Below are positions 1 to 49,334 of a stretch of DNA of 49,334 nucleotides, piece after piece. Positions within the stretch are counted from its first letter, which is position 1, and every line of letters begins with the position of its first letter. Position numbers and translations under genes: made by a program. The notes under the pieces were generated by a model. The model ran no database searches, was not told where the DNA came from, and saw only the letters and a list, made by a program, of their open reading frames with translations. The DNA comes from a virus. The stretch spans positions 1-49,334 of IMG/VR virus record IMGVR_UViG_3300036828_000682; one strand, given 5' to 3'.

Positions 1-127
1 CCATCCAGCTATCGAAGGACGGCATACCGGAACGACGCCGGAAGGCGTTGATCGTGCGGTTCGCGGTGTCGGGTCTGTCGCTCCCGCCAAGCAACTCGGC
101 GCCAACGAATTCGAGCGCGGCCGGGAA
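1..127. repeat. terminal direct repeat, left copy
   Basis: Identical over 127 bases to 49208-49334. It lies inside the major capsid gene, and the capsid frame continues correctly across the join. The simplest reading is an assembler overlap on a circular contig (127 is a common k-mer size) rather than a biological terminal repeat. It implies a complete genome with circularly permuted or circular DNA. Confidence 0.95.
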
Positions 128-718
128 GATGGCTTTCTTCGGCGGGATGCGCAGTTTCTTGCCGCGGTGGTCGAGGGTCTGTCGCATCGTGGTCAATGCG
201 AGCTGCATCGAGGTCACGTCGGGGTCGCTCGCGTAAGGCAAGCGGTTCGACTGCACGCCCCCACCGACAAGCGGGTGAGAAACGCTGAAGAGGGTCTGAC
301 CGTCCGGACCCGTGGCGGAAGTGAAGCCGGTATTGAAGACCGCGGCTGCGGTGACCTCTTTGGTTTCCTTCGCGCTCTTGCCCAGCTCGCCGGCCAATTT
401 CTTGACCACGCCGAACTTGTCGTCATCCTGCGCGATGCGCGAGACGCGGAAGCCCAGCGAATACTGCGCGTGGACATAGGTCTTGTTGAAGCCGGGAAGC
501 GGGTCGTCGTAGTTCGTGGGCGCGTTTTCCGCGGTCACTCCGAACTGGCCGAAGCCGGTGACTTCCGTGGTCTGCTCGATCGAGCGCGAGGAAGTTTCAT
601 TGCGGAAAACTTCGGAGTACTGATCGGGGAAGCGAGTGTACTTACTCATCACGACCTCATCGATTGCCGGCAGCATCGAGGCAAGATTGAGGTCAGGGAA
701 AGACTGTCTAATATACAT
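1..718 (-). CDS. major capsid protein, N-terminal 239 codons (gene crosses the window ends)
   Basis: Starts at ATG 718 (MYIRQSFPDL) behind an AGGACA ribosome site and runs off the left edge. Joined to 49005-49207 it gives a 306-residue protein. The body resembles HK97-fold capsid subunits of the Mu gpT-like and podophage type: an N-terminal region with an early acidic helix, a central GFGQFGV/YSLGFRVS beta region, and a late stretch IPPKKAIFPAALEF before a conserved aromatic C-terminus. Its place, after portal, scaffold-like and decoration-like genes, is the canonical position of the capsid gene. About 300 residues is normal for the family. The fold assignment is by recognition, not by search. 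Confidence 0.85.
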   Translation of the reverse strand, partial: MYIRQSFPDLNLASMLPAIDEVVMSKYTRFPDQYSEVFRNETSSRSIEQTTEVTGFGQFGVTAENAPTNYDDPLPGFNKTYVHAQYSLGFRVSRIAQDDDKFGVVKKLAGELGKSAKETKEVTAAAVFNTGFTSATGPDGQTLFSVSHPLVGGGVQSNRLPYASDPDVTSMQLALTTMRQTLDHRGKKLRIPPKKAIFPAALEFVGAELLGGSDRPDTANRTINAFRRRSGMPSFDSWM

Positions 719-747
719 GTAGGTGTCCTGTAGCGGGTCATCTGCTG

Positions 748-784
748 CTTCCGGCCGAACGTTTTCGAGGCCTTCGGTCGGAAG
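748..784 (-). promoter_or_regulatory. intercistronic hairpin upstream of the capsid gene
   Basis: Arms 748-759 and 773-784 pair over 12 bases (one G-T pair), loop 760-772. It sits in the 75-base gap between the decoration-like gene and the capsid gene, about 30 bases upstream of the capsid start. There is no T-run, so it is more likely an RNA-stability or processing element, or a weak attenuator, than a strong terminator. Confidence 0.5.
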
Positions 785-793
785 CGTTGCTAG

Positions 794-1357
794 TTAAATT
801 CCTGCACTCCCCTGAGCGAATTCGCTCTTAAGAATCTGGACTTCCACGATCGCGTTGGCGCCTTCGACGTTGGGCGAGATGTTGGAAATCTTGATGATTC
901 GCAAGTCGAGGCCTGCGGTCGTCGCAATGGAGCCGTTGGCGACGCCCATGGTCGATTGCTTGGTGAGCGCGTTGCCCGTGCCCAGGACGACGTTCGCGTT
1001 CTTGCCGGCGTGACTCGCGGTGGTGACCGAAAGCGCGCCATCCACCTGCGCGATATAAATCATGTCCATCGCGTCGACCACGAGATGAGTCGTCAGGGTT
1101 GAGGCTGCGCCGAAGTTGATCGAGGAGCCCTGATACAAGCTCGTGCCCGGTGTCGCGTTCTGACCGCTGGTGATGCCCGGCAGGGGATTCCCCAAACCGG
1201 TGGGCGAAGCGACACTCGTAGCAGCCTTCAGAACGAGGTCGTTCGCGAAGATCGCTTTGGCGTCGGCCGCCGCTTTGCCGTACTCACGGCTGAAGAAAGG
1301 CCCGCCGCTGTCGCGAGCGATCGGACGAAAACCGAAAAGATTATTGGGATTTGCCAC
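794..1357 (-). CDS. head decoration-like structural protein
   Basis: 187 residues, starting at GTG 1357 behind AGGAGGGG. Small, rich in Ala, Gly, Thr and Ser, predicted mostly beta. The opening MANPNNLFGFRPIARDSGG resembles head decoration or structural proteins placed directly before or after podophage capsid genes. It lies immediately upstream of the capsid gene, separated by a hairpin-bearing 75-base gap. It probably binds the capsid surface. The specific decoration role is inferred from size, composition and position. Confidence 0.6.
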   Translation of the reverse strand: MANPNNLFGFRPIARDSGGPFFSREYGKAAADAKAIFANDLVLKAATSVASPTGLGNPLPGITSGQNATPGTSLYQGSSINFGAASTLTTHLVVDAMDMIYIAQVDGALSVTTASHAGKNANVVLGTGNALTKQSTMGVANGSIATTAGLDLRIIKISNISPNVEGANAIVEVQILKSEFAQGSAGI

Positions 1358-1380
1358 TGAGAGCTTCCCCTCCTAAGTGG

Positions 1381-1387
1381 CAATTCG
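1381..1387 (-). promoter_or_regulatory. CGAATTG box (late-gap motif, site 1)
   Basis: Reads CGAATTG on the minus strand in the 59-base gap before the gene starting at 1357. One of seven such boxes in late intercistronic gaps. It is 23 bases upstream of the start, with a separate AGGAGGGG ribosome site between. Function unknown; a candidate element for the phage sigma factor. Confidence 0.4.
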
Positions 1388-1416
1388 GCAAACGAAATTA
1401 ATCGAACAGGTTTCGT

Positions 1417-2307
1417 TCAGCGCGTGAGTTTGATGCCCGTTTCGCGGGCTTCGCCGGTGTAGAGATCGTTGGTGCCAGGATTCGCAACCAGCATGTCGCC
1501 AGGTGCCAGCGCTGTAACGCCGGCAGCTTTGCCGCCTTCGCTCCGGATCTCGCGAGCCGCCGCTTCGTAATACGCGTCTTCCTGCTCGGCAATCAGGCTG
1601 CTCGACTCTTCGGCGAAGTGCCGTAGCCGTCGTTCGGCCCAGTCGCGCGGAATCTCGCCCATGATGAGCGTGCCGATTTTTACCGGATCGCCGCGCTCGT
1701 CTTTGACTATTTCGTAGCCCCGCTTCCCCAGAACGGCCATACAGCGCTCGGAAAGGAACTTGTTGCTCATCCCGGGTGAACCGTACTTCGCTACGGCTTC
1801 GCGCATGGGATTGGTCAGTAGCGGGTCCAATTCGCCATCGAGTTCGATCTCAACGACGCGACTCGGAATCTGCATGATGCGATCGCGGAAAGCTTTGGCG
1901 GTTGCCTCTTTGCCAAACTTCGCGATGGACTGGCGAATGCCGCGGCTCATTACCGCGTCCGGAGCGGCAAACTCGCCCTTCTGCATGATGAGGTCGGCAA
2001 ACGCCGCCGCCACGGCTTCAAGGCCGAAGCGCTCGAGTCTCTCGTGGAACTCGGGACAGTTGGCTACGATCGGGTCGGGACCGTAGATAGTGCGCGTGGT
2101 GGTCTTTGGCGCATCGCCAAAAGCCTTCTTGTCGAACTCGTCGCGCAGCAACTCGGCCGCGGACTCTGCCGGGTGCTCTTTCAGGTCCAGGCCCAGGTCG
2201 AGCGTTGCCGCGGCTTCCTTCCGGACGATGCGTTCTTCACGCATCGCCATTACTTTCTTGTTGGCCGCTTCAGCGGGGTCGTGGTTTTTCGGTGCGCTTC
2301 GTCCCAT
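1417..2307 (-). CDS. unknown head-module protein, 296 residues
   Basis: Starts at ATG 2307, three bases after the stop of the scaffold-like gene. N-terminal 40 residues are highly charged (KNHDPAEAANKKVMAMREERIVRKEAA) and likely helical. A central region has repeated FGLEAVAAAF/FGKEATAKAF-type helical segments (about residues 95-145). The C-terminal segment reads VTALAPGDMLVANPGTNDLYTGEARETGI. No family is recognised. Its position between the scaffold candidate and the decoration/capsid genes suggests a head-assembly or minor head role, which is inference. Confidence 0.6.
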   Translation of the reverse strand: MGRSAPKNHDPAEAANKKVMAMREERIVRKEAAATLDLGLDLKEHPAESAAELLRDEFDKKAFGDAPKTTTRTIYGPDPIVANCPEFHERLERFGLEAVAAAFADLIMQKGEFAAPDAVMSRGIRQSIAKFGKEATAKAFRDRIMQIPSRVVEIELDGELDPLLTNPMREAVAKYGSPGMSNKFLSERCMAVLGKRGYEIVKDERGDPVKIGTLIMGEIPRDWAERRLRHFAEESSSLIAEQEDAYYEAAAREIRSEGGKAAGVTALAPGDMLVANPGTNDLYTGEARETGIKLTR

Positions 2308-2310
2308 GGG

Positions 2311-3063
2311 TTACTTCTTTCCTCGGCTCGACATCTGAACGCCGGCCTTTGCGCGAGCGATGTAGGACTCTTCGGAGATCCCCATAGCCGCGCAGATGTG
2401 TTTTTCGTGAGCGGTCAGGGTGTCGTCATCGTCGGCGCCATCGACTTCGGCGGTGCGCGAGGTGCGATCGCCGGCCTGTGCCGCGATCCGCGCCAGTCGC
2501 GTTGCTTCCTTCGCCGTCTTGGCGTCGGCTGCTATCTGGGCCGGCGTTTTTACCGTGCCGGCGCGAATGCCGTCAGTTTCTGCGCGCTCCGCGGCTAACC
2601 GCATGGCCACGGCTTCGGGTACGCCTTGCCGGGTTAGGTCGCCGTAGTGCCGTGCGGTCGCGACGAAGAACGCGCTATCACGCTTGCGGAGGTCGGGATA
2701 CTGGTTGATGAGGTCCGCTTCCGCGGTGAGCTGCGCAGCTTTCGAGTTCACGCGGGCGTCCACGTCGGCCGCGCGGACAAAGCCACGCTTGGCGAGGAGC
2801 GCATCGAAGCCCTTCACCCCTTGGGTGGTGAGAACGTCGAGGATGTCGGTATCGTCTTCGGGTTCGGGTTCGGGAGCGGCTACGGGCTCCGGAGCGCGCA
2901 TCCCGCGCTGCTCGTACCAGTAATCGGCTACGCGCTTGTTCTCGGCCGCGGCTTCTTGCGCAGCGGTGAGCTGCGCTTTGATGGCTGCAACATCCTCGGT
3001 CGGCTGTGTTACCGGAACTACTGGGGCTATGGGGGTTTCGGTGTTAGAGACTGTGGTTTCCAT
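2311..3063 (-). CDS. putative scaffolding protein
   Basis: 250 residues from ATG 3063. The composition is that of a scaffold: a disordered Pro/Val/Glu N-terminus, an Ala/Glu helix (QLTAAQEAAAENKRVADYWYEQR, split here), an acidic PEPEPEDDTDI linker near residue 70, then long Ala-rich helices and a basic C-terminal tail (ISEESYIARAKAGVQMSSRGKK). P22-type scaffolds are likewise acidic-to-basic helical proteins encoded between portal and capsid. No sequence-level family match can be claimed. The call rests on composition, size and gene order. Confidence 0.55.
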   Translation of the reverse strand: METTVSNTETPIAPVVPVTQPTEDVAAIKAQLTAAQEAAAENKRVADYWYEQRGMRAPEPVAAPEPEPEDDTDILDVLTTQGVKGFDALLAKRGFVRAADVDARVNSKAAQLTAEADLINQYPDLRKRDSAFFVATARHYGDLTRQGVPEAVAMRLAAERAETDGIRAGTVKTPAQIAADAKTAKEATRLARIAAQAGDRTSRTAEVDGADDDDTLTAHEKHICAAMGISEESYIARAKAGVQMSSRGKK

Positions 3064-3067
3064 GGGG

Positions 3068-3424
3068 TTAGGCTTGGATCGTCAGAACTGTGCGCATCGG
3101 TGTGTCGGGACTCACTCCGAGTCCAGCCGCGACGAACGTCAGGTACGCGCTGGTGTCGTTGTGGTCTGCGGGTGGGGCGTAGAGGTTGATCGTTTGGCGC
3201 AGCGTCAACCCTTCATCCGCGTAAATCTGTAACTGGCGCTCCAGGTCGCTCCAGCCGTGTTCGTCGGTGTCGATCGTGCCCACGTCGTTTTTGTGTGCGG
3301 TACCGCCAGGGTGCTCGCAGTGGGGACCGTGACGGAGATCGCCGGGATTGTGCCGCACGGTGGGCGTTTTGCCGGGTCGGCCGAATCCTTCCTCTTTGGA
3401 AATGAGGAGAGCGAGTTTCGTCAA
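3068..3424 (-). CDS. lysozyme-like endolysin / P5-type muralytic protein
   Basis: 118 residues. The start is TTG 3424, overlapping the upstream TGA (TTGA). The sequence has the pattern of phage P5-type lytic proteins: EEGFGRPGKTP with a probable catalytic Glu at residue 11 or 12, VRHNPGDLR, a Gly/His segment, GWSDLERQL, GLTLRQTINLYAPP and a terminal YLTFVAAGLGV. It is short, a single catalytic domain with no cell-wall binding domain and no signal peptide. It may act as the endolysin with a holin, or as a virion-associated hydrolase. Neighbour 3805-4098 is a holin candidate. Confidence 0.7.
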   Translation of the reverse strand: MTKLALLISKEEGFGRPGKTPTVRHNPGDLRHGPHCEHPGGTAHKNDVGTIDTDEHGWSDLERQLQIYADEGLTLRQTINLYAPPADHNDTSAYLTFVAAGLGVSPDTPMRTVLTIQA

Positions 3425-3768
3425 AGGCTTGCCCCGAACCGCGAACCTTTGTAGAGATCGCTTCGCTTGAGGGTGTACGGCCCGATGCAGCTATCGCAGA
3501 GGAGCTGATAGATGCCGTCCTTCGGAACGATGTAGATTTTTATGGCGATTTCTGCGGTGGCTGCGAGGTGCACCCACGTCTTGCCACAGCATTGGCATGT
3601 GTCAGGAAGCCGGCCGGTACCGAGGAAGTCCAGCGCCTCGATGTGCCGCTGCAGGCAGTACTCACAGATAGTGAGCCCGTTTTCAAGCTGGTGGCTGGCG
3701 TACGCCGGCCGGTAGTGTGAGCACCAATTACATTGGACGGGGAAAAGATTGGGCAGCGAAACGCTCAC
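3421..3768 (-). CDS. Cys-rich zinc-binding protein
   Basis: 115 residues from GTG 3768; the end overlaps the next gene by four bases. It contains four CxxC-type knuckles (CNWC, CEYC, CQCC, CDSC) at about residues 14, 36, 59 and 89, so it probably folds around two zinc ions. No catalytic motif is visible. The start has no Shine-Dalgarno but lies six bases after a CGAATAG box, a pattern shared with two other late genes. Function unknown; it sits among lysis genes. Confidence 0.65.
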   Translation of the reverse strand: MSVSLPNLFPVQCNWCSHYRPAYASHQLENGLTICEYCLQRHIEALDFLGTGRLPDTCQCCGKTWVHLAATAEIAIKIYIVPKDGIYQLLCDSCIGPYTLKRSDLYKGSRFGASL

Positions 3769-3774
3769 GCTGCC

Positions 3775-3781
3775 CTATTCG
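3775..3781 (-). promoter_or_regulatory. CGAATAG box six bases before a GTG start (site 2)
   Basis: CGAATAG on the minus strand, followed by six bases and then GTGAGC at 3768. The same arrangement occurs at 40897-40903 and 47945-47951. If this is a -10-like element the transcript would begin at or near the start codon. Confidence 0.45.
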
Positions 3782-3804
3782 GAGGATTTCCGAAAAATGT
3801 ACTT

Positions 3805-4098
3805 TTATTTAACCGGAACGACCACGGCCACGGGCGCAACGGCTGCCGGGGTTGCCGCTGACTTGACGATGAGAGCGTTGACTACACTGGCGACCACATC
3901 GACGGCGATGCCGATTGCAGAGGCGGTGGGGTTGTGCAGGGATGCAGCGATAGCATCGCTGGTAGCAACGACGGTTGCCAGCACCACGGCCTTTTTATCC
4001 GCGTTGCTGGCGTCGGGTACGCTGTTCGCAGCATGGACGCCCAACACGATGAGCGTGGAATATTGTTCGATCTTGGCGAGAATATCTTTGAAGTTCAT
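3805..4098 (-). CDS. holin-like small hydrophobic protein
   Basis: 97 residues from ATG 4098. A short charged N-terminus (MNFKDILAKIEQYS) is followed by moderately hydrophobic stretches at about residues 14-26, 38-55 and 60-78, and a Pro/Val/Ala tail. This could be two or three weak membrane helices or an amphipathic helical protein. Proximity to the lysozyme-like gene favours a holin or other lysis helper, but the hydrophobicity is modest, so the function is tentative. Confidence 0.45.
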   Translation of the reverse strand: MNFKDILAKIEQYSTLIVLGVHAANSVPDASNADKKAVVLATVVATSDAIAASLHNPTASAIGIAVDVVASVVNALIVKSAATPAAVAPVAVVVPVK

Positions 4099-4105
4099 AC
4101 CTTGC

Positions 4106-4351
4106 CTACTTCGCCCGTTCCTGAAAAATCCTCATGGGTAGTTCGAGCACGGCCCGCAATGCGGTGACGGCGCCCTGTGCGCGTCGGAGGTCGAGGTCCG
4201 CGTCGGAGCGGACACAGGCCTCTTCGGCGCGGTGTAGTTCCGCGGTAATGCGCGCCTGGATAATGGCGAAGGGTTCGCTCGCCATCATTGCCTGGAAGGC
4301 TTCGCGGTCGAGCCCGTCGAGGCGGGCAATCGGATTCCTACGTAGCTCCAT
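4106..4351 (-). CDS. small helical protein after portal
   Basis: 81 residues from ATG 4351, chosen because GAGGA lies five to six bases upstream. An ATG at 4363 is also in frame. It overlaps the portal stop by 14 bases. The protein is predicted helical and charged (DREAFQAMMASEPFAIIQARITAELHRAEEACVRSDADLDLRRAQGA, split here), ending IFQERAK. The family is unrecognised, but similar small helical proteins often follow portal genes in podophages. Confidence 0.65.
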   Translation of the reverse strand: MELRRNPIARLDGLDREAFQAMMASEPFAIIQARITAELHRAEEACVRSDADLDLRRAQGAVTALRAVLELPMRIFQERAK

Positions 4352-6515
4352 GCAGATCCTCATTGTGACCGCTGTACAACTGCGGGTTAGTAGCTTGCGG
4401 GTTGCCTTGCGGTTGTGTCTGCTGCGTTCCACCGAACAAACCGCGAGGGAACGCGCCAGGTCCACCGCCAGCGGGTTGGCCGCCGGCGCCGGGAACGAGT
4501 TGCGAAGCAGCTTGCACGGCCATCTGAACGACGGCCTGCTGCATCTTCTTCTGCTGTAATTGGTTCAAATGGTCCTGGTAGTGAAGCATCATAGCGGTGA
4601 GAGCTTCCGGATCCGTATGTTGCGGGTCCGCTTCGCCGGCCTTGATGTCCTTCATATGCCGAATCATATGGAGAAGGTCATTGTCCGCGGGGTTGACAGT
4701 GATCGTTTCTCCGTGGAGGCAGTCCACCCATTCTGTTTTTGGGTCAACCGAGATGTCGGGTTGTGGCGGTTTGGGAACCAAACTTTCAAAAGTGGGATCT
4801 CCGAGAACATCGTGAACTTCTTTCGTGACTTCCCAGAGCGCCTGTGGGTTCGTTACGATGAGGGGATTTTGCAAGTCGAGCTGGTAGCGCGCCAGCGTCT
4901 GTTCTTTCTTCGCTTCGCGGCTCGCAACACTGTTGGCGAACTGCAGACGGAAGTCGTAGCGGCCGTCGCGCTCCTCGATCGAGAGCATGGAGCCGCCCTG
5001 GTTTACCTCGAACAGCCCATCGGCATCCTCCTCGGTTACCCGAAAGAAAGTCTCGTCGGGCGCGAACATATACTCCAGGTCCCAGAAGTGTGAGAGGACT
5101 ATGCTCATGTCCTCGCGCAGCACCTTGGTGTCGAGCGAGATGCGGACGTTGCCCTCTTCGAGAAGGCTTACGGTCTGTTGCGCGGTGCGCGGTGCGTTCG
5201 GCCGGTCGGACTGCCGGCCCATCTGGAGGTCCGACATGCCGGTGAGCTTTTCCCCGTACGCGAGGACGCATTGCTCTTTCCACTGCGCGATGTCCATGTT
5301 GGCGCCGATCTTCAGTTGGAAGAGATCGGTTTGCGGGTTATCGAGGGGAATGGCGAGCCCCGGTGACACTTTGAACGTGGCGGGGTTGAAGCCACTCGCC
5401 GGCCTGTAGCCGATTGGGGGATTGAGCGCGAGCTGGCCCGCCTCGGTCGCCTGGTTGTGGTTGCTGCGGAGTTCGTCCTCCAGGTCAATCAGCATCTCGA
5501 CCATGCCAGCGGACCAATACGAGCCGTCTTTGAGTAGCGAGGACTCGACAAACGGCCTGCGGTTCTTTTTGGTCGGGTAGAGGTCTTCGAGCGATTGCAC
5601 GCTGATGATGGTGTGGAGGTCCCACAGGTAGCGGACTACGAAGTCCTTCTGCCGCATCTCGCGCTTTTTGAAGTCCCACTCGCCGGCGTCCTTCACGCCT
5701 TTTTTGAGTGGGCGCCACTTTCCGTACCACTCGAGAATCAGTAAGGACTCGCCGGCCGACGTCGGGCGCGTGTAGTCCAGCCCTTCCTGCTCGTCTTTCT
5801 CCCGCTTGATTTCGTCGCCTTGCGCTTCGCGCTGGATGCCGTGTTGCGCCATGTTGACGATGCGGTCCCAGTTTTTCGTGATGCCCTGATACCGGCCCTC
5901 CTCCTCGCCCTGCAGGAGCTGGTCCGGGGTTACCCGGTACTTGCGGATGACGTAGCTGAACTCGTGAATCGAGTTCACTTCCTCCGTGGGCACAACCAGG
6001 TCATCCGGCCACAACGGAACGAAGTCGGGTCCTTCGTAATCGACTACCGTCTCGCCCTTAACCTCGAAGGTGTCGCGCTTCCACGGGGAGTATGCGACTG
6101 CTCGGCCGAACACCAGTTTCCGCGTCACGAAGACGCAGAAGGGGATGAGCAATTTCATGTAATTGAACACCCGCCAGGTCATGTAGAGCCCGATCTTGCT
6201 GTCCCGCTTGTAGTCGCTGGGCCCCACTGGGACGGCTTCTATCTCCGCGTCGTCGCCGTAGAGTGCGTCGATTTCTTTCGCGAGCTTCGTCAAAACGTTC
6301 CAGCGGACATAGGGCACGGGAACATTGCTCGCGGTTTCCTCGCCGGCCGCGGGCGGGTCGACCTTAGCGCGCCAGCGCCTGTAGTATTCGGTCCACTTGG
6401 CAATCCTTTTGTTGTGATCGCCAAGCGCAGCGCGGTAGTCCGTCTGGATGTGGTTCGCGAGCCGCGAGGATTCGGGTTCGGGTAGTTTGAGTTGAAAATC
6501 TTCTTGTTCCGGCAC
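4338..6515 (-). CDS. portal protein
   Basis: 725 residues, starting at GTG 6515 with GGAG just upstream. P22-like portals are about this length (700-750). The N-terminal region (WTEYYRRWRAKVD...SNVPVPYVRWNVLTKLAKEIDALYG) and central region (FVPLWPDDLVVPTE, DLEDELRSNHNQATEAGQLALNPP) match podophage portals that form the dodecameric DNA entry and exit ring and dock TerL. The C-terminus is a Gln/Gly/Pro-rich flexible tail of about 60 residues. TerL lies 22 bases upstream, the normal order. Confidence 0.88.
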   Translation of the reverse strand: MPEQEDFQLKLPEPESSRLANHIQTDYRAALGDHNKRIAKWTEYYRRWRAKVDPPAAGEETASNVPVPYVRWNVLTKLAKEIDALYGDDAEIEAVPVGPSDYKRDSKIGLYMTWRVFNYMKLLIPFCVFVTRKLVFGRAVAYSPWKRDTFEVKGETVVDYEGPDFVPLWPDDLVVPTEEVNSIHEFSYVIRKYRVTPDQLLQGEEEGRYQGITKNWDRIVNMAQHGIQREAQGDEIKREKDEQEGLDYTRPTSAGESLLILEWYGKWRPLKKGVKDAGEWDFKKREMRQKDFVVRYLWDLHTIISVQSLEDLYPTKKNRRPFVESSLLKDGSYWSAGMVEMLIDLEDELRSNHNQATEAGQLALNPPIGYRPASGFNPATFKVSPGLAIPLDNPQTDLFQLKIGANMDIAQWKEQCVLAYGEKLTGMSDLQMGRQSDRPNAPRTAQQTVSLLEEGNVRISLDTKVLREDMSIVLSHFWDLEYMFAPDETFFRVTEEDADGLFEVNQGGSMLSIEERDGRYDFRLQFANSVASREAKKEQTLARYQLDLQNPLIVTNPQALWEVTKEVHDVLGDPTFESLVPKPPQPDISVDPKTEWVDCLHGETITVNPADNDLLHMIRHMKDIKAGEADPQHTDPEALTAMMLHYQDHLNQLQQKKMQQAVVQMAVQAASQLVPGAGGQPAGGGPGAFPRGLFGGTQQTQPQGNPQATNPQLYSGHNEDLHGAT

Positions 6516-6537
6516 TTACTCCGGAGTTCGGCAAACA

Positions 6538-8256
6538 CTAGCGAAAGCGCGTCATGTCGCCCCTTCGAGTCGTCTCCACGGGGTGTTGGCCGTACTTGGT
6601 GACCGCTGGCCGCTTCACGATCGCGTCGATGGGCGCCCGCGGCTTGGGCATTTGCATGATGCCCACCACGGTGAGCGCGTCCGCGATCACGCAGTCATCG
6701 TGGCAACCGCGCTGGTGTTCGGCTTTCCCGGTCGGCTTGATAACGAAGGTGCGGCACTCGCCTAGAACGATCGGATCGCGAATGTAGATGCTCATCTCGC
6801 GGATGGCCGCGTCGTACCAGCTCAGGAGCTGCGGGCGGGTCACTTGCGTGGTTTTCCAGCCGATCTTGTCGGCGCGCTCCTTCGGATCATCGTCCGGTTG
6901 CCGCATCCGATGATAAATTAAACCGGGAGGATAGCCGGAAGCCAGCAGTGCATCGATTGTGGCGAGCCCTGTATTGTTGCCTTCCGGCACTTGGCAGGCC
7001 CAGTTGAAATAACGGCCCAGTATGGCGAGGTAACGACCGTGCTCGGCGGGTTCCATGCGGGCGCGCAGTGTCGCGGCCTGGTCTCCTGTCTCGCGCTCCC
7101 TCACGATCGATACGCCAAAGTCCGAGTTGCACTCGCCCTCCCCGTCGTTGGCGTCGATTCCTTCGCTCGTGTCCGTGCCGATGACATAGGTTTTGCCGGG
7201 GTCCGGTTTGCGGAATAGCGTCAGTTCGCCGCGCTCGCGTGGCAGGAACAGGATTCGCGAGCTGCCGGCGAAGTCCTGCTGTTCCAGCCCGCCCACGATC
7301 GCGTCGTGAATGAGCGGCATCTTGTTGAGAGCGGCGTGGCTGAACCGCGGCCGGCCGGAAGCGAGAAAGCCCTCTTCCATGTTGCCGGGGTATTCCTGCT
7401 TAAATAGGGTTGCATCGGCGTTGCAGATATTCGCGATGGCCCAGCGCCGCCAGTGCAATTGCTCCAACTGGAGGTTGTACTGGCGCATCATCTCGCGTTC
7501 CTCGCCAGAGAGCGAGTCCTGGAACTTGGCGGGATCGAGGAGCGGGCGAGTGTACTCGGGGTTCTCCCACCACGCGATGAACAGGAGGTCCCATTCGCTA
7601 TCGCCGGCCTGCGCGGAGAGACATAGCCGGTGAAACTCGTTTCCCACCCCGTTAGGAGTCGACTCAACTACTACCATCGTGTCCGGATCGCTCGGGACGG
7701 CCGCCAGGACCGCGGTCATGGTGGTCTTCAGGTCGGCGTAGTAGGCAGCTTCGGAGAAGTGGACACGTCGCAGAGTGAACGAGCGCCCAATAGAGAGATT
7801 CCGCGTCGTGTGGCACTTGATCCAACTGCCGTTGCTCCAGTGGATCGACTGCGCGGTGTTGCCGGCGTCGGCAAGGGTAGGTAGGACGATGGTGCCGTTC
7901 AGCGGTACGTAGTTGTCCGCAAACCGCTTGTAGTGGCTGAAAAGGTTGAGCGCGGTCGGCTCGTCGTTCGCGAGCACCATCGTGTGTTGGCCCGCAATGG
8001 AGATCGTGCCGTGGAAGAATTGCGCGGCGACACCGACGCTGATCCAGACCTGCCGTGCTTTCGGTGCGACGATGCGAACGGGTTTGTTCTTCGCCTTGCA
8101 CCGTTCCACGATGTCGCGGAGCTTCTTTTGCGCTGGGCCTAGAAGCATCGGCACTAGTGCGCCCTTCTTGTTCTGGACCTTCAGTGAGGTTTTACAGAAC
8201 TCTTCGTGGTCGCCGAATATTTTAAATATCTCTTCTGGGTGGGGAACTTCGAGCAT
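6538..8256 (-). CDS. terL: terminase large subunit
   Basis: 572 residues from ATG 8256. N-terminal ATPase: the Walker A region is VAPKARQVWISVG (about residues 62-74), where relatives usually carry Gly instead of Trp after ARQV. Walker B plus catalytic Glu is at RRVHFSEAAYY (about 163-173). The C-terminal RNase H-like nuclease shows VIGTDTSEG (first metal Asp, near 363) and GCHDDCVIADAL (last metal Asp pair, near 520). The protein drives headful or site-specific packaging with the portal and the putative small subunit at 9150-9596. The Trp substitution is the one oddity. Confidence 0.92.
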   Translation of the reverse strand: MLEVPHPEEIFKIFGDHEEFCKTSLKVQNKKGALVPMLLGPAQKKLRDIVERCKAKNKPVRIVAPKARQVWISVGVAAQFFHGTISIAGQHTMVLANDEPTALNLFSHYKRFADNYVPLNGTIVLPTLADAGNTAQSIHWSNGSWIKCHTTRNLSIGRSFTLRRVHFSEAAYYADLKTTMTAVLAAVPSDPDTMVVVESTPNGVGNEFHRLCLSAQAGDSEWDLLFIAWWENPEYTRPLLDPAKFQDSLSGEEREMMRQYNLQLEQLHWRRWAIANICNADATLFKQEYPGNMEEGFLASGRPRFSHAALNKMPLIHDAIVGGLEQQDFAGSSRILFLPRERGELTLFRKPDPGKTYVIGTDTSEGIDANDGEGECNSDFGVSIVRERETGDQAATLRARMEPAEHGRYLAILGRYFNWACQVPEGNNTGLATIDALLASGYPPGLIYHRMRQPDDDPKERADKIGWKTTQVTRPQLLSWYDAAIREMSIYIRDPIVLGECRTFVIKPTGKAEHQRGCHDDCVIADALTVVGIMQMPKPRAPIDAIVKRPAVTKYGQHPVETTRRGDMTRFR

Positions 8257-8362
8257 TGAGGTCCGCTTCGATGTTCGACACGGTGGCGTAATCTCGGCAC
8301 AAATAAGCCAGTTCGGCGTCCGTGCGGGGTACTATGTCAGCTCGCCGGTTGAGCCCCCACAC
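8222..8362 (-). CDS. possible small ORF bridging to TerL
   Basis: From GTG 8362, 46 residues (VWGLNRRADIVPRTDAELAY onward, read with fMet), overlapping the TerL start by 35 bases. It is the only frame filling the 80-base gap between 8337 and 8256. A longer version would include a tandem ADWRN duplication caused by a 15-base direct repeat near 8365-8395. Support is weak: no clear ribosome site and no recognised family. Confidence 0.3.
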   Translation of the reverse strand: MWGLNRRADIVPRTDAELAYLCRDYATVSNIEADLNARSSPPRRDI

Positions 8363-8567
8363 GTTTCGCCAGTCTGCGTTTCGCCAGTCTGCGTACCGTC
8401 GCCTTTGCGTCCTGTTCTTCGCGGTGAGCATTGTAATAGGCGAGGTGTCGCGCCTTTTCGAGTTCGGCATGCTCTTTGTAATAACGCTTCCGGTAGACGG
8501 CAATCTTCTTTTTCTGCGCTTCCGTCCGCGGCTTGCGCTTTGAACCCGCTTGTATTCGTATCATCAT
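8337..8567 (-). CDS. small highly basic protein
   Basis: 76 residues, start ATG 8567 overlapping the sigma gene stop (ATGA). Very rich in Lys and Arg, with a helical core (TEAQKKKIAVYRKRYYKEH, AELEKARHLAYYNAHREEQ) like many small phage proteins that bind nucleic acid. The last 15 residues contain a duplicated RRLAKR segment encoded by a 15-base tandem repeat. It lies between sigma and TerL. DNA binding is inferred from charge only. Confidence 0.65.
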   Translation of the reverse strand: MMIRIQAGSKRKPRTEAQKKKIAVYRKRYYKEHAELEKARHLAYYNAHREEQDAKATVRRLAKRRLAKRVGAQPAS

Positions 8568-9214
8568 GCCGCCTTGTCCAGTCCTACGCCCCACGAGATG
8601 ACTCGCGCTCCCAACTGTGCGCGTGCCGATGCCAGCTTCGTTCGCGCCCAGGCCACGGACCGCCCGCACAACTGCGCAGTTTCGCGGATCGGGAAACCTT
8701 GAAGACTGCGCATGAAAACCCACCGCTCCTCTTCGAGCAACTCCGACACGGCCGCGGCGAGTAACCGCGCCTGCTCCCGCCGCGCTGCTATCTCGTCGGG
8801 TTTCAGGCTGGTGTGATCCTGCTCGATATGCGCTGGCACGAAGCCCAGCCGCTCCTTCATGGCGTCGATCGAGTCGAGAAAGAGGGTGTCATCGCGGTAC
8901 GCGCTTCGCCGGTGCGCATCGAACATGGCGCCGCGGACACGGAAGTAGCAGTAGTGCTCGAAGACGCCTTTCGCCTGGCTGTAGGTGCGCGCCGCTTCGC
9001 AGAGTCCGATGTAGCCGTCGTGTTTCAAATCTTCGATGTCGATGTGCGTCATGCCGGCGTGGACTTGCTTCGCAATCCGCTCTACGACGTGCATGTGCTC
9101 GGTAACCAGCTTGCCAACGCGCTTCTTTTCCCGCGCTGGGCCGTTGTGGTTAGCGCGGAGTTTCTGGGTTAGAACTATCGGTTTTGACAATGATCCTCCG
9201 TGCGTAAAGGGCAA
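8564..9214 (-). CDS. phage-encoded sigma-70 family factor
   Basis: 216 residues. Region 2 is clear: VERIAKQVHAGMTHIDIEDL, then HDGYIGLCEAARTY and FEHYCYFRVRGAMFDAHRR (about residues 45-105), the core-binding and -10-binding part of sigma-70/FliA-type factors. Region 4 has the HTH LLEEERWVFMRSLQGFPIRE followed by TAQLCGRSVAWARTKLASAR (about 160-205). The start is uncertain: TTG 9214 behind GAGGAG, or TTG 9190 behind GGAGGA. It should redirect host RNA polymerase, probably to late genes. It is itself part of the late operon, so it may form a positive loop. The CGAATWG boxes in late gaps are candidate targets. Confidence 0.85.
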   Translation of the reverse strand: MPFTHGGSLSKPIVLTQKLRANHNGPAREKKRVGKLVTEHMHVVERIAKQVHAGMTHIDIEDLKHDGYIGLCEAARTYSQAKGVFEHYCYFRVRGAMFDAHRRSAYRDDTLFLDSIDAMKERLGFVPAHIEQDHTSLKPDEIAARREQARLLAAAVSELLEEERWVFMRSLQGFPIRETAQLCGRSVAWARTKLASARAQLGARVISWGVGLDKAA

Positions 9215-9596
9215 CGAACTCCTCCCACGTGTACTGGGGGGTGCCGGTCTGCTCGGGCAGCTCTGGTGGCTTCCCGCCTTGCGCCAGGTCGAGGAGATCG
9301 CGGAATCGTTCTACGCCGCGGAGTCGGCTGAAGTGGTCGGCTTTGTCCGTCTTTTTGGCCTTGAGTGCGCCGGCGATCGCAGCGATGACCGCGGGCAGCA
9401 GCTTGACGAGTTTGGCCTGGTACGGCTGCAGAGACTTGGTAATCAGGAACTGGGTTTCGGGTTCGGCCGCGAGCCGCTCGACGTGGCGCTTGCTCATCTT
9501 GCCGGATGCCGCGATCTTCGCTGCCTTCTCGCCCGCGATCTTACCGGCCGCCACGATGCGCCGCTTGCGCTCCTTCACGATGTCGGGGTTTCTCAT
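9150..9596 (-). CDS. terS: putative terminase small subunit
   Basis: 148 residues, start ATG 9596 overlapping the upstream TGA. The N-terminus is basic with an HTH-like stretch (IVAAGKIAGEKAAKIAASGK, MSKRHVERLAAEPETQFLI), as in DNA-binding TerS proteins. A central helical region (LVKLLPAVIAAIAGALKAKK) could form the oligomerisation helices. It lies upstream of TerL with the sigma gene and a small gene between. Small-subunit identity is inferred from position, size and the HTH. A non-terminase DNA-binding role is possible. Confidence 0.5.
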   Translation of the reverse strand: MRNPDIVKERKRRIVAAGKIAGEKAAKIAASGKMSKRHVERLAAEPETQFLITKSLQPYQAKLVKLLPAVIAAIAGALKAKKTDKADHFSRLRGVERFRDLLDLAQGGKPPELPEQTGTPQYTWEEFVALYARRIIVKTDSSNPETPR

Positions 9597-9880
9597 CCCT
9601 GACCGCGGTGCTCACAAGCAGGCCTGACGGTGTGCCCCGCGATCTCCACCGCGTTGCAGAACTCGTGGTGGTTCGTTCGGCCGAATAAGCAGGCCTGACA
9701 GTATTCCCCGGTATCTTCGGTGGTCTCCGCGCGCTTCTCGATGCCCTTCTGGCCATCGGCCACGAGGTCGTTGATGCGTTGCACCGGACACCAGCGCGCG
9801 TGGCGGGGGGCGCCGAACGCGCACGCCTCGCAGCACTGCTGGGCGTCCGGACGGTAGGGTTTCGATTGCAGATCGTTCAT
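9593..9880 (-). CDS. duplicated zinc-knuckle protein
   Basis: 95 residues with ATGA overlaps at both ends. It contains two copies of a C-x2-C-x(8-10)-C unit, CCEACAFGAPRHARWCPV near residue 16 and YCQACLFGRTNHHEFCNAVE near residue 59, with His residues between the cysteines, plus a terminal RPACEH. Each unit could hold one zinc. The duplication suggests internal repetition. Function unknown; it is co-translated with the probable TerS. Confidence 0.65.
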   Translation of the reverse strand: MNDLQSKPYRPDAQQCCEACAFGAPRHARWCPVQRINDLVADGQKGIEKRAETTEDTGEYCQACLFGRTNHHEFCNAVEIAGHTVRPACEHRGQG

Positions 9881-9969
9881 AAGAGCCCCAGAATTAGCGT
9901 CCAGACGAAAAAGAGGCCAACGAGAATGCCGGCCGTGCAGAAGATGAGTAGGTGCACGACGTCCTTCAT
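9877..9969 (-). CDS. 30-residue single-pass membrane peptide
   Basis: MKDVVHLLIF followed by CTAGILVGLFFVWTLILGLL: one membrane helix covering almost the whole product. The start ATG 9969 overlaps the previous TGA and its own TGA overlaps the next ATG (ATGA at both ends), so it is embedded in a translationally coupled chain. That strongly suggests it is translated. It may be a small membrane modulator; no function is assigned. Confidence 0.6.
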   Translation of the reverse strand: MKDVVHLLIFCTAGILVGLFFVWTLILGLL

Positions 9970-10208
9970 GTGGTTTGGTGCTCGCGTGCCCAGTTGGCAG
10001 CTTCCATACGGTTGTATACCCGGATCTTGCGGAACAGCCTGGTCATGTAAAGCTTCACCGTGTAGACAGTCAGGCCGCAATTGAAGGCGATCTCTTTGTT
10101 GGCCTTCGCTTCGAGAAGTCCCTTCAGCATCTGTCGATCGCGGACGTTGAGCGGGGTGTCGTGCTTGAAAACGGGCGCGCTGGGATCGGGCGCTACAGGA
10201 CGTTGCAT
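9966..10208 (-). CDS. LuxR-type HTH-only regulator, minus strand
   Basis: 80 residues, start ATG 10208. Residues 20-76 form a GerE/LuxR C-terminal HTH: LNVRDRQMLKGLLEAKANKE, then IAFNCGLTVYTVKLYMTRLF and RKIRVYNRMEAANWAREHQ. There is no receiver or ligand-binding domain, so DNA binding is probably controlled by protein level. A related HTH is encoded in the opposite direction at 10747-11112. It is the second gene of the late operon, downstream of 10212-10655 and ATGA-coupled to the membrane peptide. Likely a regulator of the switch between operons (inference). Confidence 0.75.
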   Translation of the reverse strand: MQRPVAPDPSAPVFKHDTPLNVRDRQMLKGLLEAKANKEIAFNCGLTVYTVKLYMTRLFRKIRVYNRMEAANWAREHQTT

Positions 10209-10211
10209 GAG

Positions 10212-10655
10212 TTACGCCGCCTTCGGCAGTGCCGGGTCCAGCGCGACGACCGTCATAGTGCGGTAGCCGCTGCGCTCCTCGGCAATGAAAGCATGCTGCG
10301 CGCTCTTGGGGATGTGCTTGTCGATAACAGACAACCCAATCTCCAGCACCGCAATCAAGCCATCGAGCCCCAGCGACTTCTTCAGGAGTTGGTACACCTT
10401 GCGCTTATCGGTGATGGTGCGCTCGTTTCGGCGCGCGCTCATCTGAATCTCGTAGATGAAGCCGCGCTCGGTCTGGGGCAGCTCGCCGGGAGCGTCCTTG
10501 TACCAGCTCTGGATTTTCTCTTTAAGAGCCTTCTCCAGCGCTTCGTCGGGCGCCACGAGAGCAAGTCGCCGGGTCACCTCGCCGTAGGTGTCGAGCGTCT
10601 TCATGCGCTCCAGAACGGTTGGGGGAGTGGGCCGGATTTCTATCACTTTTGCCAT
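10212..10655 (-). CDS. unknown protein, first gene of the late operon
   Basis: 147 residues from ATG 10655. It has an N-terminal IEIRPTPPTVLERMKTL, a charged middle with RGFIYEIQMSARRNERTITD and KRKVYQLLKKSLGLDGL, and a C-terminal IPKSAQHAFIAEERSGYRTM (a His near residue 120). The family is unrecognised. It starts the minus-strand operon from the 91-base divergent region shared with the plus-strand LuxR-type gene, so it is the first product of that promoter. Confidence 0.65.
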   Translation of the reverse strand: MAKVIEIRPTPPTVLERMKTLDTYGEVTRRLALVAPDEALEKALKEKIQSWYKDAPGELPQTERGFIYEIQMSARRNERTITDKRKVYQLLKKSLGLDGLIAVLEIGLSVIDKHIPKSAQHAFIAEERSGYRTMTVVALDPALPKAA

Positions 10656-10746
10656 CTGTGACTAGAATCCCGCGGCAAAGTACGGGTTTTTGTCCATCAA
10701 AAGGGCCTAATAATGTGCAGTGCTTTAGTACTGAAAAGGGGGCTAT
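10656..10746. promoter_or_regulatory. divergent promoter region with a 16-bp dyad
   Basis: Separates two oppositely oriented operons. It contains CAGTGC-TTTA-GTACTG at 10718-10733 (arms match 5 of 6) and an AT-rich CTAATAATG segment at about 10707-10715 that could serve as a -10. A LuxR-type or other dimeric regulator bound here would affect both directions. Promoters were not resolved confidently. Confidence 0.4.
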
Positions 10747-11112
10747 TTGGGTGATTTCACGTACAATTGTCTGTTGAACGTCCACGCTCATAAAAGGCCA
10801 GGTCGTCCCGATCTATACTTTGCTTCCGTTACCCCGCGCGAACGCGAGATCCTGCGGCACCTTGCCCACGGCTTGCTAAACAAAGAGATCGGGTACTCTT
10901 TGGGCATTGCCGTCTCCACCGTGAAGGGCCACATCGCGGAAATCATGCACAAGGGCCACTTCGGGAACCGCGTTCAAATCGCTCGCTGGGTGCTATTGAA
11001 CCCTGCGATCTACGACAAAGAGTGCATGGTAGAACTGCAGATGCACGCTCGCGGCTGTCCCTGCGATCACCCTTATTGCGTTGGCGTCCGCGCTCTCGAT
11101 CTCGTGGCGTGA
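10747..11112 (+). CDS. LuxR-type HTH regulator, plus strand
   Basis: 121 residues from TTG 10747, preceded by AAAAGGGGG about five bases upstream. Residues 27-85 are a LuxR/GerE HTH: SVTPREREILRHLAHGLLNK followed by EIGYSLGIAVSTVKGHIAEIM. No receiver domain. The tail is unusual: HARGCPCDHPYC puts three Cys and two His within twelve residues, a possible metal or redox site. The stop overlaps the GTG start of the next gene (GTGA). It could be the partner or antagonist of the minus-strand LuxR-type protein. Confidence 0.75.
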   Translation: MGDFTYNCLLNVHAHKRPGRPDLYFASVTPREREILRHLAHGLLNKEIGYSLGIAVSTVKGHIAEIMHKGHFGNRVQIARWVLLNPAIYDKECMVELQMHARGCPCDHPYCVGVRALDLVA

Positions 11113-11612
11113 GCGCAAAGCGGCAATCGTGCAATGATGTGGCAATGGAGCAAATTGCCGCATTGCCGGAAGGCAAAGTCACTGAATGGATGACCCCAGA
11201 GAAAGCCGCCGCGGAGCTTGGGAAGAAGCCGCGCCGGATACGCCAGATGGTAGATGAGGGGCTACTCGATGGGAAAAAGGAGCGCAATCCGGAGACGGGC
11301 CACCTGGTGTGGCTGATTAACGCCGGCAGCGTGGCGCGACTCCAACACAACGGGGCAAACCGCAAAGCGGCAACCGAGGTTGCCACGTTGCCGCAACCGA
11401 TTGCCCAGTTGCCGCAACCCGTTGCGCCATCGATGAGCGAGCAGACTGGGCGCCCGTGGCTTGGGCTACTGGAAGCTGCCCGTTACTCGGGCCTGAAGAG
11501 TACGACGCTGAAGCGGGACGCCGCGGCGGGCACGATCAAAGCGTGGAACGACGGCACGCAGGAAAACCCGGTGTGGAAGTTTCGGCGGGAAACGCTGGAT
11601 GCGCTGGGCTAG
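11109..11612 (+). CDS. double HTH DNA-binding protein
   Basis: 167 residues if it starts at the GTGA-coupled GTG 11109, or 155 from ATG 11145. The first HTH is WMTPEKAAAELGKKPRRIRQ with MVDEGLLDG (MerR/excisionase-like). A Pro/Gln-rich linker (ATLPQPIAQLPQPVAP) follows, then a second HTH WLGLLEAARYSGLKSTTLKR with DAAAGTIKAW. Both modules look like winged or excisionase-type helices. The DNA carries many TTGCC/GGCAA words in both orientations around the linker and the 5' end. Probably a regulator made together with the LuxR-type protein. Confidence 0.65.
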   Translation: MSAKRQSCNDVAMEQIAALPEGKVTEWMTPEKAAAELGKKPRRIRQMVDEGLLDGKKERNPETGHLVWLINAGSVARLQHNGANRKAATEVATLPQPIAQLPQPVAPSMSEQTGRPWLGLLEAARYSGLKSTTLKRDAAAGTIKAWNDGTQENPVWKFRRETLDALG

Positions 11613-11666
11613 TTTGAAGGAAAAAAGTTTCTCTGTTTTGGCTACATGACCCTACATCGCGATGGG

Positions 11667-11822
11667 CTAGTTGAAGCTGAAGAACGCGGTGCAGTCGATT
11701 GAGACGAGCCCGCGGGTTCGGCTGGCAGAGGCGTAGATCGTGGTCACTACCATCAGCTTTGCCGCCTTTGTTCTGCTCAACGTCCATTGATCGAGGGTGC
11801 AGGAGGTAAGGGTGAGGTTCAC
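11667..11822 (-). CDS. small ORF, end of the replication operon
   Basis: 51 residues from GTG 11822, which overlaps the stop of the upstream gene (GTGA), the same coupling used along this operon. The product (NLTLTSCTLDQWTLSRTKAA, then KLMVVTTIYASASRTRGLVS, ending IDCTAFFSFN) matches no family. It fills a stretch otherwise lacking any gene. Support is the coupling only. Between its stop and 11612 are 54 bases with no clear terminator. Confidence 0.4.
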   Translation of the reverse strand: MNLTLTSCTLDQWTLSRTKAAKLMVVTTIYASASRTRGLVSIDCTAFFSFN

Positions 11823-12058
11823 GCCGGCCGCCCGTTCTTCACCAGCTCAGCCGCGGCCGCATCCGCGAGCCGCGTGCGGGTTTTCTCGTCCTCAACCACC
11901 ATATGCAGCCCGTAGGGGTAGTGAGTCCAACCGTTGCGCTCTGGGAACATCGCTCGCAGGGCCGTGGCGCGATCGCGGTCGAGCGCGGGGCGGGGAAGTA
12001 TCGCCACGGTCCTTCCAGTGATCTCAATGAGCGTATTGGGGTCTTCGTAGTGGATCAT
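11819..12058 (-). CDS. unknown small protein
   Basis: 79 residues, ATGA-coupled to the gene above. It begins MIHYEDPNTLIEITGRTVAI, with a central AMFPERNGWTHYPYGLHMVV and an Ala-rich helical end. Acidic and basic residues are balanced and no motif is recognised. Probably a minor early protein of the replication operon. Confidence 0.6.
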   Translation of the reverse strand: MIHYEDPNTLIEITGRTVAILPRPALDRDRATALRAMFPERNGWTHYPYGLHMVVEDEKTRTRLADAAAAELVKNGRPA

Positions 12059-12318
12059 GCGTCGTCCTTCGGATCATCCAAGTCCAACGGTATCGGCATC
12101 ACCATGCCTGTGGGGTCGGTACCGAACCGGAAGAACCTCTCATTGATATCCGGTTCGTCGAGAAATTCGATCTCGATCATATGCGGCGAAGCGGCCAGCA
12201 CCTTGGCGTGCTTCTCGGCGAGCCCGGGCATGAGTTTGTCGAGGTCCTCGGGGTCGACTTCGATGCGGTCCTCGAACTGGCGCACGCGCCCGATGTAGCC
12301 ACGGATCGCCACTTTCAT
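12055..12318 (-). CDS. unknown small acidic protein
   Basis: 87 residues with ATGA overlaps on both sides. Strongly acidic (FEDRIEVDPEDLDKLMPGL, DEPDINERFF, ending LDLDDPKDDA) and mostly beta/helix mixed. DNA mimicry or protein binding is conceivable from the charge, but no family is recognised. Confidence 0.6.
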   Translation of the reverse strand: MKVAIRGYIGRVRQFEDRIEVDPEDLDKLMPGLAEKHAKVLAASPHMIEIEFLDEPDINERFFRFGTDPTGMVMPIPLDLDDPKDDA

Positions 12319-12569
12319 GACGTCGCCTCACAGGTATGCGCGTCGGAATTATCGTAGGACTTGCCGCAACGCGAGCAGACCGCGGGTAACTCCCGGTGTT
12401 CGCCTGACTCGGTCGGGTCGATGGTTTGCTCGTGCGACCATCTGATCATCTCGGCCATGGTCGTCTTGGACGGCAGCGAGCCGCGATTGTGCGTCAGATA
12501 GTCCGCGCACAGCTCATCGAACTGCTCGTGGAGTAGGACGTGGCGCGCCCTGTGTTCGTCGTGCGTCAT
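12315..12569 (-). CDS. small protein with C-terminal zinc finger
   Basis: 84 residues from ATG 12569 (ATGA overlap with the upstream gene). An ATG at 12584 would add five residues. The N-terminal two thirds are helical and His-rich. The C-terminus has a C2HC-type finger: VCSRCGKSYDNSDAHTCEA. Likely binds nucleic acid or a protein partner in replication. Family unrecognised. Confidence 0.6.
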   Translation of the reverse strand: MTHDEHRARHVLLHEQFDELCADYLTHNRGSLPSKTTMAEMIRWSHEQTIDPTESGEHRELPAVCSRCGKSYDNSDAHTCEATS

Positions 12570-13741
12570 GCCTTTCCTTTCCATTCTTCGCCCAGTGCGG
12601 CACGGGCGAGGTTCTTGTCTTCCTCGGTGGCTGCGGGGTCGTCCAGGAACTCGCGGGCGATCCGCTGGATTCGTTCCCTGTCTCGGGTACCGGCGCGTTC
12701 CTGTGACGCCTGCAGGTCCTTGCGCCGCGCTGCATCGTGCTTGGTCTTTTGGATGAAGTCCCGCGGTAGTCCGGATACCGACTTGGCGAGCGCGAAGTGG
12801 ATCGGGCTTCCCTCGGCGCGTTTCGCCACGAACCAGACGTAGGCCGCGGGGTCGTAGCGGCCGCGCAGGTTGGTTTCGAGGTGGCCGTTCAGTTCGGTGA
12901 GCGCGTCGTCCGAGATGAACTCGTTCGGGAAGATGTCGCGCAGCAGCGAGAGGGGCAGGCAGGCAGGCAGGGGGTCGGGGGTAATGGGTGTCGCTGCTTG
13001 CTTGCCTGCCGGCGCCGCCCTATTACCTGCATTGGGTAAAGCAATTACATCAATAAGGATGCCGGCCGCTGGAGTTGCTTGCGCCACGTACTCGCGGTAC
13101 GCGGATCGAGCAACCCGACGCGCCTCGTTGAACGCGGATCTAGCATCCAAAAACGCTTGGTAGTTGCTGGATCCAGCAACCGACCACCACGTAAGGAAGT
13201 CCTTATCGCTGAGGTAACGGTTGCTGGATCCAGCAACCGCAGGAGGGGGTTTCGGTGCGGAGTCGCCGTCTAAAGGCGAAACCACAGCATACAACTTTCC
13301 CGTTTTGGATTTGTAACTTCCGCGGGCCTCGACCTTGGCCGCGGCTTCTGAGATCCGCGCCTTGAAGTGCTGAACCTCCTTGCGTTGGCGTTCGTGATCG
13401 CGGAACTTCCGCGGGGCGCCCTCGACCCATTCGGCCGGCCGGCCGTGTTTGAACCACCAGATATCGAGCGCCGCGTCCGTCTGGTCGAGCGCGTACTGGG
13501 GTTCTCGCGGGTCGTTATCCCAGGAGGAGACGGCGAATTCGGAGGAGTTGCACCACGCCCGCCAGCGCACCCAGGCCCAATACCGCTCCGTCAAGCACGC
13601 GACCCGCGGAGGACTGGCCATCACGCGCACCATGGAATCGTGGAACTCCGGACCAAACGCCGGCACGATGAGCTTGCCGTCTCCCGCCCGTGTTCCGATC
13701 CGCTTGCGAAACTCGTGGAAGGCGCGTTCACGGTCGGTCAT
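12566..13741 (-). CDS. putative replication initiator-like protein with embedded iterons
   Basis: 391 residues, first gene of the minus-strand replication operon. N-terminal domain (about 1-135) rich in Trp and Arg (RYWAWVRWRAWCNSSEF, LDIWWFKHGRPAEW). The middle has two AGSSN pentapeptides (VAGSSNRYLSDKDFLTWW, VAGSSNYQAFLDARSAF) encoded by iteron-bearing DNA. The C-terminal part (about 265-391) is helical and basic, starting LLRDIFPNEFISDDALTELN and ending ALGEEWKGKA. No family is recognised. The initiator call is an inference from four iterons plus an AT-rich stretch inside the gene, as in lambda O, and from its leading position. Confidence 0.45.
   Translation of the reverse strand: MTDRERAFHEFRKRIGTRAGDGKLIVPAFGPEFHDSMVRVMASPPRVACLTERYWAWVRWRAWCNSSEFAVSSWDNDPREPQYALDQTDAALDIWWFKHGRPAEWVEGAPRKFRDHERQRKEVQHFKARISEAAAKVEARGSYKSKTGKLYAVVSPLDGDSAPKPPPAVAGSSNRYLSDKDFLTWWSVAGSSNYQAFLDARSAFNEARRVARSAYREYVAQATPAAGILIDVIALPNAGNRAAPAGKQAATPITPDPLPACLPLSLLRDIFPNEFISDDALTELNGHLETNLRGRYDPAAYVWFVAKRAEGSPIHFALAKSVSGLPRDFIQKTKHDAARRKDLQASQERAGTRDRERIQRIAREFLDDPAATEEDKNLARAALGEEWKGKA
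13021..13239. other. candidate replication origin: four iterons and AT-rich flank
   Basis: Four copies of GGWTGCTNGATCC on the minus strand at 13226-13238, 13169-13181, 13136-13148 and 13103-13115 (two exact, two with one or two changes). GATC centres are spaced 57, 33 and 33 bases. The first two copies are parts of perfect palindromes, 22 bp at 13218-13239 and 18 bp at 13163-13180. An AT-rich stretch (about 13021-13062) lies next to the cluster and could unwind. Inferred by analogy with lambda-type origins. Confidence 0.55.
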
Positions 13742-14135
13742 CGCGCACCTACGGCATAGTACTTTCTGCGGATGACTTTTCTGTGGGTATCGGGTTTGCG
13801 GCTGTATGAGTTAGTTACTGAACATAGCTCGGACACTGACGCCTCAGGTGGCTCTTGTGCAGGAAGATGTGCGTTGGTACGATTGAATCGTATGGGCGCG
13901 CTTGTCCCGGTAGTTCACGGGAAAGCCCTTCCAAAGCGCCGTGGATGCTGTGTTTGAAGCCTCTGAGGCCTGCCAAGACACGAAGGCAACAAACCAGCGG
14001 TGGCCCACGGCGGAGGCCTCGCGCACGCGGGGCTGGTCGCAGGATGAGAGGCACGAGAAACGTTGCTTCTCGCGAGTGCGCCAGGTTTCATTCGTAGTCA
14101 TTATCCTCCAGATCTGGTAAATTGTATGTCGACTT
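13742..14135. other. 394-base region upstream of integrase 1
   Basis: Holds a possible small minus-strand gene (13844-14101), a perfect 7-1-7 palindrome TACGATTGAATCGTA at 13878-13892, the palindrome GCCTCTGAGGC at 13959-13969, and a small hairpin CGAGAA/TTCTCG at 14054-14072. Upstream of the integrase start is TGGTAAATT, resembling an extended -10. Position beside the integrase makes it a candidate attP region; no core sequence could be defined. Confidence 0.35.
13844..14101 (-). CDS. possible small protein upstream of integrase
   Basis: 85 residues from ATG 14101 with a strong GGAGG three bases upstream and TACAAT further up. Codon third positions are GC-rich like neighbouring genes. Begins MTTNETWRTREKQRFSCLSS and carries Trp/Cys scattered through the chain. 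No family recognised. Overlapping frames on both strands are also open here, so it is reported with low confidence. Confidence 0.35.
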   Translation of the reverse strand: MTTNETWRTREKQRFSCLSSCDQPRVREASAVGHRWFVAFVSWQASEASNTASTALWKGFPVNYRDKRAHTIQSYQRTSSCTRAT

Positions 14136-15113
14136 ATGCCACAAGTCGCGATGGTTTCTGATGCTCAACTGTGTCTATTCGATTTGGGGGACAACGTGAC
14201 TGAACTCCGTCATGAGATGTCTGAGTTGCTCCTTTGGAAGCGTGCTCCAACGACTCAGATAAACTACAGATCCGATTTCCGCATATTTGAGAGTTTTTGC
14301 AAACGGAATGGGCGGGCTGCTATGCCCGCCTCTCCGGACACCCTCAATCTCTTTGTGACTGCGCAATTGAGGGATTTTAAGGTAGCTACCGTCGATCGGC
14401 GCCTGTCCGGTATCAAGGCAGCGCACAAAGCTGCGGGGCACGAATTGCCGCCGCTCCCAAAATGCCGCGAACTGATGGTGTCAATGAGGCAGCGCAGGCA
14501 TGAGCGGCCTCAGGGTAAAAAGTCGCTCGACGTGAAGGATCTCGTGCGCATTTGTCGCAAACTGGGGGACACGAATGCTGGAGTGCGTGATAGGGCGGTG
14601 CTTGTGTTCGGCTTCGCCACGGGGTTGCGGCGTAGTGAGATCGCCAGGCTGGATTTAGCGGATGTACAGGTGTCTTCGAAGGGCATCGTCATCGATGTGA
14701 AATGGTCCAAGACGGATCAACAGGCTAAGGGTCGGACATTCGCGATTTTCGCCGGCAAACGAGAATGCACCGATCCCGTCCGTACCATGCGGGCGTGGAT
14801 TGCTGCACGGGGCAAGGAGCAGGGGCCTTTATTCACGCGGGTCCAGACGGGCGACATAGTAACCCTGCAGCGCCTCGCGGGTGAATCCGTCAACGAGGTG
14901 GTCCATCGCGCTGTGAAGCGCATTGGGCTTGATCCGACCCAGTACGGAGCCCACTCGCTAAGGGCGGGACTCGTGACAACCGCGGCGGACGCAGGCGCTT
15001 CGGATCGAGAAATCATGCGGGCATCTGGGCACAGGTCTGTGCAGGTGATGTCCAGGTACGTGCGCCACTCCAGGGCATACGCTACCCGCAACGTTCTGGC
15101 CGGTGCGCTGTAA
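14136..15113 (+). CDS. int: tyrosine recombinase / integrase 1
   Basis: 325 residues. The N-terminal SAM-like core-binding domain (about 30-115: TTQINYRSDFRIFESFCKRN) is followed by the catalytic domain. All six expected positions are present: Arg165 (ATGLRRSE), Lys192 (WSKTDQ), His273 and Arg276 (HSLRAG), His299 (SGHRS) and the nucleophile Tyr308 (SRYVRH). Full length for a phage or mobile-element integrase. It would catalyse attP x attB recombination for lysogeny. It is the first gene rightward after the 394-base region, with a second integrase about 2.5 kb further on. Confidence 0.92.
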   Translation: MPQVAMVSDAQLCLFDLGDNVTELRHEMSELLLWKRAPTTQINYRSDFRIFESFCKRNGRAAMPASPDTLNLFVTAQLRDFKVATVDRRLSGIKAAHKAAGHELPPLPKCRELMVSMRQRRHERPQGKKSLDVKDLVRICRKLGDTNAGVRDRAVLVFGFATGLRRSEIARLDLADVQVSSKGIVIDVKWSKTDQQAKGRTFAIFAGKRECTDPVRTMRAWIAARGKEQGPLFTRVQTGDIVTLQRLAGESVNEVVHRAVKRIGLDPTQYGAHSLRAGLVTTAADAGASDREIMRASGHRSVQVMSRYVRHSRAYATRNVLAGAL

Positions 15114-15213
15114 TAGCAGAGGGGCGTATCGGGTTCTAAACTGTTCCGCGGGCGGCTTTGGGCTTGGTGGCAAAGCGCCCCCTTCATTCTTCGATAGTGC
15201 GCACCTGCGCACA

Positions 15214-15447
15214 ATGGCCAAAATGCCCGCCAAACCGAAGACAATGCGCGTTTCGCTCGCCGGCCGCGCCATCACGCTGACCGCGCTCGATATCCAGGTC
15301 TCAATGGACACCGACCCGCCGATGCCCGCGGATCTCCGTGCCGCGGTCGAGCAGCGTATCGCCGACTGTCACAGGGCGCTGCTTGCTGCCGTCGTGAACG
15401 TCGTGTTCGACCGCGCTGACGCGGTATCCTCGAAGGGTGCGCGGTAG
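15214..15447 (+). CDS. small unknown protein after integrase 1
   Basis: 77 residues from ATG 15214 (MAKMPAKPKTMRVSLAGRAI). The middle TLTALDIQVSMDTDPPMPAD and the helical end AVEQRIADCHRALLAAVVNV are consistent with a small folded protein. No family recognised. Its stop codon falls in the loop of a GC-rich hairpin, GGGTGC/GCACCC at 15435-15452. Confidence 0.5.
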   Translation: MAKMPAKPKTMRVSLAGRAITLTALDIQVSMDTDPPMPADLRAAVEQRIADCHRALLAAVVNVVFDRADAVSSKGAR

Positions 15448-15452
15448 CACCC
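15435..15452 (+). terminator. GC-rich hairpin at gene end, possible weak terminator
   Basis: Perfect 6-bp stem GGGTGC/GCACCC with a six-base loop that contains the stop codon of the preceding gene. It lacks a T-run, so intrinsic termination would be inefficient. Confidence 0.3.
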
Positions 15453-15476
15453 GCGCATCTCAATGACACGGGCGAA

Positions 15477-15520
15477 TGCGCGGACTCGAATAACTCGGGG
15501 GAGGGCTAAGAGTCCGCGCA
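15477..15520. promoter_or_regulatory. 11-bp inverted repeat in a gene gap
   Basis: TGCGCGGACTC (15477-15487) and GAGTCCGCGCA (15510-15520) are perfect inverted repeats around a 22-base G-rich loop, 22 bases before the next start codon. Candidate RNA regulatory hairpin, or inverted recombinase sites flanking a core, given the neighbouring integrase. Confidence 0.5.
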
Positions 15521-15542
15521 CTGGTGATAGTGTGGTGGGTGC

Positions 15543-15869
15543 ATGCTATTCAACGTCACCGAGCAACAATTCACCGCGCTAGTCGCCCGCGCGAAAGATT
15601 CGGGCGCGAAGGTCACGGGCACTGCCACAAACCAAGGAACCATCGTCGGGCACAATGTGTCCGTCGAGTACAGCTACGCCCCGCCAACCGCACCACAGAC
15701 ACTGGGCGCGCTCAACGTGACCGTGGGCAACCATCCCTGGTACGAAACGCCGGCGATGATTGAGCACAAGCTCCGCGAGACCATCGAGCATCTCGGCATG
15801 CAGCCGGCCACCACAGGCGGTGCAATGGGTATGGGCGCCAAGGGCAGTGGCGCTACCTCACGCCGATGA
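15543..15869 (+). CDS. unknown protein, 108 residues
   Basis: From ATG 15543. N-terminus MLFNVTEQQFTALVARAKDS, then a beta-type segment with GTATNQGTIVGHNVSVEYSY and TLGALNVTVGNHPWYETPAM, an amphipathic helix IEHKLRETIEHLG and a Gly-rich tail. Resembles small conserved proteins of unknown function in temperate phages. It ends in an ATGA overlap with the next gene, so the two are co-translated. Confidence 0.6.
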   Translation: MLFNVTEQQFTALVARAKDSGAKVTGTATNQGTIVGHNVSVEYSYAPPTAPQTLGALNVTVGNHPWYETPAMIEHKLRETIEHLGMQPATTGGAMGMGAKGSGATSRR

Positions 15870-16075
15870 GAGACCTTCAGGGCCTGAAGATCATGGCCGC
15901 CATCATCGCGGGCGGGATCGTGGGGCACCACGGGATGACGCCGGCCGCTGTCGCTGACAGTGCGCTAGAGATCGCCATCGAGATCGATGCCCGGGCGGAA
16001 CGGTATGGGCTCCGCGAAGGGCAGCAGCAACCGGAGCATCCACCGGAGGATGCTGAAGCCCTGCAGCCGGCCTAG
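15866..16075 (+). CDS. unknown small protein
   Basis: 69 residues, ATGA-coupled to the preceding gene. MRDLQGLKIMAAIIAGGIVG has a short hydrophobic segment, then DSALEIAIEIDARAERYGL and an acidic Pro/Gln tail. It ends convergently with the next minus-strand gene, the two stop codons overlapping. Function unknown. Confidence 0.55.
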   Translation: MRDLQGLKIMAAIIAGGIVGHHGMTPAAVADSALEIAIEIDARAERYGLREGQQQPEHPPEDAEALQPA

Positions 16076-16533
16076 TTTGTCTTCTCCGGTGCGGCAATCC
16101 GGAGTTGCTTCGACTCGAAGTACTCGAAGAACGTCGATCCATCGGCCTGCTGCATGTAGGGCATGAACACCTCGGCGCTCTGCACCATACCGACGTCGAT
16201 CATCGCGAGCTGCGCTTGCACCCAGCGGAGGAGCTGGCGCCACGCCACGCGCTCCGCTTGGGCGCGGATTCGCTCTCTCGCCGCTCGATCGACGTAACCA
16301 CTGCGCCGCCTAGTCAGGAGCTTCTCCACCGGGTCGACCCGGGCAGGCATCGCAAACTGGATGTCGTTGCCGGCAACCTTCATCGTCCAGCCAAGGCCAA
16401 CGATCTTCCCACCTTCGAACCGGGTCGAGATCGAGCTGGCGCCGGCCTGCACCAAGCACGAGGAGATCTCCGCGGCCGTGCGCTCGGCCGGAATCTCCGT
16501 GCTCTCCATATAGATGGGCTTTTTGGTTGCCAT
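16072..16533 (-). CDS. conserved-type unknown protein, 153 residues
   Basis: From ATG 16533. The pattern IPAERTAAEISSCLVQAGAS followed by ISTRFEGGKIVGLGWTMKV and IQFAMPARVDPVEKLL resembles a widespread but uncharacterised phage/prophage family whose N-terminal half is a small beta/alpha unit. The C-terminal half is helical with RAQAERVAWRQLLRWVQAQL and an FFEYFESKQ end. It is minus-strand, isolated between two plus-strand units, with only 33 bases to the divergent neighbour. Confidence 0.6.
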   Translation of the reverse strand: MATKKPIYMESTEIPAERTAAEISSCLVQAGASSISTRFEGGKIVGLGWTMKVAGNDIQFAMPARVDPVEKLLTRRRSGYVDRAARERIRAQAERVAWRQLLRWVQAQLAMIDVGMVQSAEVFMPYMQQADGSTFFEYFESKQLRIAAPEKTN

Positions 16534-16566
16534 GAGGGGATTTTACGACGGTGTAAGGTGGAGGCT

Positions 16567-16890
16567 GTGGACCTGCACGTAACCTTCGAGCCTGACGCCG
16601 CGACCAAAGCGGTCCTTGCCCAGATACTTGCGGGTGTCCAACTTCTCATACAAAAGGAAGCACAAGACATGGCAGCAATAGACGACCTGACCGCAGCGGT
16701 TGCAAGACAAACGACGGTCACGAAATCGGCCCTCACTCTGATTCAGAACCTTGCCGCGGCGATCACCGCTGCCGGTACCGACCCAGCCAAACTCGCCGCC
16801 TTAACAGCCGCACTGAACGCGAACGATGACGAACTCGCCGCGGCCGTGCTGGCCAACACTCCCGCCGCTCCTGCCACTACCCCGGCCTAG
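16567..16890 (+). CDS. small helical protein
   Basis: 107 residues from GTG 16567 behind AAGGTGGAGG. An internal ATG at 16669 with AAAGGAAG upstream could give a 73-residue shorter form. Long Ala-rich helices (AVLAQILAGVQLLIQKEAQD, DDLTAAVARQTTVTKSALTL, KLAALTAALNANDDELAAAV) suggest a coiled-coil or trimeric helical bundle, ending in a Pro/Ala tail. Similar helical proteins occur in phage genomes as small accessory or structural proteins. Function unknown. Confidence 0.6.
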   Translation: MDLHVTFEPDAATKAVLAQILAGVQLLIQKEAQDMAAIDDLTAAVARQTTVTKSALTLIQNLAAAITAAGTDPAKLAALTAALNANDDELAAAVLANTPAAPATTPA

Positions 16891-16914
16891 ACGGCATACT
16901 CAAGGCAGAAATAG

Positions 16915-16938
16915 CGCTTTCCTACTGATAGGGGAGCG
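16915..16938 (+). terminator. probable intrinsic terminator
   Basis: Stem of ten pairs (two G-U) formed by 16915-16924 and 16929-16938 with loop CTGA, followed by TTTAGA. It lies 25 bases after the stop at 16890 in a convergent gap. The short T-run makes it moderate in strength. Confidence 0.45.
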
Positions 16939-16985
16939 TTTAGATGATGTGACGTGAGTATGACGGCATCCGTGGAGCGTTTAGA
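16933..16985. repeat. 12-bp direct repeat GGAGCGTTTAGA
   Basis: Copies at 16933-16944 and 16974-16985, 41 bases apart; ACGGCAT is also repeated at 16891-16897 and 16963-16969. The first copy overlaps the terminator arm and the second overlaps the end of the minus-strand gene. Possibly a trace of a local duplication. Confidence 0.5.
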
Positions 16986-17367
16986 CTAACCGGGAATTCG
17001 TGGAGTCCGAACCTGACTCCAGCGCGAGGACGCGCCGCGGTACGCGCGGGCGGTAGTCGCCGCCTGGTGGAATCGCTGGAATCTCGTAGAGCCGCCCCTC
17101 GACAGTGAAGCGCACGCTCACGTTGTCCACGTTCACGTCGCAGGAAAACTCCCAGCACGCCAGGCCGAACGTGTAGCAGTGCTTGTAGTGGCGCAGATCC
17201 TCCGTGGTCCGCACCGCCATCAATCTCACGTTGTGCGGGCCCTGCAACTCACAAGCGCCGAAGTCCAGGACCTCAAGCCGCCACATGGCATCTTGCAGCT
17301 TGCCGTAGGTGAGCACGCCGGGGTCTGCCGGCGTCTCGAAGGGGGAGTCGAGTGCGATGTGGGCCAT
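16981..17367 (-). CDS. unknown protein, 128 residues
   Basis: From ATG 17367. Opening MAHIALDSPFETPADPGVLT, then a beta-rich middle with MAVRTTEDLRHYKHCYTFGL and ACWEFSCDVNVDNVSVRFTV, and a C-terminal GDYRPRVPRRVLALESGSDS. No family recognised. Isolated minus-strand gene between two plus-strand genes, possibly a lysogeny-expressed accessory gene. Confidence 0.5.
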   Translation of the reverse strand: MAHIALDSPFETPADPGVLTYGKLQDAMWRLEVLDFGACELQGPHNVRLMAVRTTEDLRHYKHCYTFGLACWEFSCDVNVDNVSVRFTVEGRLYEIPAIPPGGDYRPRVPRRVLALESGSDSTNSRLV

Positions 17368-17577
17368 GGGCCTAGCATAAAATGTCCCGGCGCGATTCTC
17401 GCGTTTCGCCCAAACCGCGCCGCCTTTTCCGTGGCTAAATCGCCACGGCTCGCCCGCGAGAATGCGACCTAAACCGACGTATTTGGCGCGATTGTCGAAT
17501 GGCTGGCAGGAGTCCTAAGTGTCCTGAATTCACAGCGGAAGCGCATGAACTGGACATTACAGACATAAACGCCAGTC
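17368..17577. promoter_or_regulatory. nested inverted repeats upstream of integrase 2
   Basis: Outer perfect 9-bp arms ATTCTCGCG (17395-17403) and CGCGAGAAT (17455-17463) enclose a perfect 7-bp hairpin CCGTGGC/GCCACGG at 17429-17448. A further GGCGCGATTsTCG word occurs twice (near 17389 and 17484). Could be recombinase-binding arms of an attachment site, a structured leader RNA or an operator for the integrase 2 gene. Confidence 0.45.
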
Positions 17578-18216
17578 ATGCTCTCACCTGTTTATAACGA
17601 CTTACCCGGCATAGAGACCCCCGAACTGGACGAAGTAACTATTCTGTCCAGTAAGCGCCGACGCCGGCGCCCCGTCCTCGACGTGCTGAAAGAGGATGAA
17701 CTCGCCAGGTTCTTCAAGGCGATCGACTCGGTGCGGGACCGTGCGATCTTCCGCCTGATGTATCACGCCGGCCTTCGAGCGTCCGAAGTGGGTTTGCTCG
17801 AGATGCGCGATTACTCGCCCAGGACGGATCGGTTGTCGGTCCACCGCCTCAAAGGCTCGCACTCGGGTGAGCACGGGTTGTGTCGCGAGGAGTCCCGCGC
17901 ACTCAAAGCATGGTTAAAGGAGCGTGGAGGCGCCCCTGGTGCGATCTTCGCCAGCCGGAAGGGCTCACCCATCAGCCGGAAGATGCTGCACGTTCTGGTG
18001 GGCAAATACGCGGAGCGCGCCAAGCTGCCGGCGAGCTTGCGGCACTGCCACATGCTCAAGCACGCCTGCTGTACTCATCTGCTATCGAAGGGGGAGAATG
18101 TGGAACTCGTGAGGGATTGGGTGGGGCACGCCAACATTCAGAACACCATGATCTATGCGCGGGTGACTAACTCTCGGCGCGATGAGATGGCCACCCGGCT
18201 GCGGGACTGGCGCTAG
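17578..18216 (+). CDS. tyrosine recombinase 2, short, with Lys in the second Arg position
   Basis: 212 residues, almost only a catalytic domain; the N-terminal 37 residues cannot form a full core-binding domain. Catalytic residues: Arg67 (HAGLRASE), Lys92 (RLKGSHSG), His158, Lys161 in place of the usual Arg (HMLKHACC), His184 (VGHAN), Tyr193 (MIYARV). Lys at the HxxR position is seen in some integrase branches but is atypical. It ends convergently on 18213-18452 with overlapping stops. It may be a second integrase, a resolvase for dimers or prophage, or a regulator. Confidence 0.85.
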   Translation: MLSPVYNDLPGIETPELDEVTILSSKRRRRRPVLDVLKEDELARFFKAIDSVRDRAIFRLMYHAGLRASEVGLLEMRDYSPRTDRLSVHRLKGSHSGEHGLCREESRALKAWLKERGGAPGAIFASRKGSPISRKMLHVLVGKYAERAKLPASLRHCHMLKHACCTHLLSKGENVELVRDWVGHANIQNTMIYARVTNSRRDEMATRLRDWR

Positions 18217-18452
18217 TGGGGACGCGAGGTTAGGTACGCCTGGAATTGCCGCTTCAGCTCCTCCATGCCCGCCTCGAAGCGAGCTTGCGATTCAGCGAGC
18301 TTGATCTGTGCCTCGGTGAGCCTGATGTGTGAATCGGCCAGTGTCGCCATCAGGCCGTCCACGTGAAATTGAGTATCGCTGATGCGTTCCTGCGTCTGGC
18401 TCATGCGGTCGAGCGCTTTCTCAATTCGGTCGAACCGTTCTTCTGTCGTCAT
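18213..18452 (-). CDS. coiled-coil protein, last gene of the early operon
   Basis: 79 residues, ATGA-coupled to the HTH gene. Heptad-like pattern throughout: FDRIEKALDRMSQTQERISD, ADSHIRLTEAQIKLAESQAR, FEAGMEELKRQFQ. Likely a long dimeric coiled coil. Small coiled-coil proteins of this type are common in phage early regions. Function unknown. Confidence 0.65.
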   Translation of the reverse strand: MTTEERFDRIEKALDRMSQTQERISDTQFHVDGLMATLADSHIRLTEAQIKLAESQARFEAGMEELKRQFQAYLTSRPH

Positions 18453-18652
18453 TTTGGTTGCCTCCGTGAATTCGTGTTTGCCGGCCGCCCCGCACCTCGC
18501 CGCGACTTCGCGCGCTCAATGTCGGCAGGCTTAATCAGGTGATCGCGGCCCGTCTTGGTGGTGGGGAGCACGCCGCGCTCGATGAGCCGGCGCACTCCCA
18601 CTGGTTTCATGCCGAGGATTTCGGCGGCCTGGCTCGTGGTGAGGAGGTTCAT
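18449..18652 (-). CDS. excisionase / MerR-like HTH protein
   Basis: 67 residues. LTTSQAAEILGMKPVGVRRL followed by IERGVLPTTKTGRDHLIKPA is a textbook excisionase-family winged HTH, with a basic C-terminal tail (KSRRGAGRPANTNSRRQ) for minor-groove contact. TAATG coupling to the upstream gene and ATGA coupling to the downstream one. As an early gene facing the integrases it could be the recombination directionality factor, or an early transcription regulator. Confidence 0.75.
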   Translation of the reverse strand: MNLLTTSQAAEILGMKPVGVRRLIERGVLPTTKTGRDHLIKPADIERAKSRRGAGRPANTNSRRQPK

Positions 18653-18936
18653 TACCGCACCGTCTTTCGAGCTGTCTCGAAATCCACCCCGGACTTCATC
18701 AGTTCCGCGATTTGCGCTCTCGTTCTGGCTAGTTTCGCGTACTCGCCGCCCGCAGCCAGAAGGCTGGCCTCATATTTCGCCATGCCCTCCGGGGATTTAT
18801 CCGGATTCCACGATGTATCGAGCGACTCGATTCGAGCCAACTCGCTGTCCGAAACCGCGCCACGCTCGCGGCGAAAATCTACATCGGCCGTTTCCGGTTC
18901 GTTGATCCCCTTGTTAAGTCCGTAGCTGTTTTCCAT
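18652..18936 (-). CDS. unknown small early protein
   Basis: 94 residues from ATG 18936 (MENSYGLNKGINEPETADVD). Charged, helical, ending SGVDFETARKTVR. No Shine-Dalgarno is visible; the start lies only about seven bases after a TACTAT element, so the mRNA could be leaderless. A 16-bp palindrome at 18946-18961 overlaps the putative promoter spacer. Confidence 0.6.
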   Translation of the reverse strand: MENSYGLNKGINEPETADVDFRRERGAVSDSELARIESLDTSWNPDKSPEGMAKYEASLLAAGGEYAKLARTRAQIAELMKSGVDFETARKTVR

Positions 18937-18945
18937 GTCTTTATA

Positions 18946-18961
18946 GTAGCGCAAGCGCTAC
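18946..18961. promoter_or_regulatory. 16-bp palindromic operator candidate
   Basis: GTAGCGC-AA-GCGCTAC, perfect 7-bp arms. On the minus strand it fills the spacer between TTGTTT and TACTAT (17 bases apart), placing it between a weak -35 and -10 just before the gene starting at 18936. The flanking DNA (18962-18978) is AT-rich. Confidence 0.5.
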
Positions 18962-19015
18962 AATTAAACAACAAAAAAGGCGCGATTCCCCGCAAGAGAA
19001 CCGCGCTTAGTACTA

Positions 19016-19141
19016 CTACCGCAAGCCCGCGATGATGAAGGCCACGAGAAAAATCGAGGCTATCGCTAAACAGAACATGATGATGCTGCCGCCGCACGCT
19101 GCGCGGTGCTCGGCGATGATACGCGCCACGTCGGCCTTCAT
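19016..19141 (-). CDS. 41-residue single-pass membrane protein
   Basis: Start ATG 19141 overlaps the stop of the Gp157-like gene (ATGA). MKADVARIIAEHRAACGGS is followed by one strong membrane helix IIMFCLAIASIFLVAFIIAGL and a terminal Arg. Coupled to the early operon. Candidates: superinfection-exclusion or membrane-regulator peptide; none can be assigned. Confidence 0.65.
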   Translation of the reverse strand: MKADVARIIAEHRAACGGSIIMFCLAIASIFLVAFIIAGLR

Positions 19142-19728
19142 TTGCGCCTCACGCTCGTCTTGTCCGTGACGAGCTTGGCGCCGAGAACGTCGACGCCGGC
19201 CTGGATGGTGGCCTTGATCGCGACCTTATCCGGCTGGACGGTGACGGTGCGCTGTACCCAGGGCGCCGCGTTGAGCACATCGGCCCACATCGACGCCGGC
19301 ATCGTAACGGTCACGGTCTGGTAGTCGAGCGGGACTGCCAGCGGATCCGTGATCTCGACCGACACAGGGCATGCCGCCAGTGACAGGGTGCTCGTGTGTC
19401 CTTCGAGCTTGCGGTACTTGCCCTTGGCATCCTTGCCCATACGGGTAATTACGTAGGTAATGTACCCTTCGAGCCGTTCGGCCGCGGCTGCGCTGGCTTT
19501 CTTGAGGTTCTGCAGGCGGGCAATCTCGATTTCGCAGTGAGACTGCCGCGTTTCGAGGTAGGCCAGCATTCCGGCGACGCGATCGCGCTTGTCGGCCGCG
19601 GTGGTGAGCGCTTGTTCCAGTTCGAGCAGGAAGCATTCCTCTGCCGCAACGGGAACCAGCTCCGCGGTATCGAGGAGAGCCGATAAGCTCTCCTCCACGT
19701 CCCAGAGGGTCATGGGTGCTACTGCCAT
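19138..19728 (-). CDS. Siphovirus Gp157-family protein
   Basis: 196 residues from ATG 19728 with GGAGG six bases upstream. It has the family layout: an N-terminal acidic region, a long coiled coil (about 45-90: DKRDRVAGMLAYLETRQSHC then EIEIARLQNLKKASAAAAER), then LEGYITYVITRMGKDAKGKY and RKLEGHTSTLSLAACPVSVE, matching the conserved C-terminal beta part. The family was named from Streptococcus phage Sfi and is typical of early operons next to recombination or ssDNA-binding genes. Biochemical role not established. Confidence 0.75.
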   Translation of the reverse strand: MAVAPMTLWDVEESLSALLDTAELVPVAAEECFLLELEQALTTAADKRDRVAGMLAYLETRQSHCEIEIARLQNLKKASAAAAERLEGYITYVITRMGKDAKGKYRKLEGHTSTLSLAACPVSVEITDPLAVPLDYQTVTVTMPASMWADVLNAAPWVQRTVTVQPDKVAIKATIQAGVDVLGAKLVTDKTSVRRK

Positions 19729-20387
19729 GTGGTGCCTCCATTTACCTTTGCGGGTTGCGAGCTGAGGAAGGCCGGATCTTTCGCCGCCTGAATGAACATC
19801 GTTGCCGCGATAGCGCGAATGTCCTCGGTACCGAACTCCAGTTCCACGCCATTCGTGTGCGCGTAGCGTTCTGCTTCCTGTGTCGCGTTGAATGCTGCGA
19901 TGAGCGCGCCCGCCATGAGCTTCGAGGCTACGGTGTGGGCGATAATGGGTTGGGTTTGGGGTGCATGCGCAGAAATCGCAGCACTCTGACTGACGGCAAC
20001 GGCGGGCTGAACTTTTGAAGGAGTGACTGCCTGCCGTTGCTGTGCAATTGCGATCGAGCGGGTTAGCTGGTTCTCCAGCACCGTGGGTTGCTCGAATGGC
20101 GTTGCCGGTGCGATCGGTGCCGTGGCCGTATCGCCCATGCGCGCCACTTCCCAGCGCGTGACGTTGCTGCGCACGGTCTTGCAGATAGAGATAAGCTCCA
20201 TCTTCTTGATGCCCAGCTTGTCAATCTGTTCCGCGACGATGAGCGGCACGTAGATCGTGTCATCGCCGCAGAGAGAGTACATCATCTGGTCCGGAGCGTC
20301 GGGGATGCGCGATGTAACGCGCTTGCCGCCGTCGAACTTCAGCGCCACTTCAAGTGGCTCGTTAGGGTTAAACCGTAGAACTGCCAT
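19719..20387 (-). CDS. unknown early protein, 222 residues
   Basis: From ATG 20387, whose A is shared with the upstream TAA. N-terminal 80 residues form a compact domain (MAVLRFNPNEPLEVALKFDG, MMYSLCGDDTIYVPLIVAEQ, ISICKTVRSNVTRWEVARMG). A Pro/Gln/Ala-rich linker (about 95-150) follows, and then a C-terminal helical unit SKLMAGALIAAFNATQEAER. The layout, a folded N-terminal domain with a disordered middle, is seen in phage ssDNA-binding or recombination accessory proteins, but no family is recognised. Confidence 0.6.
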   Translation of the reverse strand: MAVLRFNPNEPLEVALKFDGGKRVTSRIPDAPDQMMYSLCGDDTIYVPLIVAEQIDKLGIKKMELISICKTVRSNVTRWEVARMGDTATAPIAPATPFEQPTVLENQLTRSIAIAQQRQAVTPSKVQPAVAVSQSAAISAHAPQTQPIIAHTVASKLMAGALIAAFNATQEAERYAHTNGVELEFGTEDIRAIAATMFIQAAKDPAFLSSQPAKVNGGTTWQ

Positions 20388-20698
20388 TACGCTACCTTCC
20401 TTTCTTGTGTCTGGACGTCGATCCGCTTCCATTCCCGCGGGATAGCGCAGAGTGCGACAAGGGCTTCGCCCTCGCACGCACCGAGTGCCGATGCATAGGG
20501 ATGCTCCAAATGCGGGAACATCTCGTAGGGCTTGATCCTCGCGACGAACTGGAGTCCGCGCTCCAGGTCCGCGATGACGCGCAGGGCGCGTTCGTAGTTG
20601 TTGAGTGTCTGGGTGAGTAATAGGTCGTCCGCTTCCTCGCGGGCGTCCGGGTCGTTTGCGTAGAGGTTGTGGGTTTCTTCGATTTGGCTGTTTTCCAT
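20387..20698 (-). CDS. unknown first gene of the early operon
   Basis: 103 residues from ATG 20698 with GAGGAG five bases upstream. Acidic N-terminus (MENSQIEETHNLYANDPDAR EEADD, split), helical middle LTQTLNNYERALRVIADLER, then EMFPHLEHPYASALGACEGE and AIPREWKRIDVQTQERKVA. Directly downstream of the operator-bearing promoter at 20736-20765, so it is the first product of the early transcript. Confidence 0.65.
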   Translation of the reverse strand: MENSQIEETHNLYANDPDAREEADDLLLTQTLNNYERALRVIADLERGLQFVARIKPYEMFPHLEHPYASALGACEGEALVALCAIPREWKRIDVQTQERKVA

Positions 20699-20735
20699 TC
20701 CATCTCCTCATTCGAGATTTCGTCCGTACTACCCT

Positions 20736-20765
20736 ATTATGCGTACAAGCACGCATAAATGTCAA
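20736..20765 (-). promoter_or_regulatory. sigma-70 early promoter with operator in its spacer
   Basis: On the minus strand: TTGACA (20765-20760), 18-base spacer, CATAAT (20741-20736), driving the operon that starts at 20698. A perfect dyad, TTATGCGT-ACAAGC-ACGCATAA at 20737-20758, covers the spacer and five bases of the -10, the classic geometry of a repressor-blocked phage early promoter. Confidence 0.75.
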
Positions 20766-20797
20766 TGCGTGCCAGCATGGATGGTAGAATTGTGGAA

Positions 20798-20941
20798 ATG
20801 AAGGATCTTACGCAGAAGGAGTTTGCCGCGCTGGGCGGTAAGGCGCGATCTAAGAAGATGACCGCTAAGGAACGGAGCGAATCCGCGCGCTCGGCTGCGA
20901 AAGCACGGTGGGGGGAGAAGAAGAAGAAGGCTAAGGCTTGA
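20798..20941 (+). CDS. small basic protein, possibly leaderless
   Basis: 47 residues from ATG 20798 (MKDLTQKEFAALGGKARSKK then MTAKERSESARSAAKARWGE). Very basic, resembling short conserved LGGKAR...AAKARW proteins found next to phage switch regions. An in-frame ATG at 20777 is possible. TGGTAGAAT (extended -10) ends eight bases before ATG 20798, so a transcript might start at the codon itself. It is divergent from the early promoter and shares its operator region, so it may be a switch protein, but no HTH is visible. Confidence 0.55.
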   Translation: MKDLTQKEFAALGGKARSKKMTAKERSESARSAAKARWGEKKKKAKA

Positions 20942-21203
20942 TATTCGGCCGCGCCAACAAAGCACGCCGAATCTCTCGCACATCCGTGTGGATGTCGTCG
21001 ATTTCGCGTTTCACTTCGGTAAACTCGGGCGTCGCAATATAGGTGCGCGCGTTGGCCTGGAGTAACTCGATGCGCCGGTCCACATTATCCAACCGCACCG
21101 ACACTTCGATCGAGGTCTTTTCGAGCGCGACATACGCGCCGCCCACGGCTGTTCCAATGGACAGCAACACGGCGAGCGGCATCGATACGGTAGGTACGGT
21201 CAT
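20931..21203 (-). CDS. small membrane-anchored coiled-coil protein, end of late operon
   Basis: 90 residues from ATG 21203. N-terminal hydrophobic segment MPLAVLLSIGTAVGGAYVAL, then an extracytoplasmic-type coiled coil (KTSIEVSVRLDNVDRRIELL, FTEVKREIDDIHTDVREIRR). One membrane helix plus helix bundle resembles holin-like or spanin-like lysis proteins, but could equally be a virion inner-membrane protein. Its end overlaps the end of 20798-20941 on the other strand. Confidence 0.6.
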   Translation of the reverse strand: MTVPTVSMPLAVLLSIGTAVGGAYVALEKTSIEVSVRLDNVDRRIELLQANARTYIATPEFTEVKREIDDIHTDVREIRRALLARPNIKP

Positions 21204-21212
21204 ACCAGTGCC

Positions 21213-21219
21213 TAATTCG
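21213..21219 (-). promoter_or_regulatory. CGAATTA box (late-gap motif, site 3)
   Basis: CGAATTAG on the minus strand in the 18-base gap after the giant gene, nine bases before ATG 21203, which has no Shine-Dalgarno. Variant of the CGAATWG late-gap box. Confidence 0.35.
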
Positions 21220-21221
21220 CC

Positions 21222-24200
21222 TTATCGTTGCGAAAGCGCAGCGCCGAATGCCGGCCCCAGTATCCGTTGCTCTTGTCGGGTCTTGGTATTCAGTGTTTTG
21301 CCCTTCTGCAAGAGCAACGGTCTCAGCTTCTGCCGCTCCTCCGGAGTCGCCTTGCCCCACACTTTGAGCGCCTGGTCGAGCTGCAAGCTCTTGAACGTGC
21401 GCGCCAGCGGGTCCATGTGCGCGCCGGCCAGCGCCCGCCGCACCTCGGCCATGGTGACGGTGCCAGCGCGCAGCGCTTTGCCGATTTCGGCACTCACTGG
21501 GCGCCCCGTGCGCGCCAGCTCCGCGATGGTCCGCTCCTCTTTGGTGCGCTCCACTTGCTCGCGGGTGCGGTTCCCGGGTGGGATGTTGCCGGCCGCCAGC
21601 TCGGACGCGAGCAACGACGCGGAACTCTTCTCGATCGATGATGGCGCCGGCGTGATGCCCACGAACTGTTGGATGCGCTGCGCAATCGGCGCCTTCAGAT
21701 TGGTTTCTTTTTCGAGTGTGCGGATCCCGAACGGCTCGGCCGCAAGCGCAACGTGCTTGCCGGCTTCGAGCATCTGTTGAATCAGCGGGTCATCGACATT
21801 GCGTATCGCGTTGCCGTAGAAGTCCTTGTTCTTGACCATCTCGGCAAATAGCGAAGCGAGAGGGGAAACCTTGTCGGCCAGCGTCCTACCGGGTTCGGTC
21901 GCGTAGTGATAGACATCCTTTACATAGGTCGGCATCGCGACCCGCTGCGGGCGTCCGGACTCGTTGAGTTGCCCCGTGCGAGGAAAGAAGTAGTCTTTCA
22001 GCTCCTGCGGACCCTTCCCGGTGGCGAGGTATTGATAAATCGCGCCGGTGACCGCGCTGGTGATGGCGAGCGAAGCCACGTAAGCCAGCCGGTGAATGTT
22101 CACTTCGCTCGCGGTTTTATTTCCCGTGGCAAGCTGGACGGGAATCTTTACCGCGTCGATCGCAGCCCCGCCAATCTCGCGGATGGTCCCGAGGTTCCAC
22201 CCGACCGAACGCACCGAGAGCATCGCGAGGTCTTTGGCCGTCCTGTTCCAAAACAGGTTGTCATAGGTCAACTGACCCATACGGTTTTCTACCGAGTCCC
22301 AGGCCTTACCCATGGCATCGCGTACCTGCTCATCCGTGGCTGCCGGTCCCAGGCGCTCGAACTCAGCGCGCGCCAGGTCCGCGAACACTCCCAGCTTCTG
22401 CCGCGGGACGATTTCCTTCATGATGATGTTGCTGGTGGCTTCGAGCGTAGCGAACGGAGCGCGCAACAAGCCGCCCAGCACGTTGCCACTGCGAAACGCT
22501 TTCATCATGTTCTCGCGCATGTTGGTCGCGTAAATCTCATCCATATGGGCGCGTCCACCGCCCATCACCAGCCCCGCGACAAGCTTCTCGATCTCCGGAC
22601 TCTGGCTACCGGATCTGTTCCACTCCTGCAGCATCCTGCGACCCTGGAGCCAGTTGGTGACAGGTGCGAGAGGAACGCCCGCCGCGCTTTTCAGTGCCGC
22701 GCCCAGCTTCCCGTGGAGAGCTTGCTCGATCGCGAGCGCGCCCTTCGATACGCTGGCGTCGAGACTCGTGAACCCAAGATGGTAGGCGCTCATGCCTAAC
22801 TGCGCCTGGTTGAGCACGTTATTCGCACCGAGGAGAGCGCGGAACACGCCATACTGCCGCAGTCCGGGTGAGAGGTAGTTTTCGAGGATGGTCGCCGCGC
22901 CTTCGGGAGCGTAGTAATTGCCGCGGAGAATCATTTCGCCGGCCGCGTTACGGCCCCACACGATGCCGATCGGGTCGGCTACCTTAGTCCAGCCTGCAGG
23001 AGCTTTGTGGCCAGGACGGACGAACTTCGCGAGTCTGGTCGCCTTCCACTCAGCGAGGAGCTGATGCGCCATCACGTAGCGGTCAATCTCGCGGGTTTTG
23101 AGGAGTACCAGCTCCACCGGATTGTCCGTCACGGGCTTAAGGCCAGCATTCAAGCCGTCCTCGAAGGTGACCATCGTGCGTTTCTTCAGGAACGCTTTCT
23201 TGCCCTCGATCGGGCGCCGGCCGCCGAACAGCGCAGAGAATACCCCCTTGGCCTGGTTCGGGTTTTCCCAGATATGCGGGAAATAATCCTCATAGAAGGC
23301 CTGCAGCTTGCCGGTCCCCAGGTTCTGCACCTGGTCACGGCGATCATCGAGCAGGTTGCGCAACGCCAGAGCGAGGGTATCGAGCGCCGGCTGAGTTTGC
23401 GCCTGCCCTGCTTCCATCCTCTTAATGAACTCGTACTTCTCCGCTTGCGGTAGCTTGTCCATGGCACGCTTCGCAGTCGCGAACGCTGCCATCATCTGAT
23501 CGGTTTTGCGCGCCAGGTCGGCCGCGCCTTGTCGCAGTCCCAGGCCAGCGCGGTGTGCGTCTGCGGAGCGGAGCTGCGGAGCGAGCACCTTCAGCGCAGT
23601 GTCCACCGCTTCTTTGATACCCTGCGCTGCCTTGATGAGAGTCGGCTCTACGTCATTGACGTAGAACTTATCGAGGCCCAGCGACATGAACGAGAGCAAG
23701 GCGCCGCCGCGTTCACCGCTGCGATCGTCGGCTTCGTCCGAGAAACTGGCGCGCTCGGCCGCGGATTCGCCCAGCTCGGCGTCGATCTCGGCTTTACGGG
23801 CCCGCAGCGCTTCGTATTCCTTCTGCTTCGGCCACGGTCGGGATGCTCTGGCCTGGAGGTCGGCCAGTTTCTTTTCTTGCTCCGGAAGTGACTCAACATC
23901 CCAAGTATTCGGTCCAATACCGCGTGCAGTTGCCTCGATTGATTGTTGGGTGGAGGAGATTTCTCCCTCCCGGTTGACCGAGACATCGTGAGTCGCCCCC
24001 GAGGGTCCTTGCAGATACATGAGTGGGAATGGCTTCTCGTCGGTTTTGACGGCCTTTCCGCCTTCTTCTTTCCATCCGAAGTTGGAATACCCGGGTCTGA
24101 TCCAGATTTTCAGCCCGCGATACGCCCCGATTTTCTGGTGTGCATCGTCCGTGCCCATACCGCGCCAGCTCTCAATCACTGTTGCCAGCGCCGCGCCGGC

Positions 24201-27200
24201 CCGCTTGCGGGCGTCCTTCCCCTCGAACCCCTGCTTTCCTATGGTGTATTGCGCGGGATCGTCCTTATGGCTTTCGATAAGGTCCACGTCGCGTTGTGCT
24301 GCTGCGATGCGGCTCTTGGTCTCCGCGATTCTCCAGGGAAGCCCGCGCATCTCCTGCTGTACCGCGGTTTCCTGTCGCAAGTGTCCGCTGCGCTCCGCTT
24401 CGAGCCGCCCCAGCCGGCCCTCGACGCCAATCTTCTCTTTGATGAGAGGGTTGCCCGTCGCCATGGCCTTGAACTCTTCGGCGGTGGGAATGATCGAGCC
24501 AATATCCTCCATCTCGCGCACATCCGTGCGTCCGGACAAGATGACGGACAGGAACGCGGCTTTGTTTTCGAGCAGCTGCCACGAGTAGGCATCGAAGGAT
24601 GCGCCACTGACGTACTGATACTTCTGGATTACCTTGTTCTCGTTGCCTTGCCGCTCGATGCGCCCGTCGCGCTGCATGATATCGGCGGGTCGCCACGGTG
24701 CATCCATGTGATGCAGCGCAATCATTTTCTTCTGGACGTTGGTCCCGACGCCCATCTTCTCCGTCGAGCCCATCAGGATCCGGACGGATCCGGAGCGCAC
24801 TGCCGAAAAGAGGTTTTCTTTCTGCTGGTCCGAGTTGTAATCGTGAATGAACGCGATTTCCTTGGCGGGAACGCCCATCGCAATCCACTTCTTCCGCATG
24901 TCGTTGTAGACACTGAAGCCGGCCCGTTCGCCGGCGCCCTCGGCTACTGCGTTCGGATCTTCTTCCTCCGGTTGGTCCGCGGTGGGCTTTACCTTGCCCT
25001 CGGGCTTCGGCGTTGACAAATCGCAGAACACGATCTGCGTGGTGCGGTCCTTCTTGCCCTTCTGCCAGATGCGGAAGACGTTCTCTACCGCCTGGTTGAC
25101 CTTGGAGTAGGGATGGTCGGGCGCTCCAGGCATCACGAGCCGGATATCGAGCGCGGCTTTCTTGCCTTCGCCCACGATCTTGAGCATGTTGTCGATCGAC
25201 TTGTCCACGCCGCCGTTTCTTACTACGTCGGTGCGCTCAATCAGAGAATCGACAAAGGCGTGCAGCTCCGGAGATTCCGGAGATTCAATAGCCGTGGTGC
25301 GTCCACCTTCGACATCCGGCCGCGGTAACTTCAGCATCTCAGCCGTTTTCACATCGGCGATCTGCATGTACATGTGCATCAGCTCGGGAATGTTGATGAG
25401 ACGGGCAAAGCGCGTGTTCTCGCGATAGCCGCGCCCCGACACGTCGAGTTCCACGCCGCTCCGCACGGCCCCGAACGTGTTTGCCCAGGCGTCGAAATGC
25501 GCTACGCCGTTTTCGCGCATGGTTTCCGGCTGCAGGTACCGCTGCATGTTGTACAGCTCGGCCATGGTGTTGGTAACCGGCGTCCCGGTCGCGAACACTA
25601 CGCCGCGCTGCCCACCGTTGAGCTGCGAGACGTACTGGGTTTTCATCAGCATGTCCGTAGCGCGGTTGCTCTCGCGGTTCGGGATGCCGGCGATGCGCTG
25701 GCGCCTCGTGATGATAGGGAGAGCTTTGAAGGCGTGCGCTTCGTCCACCAGCATCATATCGATGCCCAGGTGCTCGAAATTGACCGCATTATCCTTGCCC
25801 TCGCGGTCCAAATGCTTCGCGAGCTTCACTTCGAGGCGAACGATAGCAGCCTCGATCTCCTTGACGGTCTTGTCTTTCTTTTTGTCCTTCTCGCTCATCC
25901 CTTCGGATGCGGATTCGAGCGCTGCGCGCAGTTCGGCTACCTGCGAATCGAAGAACCGTTGATAAGTCTCGTCACTTACCGGAATCTTCTCGAATGACGA
26001 GTGGCGGATGATGATGGCGTCCCAGTTGGAGCCCGCGATCCGCGCCACGGCCCGCTTGCGGTTCACCGCGGCAAAGTCTTCCTTGCCGATGGTCAGGATG
26101 CGCGCGGACGGGTAGAGTTGCATGAACTCCCGCGTGAACTGCGCCGCCATGTGGTTCGGTACGACGATGGCCGGCTTCTTTGCGAGGCCCAGGCGCCGGC
26201 TTTCCATGGCCGCGCCCACCATTACCCAAGTCTTACCCGCTCCGACTTCATGCGCGAGCAAGGTGTTGCCGGTTTTGAGGATGCGCCAGATGGCATTCTT
26301 CTGGTGAGGCCGCAGTGTAACTTGCGGATTGGAGCCGGGTAGGGTCAAGTGCGACCCATCGTGGTCAGCATTGACGGTGTTATTCACCGTCCGGTTGTAA
26401 TGCTTCGCGAGCGCATCGGACTGCTTCGGGTCTTCCCAAAGCCATTGCTCGAAACGCACTCTCAGCGCGTCCTGTGCGGCTTGCGCTATCGCCGTCGCCC
26501 GCGGGTTGACCACGCGGGATCCCTCGGTCGGCCCCGCCATGTAGACCTTTGGCGCCTTACCGTTGAGCGCCAGGTCGAGTAACTTGTGGCCGAAGTGGGT
26601 TTGCGTGCCATACGTCGTATCGTTGGCTGCGCGCCCGCGCTCGTGTTTATCGGTCGTAACGACCCAGAGCGCGGTATTCGGTTCGTAGGTTACGGTTCCG
26701 CTGTGCTGGTCGAGCACATGGCGCAAGAACTTCTGCACCACGTGAGCCGGGATCCAGTTGGCGCCCATACTCACCTTGATATCGGCAATCGGGATATCTA
26801 CCGGCTGAATCTTCTGGAGCGCTTCGACGTTTTCGTTAAATGCGGGGTCGGCGTTGGCCGCTTCGAGCGCGACGTCCAACTTGTCTTTGACGTTGCCCGA
26901 GAGGTATTCGTCCTGCGTCTGCCACTTGCCGCCCTCGGGGTTGCGGAATACTTGCCCCTTGAGTTCCTTGCGCAGCTCATCCGGCGTCTTGCCGGTGAGT
27001 TCCTGCATGTGCGCCCAGTCGATCCGGCCGAAACGGTTGAGCGTAAGCGCGAGAGCTTCCGCCGCGGTCCCGGCTTTGTCGGGATACGTCGGTTGCTCCA
27101 ACGTCCGTTTCGTGAAGATGTCCGTTTTGGTGGCCGTCTTCGCATCGCGGTCCCAGTTTTCGAGCGCGCCGGCCATCGGAAGATAGTCCGGATCTTCGCC

Positions 27201-30200
27201 CAGCGCGGAGCGATTCGCGAGAGCGTTGAGAAAGCCGTGTGCCTTGACGAACGAGTCATAGGCTTTATTGAGCGCCCGCCGCGCCGCAACCATCTTCGGT
27301 TCGCTGTCGCCGTCTAACTGGGTGCTGAATACTTCGTACAGAGCTTTGCGGACTGGAAGCATTGCCTTGATCCGCAACGCTTGCAATCCGTTTTTCATGA
27401 TTGCCGGCCGGTAGATGTTGCCCTCGCGCTGCACGATCACGCCGTCTACGATCGAATACCCGCCGTCCTTCACTTCGTCGCCAAGCTGGAGATAGCCCGC
27501 GGTTTCCGCTGCGGGAGTGTCGGCCGTCCATGGCTTGAAGACGTTCTCAGGGAGTCGCGCCACACGCTCTGCCAGTGCTTCGGGCGTCACCGTGCCTTTA
27601 ACCGTGAGGTTTTTGTCGGGTCCGTAGTGCGAGCCAGTCATCGAGTGCTCACCGAGAACCATCTCGGGGTGCTCGATGTAGTACTCGTTCATGTGGGCGT
27701 TGCCGTCGTTACCGAAGGACACCTCCCGCGTGTTCTCGAAGGACGGCCCCGATGGCTCCTCGCCCTCGGCCCGCTTCTGCAGGTAGACGATATCGGTCAC
27801 AACTGCGGTGCCGGCGTTGCCCTTGAACGCGGTATCCGGTAGCCGGATCATGCCCAGCAGGTTCGCTTTGCTGCCGATGAGCTTGCGGATTGCCGCGTCC
27901 TGCGAGTCCATGGTGAAGCGGCTCGTGATGAACGCGACAATTCCGCCAGGTCGAACGAGATCGAGCGACTTGATGAAGTAGTAGTTGTGGATCGCGCGCA
28001 GCGCTACCGGCGTTTTCCGGTAGCGTAGGTCGCGCACGGGGAGCTTGCCGAAAGGGACGTTGCTCACGGCCGCGTCGAAGAAGTTGTTCGGGAGCGCGAT
28101 TTTCTGGAATGGGGAAATCTGGATATTCGAGCCGGGATACAGCATCTTGGCAATCTGCCCGGTGATGTAATCCATCTCGATGCCGGTGCGTCTCGATGGC
28201 ATCATGTCATCGGGTTGCAGCCCCAGGACGTTACCCACGCCGGCCGCGGGCTCCATCCATGAGTTGCCGGCCGCAAAACCGAACCTGCGCAGCGCATTCC
28301 ACAGACCGCCCACCACGACCATCGGAGAGGTGTAGTGAGCATTGACCGTCGATGCGGATGCCGTGCGGTACTCGTCGTCGGTCAGTAGGGCGCGCAGCTC
28401 CTCCCGTGCGCCGTCCCAGTCGCGCTTGCGCGTATCGAAGATGTTGGAGAGCGAACCCCAGCCCACGAACTTGGCGAGTTTCGACTGTTCCGCGGGTGTC
28501 GGTGGGCGTGCTTCGGCCAGTACCTTCTTTAAGGTGCGGATCGCTTCGAGGTTGTTGCGGAGTCGGACCTTCTCGCCGCCCTCGCCAACGTGGTCCGCGT
28601 CGGTGATGCGGTAGTCGCCATCTTCCTGCCGGGTTAGGTCGCCCGGCCCGGTCTGGTGTCCGGAATCATCCAGTCCTCCCTCGCCAGTTCGTCCCCCTGG
28701 AACGCTGACAGACCCGCCTCGAACGCTTCCTGTGCTATCCGGTTGTGCTGGTCCGCTGCTTCCGCTACTCGCTGGCGGAATTGGTCGGCCGCTTTCAGGT
28801 CCTTCGTGAAGTTCGGGCGCTCCGTCTCCCAGAACTTCCGGATCATGTTCTCCAGGCCGTCGTACCCTTCCTCGTCCCCCAGGTTCGTCGGTGGCTGGTT
28901 CGGTGGCATCGGTTTTACCCGCTTCTATCTTACCTTTGGGTTCGGGAGCCTCGATCTCAGCGGGTTCCGGCGCCACCTGGTCGAAGATATCGCCGGCCGG
29001 TGGCGCGATGACCGCGGGTTCCTTCGCCGGCGCCTCAAGCTGCTTCGGTTCTGCTTTTACCGGGGTGACATCGATAGTGCCGGTGCCCTCTGGCATACGC
29101 TCGGGCGCGGCCGTCTCGGGGTATTCCTTCGCGTGAAACTCCTGGATGGCCTTGTAGGCTGCTTCACGGGTGGGGAATTTTCCGATGCTTCCGTACCCCT
29201 GCGGTTTGGATACTATGTCATCGGCGACGTTGGCCCAGCTCGCCCCAAACCCATGGCGCTGTCTGTAAATCGAGTATTGCCGTTGCCCGCCCTCGATCGG
29301 GATGCGGGTGTATGTCGTGTTGCTGCCGTGGCCGTCGCCGCGGCTGCCCCAATCTTCGAGGGGTAAGAGGCTTGTACTCGTGGGGGGCGCCGCCGCGGCC
29401 GGCGCCGCGATCGCGGTCTCGGCCGTCTGAGGTTCCGGAGGTGCCGGTTCAGGTTTCTCGGGAGGTGTCAGGCCTTCTTTGGCATCGGTATCTGCGGGCG
29501 CTGCTGCGGTTGTGCCGCCTGCAGGCTCGCCAGCAGGCCGTTCGACTGCGGGTTGCTCGGTTTCTTGACTTGCTTCTTTTTGCCCATCGGTGGCGGGGTT
29601 TTGCTCCACGGTAACTGCATTTGGTGTCTCCTCGGTTTGAACTGGTAGTGCTGCTTGAACTGGTGGTGGTGCTGCCGGTGTCTCATCCGGTGAGCTACTC
29701 GGTAGCACCGTATTGACGAACTCCTGCGCGTTGGCCGTGGTCTGCTCATCGGCTTCCTGCGGAGTCGGTAATAGGTCGCTCGGTTTGAGCGGTGGAGCTA
29801 CGGGTACTCGTGGCTTGCGTTGCCGTTTGGGTGGCGAACCCGCGCCCGCAAGTAGTTGCTCCCTGCCGGCGTAGTCATCGCGAGCGGGGTTGTCTGCCGG
29901 CCAACCGTCTGCCGTGGCCTGGTCCGGTGCCACCTGGTCGAAGATATCGCCGCCGCCAGTCGGTTGCCCCGTCGACGTGTACTGCTGCTCGGGTGCTTCC
30001 TTGGCTCGAGCATTCAGTAGGCGGATGCCCTTGGCGTCCACGCCGCCAGGATGCTGCGCGGCCATGAGGCCCATCGTGACTGCGCTCGTGATCGAGCTTT
30101 GCTGGTCCGCGCCGGCTAATCGTTGCTGCGCGTAGGTCATGGCAGCAGCGCCCGTGAGGCGAATGACGCGCGAAGCCGGTCCCATGACATGCAGCGCCCC

Positions 30201-30767
30201 GCCCAGTGCTGCACCTTCGGCCGCTGCCTGGAGTGCCGGGATGACGCCCTTATCTTCTGCGTTCAGCGCGGAGACAGCGCCCAGGCCGATAATCGGCCCC
30301 GCCACTTCGCCGGCAATCGCGTATTGGGGGAGTTCCAGCATGCCCTGCCCAACGCCGCGGAAGATTGCACTCGGTAGGCCCGTGCGGTCCCCTGCGAGGT
30401 CTTTGGATTTCTGTTGCTGGTCCTTCTCGCCTTGCCGTGCCCAGTCGCGCATCGCAGCGAACGCGCCGCCCTTCGAGAGTCCGGTGAGGTTGGAAATCTG
30501 GTCCGCACCCGTGTCGAAAAGGTCGAAGACGTTGCCGGCCAGGTGATTGGCCGCCGCGGACGCGCCCTCCACCATGCTGCCGATGTCTTTCGCGTTGCTG
30601 ACTACGCTCTGGTCCCACACGCGGGAAAGTAGACCCGGTTGCTGCGGAGCTGCCGGTGCCTTCGGAACTGCCGGCGCCGGTGCCTTGTCCGGTGCCACCT
30701 GGTCGAAGATATCGCCTGCAGGCGCCGGTGCCTTGTCCGGTGCCACCTGGTCGAAGATATCGGGCAT
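21222..30767 (-). CDS. giant polyvalent ejection protein: methyltransferase plus SF2 helicase
   Basis: 3181 residues, TGATG-coupled to the upstream gene. Layout: two IFDQV repeats (residues 3-25), a helical, membrane-prone part (about 45-260), Pro/Ala-rich linkers with further IFDQV copies near 274 and 592, an N6-adenine methyltransferase-like domain (about 720-1010; EPAAGVG near 840, NVPFG near 902), and a DEAH/SNF2-type helicase (Walker A VGAGKTW near 1509, DEAH near 1675, TGTPVTNT near 1728, RDGRIERQG near 2034). Then coiled coil and a long C-terminal helical region typical of large polyvalent phage proteins. DarB-like proteins of this kind are packaged and injected to protect entering DNA from restriction. 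Ejection and anti-restriction roles are inferred. Confidence 0.8.
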   Translation of the reverse strand: MPDIFDQVAPDKAPAPAGDIFDQVAPDKAPAPAVPKAPAAPQQPGLLSRVWDQSVVSNAKDIGSMVEGASAAANHLAGNVFDLFDTGADQISNLTGLSKGGAFAAMRDWARQGEKDQQQKSKDLAGDRTGLPSAIFRGVGQGMLELPQYAIAGEVAGPIIGLGAVSALNAEDKGVIPALQAAAEGAALGGALHVMGPASRVIRLTGAAAMTYAQQRLAGADQQSSITSAVTMGLMAAQHPGGVDAKGIRLLNARAKEAPEQQYTSTGQPTGGGDIFDQVAPDQATADGWPADNPARDDYAGREQLLAGAGSPPKRQRKPRVPVAPPLKPSDLLPTPQEADEQTTANAQEFVNTVLPSSSPDETPAAPPPVQAALPVQTEETPNAVTVEQNPATDGQKEASQETEQPAVERPAGEPAGGTTAAAPADTDAKEGLTPPEKPEPAPPEPQTAETAIAAPAAAAPPTSTSLLPLEDWGSRGDGHGSNTTYTRIPIEGGQRQYSIYRQRHGFGASWANVADDIVSKPQGYGSIGKFPTREAAYKAIQEFHAKEYPETAAPERMPEGTGTIDVTPVKAEPKQLEAPAKEPAVIAPPAGDIFDQVAPEPAEIEAPEPKGKIEAGKTDATEPATDEPGGRGRVRRPGEHDPEVLGDGAPELHEGPESGRPIPPASSGSSGPAQPDSTGSVRGGSVSVPGGRTGEGGLDDSGHQTGPGDLTRQEDGDYRITDADHVGEGGEKVRLRNNLEAIRTLKKVLAEARPPTPAEQSKLAKFVGWGSLSNIFDTRKRDWDGAREELRALLTDDEYRTASASTVNAHYTSPMVVVGGLWNALRRFGFAAGNSWMEPAAGVGNVLGLQPDDMMPSRRTGIEMDYITGQIAKMLYPGSNIQISPFQKIALPNNFFDAAVSNVPFGKLPVRDLRYRKTPVALRAIHNYYFIKSLDLVRPGGIVAFITSRFTMDSQDAAIRKLIGSKANLLGMIRLPDTAFKGNAGTAVVTDIVYLQKRAEGEEPSGPSFENTREVSFGNDGNAHMNEYYIEHPEMVLGEHSMTGSHYGPDKNLTVKGTVTPEALAERVARLPENVFKPWTADTPAAETAGYLQLGDEVKDGGYSIVDGVIVQREGNIYRPAIMKNGLQALRIKAMLPVRKALYEVFSTQLDGDSEPKMVAARRALNKAYDSFVKAHGFLNALANRSALGEDPDYLPMAGALENWDRDAKTATKTDIFTKRTLEQPTYPDKAGTAAEALALTLNRFGRIDWAHMQELTGKTPDELRKELKGQVFRNPEGGKWQTQDEYLSGNVKDKLDVALEAANADPAFNENVEALQKIQPVDIPIADIKVSMGANWIPAHVVQKFLRHVLDQHSGTVTYEPNTALWVVTTDKHERGRAANDTTYGTQTHFGHKLLDLALNGKAPKVYMAGPTEGSRVVNPRATAIAQAAQDALRVRFEQWLWEDPKQSDALAKHYNRTVNNTVNADHDGSHLTLPGSNPQVTLRPHQKNAIWRILKTGNTLLAHEVGAGKTWVMVGAAMESRRLGLAKKPAIVVPNHMAAQFTREFMQLYPSARILTIGKEDFAAVNRKRAVARIAGSNWDAIIIRHSSFEKIPVSDETYQRFFDSQVAELRAALESASEGMSEKDKKKDKTVKEIEAAIVRLEVKLAKHLDREGKDNAVNFEHLGIDMMLVDEAHAFKALPIITRRQRIAGIPNRESNRATDMLMKTQYVSQLNGGQRGVVFATGTPVTNTMAELYNMQRYLQPETMRENGVAHFDAWANTFGAVRSGVELDVSGRGYRENTRFARLINIPELMHMYMQIADVKTAEMLKLPRPDVEGGRTTAIESPESPELHAFVDSLIERTDVVRNGGVDKSIDNMLKIVGEGKKAALDIRLVMPGAPDHPYSKVNQAVENVFRIWQKGKKDRTTQIVFCDLSTPKPEGKVKPTADQPEEEDPNAVAEGAGERAGFSVYNDMRKKWIAMGVPAKEIAFIHDYNSDQQKENLFSAVRSGSVRILMGSTEKMGVGTNVQKKMIALHHMDAPWRPADIMQRDGRIERQGNENKVIQKYQYVSGASFDAYSWQLLENKAAFLSVILSGRTDVREMEDIGSIIPTAEEFKAMATGNPLIKEKIGVEGRLGRLEAERSGHLRQETAVQQEMRGLPWRIAETKSRIAAAQRDVDLIESHKDDPAQYTIGKQGFEGKDARKRAGAALATVIESWRGMGTDDAHQKIGAYRGLKIWIRPGYSNFGWKEEGGKAVKTDEKPFPLMYLQGPSGATHDVSVNREGEISSTQQSIEATARGIGPNTWDVESLPEQEKKLADLQARASRPWPKQKEYEALRARKAEIDAELGESAAERASFSDEADDRSGERGGALLSFMSLGLDKFYVNDVEPTLIKAAQGIKEAVDTALKVLAPQLRSADAHRAGLGLRQGAADLARKTDQMMAAFATAKRAMDKLPQAEKYEFIKRMEAGQAQTQPALDTLALALRNLLDDRRDQVQNLGTGKLQAFYEDYFPHIWENPNQAKGVFSALFGGRRPIEGKKAFLKKRTMVTFEDGLNAGLKPVTDNPVELVLLKTREIDRYVMAHQLLAEWKATRLAKFVRPGHKAPAGWTKVADPIGIVWGRNAAGEMILRGNYYAPEGAATILENYLSPGLRQYGVFRALLGANNVLNQAQLGMSAYHLGFTSLDASVSKGALAIEQALHGKLGAALKSAAGVPLAPVTNWLQGRRMLQEWNRSGSQSPEIEKLVAGLVMGGGRAHMDEIYATNMRENMMKAFRSGNVLGGLLRAPFATLEATSNIIMKEIVPRQKLGVFADLARAEFERLGPAATDEQVRDAMGKAWDSVENRMGQLTYDNLFWNRTAKDLAMLSVRSVGWNLGTIREIGGAAIDAVKIPVQLATGNKTASEVNIHRLAYVASLAITSAVTGAIYQYLATGKGPQELKDYFFPRTGQLNESGRPQRVAMPTYVKDVYHYATEPGRTLADKVSPLASLFAEMVKNKDFYGNAIRNVDDPLIQQMLEAGKHVALAAEPFGIRTLEKETNLKAPIAQRIQQFVGITPAPSSIEKSSASLLASELAAGNIPPGNRTREQVERTKEERTIAELARTGRPVSAEIGKALRAGTVTMAEVRRALAGAHMDPLARTFKSLQLDQALKVWGKATPEERQKLRPLLLQKGKTLNTKTRQEQRILGPAFGAALSQR
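30673..30762 (-). repeat. tandem 42-bp repeat, 48-bp period, encoding the IFDQV motif
   Basis: Copies at 30673-30714 and 30721-30762 are identical, encoding two consecutive GDIFDQVAPDKAPAPA-type units. Shorter copies of the same DNA word occur near 29923-29950 and 28969-28994 inside the same gene. Confidence 0.85.
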
Positions 30768-32428
30768 CAGAACTCCCAGCCGTCGGCTTTAGCGAGTCGG
30801 CGGGCTTTCATCTTGTCGCCGCCCGCCTTTTTGACATACTCCATGGCTTTCGCCTGGTCGGTGAGTCTGCCCTTGCTCTGGGTTGCCCCCGGTTTCACGA
30901 GCCGGCTCCACGGAGCAAGAGGCTTTGCCTCGGGAGCTGCTGGAGGAGCGGCCGGCGCCGGCGCCGCAGCTTGCGGAGGGGTCGCTTGCGGAACTACCTT
31001 GGGCGCGGCCGGTGGCGCCTGCGGTGCGGCCGGCGCCGGCGTTTTCGGCGTTTCGGGCGCCTTCGGTGTTTCGGGCGCGTTCTTTTGGGTGCCCGATGCC
31101 GTGTCGGGATACTCTACGTGCTCCACGGGATAGCCGAACTGCGTCAGGCTCGATTCGTACTTGTCCTGCGCGGTCTGCTTGTCCTTCCGAAGCTGCTCGG
31201 CCGCTGCATGGATCGCGTCAGGGTCGGTATAGTCCTTCCCTCCGACGCCCCCACCTTTTATAGTGGCCGCCGCGACTGCCTTCTTAAAGGCTGCTTCCGC
31301 CCTCGATTCGCCCACCGTCTTCTGGTTTCTGATGGTATTGAGCTGCACGGGTGTCGCGGGCTTTGGCCCCGCTGCCCCCTTCGCCGCGTTCGGGTCTTTG
31401 CGCGTTGGGCCTGCGCCGGGGAATGTTCCCGCGGGCTTGGCAGTCTCCGTCTCGGGGTCGAAGGAGAACGCTGAGACGTTGCCTTGATTGTCCGAGGTGT
31501 AATGCGCCGTGGGTTTCGCTTTCGGTTTCGCCACGGACATACCGGGCGCCATGGTGATTGGGGAAGCAGTCCCCTTGTTTTCGTCCACCATCGCGGGCGT
31601 GTTGAAAGATTTCGGGTCGTAGTGCGGTTGCAGTCCTCGCGCTGCCGCATCGGCGTCGAGGAACGTTTTGAGCGCCTTGTGGGGAATGCGGGTGCCCGGT
31701 TGCAGGTTCAGGTGTTGGAGCGCGTTTGCGAGATCGCCCACGGACACGGAGTTCGTGTCATCGAGCGGTGCAGATGCTTTGGTCTTACTCGCGGTGCGTT
31801 CCTCATCGTCCGGAACATGATAGTCCACACCCCACGGGGTATGCATCCGGTGAGCTTCGTTATCGATGCCACCCGGGCGAACCGGCGCCGGTGCAGCCGG
31901 AATGCCGGCCGCGGCTGCGGACTGGGCAAGACTGCTCATGAGGTCCTGGTCCTGTCCCTGCTGTTGCTGCGCTGCTACCGTGTCATCCGATTGCGTGGCG
32001 CCAGGGCGAACTTGCAGCCCTTTGGCTTGCCGTGACTGGTCTGCGGTTCCAGTCTGCCCGTTGTTCGCGATCTTCATCTTGGCCGGCGAGAACCCTTGGC
32101 CCTGGTTAGCCGGTCCCGGTGGTTGCGGAGTGGACGGGATCGAGTTACCGATTCCGCCTGTTCCCGGTACCAAGCCGGTGGTCGAAGAATTGGGGTCCAC
32201 GGGAGTTCCGCCCATGGCGCGCAGTTGGCGTTCGTTCTCGAACTGCTGCTGCTTCATCTTGTCCTGGTACATCTGGTCCGTGAGCGCCTGCTTCTGCTGA
32301 AGCTGCTGCTGATCGAAAGCTGCTTGCTTCAGGGACCGCGCCAGGTCGGTCATGTTCCACAAGGAACCTGCCGCGTGGCCAATCGCGTGAGTTACCGGGT
32401 TGTTTACGAGAGCGTCGAGGAAGGGCAT
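30767..32428 (-). CDS. probable ejection / internal virion protein
   Basis: 553 residues from ATG 32428. N-terminal helix NPVTHAIGHAAGSLWNMTDL, then a Gln-rich coiled coil AFDQQQLQQKQALTDQMYQD, a long low-complexity Pro/Gly/Ala/Lys body, and a C-terminal basic helix KKAGGDKMKARRLAKADGWE. Compositionally like gp20-type P22 ejection proteins, and placed between the small Ser/Gly-rich protein and the giant protein, the position of the middle ejection gene. Assignment is by order and composition. Confidence 0.5.
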   Translation of the reverse strand: MPFLDALVNNPVTHAIGHAAGSLWNMTDLARSLKQAAFDQQQLQQKQALTDQMYQDKMKQQQFENERQLRAMGGTPVDPNSSTTGLVPGTGGIGNSIPSTPQPPGPANQGQGFSPAKMKIANNGQTGTADQSRQAKGLQVRPGATQSDDTVAAQQQQGQDQDLMSSLAQSAAAAGIPAAPAPVRPGGIDNEAHRMHTPWGVDYHVPDDEERTASKTKASAPLDDTNSVSVGDLANALQHLNLQPGTRIPHKALKTFLDADAAARGLQPHYDPKSFNTPAMVDENKGTASPITMAPGMSVAKPKAKPTAHYTSDNQGNVSAFSFDPETETAKPAGTFPGAGPTRKDPNAAKGAAGPKPATPVQLNTIRNQKTVGESRAEAAFKKAVAAATIKGGGVGGKDYTDPDAIHAAAEQLRKDKQTAQDKYESSLTQFGYPVEHVEYPDTASGTQKNAPETPKAPETPKTPAPAAPQAPPAAPKVVPQATPPQAAAPAPAAPPAAPEAKPLAPWSRLVKPGATQSKGRLTDQAKAMEYVKKAGGDKMKARRLAKADGWEF

Positions 32429-32439
32429 TAGTTTGTCTT

Positions 32440-32964
32440 TCAGATTTTGGCGCTGGCGCCAACGCCCCAGCCGCTTTCACTGCCTGTACTGCTACCGCTC
32501 TTGGTGTCGGAGGACGTCCCCGTTGACGTGGTACCGGAGTTATTGAACGCCGCGCTGAGTGAATCCTGGAGCCCCTGTTGCTGGAGTTGCAACCCGGTGG
32601 CCCCGTAACTCGCGCTATTGTTTGCGAGCGCGCCCTGTCTTCCCAGCTCGGTTTGAAGGACTGACTTTCCCGCCTGACCGCTTGACCCGAACCCTCTTGC
32701 TGCGAGGAACTTCTGGGTCCGGTCCCCCACCGAGGAGTACTCCGAGTTGATCTGGTCCGCGCTCGCCGTCTGCGCTGCCGTCACTGTCGGGGATGCAGAG
32801 CCCGAGATCAAACCCTGCAGCGCTTGAATCAGACTGCCCTGTAGGCTGGTCTGATCCGCTGTGTACGTCTTGTTCGTTGAGGACGCCACTGCCGCGTTGT
32901 CTTGGCTCGTGCTCGTGCTCTTGCTGCTTTGACTGTTGTACCCGCCCGATAATCCCAGTCCCAT
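32440..32964 (-). CDS. small ejection-type / internal virion protein
   Basis: 174 residues from ATG 32964. Ser/Thr/Gly/Gln-rich ends (SSKSTSTSQDNAAVASSTNK and TSTGTSSDTKSGSSTGSESG) around a helical core TSLQGSLIQALQGLISGSAS with EYSSVGDRTQKFLAARGFGS and LQLQQQGLQDSLSAAF. Similar in style to the smallest P22-type ejection proteins. The first 350 bases of this gene are also read, in another frame, as the tail of the GNAT gene. Confidence 0.55.
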   Translation of the reverse strand: MGLGLSGGYNSQSSKSTSTSQDNAAVASSTNKTYTADQTSLQGSLIQALQGLISGSASPTVTAAQTASADQINSEYSSVGDRTQKFLAARGFGSSGQAGKSVLQTELGRQGALANNSASYGATGLQLQQQGLQDSLSAAFNNSGTTSTGTSSDTKSGSSTGSESGWGVGASAKI

Positions 32965-33457
32965 AGAACTCCTCTTTCGTCATCCCAACCGCAACCGCGT
33001 TCACGGGTTGCCCGTCGCGAACCGTATGGTTCCGCAACACTCCCTCAACTACGCCGCCCTGTCTCACCACCAGCGCGATCGCGAGCCGGTTGTGCTCAGG
33101 GATGAGACACAGGACTTTGAGCGCGCCCGCCTCGAACATCCGGCCACATGCGAGCCGCAATGCCGTCGCGGGAATATCACACATTCGCCGCCGTCGACGC
33201 CCCCAGCACCATCTGGCGAATAGAAGGTGTCCCAACGCGGTTGCCGGGTTGACCATCTCGAAGGCGATCACGCCCCCGATGCGGCCGTCCACCGACACGC
33301 CGAACGTTCGGCACTTCCTAGCAATGCTCAATTCGACAAATTCTCCAATCGACTTTGGGGAGTAGTCGTCGCACACGATTCGACGCACGCGCGCCTGCCA
33401 ATCCCAGGCCAGCGGCCAATGGGAAGCGGGAAAGGGCTCAACCAGTTGTATTTCCAA
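32615..33457 (-). CDS. GNAT-like N-acetyltransferase with overlapping tail
   Basis: 280 residues from TTG 33457. The N-terminal 165 residues look like a GNAT fold: GVSVDGRIGGVIAFEMVNPA (strand-turn), a helix RMCDIPATALRLACGRMFE, and the acetyl-CoA/C-terminal motif ALKVLCLIPEHNRLAIALVV with RQGGVVEGVLRN. The last 115 residues are read out of frame through the next gene and are low complexity, so they may be an evolutionary tail. Small phage GNAT proteins occur in tail and ejection modules; the substrate is unknown. Confidence 0.65.
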   Translation of the reverse strand: MEIQLVEPFPASHWPLAWDWQARVRRIVCDDYSPKSIGEFVELSIARKCRTFGVSVDGRIGGVIAFEMVNPATALGHLLFARWCWGRRRRRMCDIPATALRLACGRMFEAGALKVLCLIPEHNRLAIALVVRQGGVVEGVLRNHTVRDGQPVNAVAVGMTKEEFYGTGIIGRVQQSKQQEHEHEPRQRGSGVLNEQDVHSGSDQPTGQSDSSAAGFDLGLCIPDSDGSADGERGPDQLGVLLGGGPDPEVPRSKRVRVKRSGGKVSPSNRAGKTGRARKQ

Positions 33458-33470
33458 GGTGGTTGTTCGG

Positions 33471-33477
33471 CAATTCG
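33471..33477 (-). promoter_or_regulatory. CGAATTG box (late-gap motif, site 4)
   Basis: In the 33-base gap before the GNAT gene, 13 bases upstream of TTG 33457, with a second CGAAC immediately after it. Part of the late-gap set. Confidence 0.35.
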
Positions 33478-33490
33478 CGATTGGCGAAGT

Positions 33491-33751
33491 TTAGGGTGTG
33501 TGGGAACTCGAAAGCGAAGAAGGTCCGGAGGACTTGCGGGACTGCATCAGTTGGGATGTCACCCCCGGTTTATTGGCAGGTACACGGCGCCGGCCGCGCC
33601 GTTTCAAGACGCGCCAAAGCGGGCGAGCGTGGTCGTGCAGCCACATTCCCACCCGGTAGCGGTAGTAGTTGTGCCAGCGGCTAGGCTTGCCGCTTTGTGA
33701 CGGGATCCAGATTTGACGGGCCCACAGGTATCCGCGCGCCTGGTGGGTCAT
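33491..33751 (-). CDS. possible small basic protein
   Basis: 86 residues from ATG 33751, overlapping the end of the preceding gene by 71 bases; starts nearer 33655 are possible. Trp/Tyr/Arg-rich: MTHQARGYLWARQIWIPSQS, SRWHNYYRYRVGMWLHDHAR, RPLWRVLKRRGRRR. It is the only open frame of reasonable quality in 33491-33680. No family. Confidence 0.4.
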   Translation of the reverse strand: MTHQARGYLWARQIWIPSQSGKPSRWHNYYRYRVGMWLHDHARPLWRVLKRRGRRRVPANKPGVTSQLMQSRKSSGPSSLSSSHTP

Positions 33752-33989
33752 CGATTGCGAGCCAGTTTTGTCCATCCGCGTCAATCTCGGTACGGGCATT
33801 CCCGCGCTGTACCTTGACGTCTTCGCCCGCTGCGCGCACCTCCGTTTCGATGAGCACCGAAGCCAATCTGTTACTGAGGCCGGCAAGCGCTTCGTAGTGC
33901 TTCGCTTCGGCCGCGTATGCATCGCGCTCTCGGAGTGTGCCATTGATGCGATTCGCGTTGTCGGGTGTGAGCTTGAGTCGGAGGGGCAT
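33681..33989 (-). CDS. unknown small protein after tailspike
   Basis: 102 residues from ATG 33989. Helical, charged (TPDNANRINGTLRERDAYAA, EAKHYEALAGLSNRLASVLI, RGNARTEIDADGQNW). It starts five bases after the tailspike stop. Possibly a tailspike chaperone by position only; no family recognised. Confidence 0.55.
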   Translation of the reverse strand: MPLRLKLTPDNANRINGTLRERDAYAAEAKHYEALAGLSNRLASVLIETEVRAAGEDVKVQRGNARTEIDADGQNWLAIDDPPGARIPVGPSNLDPVTKRQA

Positions 33990-33994
33990 TGGTC

Positions 33995-36900
33995 TTATGC
34001 TAACCCCACGATTACGCCACCCATCATCGTCATCTGGTTATAGAGCACGCCCGTTCCGACTGCCCGGTTGTAAAAGTAAGCGACCCCTGCGCTGATGAAA
34101 ACCCCCACGTTGATGGTGCTGCCAAAACCGAGAAGTGACCCGGAGGAATTGCAAATGTTGTAGCCGGTGGCCTCGATGCCCGCTCTGGAGGCCACACCGG
34201 AGTCAGCGGTTATCACGCCCGTGAAGGTTCCAGCGGCGAAGTAAGCGTTTCTGGAGCCGTCGACCACGGTACCGGAATTGACCTCGATCGAGGAGAAGTT
34301 CGCGAGCCGGGTACTGTCGATCACGGTGGACCCGCTGATCTGGAAACCCGTTCCGGTGCCAATGACGCCGGTCGCCGTGATGTACCCGCCCGCCGTGATG
34401 TTGGTTGGCGAGAAGGTCGCAACGGTCAGCGTGCCGCAGTTGACGGAACCAGCGCCCACGTCGAGCGAGGCCCCGGTGATGGCCCGCGCCGCGCTGATCA
34501 CCGTCGTACCGCTGATCTCGATCTTCGAGGCATTCACCATGGCGGTGTTGTCGATCACCACGCCAACGCCGTCGATCGAATAGGAGTGTCCGGTAAAGTT
34601 GCGCGAACTGTCCACGATGCCCGATCCGGCGATGTCGTAGCCGGTCGAGGCATTGATTTGGCCGATTACGTCCAGGGCAAAGGACGGGTTCGTGAGGCCG
34701 ATGCCGACTTTTCCCGCGTTGAGGCAAAGAGTGTTGTTCACCGCTCCCGACGCAAAACTCTGAAACGGCGTAGCAACACCGTTGTGGGCAACCGAGAAAT
34801 CGCCGGCTGTGCCGCCTATGAGTTCCGCGCGGCCGGCAACGGCCGGACCCAGCTCGATGATCGATAGGTAGCCGGCCGGGGATTGGAGATAGGTCCGAAG
34901 GTGAGCCCCGCCCGCTCCCACCACGGTGAGTAGCGACGAACTGACGGCCCCCTGGTAATTGATGACGGTGCCATAGGCGTCGATCGAGTAAGAGTTGCCC
35001 GTGAAGTTGCGCGCACTGTCCACGATGCCCGATCCGGCAATGCTGTACGACGCTCCGTTGATCTGGCCCGCCACGTCGAGAGGAAACGCGGGAGAACCCG
35101 TCCAGACACCCAGATTGCCGGTCGACCATTGGATAGTCGTGCGAGCCCCCACGGCCGCGCTGTAAAAGTGGAAGTCCTTTCCTCCGGTGCCGTATAAATC
35201 GCATCCGACCGACCACAGCCAACCGCTCAACCCACCATAGAACACGATTTGCGTATTGTTGCTGGCTGTTCCAACTGAACCAGTGAGTTCTAAGGCATGG
35301 TAGGAAGTCGTGCTGATCCCGACATAGGACGTGGTGACCTGTCCCAAGTTATTGACGATCACCCCAATGCCATCGATCGCATAGGAGTGCCCCGTGAAGT
35401 TGCGCGCACTGTCTACGATGCCGGAAGCACCGATGCCGATGGCCGGAAAGAACGCCGCGGCCGGCGTGAACGTGGCGAGCTGCGAGCCCGTAGGTGCCAC
35501 ACCAACCGACGCCACGGAGTTAGACCATATCTGTGTCTGAAACGCCGCGGTGTTGATCCCTTGCGTGAGGATGTGTGTTTCTACGATCCCCTGCGCCTGT
35601 GCCGTCGTGCTGGCGATCGAGGTTATCCCGGTTGTACCCGAACTCAACGGCTGTTTCATGAATTCGTAGAACCCGAACGCACCTGGTCCGGAATTGAAGG
35701 TGTTATCCCTGACGCGGTTCACGTCCGTCGCCGTGAAGTTCGTCACGGGGATCCCGCCGCCTGGTGTGGTCGATTCGGCCACGCACGGCCCAGATGCCCC
35801 GGTGCTCGAAATGTGAAACGTGTTGCCGGAAATATCGCTGTCGGTGCAGTGGAACTGGACGCCGCCGATGATGATGTTGCCCAGGATGATAGGGGCAGAG
35901 TAATAGGCATCCGGATAGTGAACCAGATTCCCAATGATCTTCATCCCCTTGGTTCCGAACGCGAGCACTACCCCGCCAGCGGGATAGTAGAACTCGTTAC
36001 CCGCGATGATGATGCCGTGGCCAACGTCGGTTGTCACGCCATTCGAGTTCGAGATGACAATGCCGCGGGTCCAGTTCTGATTGAGGAGATTCCACGGCCC
36101 GCAGTGCGTTGCATCGGCATGCGGATCCGATGATGCGAAACTGGACTCGAAAATGCTGTTACTCATCGTAGTCCAGCCGGCGCCGTCAGCGTCGTACAGC
36201 TCGCAATTGCCGCAACGCACTTCGTTGTGATCGCGCACCGCGTTGAGGAGAATGCCGGCCGTGTCGAAAGCTACCGGGATGACGTTCCAGCGCGGTGTGC
36301 GAGTCAGGCCCGCATCGTCCATGCAGACGTAGCCCACCCGCACGGCCAGGTTGTCTGTCTCCAGATAGCCGTCGATGCCGGCCGCTTGCGTGCAATCGAG
36401 GCCCGAGTCCTCGAAGTAGTTGCGGCAAAAGCGGATGTCCCGGTTGAGGAAGGCGCGGTTAGTAATCGAGTAAGAGTGAGTCCAAAGGCAGTTACTGACA
36501 CTCTTCAGCCACGTGCAATCCTGTACCGTGATGTGTTCGTGGAACGCCGTGGACCCGTCGCTCCAGAACAGAACGCCGCCGCCGCCGCCCGCCCCGAATA
36601 CGATGTTGCCGGTGGGACCCGCGAGAAACGGCCGATTGTTGGTGAAGGTGCAACGCTCGATGGTGATGTCGGAGATATTGGCCCCGAACTGCGCCATGCT
36701 GAAGATCGCATAGCCGCCCGTGTGGCTTATGTCCAGCTCACGAACGCGAATTTTCGTGCAGCCCTCTTTGATTCGGATAGACGAATTGTTCGTCCACTGC
36801 GCGTCGGAGCAATCGCCGGATGAAGTGTAGGCTATGCCCGTGGTGCCGTGCAGCGAGCCGCCCACGTTGTCGCCGGTGCGGCCGTCGATGCCGAACCCGA

Positions 36901-37438
36901 TCAATTCCACGTTGGTCGTGTTCGCTGCGAAGTCGAGAAGCCCGAAGCCCACCGCCAGGTCCTGATAGAGAATCAAGCTGCAGAGTGCGGACCCGTCGCC
37001 AATCAGCCGCAACCCGGAAGGCACCTTGATCCTGGTACCGATGTAGATGCGGAAGCCGGCCGGGATGCGCAGCCAACCGCCATTCGCTGCCATCGTGTCG
37101 CAGGCTTCCTGAAACTGCGCACTCTCATCGACAGGCAAGCCGGTACCGGGGTCAGGTTGCCCGGTCACGCCGAACTCGAATACCGAGGTCGATTCTTTGA
37201 GAGCGTCGACCACTGCGGTCGATATGGTTCGGACTACCCCTGCCCTTTTAAGACCGAAGTTAACCGCGGTAAGCCCGCTCCCTGGAGGTCCGATTGCGCC
37301 GGGAGGTCCTGCCGGTCCTGCCTGCCCCACTGTAGCGCTCGCGGTGCTCAAGCGTCTTAGCCGGTCGTTCACGGCTGCAACGAGGTCCTCGCCCGTCGTC
37401 CCTGACTGAATTGGTGGAATGTTGCTCGAATTTGTCAT
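33995..37438 (-). CDS. tailspike / receptor-binding protein with beta-helix
   Basis: 1147 residues from ATG 37438 (ATGA overlap with the nozzle gene). N-terminal helical leader, a short collagen-like run GPAGPPGAIGPPGSG near residue 45, then a pectate-lyase-type right-handed beta-helix (about 100-620; repeated turns such as SDITIERCTFTNN, ISGNTFH and NRVRDNTF). The C-terminal third (about 690-1147) has three copies of GSGIVDSxRNFTGxSYxIDG and related IDSTR/VDGSRN turns. It probably binds or degrades the host surface polysaccharide. No catalytic residues could be fixed. Confidence 0.75.
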   Translation of the reverse strand: MTNSSNIPPIQSGTTGEDLVAAVNDRLRRLSTASATVGQAGPAGPPGAIGPPGSGLTAVNFGLKRAGVVRTISTAVVDALKESTSVFEFGVTGQPDPGTGLPVDESAQFQEACDTMAANGGWLRIPAGFRIYIGTRIKVPSGLRLIGDGSALCSLILYQDLAVGFGLLDFAANTTNVELIGFGIDGRTGDNVGGSLHGTTGIAYTSSGDCSDAQWTNNSSIRIKEGCTKIRVRELDISHTGGYAIFSMAQFGANISDITIERCTFTNNRPFLAGPTGNIVFGAGGGGGVLFWSDGSTAFHEHITVQDCTWLKSVSNCLWTHSYSITNRAFLNRDIRFCRNYFEDSGLDCTQAAGIDGYLETDNLAVRVGYVCMDDAGLTRTPRWNVIPVAFDTAGILLNAVRDHNEVRCGNCELYDADGAGWTTMSNSIFESSFASSDPHADATHCGPWNLLNQNWTRGIVISNSNGVTTDVGHGIIIAGNEFYYPAGGVVLAFGTKGMKIIGNLVHYPDAYYSAPIILGNIIIGGVQFHCTDSDISGNTFHISSTGASGPCVAESTTPGGGIPVTNFTATDVNRVRDNTFNSGPGAFGFYEFMKQPLSSGTTGITSIASTTAQAQGIVETHILTQGINTAAFQTQIWSNSVASVGVAPTGSQLATFTPAAAFFPAIGIGASGIVDSARNFTGHSYAIDGIGVIVNNLGQVTTSYVGISTTSYHALELTGSVGTASNNTQIVFYGGLSGWLWSVGCDLYGTGGKDFHFYSAAVGARTTIQWSTGNLGVWTGSPAFPLDVAGQINGASYSIAGSGIVDSARNFTGNSYSIDAYGTVINYQGAVSSSLLTVVGAGGAHLRTYLQSPAGYLSIIELGPAVAGRAELIGGTAGDFSVAHNGVATPFQSFASGAVNNTLCLNAGKVGIGLTNPSFALDVIGQINASTGYDIAGSGIVDSSRNFTGHSYSIDGVGVVIDNTAMVNASKIEISGTTVISAARAITGASLDVGAGSVNCGTLTVATFSPTNITAGGYITATGVIGTGTGFQISGSTVIDSTRLANFSSIEVNSGTVVDGSRNAYFAAGTFTGVITADSGVASRAGIEATGYNICNSSGSLLGFGSTINVGVFISAGVAYFYNRAVGTGVLYNQMTMMGGVIVGLA
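34571..35424 (-). repeat. three intragenic ~55-bp repeats in the tailspike gene
   Basis: Near-identical segments at about 34571-34634, 34979-35042 and 35371-35424, about 400 bases apart, each encoding IVDSxRNFTGxSYxID. Enough identity for recombination within the receptor-binding gene. Confidence 0.75.
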
Positions 37439-40400
37439 GCTGCCACGTCCGCAATCGACACGTCGACCCACGCCCACTTGTTTTCCGTCTCATCCACCGA
37501 GAGCACCTTCGCCCAGAACCACTGTTCCGGAGTGCTTGCGGTCGGATTGACAGGGAAGGGCACCCATGAGAACACTGCCGGCGTTGGCTCAATAGGCAGC
37601 TCGAACCATGCCCATTCCGCCTTTGCATCGTTCATGGCCCGCCACCAGATACGGCCCGAGAACAGCCGCACGCCGGCGCCAACGATCTCCACCTGGACGA
37701 GCCGGCCGCGGATACCGGGAGTCAGCGGGATCCGGACGGTCTTACGCGCTGCGCTGGTCGTGATGGTGGTCGTGAACTGCAAGGCCATCGTGCCGTTTTG
37801 GTCGGTGTACAGGTTGAGCGTCGCCGTCCCGGTAGTGTCGGTCAGAACGTCGAACTCCAGCCGCCGGAAGTCTTTGTATCGCTCTGTCCCGAGGTCGAGG
37901 GGAGTCGAGTCCCACACGCCGCCCCCCAGCACCTCGAGGCTGGTGAGGTAGGTCCCCAGCTCGCGCACCTTCAGCCGTGCCCCATACTGCGCAAAGCTGC
38001 TGCCGCCGCCAACGATGAGCCGCCAGTTAATGCCAATCGGGTAATCGAAGGGAGCGGCCCCGGTGGTGAGCGGTAGAACGATTTTCTGCCGGCCTATGGT
38101 GGTGATGGCGGCCGACGTGTAAACCGCCGCCATGGTGTAGCCGGGAAGGTCCGAGTAAAGCACTGCCGTCACGTTGCCTAGCCCAGCCGGGATATCGCAG
38201 TCGATTTCGATCTCTCGCGCTTCCTTCGGTTTCTGACTGCCGAAGTCCTGTTCGCGGGAGTCCCATACGGCGCCCCCCGCCCCTTCGTAGTCCTCGATAT
38301 AAAGGCCCTGTGCCAGAACCTCCACGGACATCTCGTAGAGGATGAACTTGTTGATGCCGTGAATCCGGATGCGGCACATGCGCCCGATGACGGTGGGATT
38401 GAACCCAGCCGCAATCGTCAAGCGGACAAAGCGCCGGCCCGCGGTCCCGGTGTTGACCGTCCATGTGTTCCTGACTGTCTGGACATTGGTGGGGAGATCC
38501 GTCAGGAAATCGACCGTCACATCGGCATTGAAGGTGTCGATCTCGAAGGACAACTCGCGGAACTGCTTTACCGGGGTGGCTGCGAGTGCGATCGCATAAG
38601 CGCGTGGGACGTGAGTGATGCCTGACTCGAAGGTGAGTTCCATCGAATCCCACACGAAGCCGGCCGCGGCTTCGTATGCCTCGACGTACACGCCAATGAC
38701 GCGCATCAACAGGCGAGCACCATAGAGCCGGAAGGGTCCGGTCACGGCATTGAGCGCGAGCTTCCACAGGAACCCCTCGGTTACCGGAAAGGGGTATTTC
38801 CAGACCGCCCGCCCGCCCGTCGCCACAGTCGGCGTTTGCCGCACTGCGATCGCATTGCCCGGCAGATCGGAGGACAGACTCACGTTTACGTCGCCGTACG
38901 TGGCGTCGACGTCGAGCATGAGTTCTTTGCACTGCTTCACCAGGCCGCTGCCCAAGTCGGTCGGGATCGAGGAGGCCACGAGCGCGAGCCGCGCCTCTAC
39001 GTAGTAGTAGAGGTAGACATTGTGAATTTCCACCTGATCGGTTGTCAGGCAATCGAAAGCGATGCTGATGTTTTTGGCGAGCGTCCCACTCGCGCCCAGC
39101 GGGAAGTTCTGCGATTTGCGCGCCCCTGCGGTGGACGCGAGAGTGCCGATAACAGCCGCTGGCAGATTGTCGAAACCCACGGCAACGTTAGCCGTGTCCG
39201 CTCCCTTGATGGCGTAGTCAATGACGAATTCAAGCCAGCATTTCTGGTTGTCCGGTAAGCCGCAGTCTTCGTAGTGGGATTGGTAGACGCATTCGATCGG
39301 TACGGGACTCCCTGGATGCTCGTCTTGCACATAGAAAATCCGGAAGTCGTCAAGGTTGTAAGAGAGAGCGGTGCTAACCCCGTCTCCCGTTAGCCCTTGC
39401 ATCATTACCCCGTCGAACAGGAAGCCCGTGAACCGCTGAGTGCCCAGTCCGTTGCGGTGATAGAGCCAGCGCTTCGCCTGCTCCTCGTACACCAGCAGCA
39501 CCGAGGAAGAACCCGCCGCCACGTTTTCGCTGTAACTCACGTACAGCTTGCCCATCGCGAAGCCCAGCGCGATTGCGTAGGCGTCGAGCGAGGTCACACC
39601 TGCGACCCAGAGCGAACCGGGCAAGATGTTGCCGGGAGTCGTCAGAGGGCCAGCGTTCACTGAGTGAGAAGTGAATAGCGGCCGGATCTCGCCCGAGATA
39701 TCCTCGGTGCGTCCAAGGTTCGGGCTACAACGTCGTAAGCTGTTGGGCGCGACGAAGTAATCGTAGGCGCCGGCACAGACCACTGCGAAGGGGCTTACAA
39801 GGCCGGTCCCGTCCTCCAGAATTTCCAGCGTTCCGGTGTCCGGATCGCCGGCAAGATACCAGATGGATCTTTCCTTATAGATGACAAGGACATTCGCGTG
39901 GATCGTGACCCACATGATGTCTTCGCCGTCGAGCCCCACGTTGACCCAGTTCCCGATCTGGTTGTCTGCGGACCCAGGCCAGTACTGCGGCAGATTCGGT
40001 TCTGTGTAGAAAAGCCGGCTACCTTTCCACGCATAGAGCCGCGAGAAGTACGGACCCACCATGCCTGAACCCGCGGGCGGGAGGTCGTTCGTCGTGGGCA
40101 TCACGAAGCCCTGGTTGGTGACCGTGAGATCGTTCGTGCTCCACACAACAGCGGGAGCGGACACCGCATTGAGCGCGGTCTGGACGAGATAAGGGCTTAC
40201 GAGTGTGCCGCCAGTCGCGTAGATATTCACGGCGCCGCCCACCATCAGCGGGTCGGTACTGACAGGGAACGCGCTCAGGTTCACATCATGGAGCGCTACC
40301 GCGAGTGGGGCAGTTGGTGGCCCTGGATTGGTTTCATAGCTCGCGTCGGCCGTCTCAAACGTGCAATAGAACTGATAGGTAGGGCCAACCGGCCCGCTCG

Positions 40401-40890
40401 GGTTGGCCGCTCCCACGGCCGCGGTGCACATGCCGGTGCCGGTGGTCGAGACTCCGGAACCGGGAGCACCGATCCCCCAGGAGCGGAAGCCGGTTGACGC
40501 CCTGTGCCGGCCCTGGACTTGCGAATCCATGATCCACATCCAGCCGTTCATCTGCACCATGCCCACGCGCCCGCCCGACAGTCCGGAGATAATCGGGGTC
40601 GTGATGTGGTCCGGATCGACGTAGATAGCGCACGGATGAGGGCCAGTCGCAGCGTTGGCCGCAATGTAGTAATCGCCGTTGACCCCACCGCTGCAGGCGC
40701 CAGAGTGCGCGTAAGCGGGTCCGTTCAAGGCGAACTTCTGGGGATAGCCCCAGCGAGAGAGCAGCTTGCCTTGCTGCCCCGTGCGCCAATTCTGCGCGAG
40801 GAGGTAATCGGTGATCGGGGTTTTGTCGCCTGGTGGCAGGAGATTGAAGCCCCCACCCAGCAACTGGATTTCTTTGCGGACGTAGCTCAC
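37435..40890 (-). CDS. tail nozzle / tail tube stabilisation protein
   Basis: About 1151 residues from GTG 40890 (TTG 40899 adds three). The N-terminal part (QNWRTGQQGKLLSRWGYPQK, GSRLFYTEPNLPQYWPG, ERSIWYLAGDPDTG, GAYDYFVAPNSLRRCSP) has the repeated blade pattern of phage nozzle beta-propellers such as P22 gp10. The C-terminal half repeats a beta-sandwich unit four times, each including YxExYEAAxG/ExxGGxVWDS-type turns near residues 735, 880 and 1025. Lies downstream of connector-type genes as expected for a short-tail hub. Confidence 0.7.
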   Translation of the reverse strand: MSYVRKEIQLLGGGFNLLPPGDKTPITDYLLAQNWRTGQQGKLLSRWGYPQKFALNGPAYAHSGACSGGVNGDYYIAANAATGPHPCAIYVDPDHITTPIISGLSGGRVGMVQMNGWMWIMDSQVQGRHRASTGFRSWGIGAPGSGVSTTGTGMCTAAVGAANPSGPVGPTYQFYCTFETADASYETNPGPPTAPLAVALHDVNLSAFPVSTDPLMVGGAVNIYATGGTLVSPYLVQTALNAVSAPAVVWSTNDLTVTNQGFVMPTTNDLPPAGSGMVGPYFSRLYAWKGSRLFYTEPNLPQYWPGSADNQIGNWVNVGLDGEDIMWVTIHANVLVIYKERSIWYLAGDPDTGTLEILEDGTGLVSPFAVVCAGAYDYFVAPNSLRRCSPNLGRTEDISGEIRPLFTSHSVNAGPLTTPGNILPGSLWVAGVTSLDAYAIALGFAMGKLYVSYSENVAAGSSSVLLVYEEQAKRWLYHRNGLGTQRFTGFLFDGVMMQGLTGDGVSTALSYNLDDFRIFYVQDEHPGSPVPIECVYQSHYEDCGLPDNQKCWLEFVIDYAIKGADTANVAVGFDNLPAAVIGTLASTAGARKSQNFPLGASGTLAKNISIAFDCLTTDQVEIHNVYLYYYVEARLALVASSIPTDLGSGLVKQCKELMLDVDATYGDVNVSLSSDLPGNAIAVRQTPTVATGGRAVWKYPFPVTEGFLWKLALNAVTGPFRLYGARLLMRVIGVYVEAYEAAAGFVWDSMELTFESGITHVPRAYAIALAATPVKQFRELSFEIDTFNADVTVDFLTDLPTNVQTVRNTWTVNTGTAGRRFVRLTIAAGFNPTVIGRMCRIRIHGINKFILYEMSVEVLAQGLYIEDYEGAGGAVWDSREQDFGSQKPKEAREIEIDCDIPAGLGNVTAVLYSDLPGYTMAAVYTSAAITTIGRQKIVLPLTTGAAPFDYPIGINWRLIVGGGSSFAQYGARLKVRELGTYLTSLEVLGGGVWDSTPLDLGTERYKDFRRLEFDVLTDTTGTATLNLYTDQNGTMALQFTTTITTSAARKTVRIPLTPGIRGRLVQVEIVGAGVRLFSGRIWWRAMNDAKAEWAWFELPIEPTPAVFSWVPFPVNPTASTPEQWFWAKVLSVDETENKWAWVDVSIADVAA

Positions 40891-40896
40891 GCTCCG

Positions 40897-40903
40897 CAAT
40901 TCG
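40897..40903 (-). promoter_or_regulatory. CGAATTG box six bases before a GTG start (site 5)
   Basis: CGAATTG, six bases, then GTGAGC at 40890; 16 of the 19 bases from the box to GTGAGC match the site at 3775-3781. There is no Shine-Dalgarno at normal distance. Confidence 0.45.
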
Positions 40904-40913
40904 ACTAAAAGGG

Positions 40914-41525
40914 CTATCCGACGCCGTAAAGGTGTTCGATGATGGCTTCGTACAGCTTCCCGCGCTCCTCGAAGTGCGCGGCCATCTCGGGCTTACAAGC
41001 GTCGGATTCTTTGCCGCGGGCGCCGGCGAGCATCGCGTACGTCGCCCAATCCTGCAAAACTGTGGGGAGTGCGACCGTGGGGTTGCCGAGGTTGATCGTT
41101 GCCGGGTACACTTCGCAAATCTGGCTGATGGTCCCCCCCACGGTCGGATTCGGGTAAAGGACAAGCTCCTCGGTGCCGGCGTCGAGGGAACATCGCGTTG
41201 CGGGTCCGGAGGTAAACGACCACGAGTTATCCATGGCCCAGAGTTCCCGCACGGGAGTCATGCGGAGGAGCTGCGCGCCCAGCCATACGGCCAGGGTGAA
41301 GACGTGGGCGGCCGGCAAGTTGTACGCGGCCGTGCCGGCGAACGCCGTCATGGACGTGTCGAACTTAATGAACACTCCACTCGCGTAAGCGATCTTCTGC
41401 GCCGCTTCGTCGGCCCATTGGTAGAGTTCGTTCACTGTGACCCAGGTCGAGGCCAGCGCGATATCTGCAGCGCCCTGAAAGCCCAGCCGGTAAAGCGCGT
41501 CGGCCACTGCCAGCGACGTATCCAT
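40914..41525 (-). CDS. head-tail connector protein, copy 4
   Basis: 203 residues, TAATG-coupled to the upstream gene. An N-terminal helical part (VNELYQWADEAAQKIAYASG) and a beta-hairpin pattern (FAGTAAYNLPAAHVFTLAVW, GTEELVLYPNPTVGGTISQI) ending with a long helix (YAMLAGARGKESDACKPEMA). This resembles P22 gp4-like adaptor proteins that join the portal to the tail hub. Last of four connector-type genes in a row. Confidence 0.6.
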   Translation of the reverse strand: MDTSLAVADALYRLGFQGAADIALASTWVTVNELYQWADEAAQKIAYASGVFIKFDTSMTAFAGTAAYNLPAAHVFTLAVWLGAQLLRMTPVRELWAMDNSWSFTSGPATRCSLDAGTEELVLYPNPTVGGTISQICEVYPATINLGNPTVALPTVLQDWATYAMLAGARGKESDACKPEMAAHFEERGKLYEAIIEHLYGVG

Positions 41526-42199
41526 TACTGTTCCCCCAGAAGCGCAGCGAGGTCGTACTTTCTCAGCTCGAAGGGCGGCATGTCATAGCGCGAGCCGCGG
41601 TTGCGGTATGTACGTACGTAGTCACCGTAGTGCTGCGCCGAAGAGAGGAAGCTCGCGAAGTTCTTGAGCGCCTTCTGGAACTCAATGCCGCCCTCCACTT
41701 GCCGCAAGCGGTAGATGGCGTACTGAATGAGGCACGGATGGTATTCCGTGGGGATTTCGGGCACGTCCCCGTCGCCAACCATCACCACAGGAGCGCGCGC
41801 ATAGGTCACGGTGAGAAAACCGGCGCCCACATGCTGCTGGTAGAGCCCGATGAATCCCGCTCCCAGCGACATATAGCGTGACGGCCCGCCTGGTGAAGAG
41901 ATCCACTGCGGGTCGAGCGAGTTGAGGTCGGCCACGGTCGCCGGCCGAACCTTCACGCCCAGCCCGTCCATGATGCGCAGAGGTGCTATCCAGTCGGGAA
42001 ACAAGGCCAGCATGTTATAGAAGGTCTGCCCGCCCGTCAGGGTCCACGTTGCAGTGACTTCGAGCCCGAGGGTCAACACGCAAAAGAACCGCTGCGCTTC
42101 GTTGAGCGCGGCCGTGATTTCGAGCGCTGGATAGAACACGGGTGCAGCGCTCTCGTTCAATCGCTGGGACACCCTTGCTCTCATTACCGAGAGCTGCAT
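41525..42199 (-). CDS. head-tail connector protein, copy 3
   Basis: 224 residues from ATG 42199; an internal ATG at 42184 is possible. ALNEAQRFFCVLTLGLEVTA, TWTLTGGQTFYNMLALFPDW, VTYARAPVVMVGDGDVPEIP and EYHPCLIQYAIYRLRQVEGG show the adaptor pattern: helix, hairpin, then a C-terminal helix carrying conserved polar residues. Probably forms a ring under the portal. Confidence 0.65.
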   Translation of the reverse strand: MQLSVMRARVSQRLNESAAPVFYPALEITAALNEAQRFFCVLTLGLEVTATWTLTGGQTFYNMLALFPDWIAPLRIMDGLGVKVRPATVADLNSLDPQWISSPGGPSRYMSLGAGFIGLYQQHVGAGFLTVTYARAPVVMVGDGDVPEIPTEYHPCLIQYAIYRLRQVEGGIEFQKALKNFASFLSSAQHYGDYVRTYRNRGSRYDMPPFELRKYDLAALLGEQ

Positions 42200-42202
42200 G
42201 GG

Positions 42203-42916
42203 TTACTCCTGCGATCGCCGGCTGTAGCCGGGAGGGGTCGGGTAGCTCGCCGGTCCCTGGTATTTCTGGAGTTCGTTCATTTTGGCGCCGGGTTGCTTGT
42301 GCAGCTCGACGCGCAGCATTTCGTTGATGCCGCTCGTGAACAGACTCTCGAACGCATTCATGCCGGCGTAGTCTTTCTTGAGTGCCAGAATGTCCGCGCG
42401 GACGCCGTTGATGATTACTTGACTGGGGATCCACGGGAGAGGGGATGCCGTGGTTGCCGCGGGGTCGAAGTTCGGCGGGATCGCCGTATAACGAATCGGG
42501 TGACTCACGATCACGCTGGGAATCGGGTAGAGTTCCACCTGATGCAGTGGCGGGGTTGCCGTGGTATCTTCGGCCATCGAATAGATGAAGGTCCCAGGTG
42601 CGCCGGCAACGTTGGCAACGTCGAGCCTGCCAGGATACAGGAGATTCAATTCGGCCTGCAGGTATGGCCGCATGGGGAAGTTGCCGACGAGATTGTTGAC
42701 TTCCAAAAGGATTTTCAGGTTTGCAGGCAACGGAAAGATAGCCCGGTTCCCAGCGGTTCCCACGGTGGTCGTAATCGTGCCGTTCGTGTCCAGCGCCTTC
42801 CACGGGTGCGCATCGAGGATTACCTGATATCGCCCCTGGATGAATTGGTCGAGGAGATCGAGGTCGACGTCCTCGCCCCACTTCTGTGCCTGCAGTCTGA
42901 TTTGTCCGAACGTCAT
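42203..42916 (-). CDS. head-tail connector protein, copy 2
   Basis: 237 residues from ATG 42916 with GAGGGA upstream. Clear paralogue of the next upstream gene: both begin MT(F/W)GQ(I/L)R, share LDLLDxxxxGRYxV and the C-terminal PLPxxxxQVIINGVRADILA-type helix. Adaptor or connector fold expected. The leader region (TCGAACAAGCCAATTGAGGG) also resembles that of copy 1. Confidence 0.65.
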   Translation of the reverse strand: MTFGQIRLQAQKWGEDVDLDLLDQFIQGRYQVILDAHPWKALDTNGTITTTVGTAGNRAIFPLPANLKILLEVNNLVGNFPMRPYLQAELNLLYPGRLDVANVAGAPGTFIYSMAEDTTATPPLHQVELYPIPSVIVSHPIRYTAIPPNFDPAATTASPLPWIPSQVIINGVRADILALKKDYAGMNAFESLFTSGINEMLRVELHKQPGAKMNELQKYQGPASYPTPPGYSRRSQE

Positions 42917-42954
42917 CTAAAGCTCCCTCAATTGGCTTGTTCGACAATCGAGGT

Positions 42955-43896
42955 TCAGTACGACTTACCCGCGCCAACGCCCCAGTTGTTCGCGTAGCCG
43001 CGGGTAACCCGCGCCATACGATGCCGGGTGAAACGCGCAGCCATCCGGAGACTCGGTTTAGCCCGCCGCTCGGTATGTTCGACCATCAAAAGCCGATGGA
43101 GTTCGGCCTCAAACTGTGCTTCGTAACCTTGCGCTTGCGCCATCTTGCCGTGCCATAGGGCGATATCGGCGCGCACGCCGGCGAGCAACACGGCTTGCGA
43201 AACGAACGGTAATGGGCTTTGCGCCAGGTTGGTGCCGTTGAAACCGTAGGCTGCGCGCAAGTACTCGACCGTGTAGCCGCGGGCAACCCGGGGAGGAGGG
43301 TAGAGTTCGATGACGTGGACGGTTGCCCCGCTCGGGGTTTCGATCGAATCCTCTATTTCGGCCCAGCATTCCGGATCCCCTACCAGTGTGCGGATGCCCG
43401 CGGCCTGGTCGAGTTCGGCTTGCGTGAACTGCTTCAGCGGGAAGCCCGTCGCCGGATCGAGAATCGCCTCCACCGCCTTGCACTCGAACGGCAAGGGATA
43501 CATATTGCGCATGAGGACGTACCCAGCTCCGATGGTGGTGCCGCCCTCATAGGGTCGATCGAGGCTGAAGCTGGTTGCGGACGACCACGCAACCACGGTG
43601 TACAGCGCGGTATCGCCTGGTCGGTAGAACCCTTGGCCAACGGTGCCCGCAGTCGTCCACACGGTTCCGGCGCCGGTCACCGTGGTCGAGCCCGCCGTGA
43701 GCGTCACCGTGTCCGTGGTGGACTGGTAAGCCGCTTGCGTTTCGAGCGTGGTGCGCGCACGGATGCCGGTCCAGTCGCCGGCTTCGAGTACTTGCTCGTA
43801 GCGTCCGTTGAGCCAGGCGTCGAGTAGATCGAGCGATGGAGCCACGGTGCCGGCCGGCGTTTGCAGAAGCTGGAAACGCAGTTGGCCCCAGGTCAT
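42955..43896 (-). CDS. head-tail connector protein, copy 1
   Basis: 313 residues from ATG 43896 with GTGAGGGA upstream. MTWGQLRFQLLQ, LDLLDAWLNGRYEQVLEAGD, an inserted beta domain (TVTLTAGSTTVTGAGTVWTT, YRPGDTALYTVVAWSSATSF), then the adaptor C-terminus PLPFVSQAVLLAGVRADIAL and a basic tail with ARFTRHRMARVTRGYANNWG. Longest of the four connector-type proteins; the insertion could contact the tail or capsid. Confidence 0.65.
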   Translation of the reverse strand: MTWGQLRFQLLQTPAGTVAPSLDLLDAWLNGRYEQVLEAGDWTGIRARTTLETQAAYQSTTDTVTLTAGSTTVTGAGTVWTTAGTVGQGFYRPGDTALYTVVAWSSATSFSLDRPYEGGTTIGAGYVLMRNMYPLPFECKAVEAILDPATGFPLKQFTQAELDQAAGIRTLVGDPECWAEIEDSIETPSGATVHVIELYPPPRVARGYTVEYLRAAYGFNGTNLAQSPLPFVSQAVLLAGVRADIALWHGKMAQAQGYEAQFEAELHRLLMVEHTERRAKPSLRMAARFTRHRMARVTRGYANNWGVGAGKSY

Positions 43897-43916
43897 AGAT
43901 TTTCCCTCACAATGGA

Positions 43917-43923
43917 CAATTCG
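43917..43923 (-). promoter_or_regulatory. CGAATTG box (late-gap motif, site 6)
   Basis: In the 34-base gap before ATG 43896. Six bases after the box is a GTGAGG that coincides with the ribosome site and could open a 5-codon leader ORF whose TGA overlaps the ATG. Confidence 0.4.
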
Positions 43924-43930
43924 CCCGGAT

Positions 43931-46792
43931 CTACCTGACGCTCACCTGTTGTGGATCACCCGTCCAAACACGCCCGCCGCCCGAGTAGCGCCACACGGCG
44001 CCGTAATCGCCCAATGGAACGGTAGAGACGACGCAAGGGCTCACGGTACAGGTGTTGGAGTATTGCGTTCCGCCGATGGCCGTCATGGTCAGAGTGACGC
44101 TCGTGGCGCCGGCGAAGGGCGTCAAGTCGAAAACAAAAGAGGGGTTGCGTGTTCCAGTCGATAGCGTCGTCACAGTCCCCGATGTGTTCAAGTTGCTCGC
44201 ATCGGAGGGGAACTCAAACCACGGAGAGTTAGTGGCATCCTGCGGGTAGTAACAGAGCACGCGATAGGGGTACGAGCCGGTAGCCAGCGAGGAAAAGGTA
44301 ACCGATCGTTGCCGTGCGCCTCCACTGTCCGTCTGCCGCTGCCATACTGCGCTCACCTGGAGATCCACGCTGCAGGCTCTTGTGTCCGGTGCAAGGTAGG
44401 AGATTTTCACCGAGGACGCAGATACCGACGTGGCGATACGGCTGACAATTCCTAAATCGCTTTCCAGCTTCGCGAGGTTGACGCCCGCGGAGCACGGAGA
44501 CGTTGTGGTCGCGGTGCAGGTATAGTCGTCAACCGCGACGTTCGCCAGTCCCGCCGCCGCCTGTCGTGATGCCACTGTAGCGGCTACCGGGTTGGGCCAG
44601 ATGTCGCCGGTGGGCATAGGGCCAGGGGAGGAGCCGGCAGAGTATCCACTGACTTGACCTTGAGTAAGGTCGTACCAGGTTATTCCATCCGCAGTGCTTT
44701 TGCCCCCTATCATCATGTTGCCAGCCCATTTGTATCCAGTCGCGCCCGCCAGTTGCGTCGCGGACTGCAAGGCGCCTAGAAAGGTCGTAGACGCCTGCGC
44801 GGGCACGCGGGCATGTGCCCCGTTGACGTTGCCTTCGTCCTGCGTCCAGAGAATCCCGTACGTGTCGGGGTGTCCTACGCTCGCGTGCATCACGTTGTTC
44901 GTCACCCAGTGGCCCTCGCTGTAGGATGCCCCGCCGCCGAATAACTCAATGGACGGGATGTAGATTATGCCCCCGGTTGCCCGTGCGTCCATGATCCCGA
45001 GGGTGTTGTGGTCAATAACCAAATCCTCGCAGCCGGGACTGTCGATAAAGTAACCGGACGCCAGGCTCGGATTGCACTGCGCGGGAGAGCATCCCGAGTA
45101 GCGAAACTTCCCAATGTCCCAACTCAAATTGTGGGTGAAGGCGATGCGCCGATTGGCCGTGTTGTCGGGAGGTCCAACGTTGTCAAATGGTCGAACGGCC
45201 ATGCAATCGAACAAAAACGCCCCGTGCTTGAATAAATTGCCAGTAATCAACCAATCGGCGTTGCCGCTAGTGGATGACGTGGAGAGCGCGGTGTTGATCC
45301 CAGACACCAGGATCGCGGGACCTTCGTTCTGCGTGGCCCACCAGCCCGACAGCGTGTTGCCCTGGAACAGAAACCTGTAGGTTCCCTTGCTCTCGATTGG
45401 CTGTCGGGTGAATCTGGAGATGCCGTCCCACGTTACGCCGGGTAGCGCGCCGGGAAACTCCGGTTTCATCTTAGTCAACTGCATCGCGAACGTGGAGCGC
45501 GTAATCGCGATGTCGTTCGCTCCGTGCGCACCCGTCAACTGCTCGGAATAGAAGCCAAAGCCCGTAGCGTCGATGAAGGTGTTCTCGATCAGGTAGTTTC
45601 CGATTCCGCCTTCGATGCTCTGGATTCCAAGCGCATAGTAACCCGCAGCGCCCGCATCCAGATTCCAGAAGTAGCTACCGATCTCCGCGAGGTATTGGCC
45701 TTCCTGAATGATTCCAGCGACCATGCCGGAGCCCGCGTTTCCACCGCCATTGGTGCCGTCGATCAAGATGCGATCCAACACGATGTACTTCGGCCCTGCG
45801 CCGGTATAGTCGTTGTTTTGCCCAAGGTAAAACGGTGCTCCCCAGATTTGCCCGAGAACGGTTTGATCCGTGGACATGCGCAGATTTTCAAACCACCAAT
45901 GGTGGGGTCTTCCGCTGTCCATGTTGGCGTAAAAATGCTGCGCACGAGCGGAGATTTGCGAGCTGAATAAAGGCGTCTCCGCCTGAAAGGTGACCATCTT
46001 ACTCGCCCACTGCGGACCCGTGCGGTGTCCGAACGGTGGAAAGTCCGCAGCCCCCGTGCTCAGCGGACGAACAACAATCCAAGGGTGTGTGGGGTCATCG
46101 ATACCGGAAGTTCCGGGGTAAGCGGCCTTACCTACGACGTAGTAGCCGGTTCCCAGGCCATCGGCTTCAACTTGGCAAACCGACGCTTGCGGAAATTCGA
46201 TCACGGTGGCGTAGCCGACTGCTGTCAGCACGCGCTGAAAACTGTCTCCGATCGTGACATCGAAATTCCATCCATGTCCGGTTGGAGATGCCACATTCGC
46301 CGCCGCGACACAGTGGTTGCTCCCATTCACGATCATCGAAACGATGGTGTAAGCACTGGTGTCCGGATGCGCTGGACGGTAGACAGAAGTCGCAGACGGA
46401 TAAACGGGGTGGCCCGGATCTGCGAGAGTCGTGAAGCTGCGCTCGCCTGAACCGCATCCGTTAACGTGACAGACGTTGGCATAGTTGTTGTCGTTCGTCC
46501 AGGCCGTCACGAGGTAGTAATAAGTGATCCCCGGCGTGAGCCCATAAAGAGAAAAGCTCGCGGCGTTTCCGCCAGGCGGATGAGCGTTCGCGACCGTTGC
46601 CTGTGTCGCGTAGGGATAAGTCCCGCTGACGGTGCCGTACAGAACTTGCACCCAATCATTCGCCGTGTCCACCGTGTAATAGATCCGCGCGCCGGAGTGG
46701 TCGAGGTCAAGCACGGCAACGTTTGAAATCGTCGGCACTTGCGCGAGCGCTGATGAGGCCGCGAGGATGAGAAGAAGAAGTAGGTATCTCAT
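43931..46792 (-). CDS. Sec-exported beta-helix protein
   Basis: 953 residues from ATG 46792. Signal peptide MRYLLLLLILAASSALA, cleavage before QVPTIS. Then a fibronectin-III-like domain (about 20-105: VLDLDHSGARIYYTVD, YGLTPGITYYYLVTAW). A long right-handed beta-helix (about 280-640) repeats turns such as IENTFID, ITRSTFA, FQGNTLSG, ITGNLFKH and IDHNTLG, and C-terminal Ig-like strands have Cys pairs. It looks like acidobacterial secreted polysaccharide-binding proteins. In a virion operon it could be a surface-modifying or receptor-related protein; export is inferred from the leader. Confidence 0.7.
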   Translation of the reverse strand: MRYLLLLLILAASSALAQVPTISNVAVLDLDHSGARIYYTVDTANDWVQVLYGTVSGTYPYATQATVANAHPPGGNAASFSLYGLTPGITYYYLVTAWTNDNNYANVCHVNGCGSGERSFTTLADPGHPVYPSATSVYRPAHPDTSAYTIVSMIVNGSNHCVAAANVASPTGHGWNFDVTIGDSFQRVLTAVGYATVIEFPQASVCQVEADGLGTGYYVVGKAAYPGTSGIDDPTHPWIVVRPLSTGAADFPPFGHRTGPQWASKMVTFQAETPLFSSQISARAQHFYANMDSGRPHHWWFENLRMSTDQTVLGQIWGAPFYLGQNNDYTGAGPKYIVLDRILIDGTNGGGNAGSGMVAGIIQEGQYLAEIGSYFWNLDAGAAGYYALGIQSIEGGIGNYLIENTFIDATGFGFYSEQLTGAHGANDIAITRSTFAMQLTKMKPEFPGALPGVTWDGISRFTRQPIESKGTYRFLFQGNTLSGWWATQNEGPAILVSGINTALSTSSTSGNADWLITGNLFKHGAFLFDCMAVRPFDNVGPPDNTANRRIAFTHNLSWDIGKFRYSGCSPAQCNPSLASGYFIDSPGCEDLVIDHNTLGIMDARATGGIIYIPSIELFGGGASYSEGHWVTNNVMHASVGHPDTYGILWTQDEGNVNGAHARVPAQASTTFLGALQSATQLAGATGYKWAGNMMIGGKSTADGITWYDLTQGQVSGYSAGSSPGPMPTGDIWPNPVAATVASRQAAAGLANVAVDDYTCTATTTSPCSAGVNLAKLESDLGIVSRIATSVSASSVKISYLAPDTRACSVDLQVSAVWQRQTDSGGARQRSVTFSSLATGSYPYRVLCYYPQDATNSPWFEFPSDASNLNTSGTVTTLSTGTRNPSFVFDLTPFAGATSVTLTMTAIGGTQYSNTCTVSPCVVSTVPLGDYGAVWRYSGGGRVWTGDPQQVSVR

Positions 46793-46795
46793 GGC

Positions 46796-47938
46796 TTACA
46801 TCGTGTAAGGCAGGCTCACAGTGGCTCCAAGAAACAGCGTGCCGTCCGTGGCCGTGGTACTTGCATCCCGCGCAATTTGAATCGTCATGAAGTTTTTGGC
46901 GCTGGGCGTGCTGGCAGCGCACCCGGTTACAACAGGAGAAACCACGTCCAGGATTCCGACCGCATAAGCTCCCCCCGCGAGCGTGTGAGAGGTTTGCGTG
47001 GCCGTGTTGTAGCTCATGGCCGTTCCTGCGAAGAAATTGAAGCCTCCCCCGGCGTTACACGAGACGGAGTAGTCGGTGACAAAGAGGCCTGCGCCCGATC
47101 CGTTGTCTCCGTCTAGCGACACGAGAGCGCCAACCGAAACCGCGCCCGTCCAATTCTGCGGAATTGGCACAGTCAGCGTTGCGTAGTTCCCCGCGCCCAT
47201 TCGGATGAGGCAGCGATTACTCTCCGAAAACTGGTAGCCTGTTGTGGAATACCATCCATTCGCGCCCGCATAGCATGTGTTGCTGCCGTTGGAGTTCAAG
47301 GTGATTCCCGATGGGTACCAAACCTCATTCGGACTTGTTTTCGTCCCTCCAGCGCCGCCGCCGGCGCTCAGAATCCGCCATCCGCCCGATGATCCGAGAG
47401 TCGAGTTGTAGGTTAGCCAAACATCTTCGCCGCTTGCCCACTGGGTTGTGGTCGGATTCGAGGTGCCGTCATTTTGGAAAACCGGCTTCGCTCCGTTGCC
47501 CGCGTCCAATGTAATCGCCCCGCCGCCCGTCACCGGGGTAATGCCCGACACGAGAAGCCTCATGCTTTGCGTGTAGGTTGTGATGGGAAGTCCGGAAGAA
47601 GCGCAGACGTACGCAGACGAACTCGAACTGGTCACGAGGCAGGTATTGTCTACGCCGCTCTGCACGTTGATCCGGAGTGAGGTACTGTCTGCGCTACTTC
47701 CGGCCGCGCCCGCTGGTCCGGTTGGCCCCGCTGGCCCCGCTGGACCCACAGGGCCTTGACTCCCCGTGCTTCCCGCTGGTCCCTGAACGCCCTGAATACC
47801 CGGTTGCCCCTGAATGCCCTGGACGCCCTGTGGGCCTGTTGGACCCGCTGGGCCGACGTTCTGCGGGGTGCCGTATTGGATCGATTGCGCGCTCGCGAGC
47901 GCGGCCACCATAAGAATTGAAAAAACGAAACGTTTCAC
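46796..47938 (-). CDS. Sec-exported collagen-like fibre protein
   Basis: 380 residues from GTG 47938. Signal peptide [18 protein letters not shown], then about 17 consecutive G-x-y triplets ([20 protein letters not shown] and onward, residues 29-85) that can form a collagen triple helix. A C-terminal beta domain follows ([40 protein letters not shown]) typical of trimeric fibre heads. Phage tail fibres with collagen stems are known, but a Sec leader on one is unusual. Its GTG start lies six bases after a CGAATAG box. Confidence 0.75.
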
Positions 47939-47944
47939 GTTTCG

Positions 47945-47951
47945 CTATTCG
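47945..47951 (-). promoter_or_regulatory. CGAATAG box six bases before a GTG start (site 7)
   Basis: CGAATAG-CGAAAC-GTGA on the minus strand, in the 19-base gap before the collagen-like gene. The third exact case of box, six bases, GTGA. No Shine-Dalgarno. Confidence 0.45.
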
Positions 47952-47957
47952 CCCGGT

Positions 47958-48170
47958 TCAGACCTTCAGTGCTGTAAGGATGTCGCGGCAAGCCTGCTGG
48001 AAGCTTCGCGTCAGTTGCTCAGTCGGTAGATACACCAGACCCAAGGGAGATCGAACCGGCAAACCCTGCACCTGTGCCGCGGCAATCAGAGCGCCGAATG
48101 CCTCTTCGATTGCGCAGTCTTCCGCGCCTTCGGCCGTGATCTCCGGTTTCGGTACCTTGATAACTGGCAT
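47958..48170 (-). CDS. unknown small virion-operon protein
   Basis: 70 residues from ATG 48170, directly after the stop at 48172. MPVIKVPKPEITAEGAEDCA, then helical IEEAFGALIAAAQVQGLPVR and EQLTRSFQQACRDILTALKV. No family. It lies between small virion candidates and the collagen-like fibre gene. Confidence 0.55.
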   Translation of the reverse strand: MPVIKVPKPEITAEGAEDCAIEEAFGALIAAAQVQGLPVRSPLGLVYLPTEQLTRSFQQACRDILTALKV

Positions 48171-48171
48171 G

Positions 48172-48555
48172 TTAGCCGCTGACGACTTCGCAGCTTACCG
48201 AATAGGTGTAGCTCGATGCATCGCCCACCGCGACATTCACGTCCCAGATGCAAGGGAGAAGACGCGCCACGGTTTCCTTTACGTCGCCCGCCGGCGTTTG
48301 CGAGGAAGTCGAGAGTTCGTAGACGAAGACACCGGTGGTGATGACGGCCCCGCCGCCCGCGTTCAGCTTTGCCGGGGTGAGAGTGGCCTTGTCGTAGCCA
48401 CGAATGAAGACGGTAAGCCCGCCCGTGCCGCTCGCCGCGGTGACGACGAGGTACACGCGCAGAAAGCAACTTTCGGCGTCACTCTGCCGCACGCACGCCG
48501 TAGTGGCCGTGCGTGCTGCAGAGGTAAGGAGGATCCTTCCTGCTTTGACGTTCAT
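48172..48555 (-). CDS. small beta-rich virion candidate
   Basis: 127 residues from ATG 48555, two bases after the preceding stop. MNVKAGRILLTSAARTATTA, GTGGLTVFIRGYDKATLTPA, AGGGAVITTGVFVYELSTSS and VNVAVGDASSYTYSVSCEVV suggest a beta-sandwich. Position just after the capsid gene suggests a head-decoration, head-completion or fibre-base role. No family recognised. Confidence 0.6.
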   Translation of the reverse strand: MNVKAGRILLTSAARTATTACVRQSDAESCFLRVYLVVTAASGTGGLTVFIRGYDKATLTPAKLNAGGGAVITTGVFVYELSTSSQTPAGDVKETVARLLPCIWDVNVAVGDASSYTYSVSCEVVSG

Positions 48556-48557
48556 GA

Positions 48558-49001
48558 TTAACTCAGTTCGATGACGGTGTAGCCTATGGTCACGACTGCC
48601 GTGGAATTGCCGGCCGCAAAATCGGCGGTAGCGGCGTAGAGGTCGATGCCCGTAGCTACAGGTAAGGCGAGCGGCCCCGCCGCTGCGTCGCAAAAGTTGG
48701 TCGAACTGGCCGCTGCCGTAATGCTGGCTGCAGCAACGGACGCGCTGGCGATGTTCGTGCCAACGGCGCCGTGATACACGGGGTTGATCGCCCCGCCGCC
48801 AGTGAACGCGATCGAGTTGTAAATGAACTGCAGCGTGAAATAATTCAACACCAGCACCTTGTTGATGCCTGCCGATGGAATTAGCGTGATAGGAACGCTG
48901 TGGAGCGTGGTGATGTCGGCCGCGGTTAGATTGAACTGACTGACGTGTTCCGTAACCCTGACGCCGACGAAGCTCACATATCCGTGTTTGACTCGCTTCA
49001 T
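48558..49001 (-). CDS. small virion candidate directly after the capsid gene
   Basis: 147 residues from ATG 49001, four bases after the capsid stop. Begins MKRVKHGYVSFVGVRVTEHV, then Ala/Thr/Ser-rich beta stretches (HSVPITLIPSAGINKVLVLN, ITAAASSTNFCDAAAGPLAL, STAVVTIGYTVIELS). Predicted beta and Gly/Ala-rich, consistent with a head decoration or completion protein. Function inferred by position. Confidence 0.6.
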   Translation of the reverse strand: MKRVKHGYVSFVGVRVTEHVSQFNLTAADITTLHSVPITLIPSAGINKVLVLNYFTLQFIYNSIAFTGGGAINPVYHGAVGTNIASASVAAASITAAASSTNFCDAAAGPLALPVATGIDLYAATADFAAGNSTAVVTIGYTVIELS

Positions 49002-49004
49002 GGG

Positions 49005-49334
49005 TTAGCTCGAGGGAATTCCGAAAATTCCGTAGAAGCCGTTGTAGCCGCATGCGAAGCGCATCCAGCCGGCCGTCTTGACAGACCTTGAATCGAAGTC
49101 CAGGTCATGCACGGTATTGAACTGCTCGCGATTGTACCAGCGGATCTCCGTGTCTTCCTTGTCGGCCTGCAGGAACCAGGCTCCCGGGTCGCTCAAGTAA
49201 TCCCACACCATCCAGCTATCGAAGGACGGCATACCGGAACGACGCCGGAAGGCGTTGATCGTGCGGTTCGCGGTGTCGGGTCTGTCGCTCCCGCCAAGCA
49301 ACTCGGCGCCAACGAATTCGAGCGCGGCCGGGAA
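49005..49334 (-). CDS. major capsid protein, C-terminal 109 residues (gene crosses the window ends)
   Basis: Continuation of the capsid gene that starts at 718. Reads LGGSDRPDTANRTINAFRRR, PSFDSWMVWDYLSDPGAWFL, ADKEDTEIRWYNREQFNTVH, ending YGIFGIPSS with TAA at 49005. The bases 49208-49334 repeat 1-127, so only 49005-49207 is new sequence. The total protein is 306 residues. Confidence 0.85.
   Translation of the reverse strand, partial: FPAALEFVGAELLGGSDRPDTANRTINAFRRRSGMPSFDSWMVWDYLSDPGAWFLQADKEDTEIRWYNREQFNTVHDLDFDSRSVKTAGWMRFACGYNGFYGIFGIPSS
49208..49334. repeat. terminal direct repeat, right copy
   Basis: Exact copy of 1-127. See the left copy. It should be counted once in the genome. 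Confidence 0.95.

Follow-up and report, generated by a model that had tools for sequence, protein, structure and literature searches.

The window, by which we mean the whole 49,334-nucleotide stretch of viral DNA analysed here (IMG/VR record IMGVR_UViG_3300036828_000682), encodes on its minus strand a 3181-residue protein in which a short DIFDQV peptide, referred to below as the tag, is found four times. The gene preceding it ends in a conserved stretch, referred to as the module. The features are as follows.

21222..30767, minus strand: tagged polyvalent protein, 3181 aa, ATG start (open reading frame and domain searches)
30742..30761, minus strand: tag copy 1, at residue 3, coding for DIFDQVA at the extreme N-terminus
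30694..30713, minus strand: tag copy 2, at residue 19, in a 48-bp tandem with copy 1
29929..29948, minus strand: tag copy 3, at residue 274, dispersed, in a disorder-type linker
28972..28991, minus strand: tag copy 4, at residue 593, dispersed, in a Pro/Ala/Glu-rich linker ahead of the methyltransferase domain
30767..32428, minus strand: upstream protein, 553 aa, putative gp15-like ejection protein (role from gene order)
30770..30871, minus strand: proposed receptor, the conserved C-terminal module GRLTDQAKAMEYVKKAGGDKMKARRLAKADGWEF-stop
32440..32964, minus strand: 174-aa protein in a putative gp14-like position (from order only)

A preliminary description of this DNA had reported four copies of GDIFDQVAP, the last at about residue 592. 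Four copies of DIFDQVAP were indeed present, starting at residues 3, 19, 274 and 593, but the first is preceded by P and not by G. The same description had the encoding DNA unchanged in all four copies, two of them as a 48-bp tandem, and this was borne out, the 20-mer GCCACCTGGTCGAAGATATC occurring four times in the window with 0 mismatches (0.01 expected). Copies 1-3 are the same over 24 nt (GATATCTTCGACCAGGTGGCACCG), and copy 4 has one third-codon base changed near the end. A peptide representing the tag is MPDIFDQVAPDKAPAPAGDIFDQVAP. When all window proteins were checked, no other protein was found to contain a DIFDQV motif.

The enzyme domains and the upstream gene

The window protein matched the PHROG family 'DarB-like antirestriction' (phrog_10089, 1617 bits, residues 562-2339) and aligned with proteins of named phages over ~1600 residues at ~40% identity. 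Domain searches returned N6_Mtase, ResIII above the cut-off and weaker SNF2/Helicase_C matches, and found no peptidase domain. Both motifs of a gamma-class N6-adenine methyltransferase were present, the TP motif (HYTSP at 811) and the N-P-P-[YF] motif IV (at 903, with NVPFG replacing NPPFG), and fused C-terminal to them was an SF2 helicase with a Walker A motif (HEVGAGKT at 1506), DEAHAFK (1675) and motif VI (QRDGRIERQG at 2032). Since motif IV (window 28047-28061) has the N-V-P-F form and not N-P-P-F, a form common to 22 of the 79 relatives tallied, the predicted methyltransferase activity is uncertain.

Phage polyvalent proteins are giant, multidomain proteins encoded near virion genes which combine methyltransferase-helicase and LPD domains and are predicted to be packaged and injected (Iyer et al. 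2017, PMC5512222). The window protein resembles them in its size of 3181 aa, its domains and its place adjoining structural genes, and its C-terminal polyvalent region was also found in other tagged proteins. Neither an N-terminal tag nor a cognate module came up when the text of PMC5512222 was searched for the motif and for packaging terms.

In the sequence TGATG the stop codon of the upstream gene and the tagged gene's start codon overlap. The module with which the upstream protein ends is ~35 residues long, with the consensus K-x-L-[DT]-x3-A-x2-[FYL]-L-x2-A-G-G-D-K-x-K-A-R-x-L-A-x3-G-[WYF]-x-F-stop. In the window and in the contig of locus L070 the portal and tail tube genes are followed by genes for a small, a medium and a giant protein, an order which, with part of the gene identities putative, matches T7 gp14-gp15-gp16 and places the module gene and the tagged gene as consecutive genes in the gp15 and gp16 positions, downstream of the tail tube genes. 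The upstream proteins and the module gave no informative PHROG or PDB sequence match and 30767-32428 had no detectable similarity to T7 gp15, so the proposed gp15-like and gp16-like roles rest on gene order. Elsewhere in this podovirus-like genome two integrase-like genes lie ~2.5 kb apart (window 14136-15113 and 17578-18216), and a Mu Gam-like end-protection gene is found at 19138-19728.

Co-occurrence of tag and module in IMG/VR

A scan of IMG/VR for DIFDQVAP returned five contigs, in four of which the motif formed the extreme N-terminus of a phage protein and was present twice within the first 50 residues, as exact copies or one-residue variants. Wider patterns showed that many large, mutually unrelated phage proteins of IMG/VR begin with D[IV]FDx[VILA] in tandem. 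The retained pairs nearly always had 2-4 such copies within the first 60 residues, and nearly always the module ended a gene upstream, usually immediately, of the tandem-tagged gene.

A non-circular test was made by scanning IMG/VR for GDKxKARxLA alone, the tag not being used. The module was located 17-18 residues from the end of the open reading frame in 30 loci, and the downstream gene had the tag at its start in all 30, counting two genes that are incomplete at the sequence edge with the tag visible and a few loci that are near-duplicates. Four further loci with an in-frame module came from a second, independent pattern (KAR..A...GW.F-stop), and a tag was nearby in each (4/4). At L311 a 93-aa gene lies between the module gene and the tagged gene, and at L316 the tagged gene, which has one tag copy, lies ~0.8 kb from the module gene; as these genes are not adjacent, neither adjacency nor readthrough is necessary for the association. 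Among the first 45 residues of 385 control ORFs from the same and comparison loci a single motif occurred once and two motifs never. In the reverse direction, the upstream gene could be read for 17 tandem-tagged genes and encoded the module in 16 of these cases, in divergent form at L015; at L012 there were tandem tags but no recognisable module.

The scans gave 42 unique pairs, with at least two tags in 40 and one tag plus a degenerate copy in the other two. The tag residues D, F and D were nearly invariant over these largely unrelated pairs. Past residue 60 the tagged proteins fell into 23 BLAST-unrelated groups among 38; for the upstream proteins, compared with the last 40 residues removed, the number was 35 among 42. 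Judged by sequence, these pairs of proteins are otherwise unrelated, and only the tag and the module are conserved.

Further tag copies past residue 60 were found in eight of the 42 tagged proteins (10 copies, against ~0.9 expected from a clean control rate that is based on only three control occurrences). These dispersed copies lie mostly in linkers rich in disorder-promoting residues and recur in relatives. At most other loci the codons of the tandem copies differ, identical residues sharing the same codon in 60% of cases, while the peptide is retained, which indicates that the copies are old and kept by selection. The earlier proposal that copy number evolves by slippage can explain the 48-bp tandem of the window but not the dispersed copies.

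Searches elsewhere for the pair were negative. When cultured phages were searched by tblastn at E=10, neither the 45-aa tag region nor the 34-aa module had a match, and no cultured phage carrying both tag and module was found. In the PDB sequence search the tag region had no match and a tag-plus-module profile gave only non-significant matches to solved structures. The tag scan of genome_contigs returned four unrelated bacterial proteins, the module scan of 385 genomes five chance matches (none at a C-terminus, none with a tag), and the single-protein query P0001 against viral_contigs no match; with the broad module pattern LxxAGGDxxxAxxLA, matches out of frame overwhelmed the rest. We also looked for a single ORF in which module and tag are naturally fused and found none. 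The open literature searched contained neither the tag nor the module string, and a text search for the motif led to one irrelevant paper.

Cargo of the tagged proteins and other N-terminal repeats

DarB-like methyltransferase-helicases are found among the tagged cargo in the window, L026 and L070, together with a methyltransferase plus helicase of another kind (L005), LPD38 proteins (L072, L098) and a protein with a match to an internal virion protein family (L043). In L033, L076 and L085 the tag is present and similarity to the window protein is, in the parts compared, confined to the C-terminal polyvalent region. Loss of the motif from homologues in the same genomic context had been named beforehand as what would refute a docking role; L026, L033, L070, L076 and L085, which have the same neighbour, all carry it. 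The tagged gene at L010:988-5628 encodes a 1547-aa phage protein with a GGDEF diguanylate cyclase domain (residues 407-572, E=2e-10). This protein is probably injected, and may be an injected second-messenger enzyme.

We rejected the motif as a property of the methyltransferase-helicase family. The 80 best-matching DarB-like relatives in IMG/VR provided 62 distinct readable N-termini, none of which had a tandem DIFD or a module next door, and the six DarB-like proteins of named phages likewise had neither tag (0/6) nor module (0/6). Because DarB-like proteins without the upstream module have no motif, the motif is tied to the gene pair and not to the enzyme. Six records chosen as named-phage relatives of other tagged proteins or of the portal (MW202801, MW202722, zth2-2, Ruegeria 45A6, Pascal and HTVC027P) had no DIFD tag and no module, and some of them had other tandem N-terminal repeats.

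Tandem N-terminal repeats of other kinds were found in several DarB-like proteins. L148, the closest methyltransferase-helicase relative (59% identical in the best segment), has a different one, and significant repeats were present at the N-terminus of 13 of 62 untagged DarB-like proteins compared with 1 of 62 in interior stretches. The motifs in L148 (2276 onwards), L174, L151, L175, L164, L134 and L159 are YDVxGARKxGLSxDDI, DPFDVARxMGL, IDWxxGTL, SD[DE]EVFG, LxLDYxP, PWEE and DPWxQ, and these are possibly other tag classes. Beside the DPWxQ-tagged gene of L159 the upstream gene (L159:5021-6196) encodes a divergent C-terminal module of the GGDVNTAK type (RFLTLAGGDVNTAKALAVKSGFDPNQIAPE), which may make the two a re-specified pair. 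The giant proteins of the podovirus records MW202722 and zth2-2 (L331 and L332) have the tandem N-terminal repeats S[IV]YD[NG]LL and D[LA]L[NI][DQ]QWK, and their upstream genes have in common another C-terminal stretch (..AE[ML]W..). The module-bearing protein of L316 (11185-12537) itself has VTDPELLKQLE twice in tandem at its start, which would suit a chain of ejection proteins joined by successive tags.

A possible docking contact between consecutive, putative ejection proteins

An AlphaFold2 model was made of the natural in-frame stretch of L011, with the stop codon read as Gly. The module was predicted as two helices with flanking short strands (pLDDT ~90), and the tag covalently adjoining it reached pLDDT 76-79 with a short helix, compared with ~64 for the N-terminus folded alone; this modest gain is no more than suggestive. 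The mean charge of the module is +3.0 (basic) and that of the tag region -5.0 (acidic). Trp at module position +13 was accompanied by Gln in the tag in 10 of 12 cases against 9 of 30 (p=0.002, uncorrected for kinship). UBA-like mini-domains are a fold class that binds short motifs. Foldseek and Pfam searches with the module gave UBA-like matches only below threshold and no significant fold match, and the weak resemblance is to helical mini-domains longer than the module, which has a terminal aromatic-x-Phe carboxyl end.

In T7 the N-terminal 'molecular tape' of gp16 binds and stabilises the C-terminal domain of gp15, and this gp15-gp16 ejectosome interface has the same gene order as the window (PMC8954989); T7 uses a transglycosylase and a tape of ~70 residues, whereas here there are short repeated tags and a 35-aa terminal module. 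In P1, the 30 N-terminal residues of DarB send a reporter into the capsid, so that ~30 residues of a DarB methyltransferase-helicase suffice for packaging (PMC9024508). Unlike the window protein, the P1 DarB N-terminus in the P1 record has no DIFD motif and no tandem repeat, and is without visible similarity to the DIFDQV tags; the P1 capsid is that of a myovirus. The capsid targeting sequence of T4 internal proteins occurs in a single copy, differs in sequence and docks to the scaffold core. It is short and N-terminal, and is enough to load cargo into the head, as cited in PMC9024508.

Taking the T7 contact and the P1 signal together, the best reading would be a modular gp15-gp16 contact that loads exchangeable effectors. 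We consider it probable, though well short of certain, that the DIFDxV tags dock a gp16-like ejection or polyvalent protein onto the C-terminal module of the upstream gp15-like ejection protein. The DIFDQV copies would be short docking tags on a large, DarB-like and probably virion-packaged and injected protein, and the ~35-residue two-helix module at the C-terminus of the preceding protein would be their receptor, the acidic-hydrophobic tag D-[IV]-F-D-x-[VIL] meeting the basic GDKxKARxLA...G[WYF]xF. At least two tandem tags, with extra copies in some long linkers, may provide avidity for an oligomeric partner. If tag and module are all that binding requires, both proteins are swappable outside these two elements, and one socket could load methyltransferase-helicases, a diguanylate-cyclase-like domain and LPD38 proteins. 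The original suggestion of a short linear docking motif with a partner that is probably a virion protein is supported for the DarB-like protein, but the partner is most likely the upstream C-terminal module and not, as had been proposed, a capsid, portal or scaffold protein.

The same linkage would arise if tag and module were not in mutual contact and both docked to one third virion component (portal, gp14-like core protein, scaffold or coat), their co-occurrence reflecting membership of one assembly. The separated genes of L311 and L316 and the need of P1 DarB for other Dar proteins in packaging fit such an arrangement; we nevertheless regard it as unlikely, given that both proteins are highly swappable outside tag and module, that the charges of the two are complementary, and that the two genes are almost always in direct succession, as is most simply explained by a pair. 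A host factor bound after injection (e.g. a chaperone, clamp or membrane protein) would suit short multi-copy motifs in disordered regions, which are typical of host-directed binding, but would leave unexplained both the linkage to a phage C-terminal module and the absence of the motif from DarB-like proteins without the module, and seems very improbable.

Two further explanations were rejected. Processing sites for a prohead or self-encoded protease, marking cleavage points that free modules after delivery, would accord with dispersed copies in linkers, with the frequency of peptidase domains in polyvalent proteins and with the cleavage of P1 DdrB (PMC5512222). However, 2-4 tandem copies in the first 60 residues make poor cleavage sites, the window protein has no detected peptidase domain, and a cleavage site should not track the C-terminal module of a neighbour, which leaves little chance for this explanation. 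Least credible of all are functionless scars of slippage and gene fusion. The 48-bp tandem and the identical DNA of the window copies would be expected of them, but they are contradicted by the near-invariance of D, F and D without homology around the motif, by tandem copies elsewhere that change codons and keep the peptide, and by the linkage to the module.

The docking reading may extend further. In podoviruses, consecutive ejection proteins may be joined through a general plug-and-socket code, in which each large injected protein has a short tandem tag at its N-terminus and the protein encoded before it a cognate module at its C-terminus, with DIFDxV/GGDKxKAR..GWxF as one orthogonal pair among several and phages exchanging effectors by keeping the tag; this is a tentative proposal, to which we give somewhat less than an even chance. 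To our knowledge, little has been established about the way in which giant effector proteins come to be chosen for packaging and injection, and we know of no direct partner for the mapped P1 DarB signal. Tag and module would give a rule by which likely injected proteins could be recognised from sequence in metagenomic phages, as well as a binding pair that can be tested, and the tag is possibly a minimal address for loading reporter proteins into short-tailed phages.
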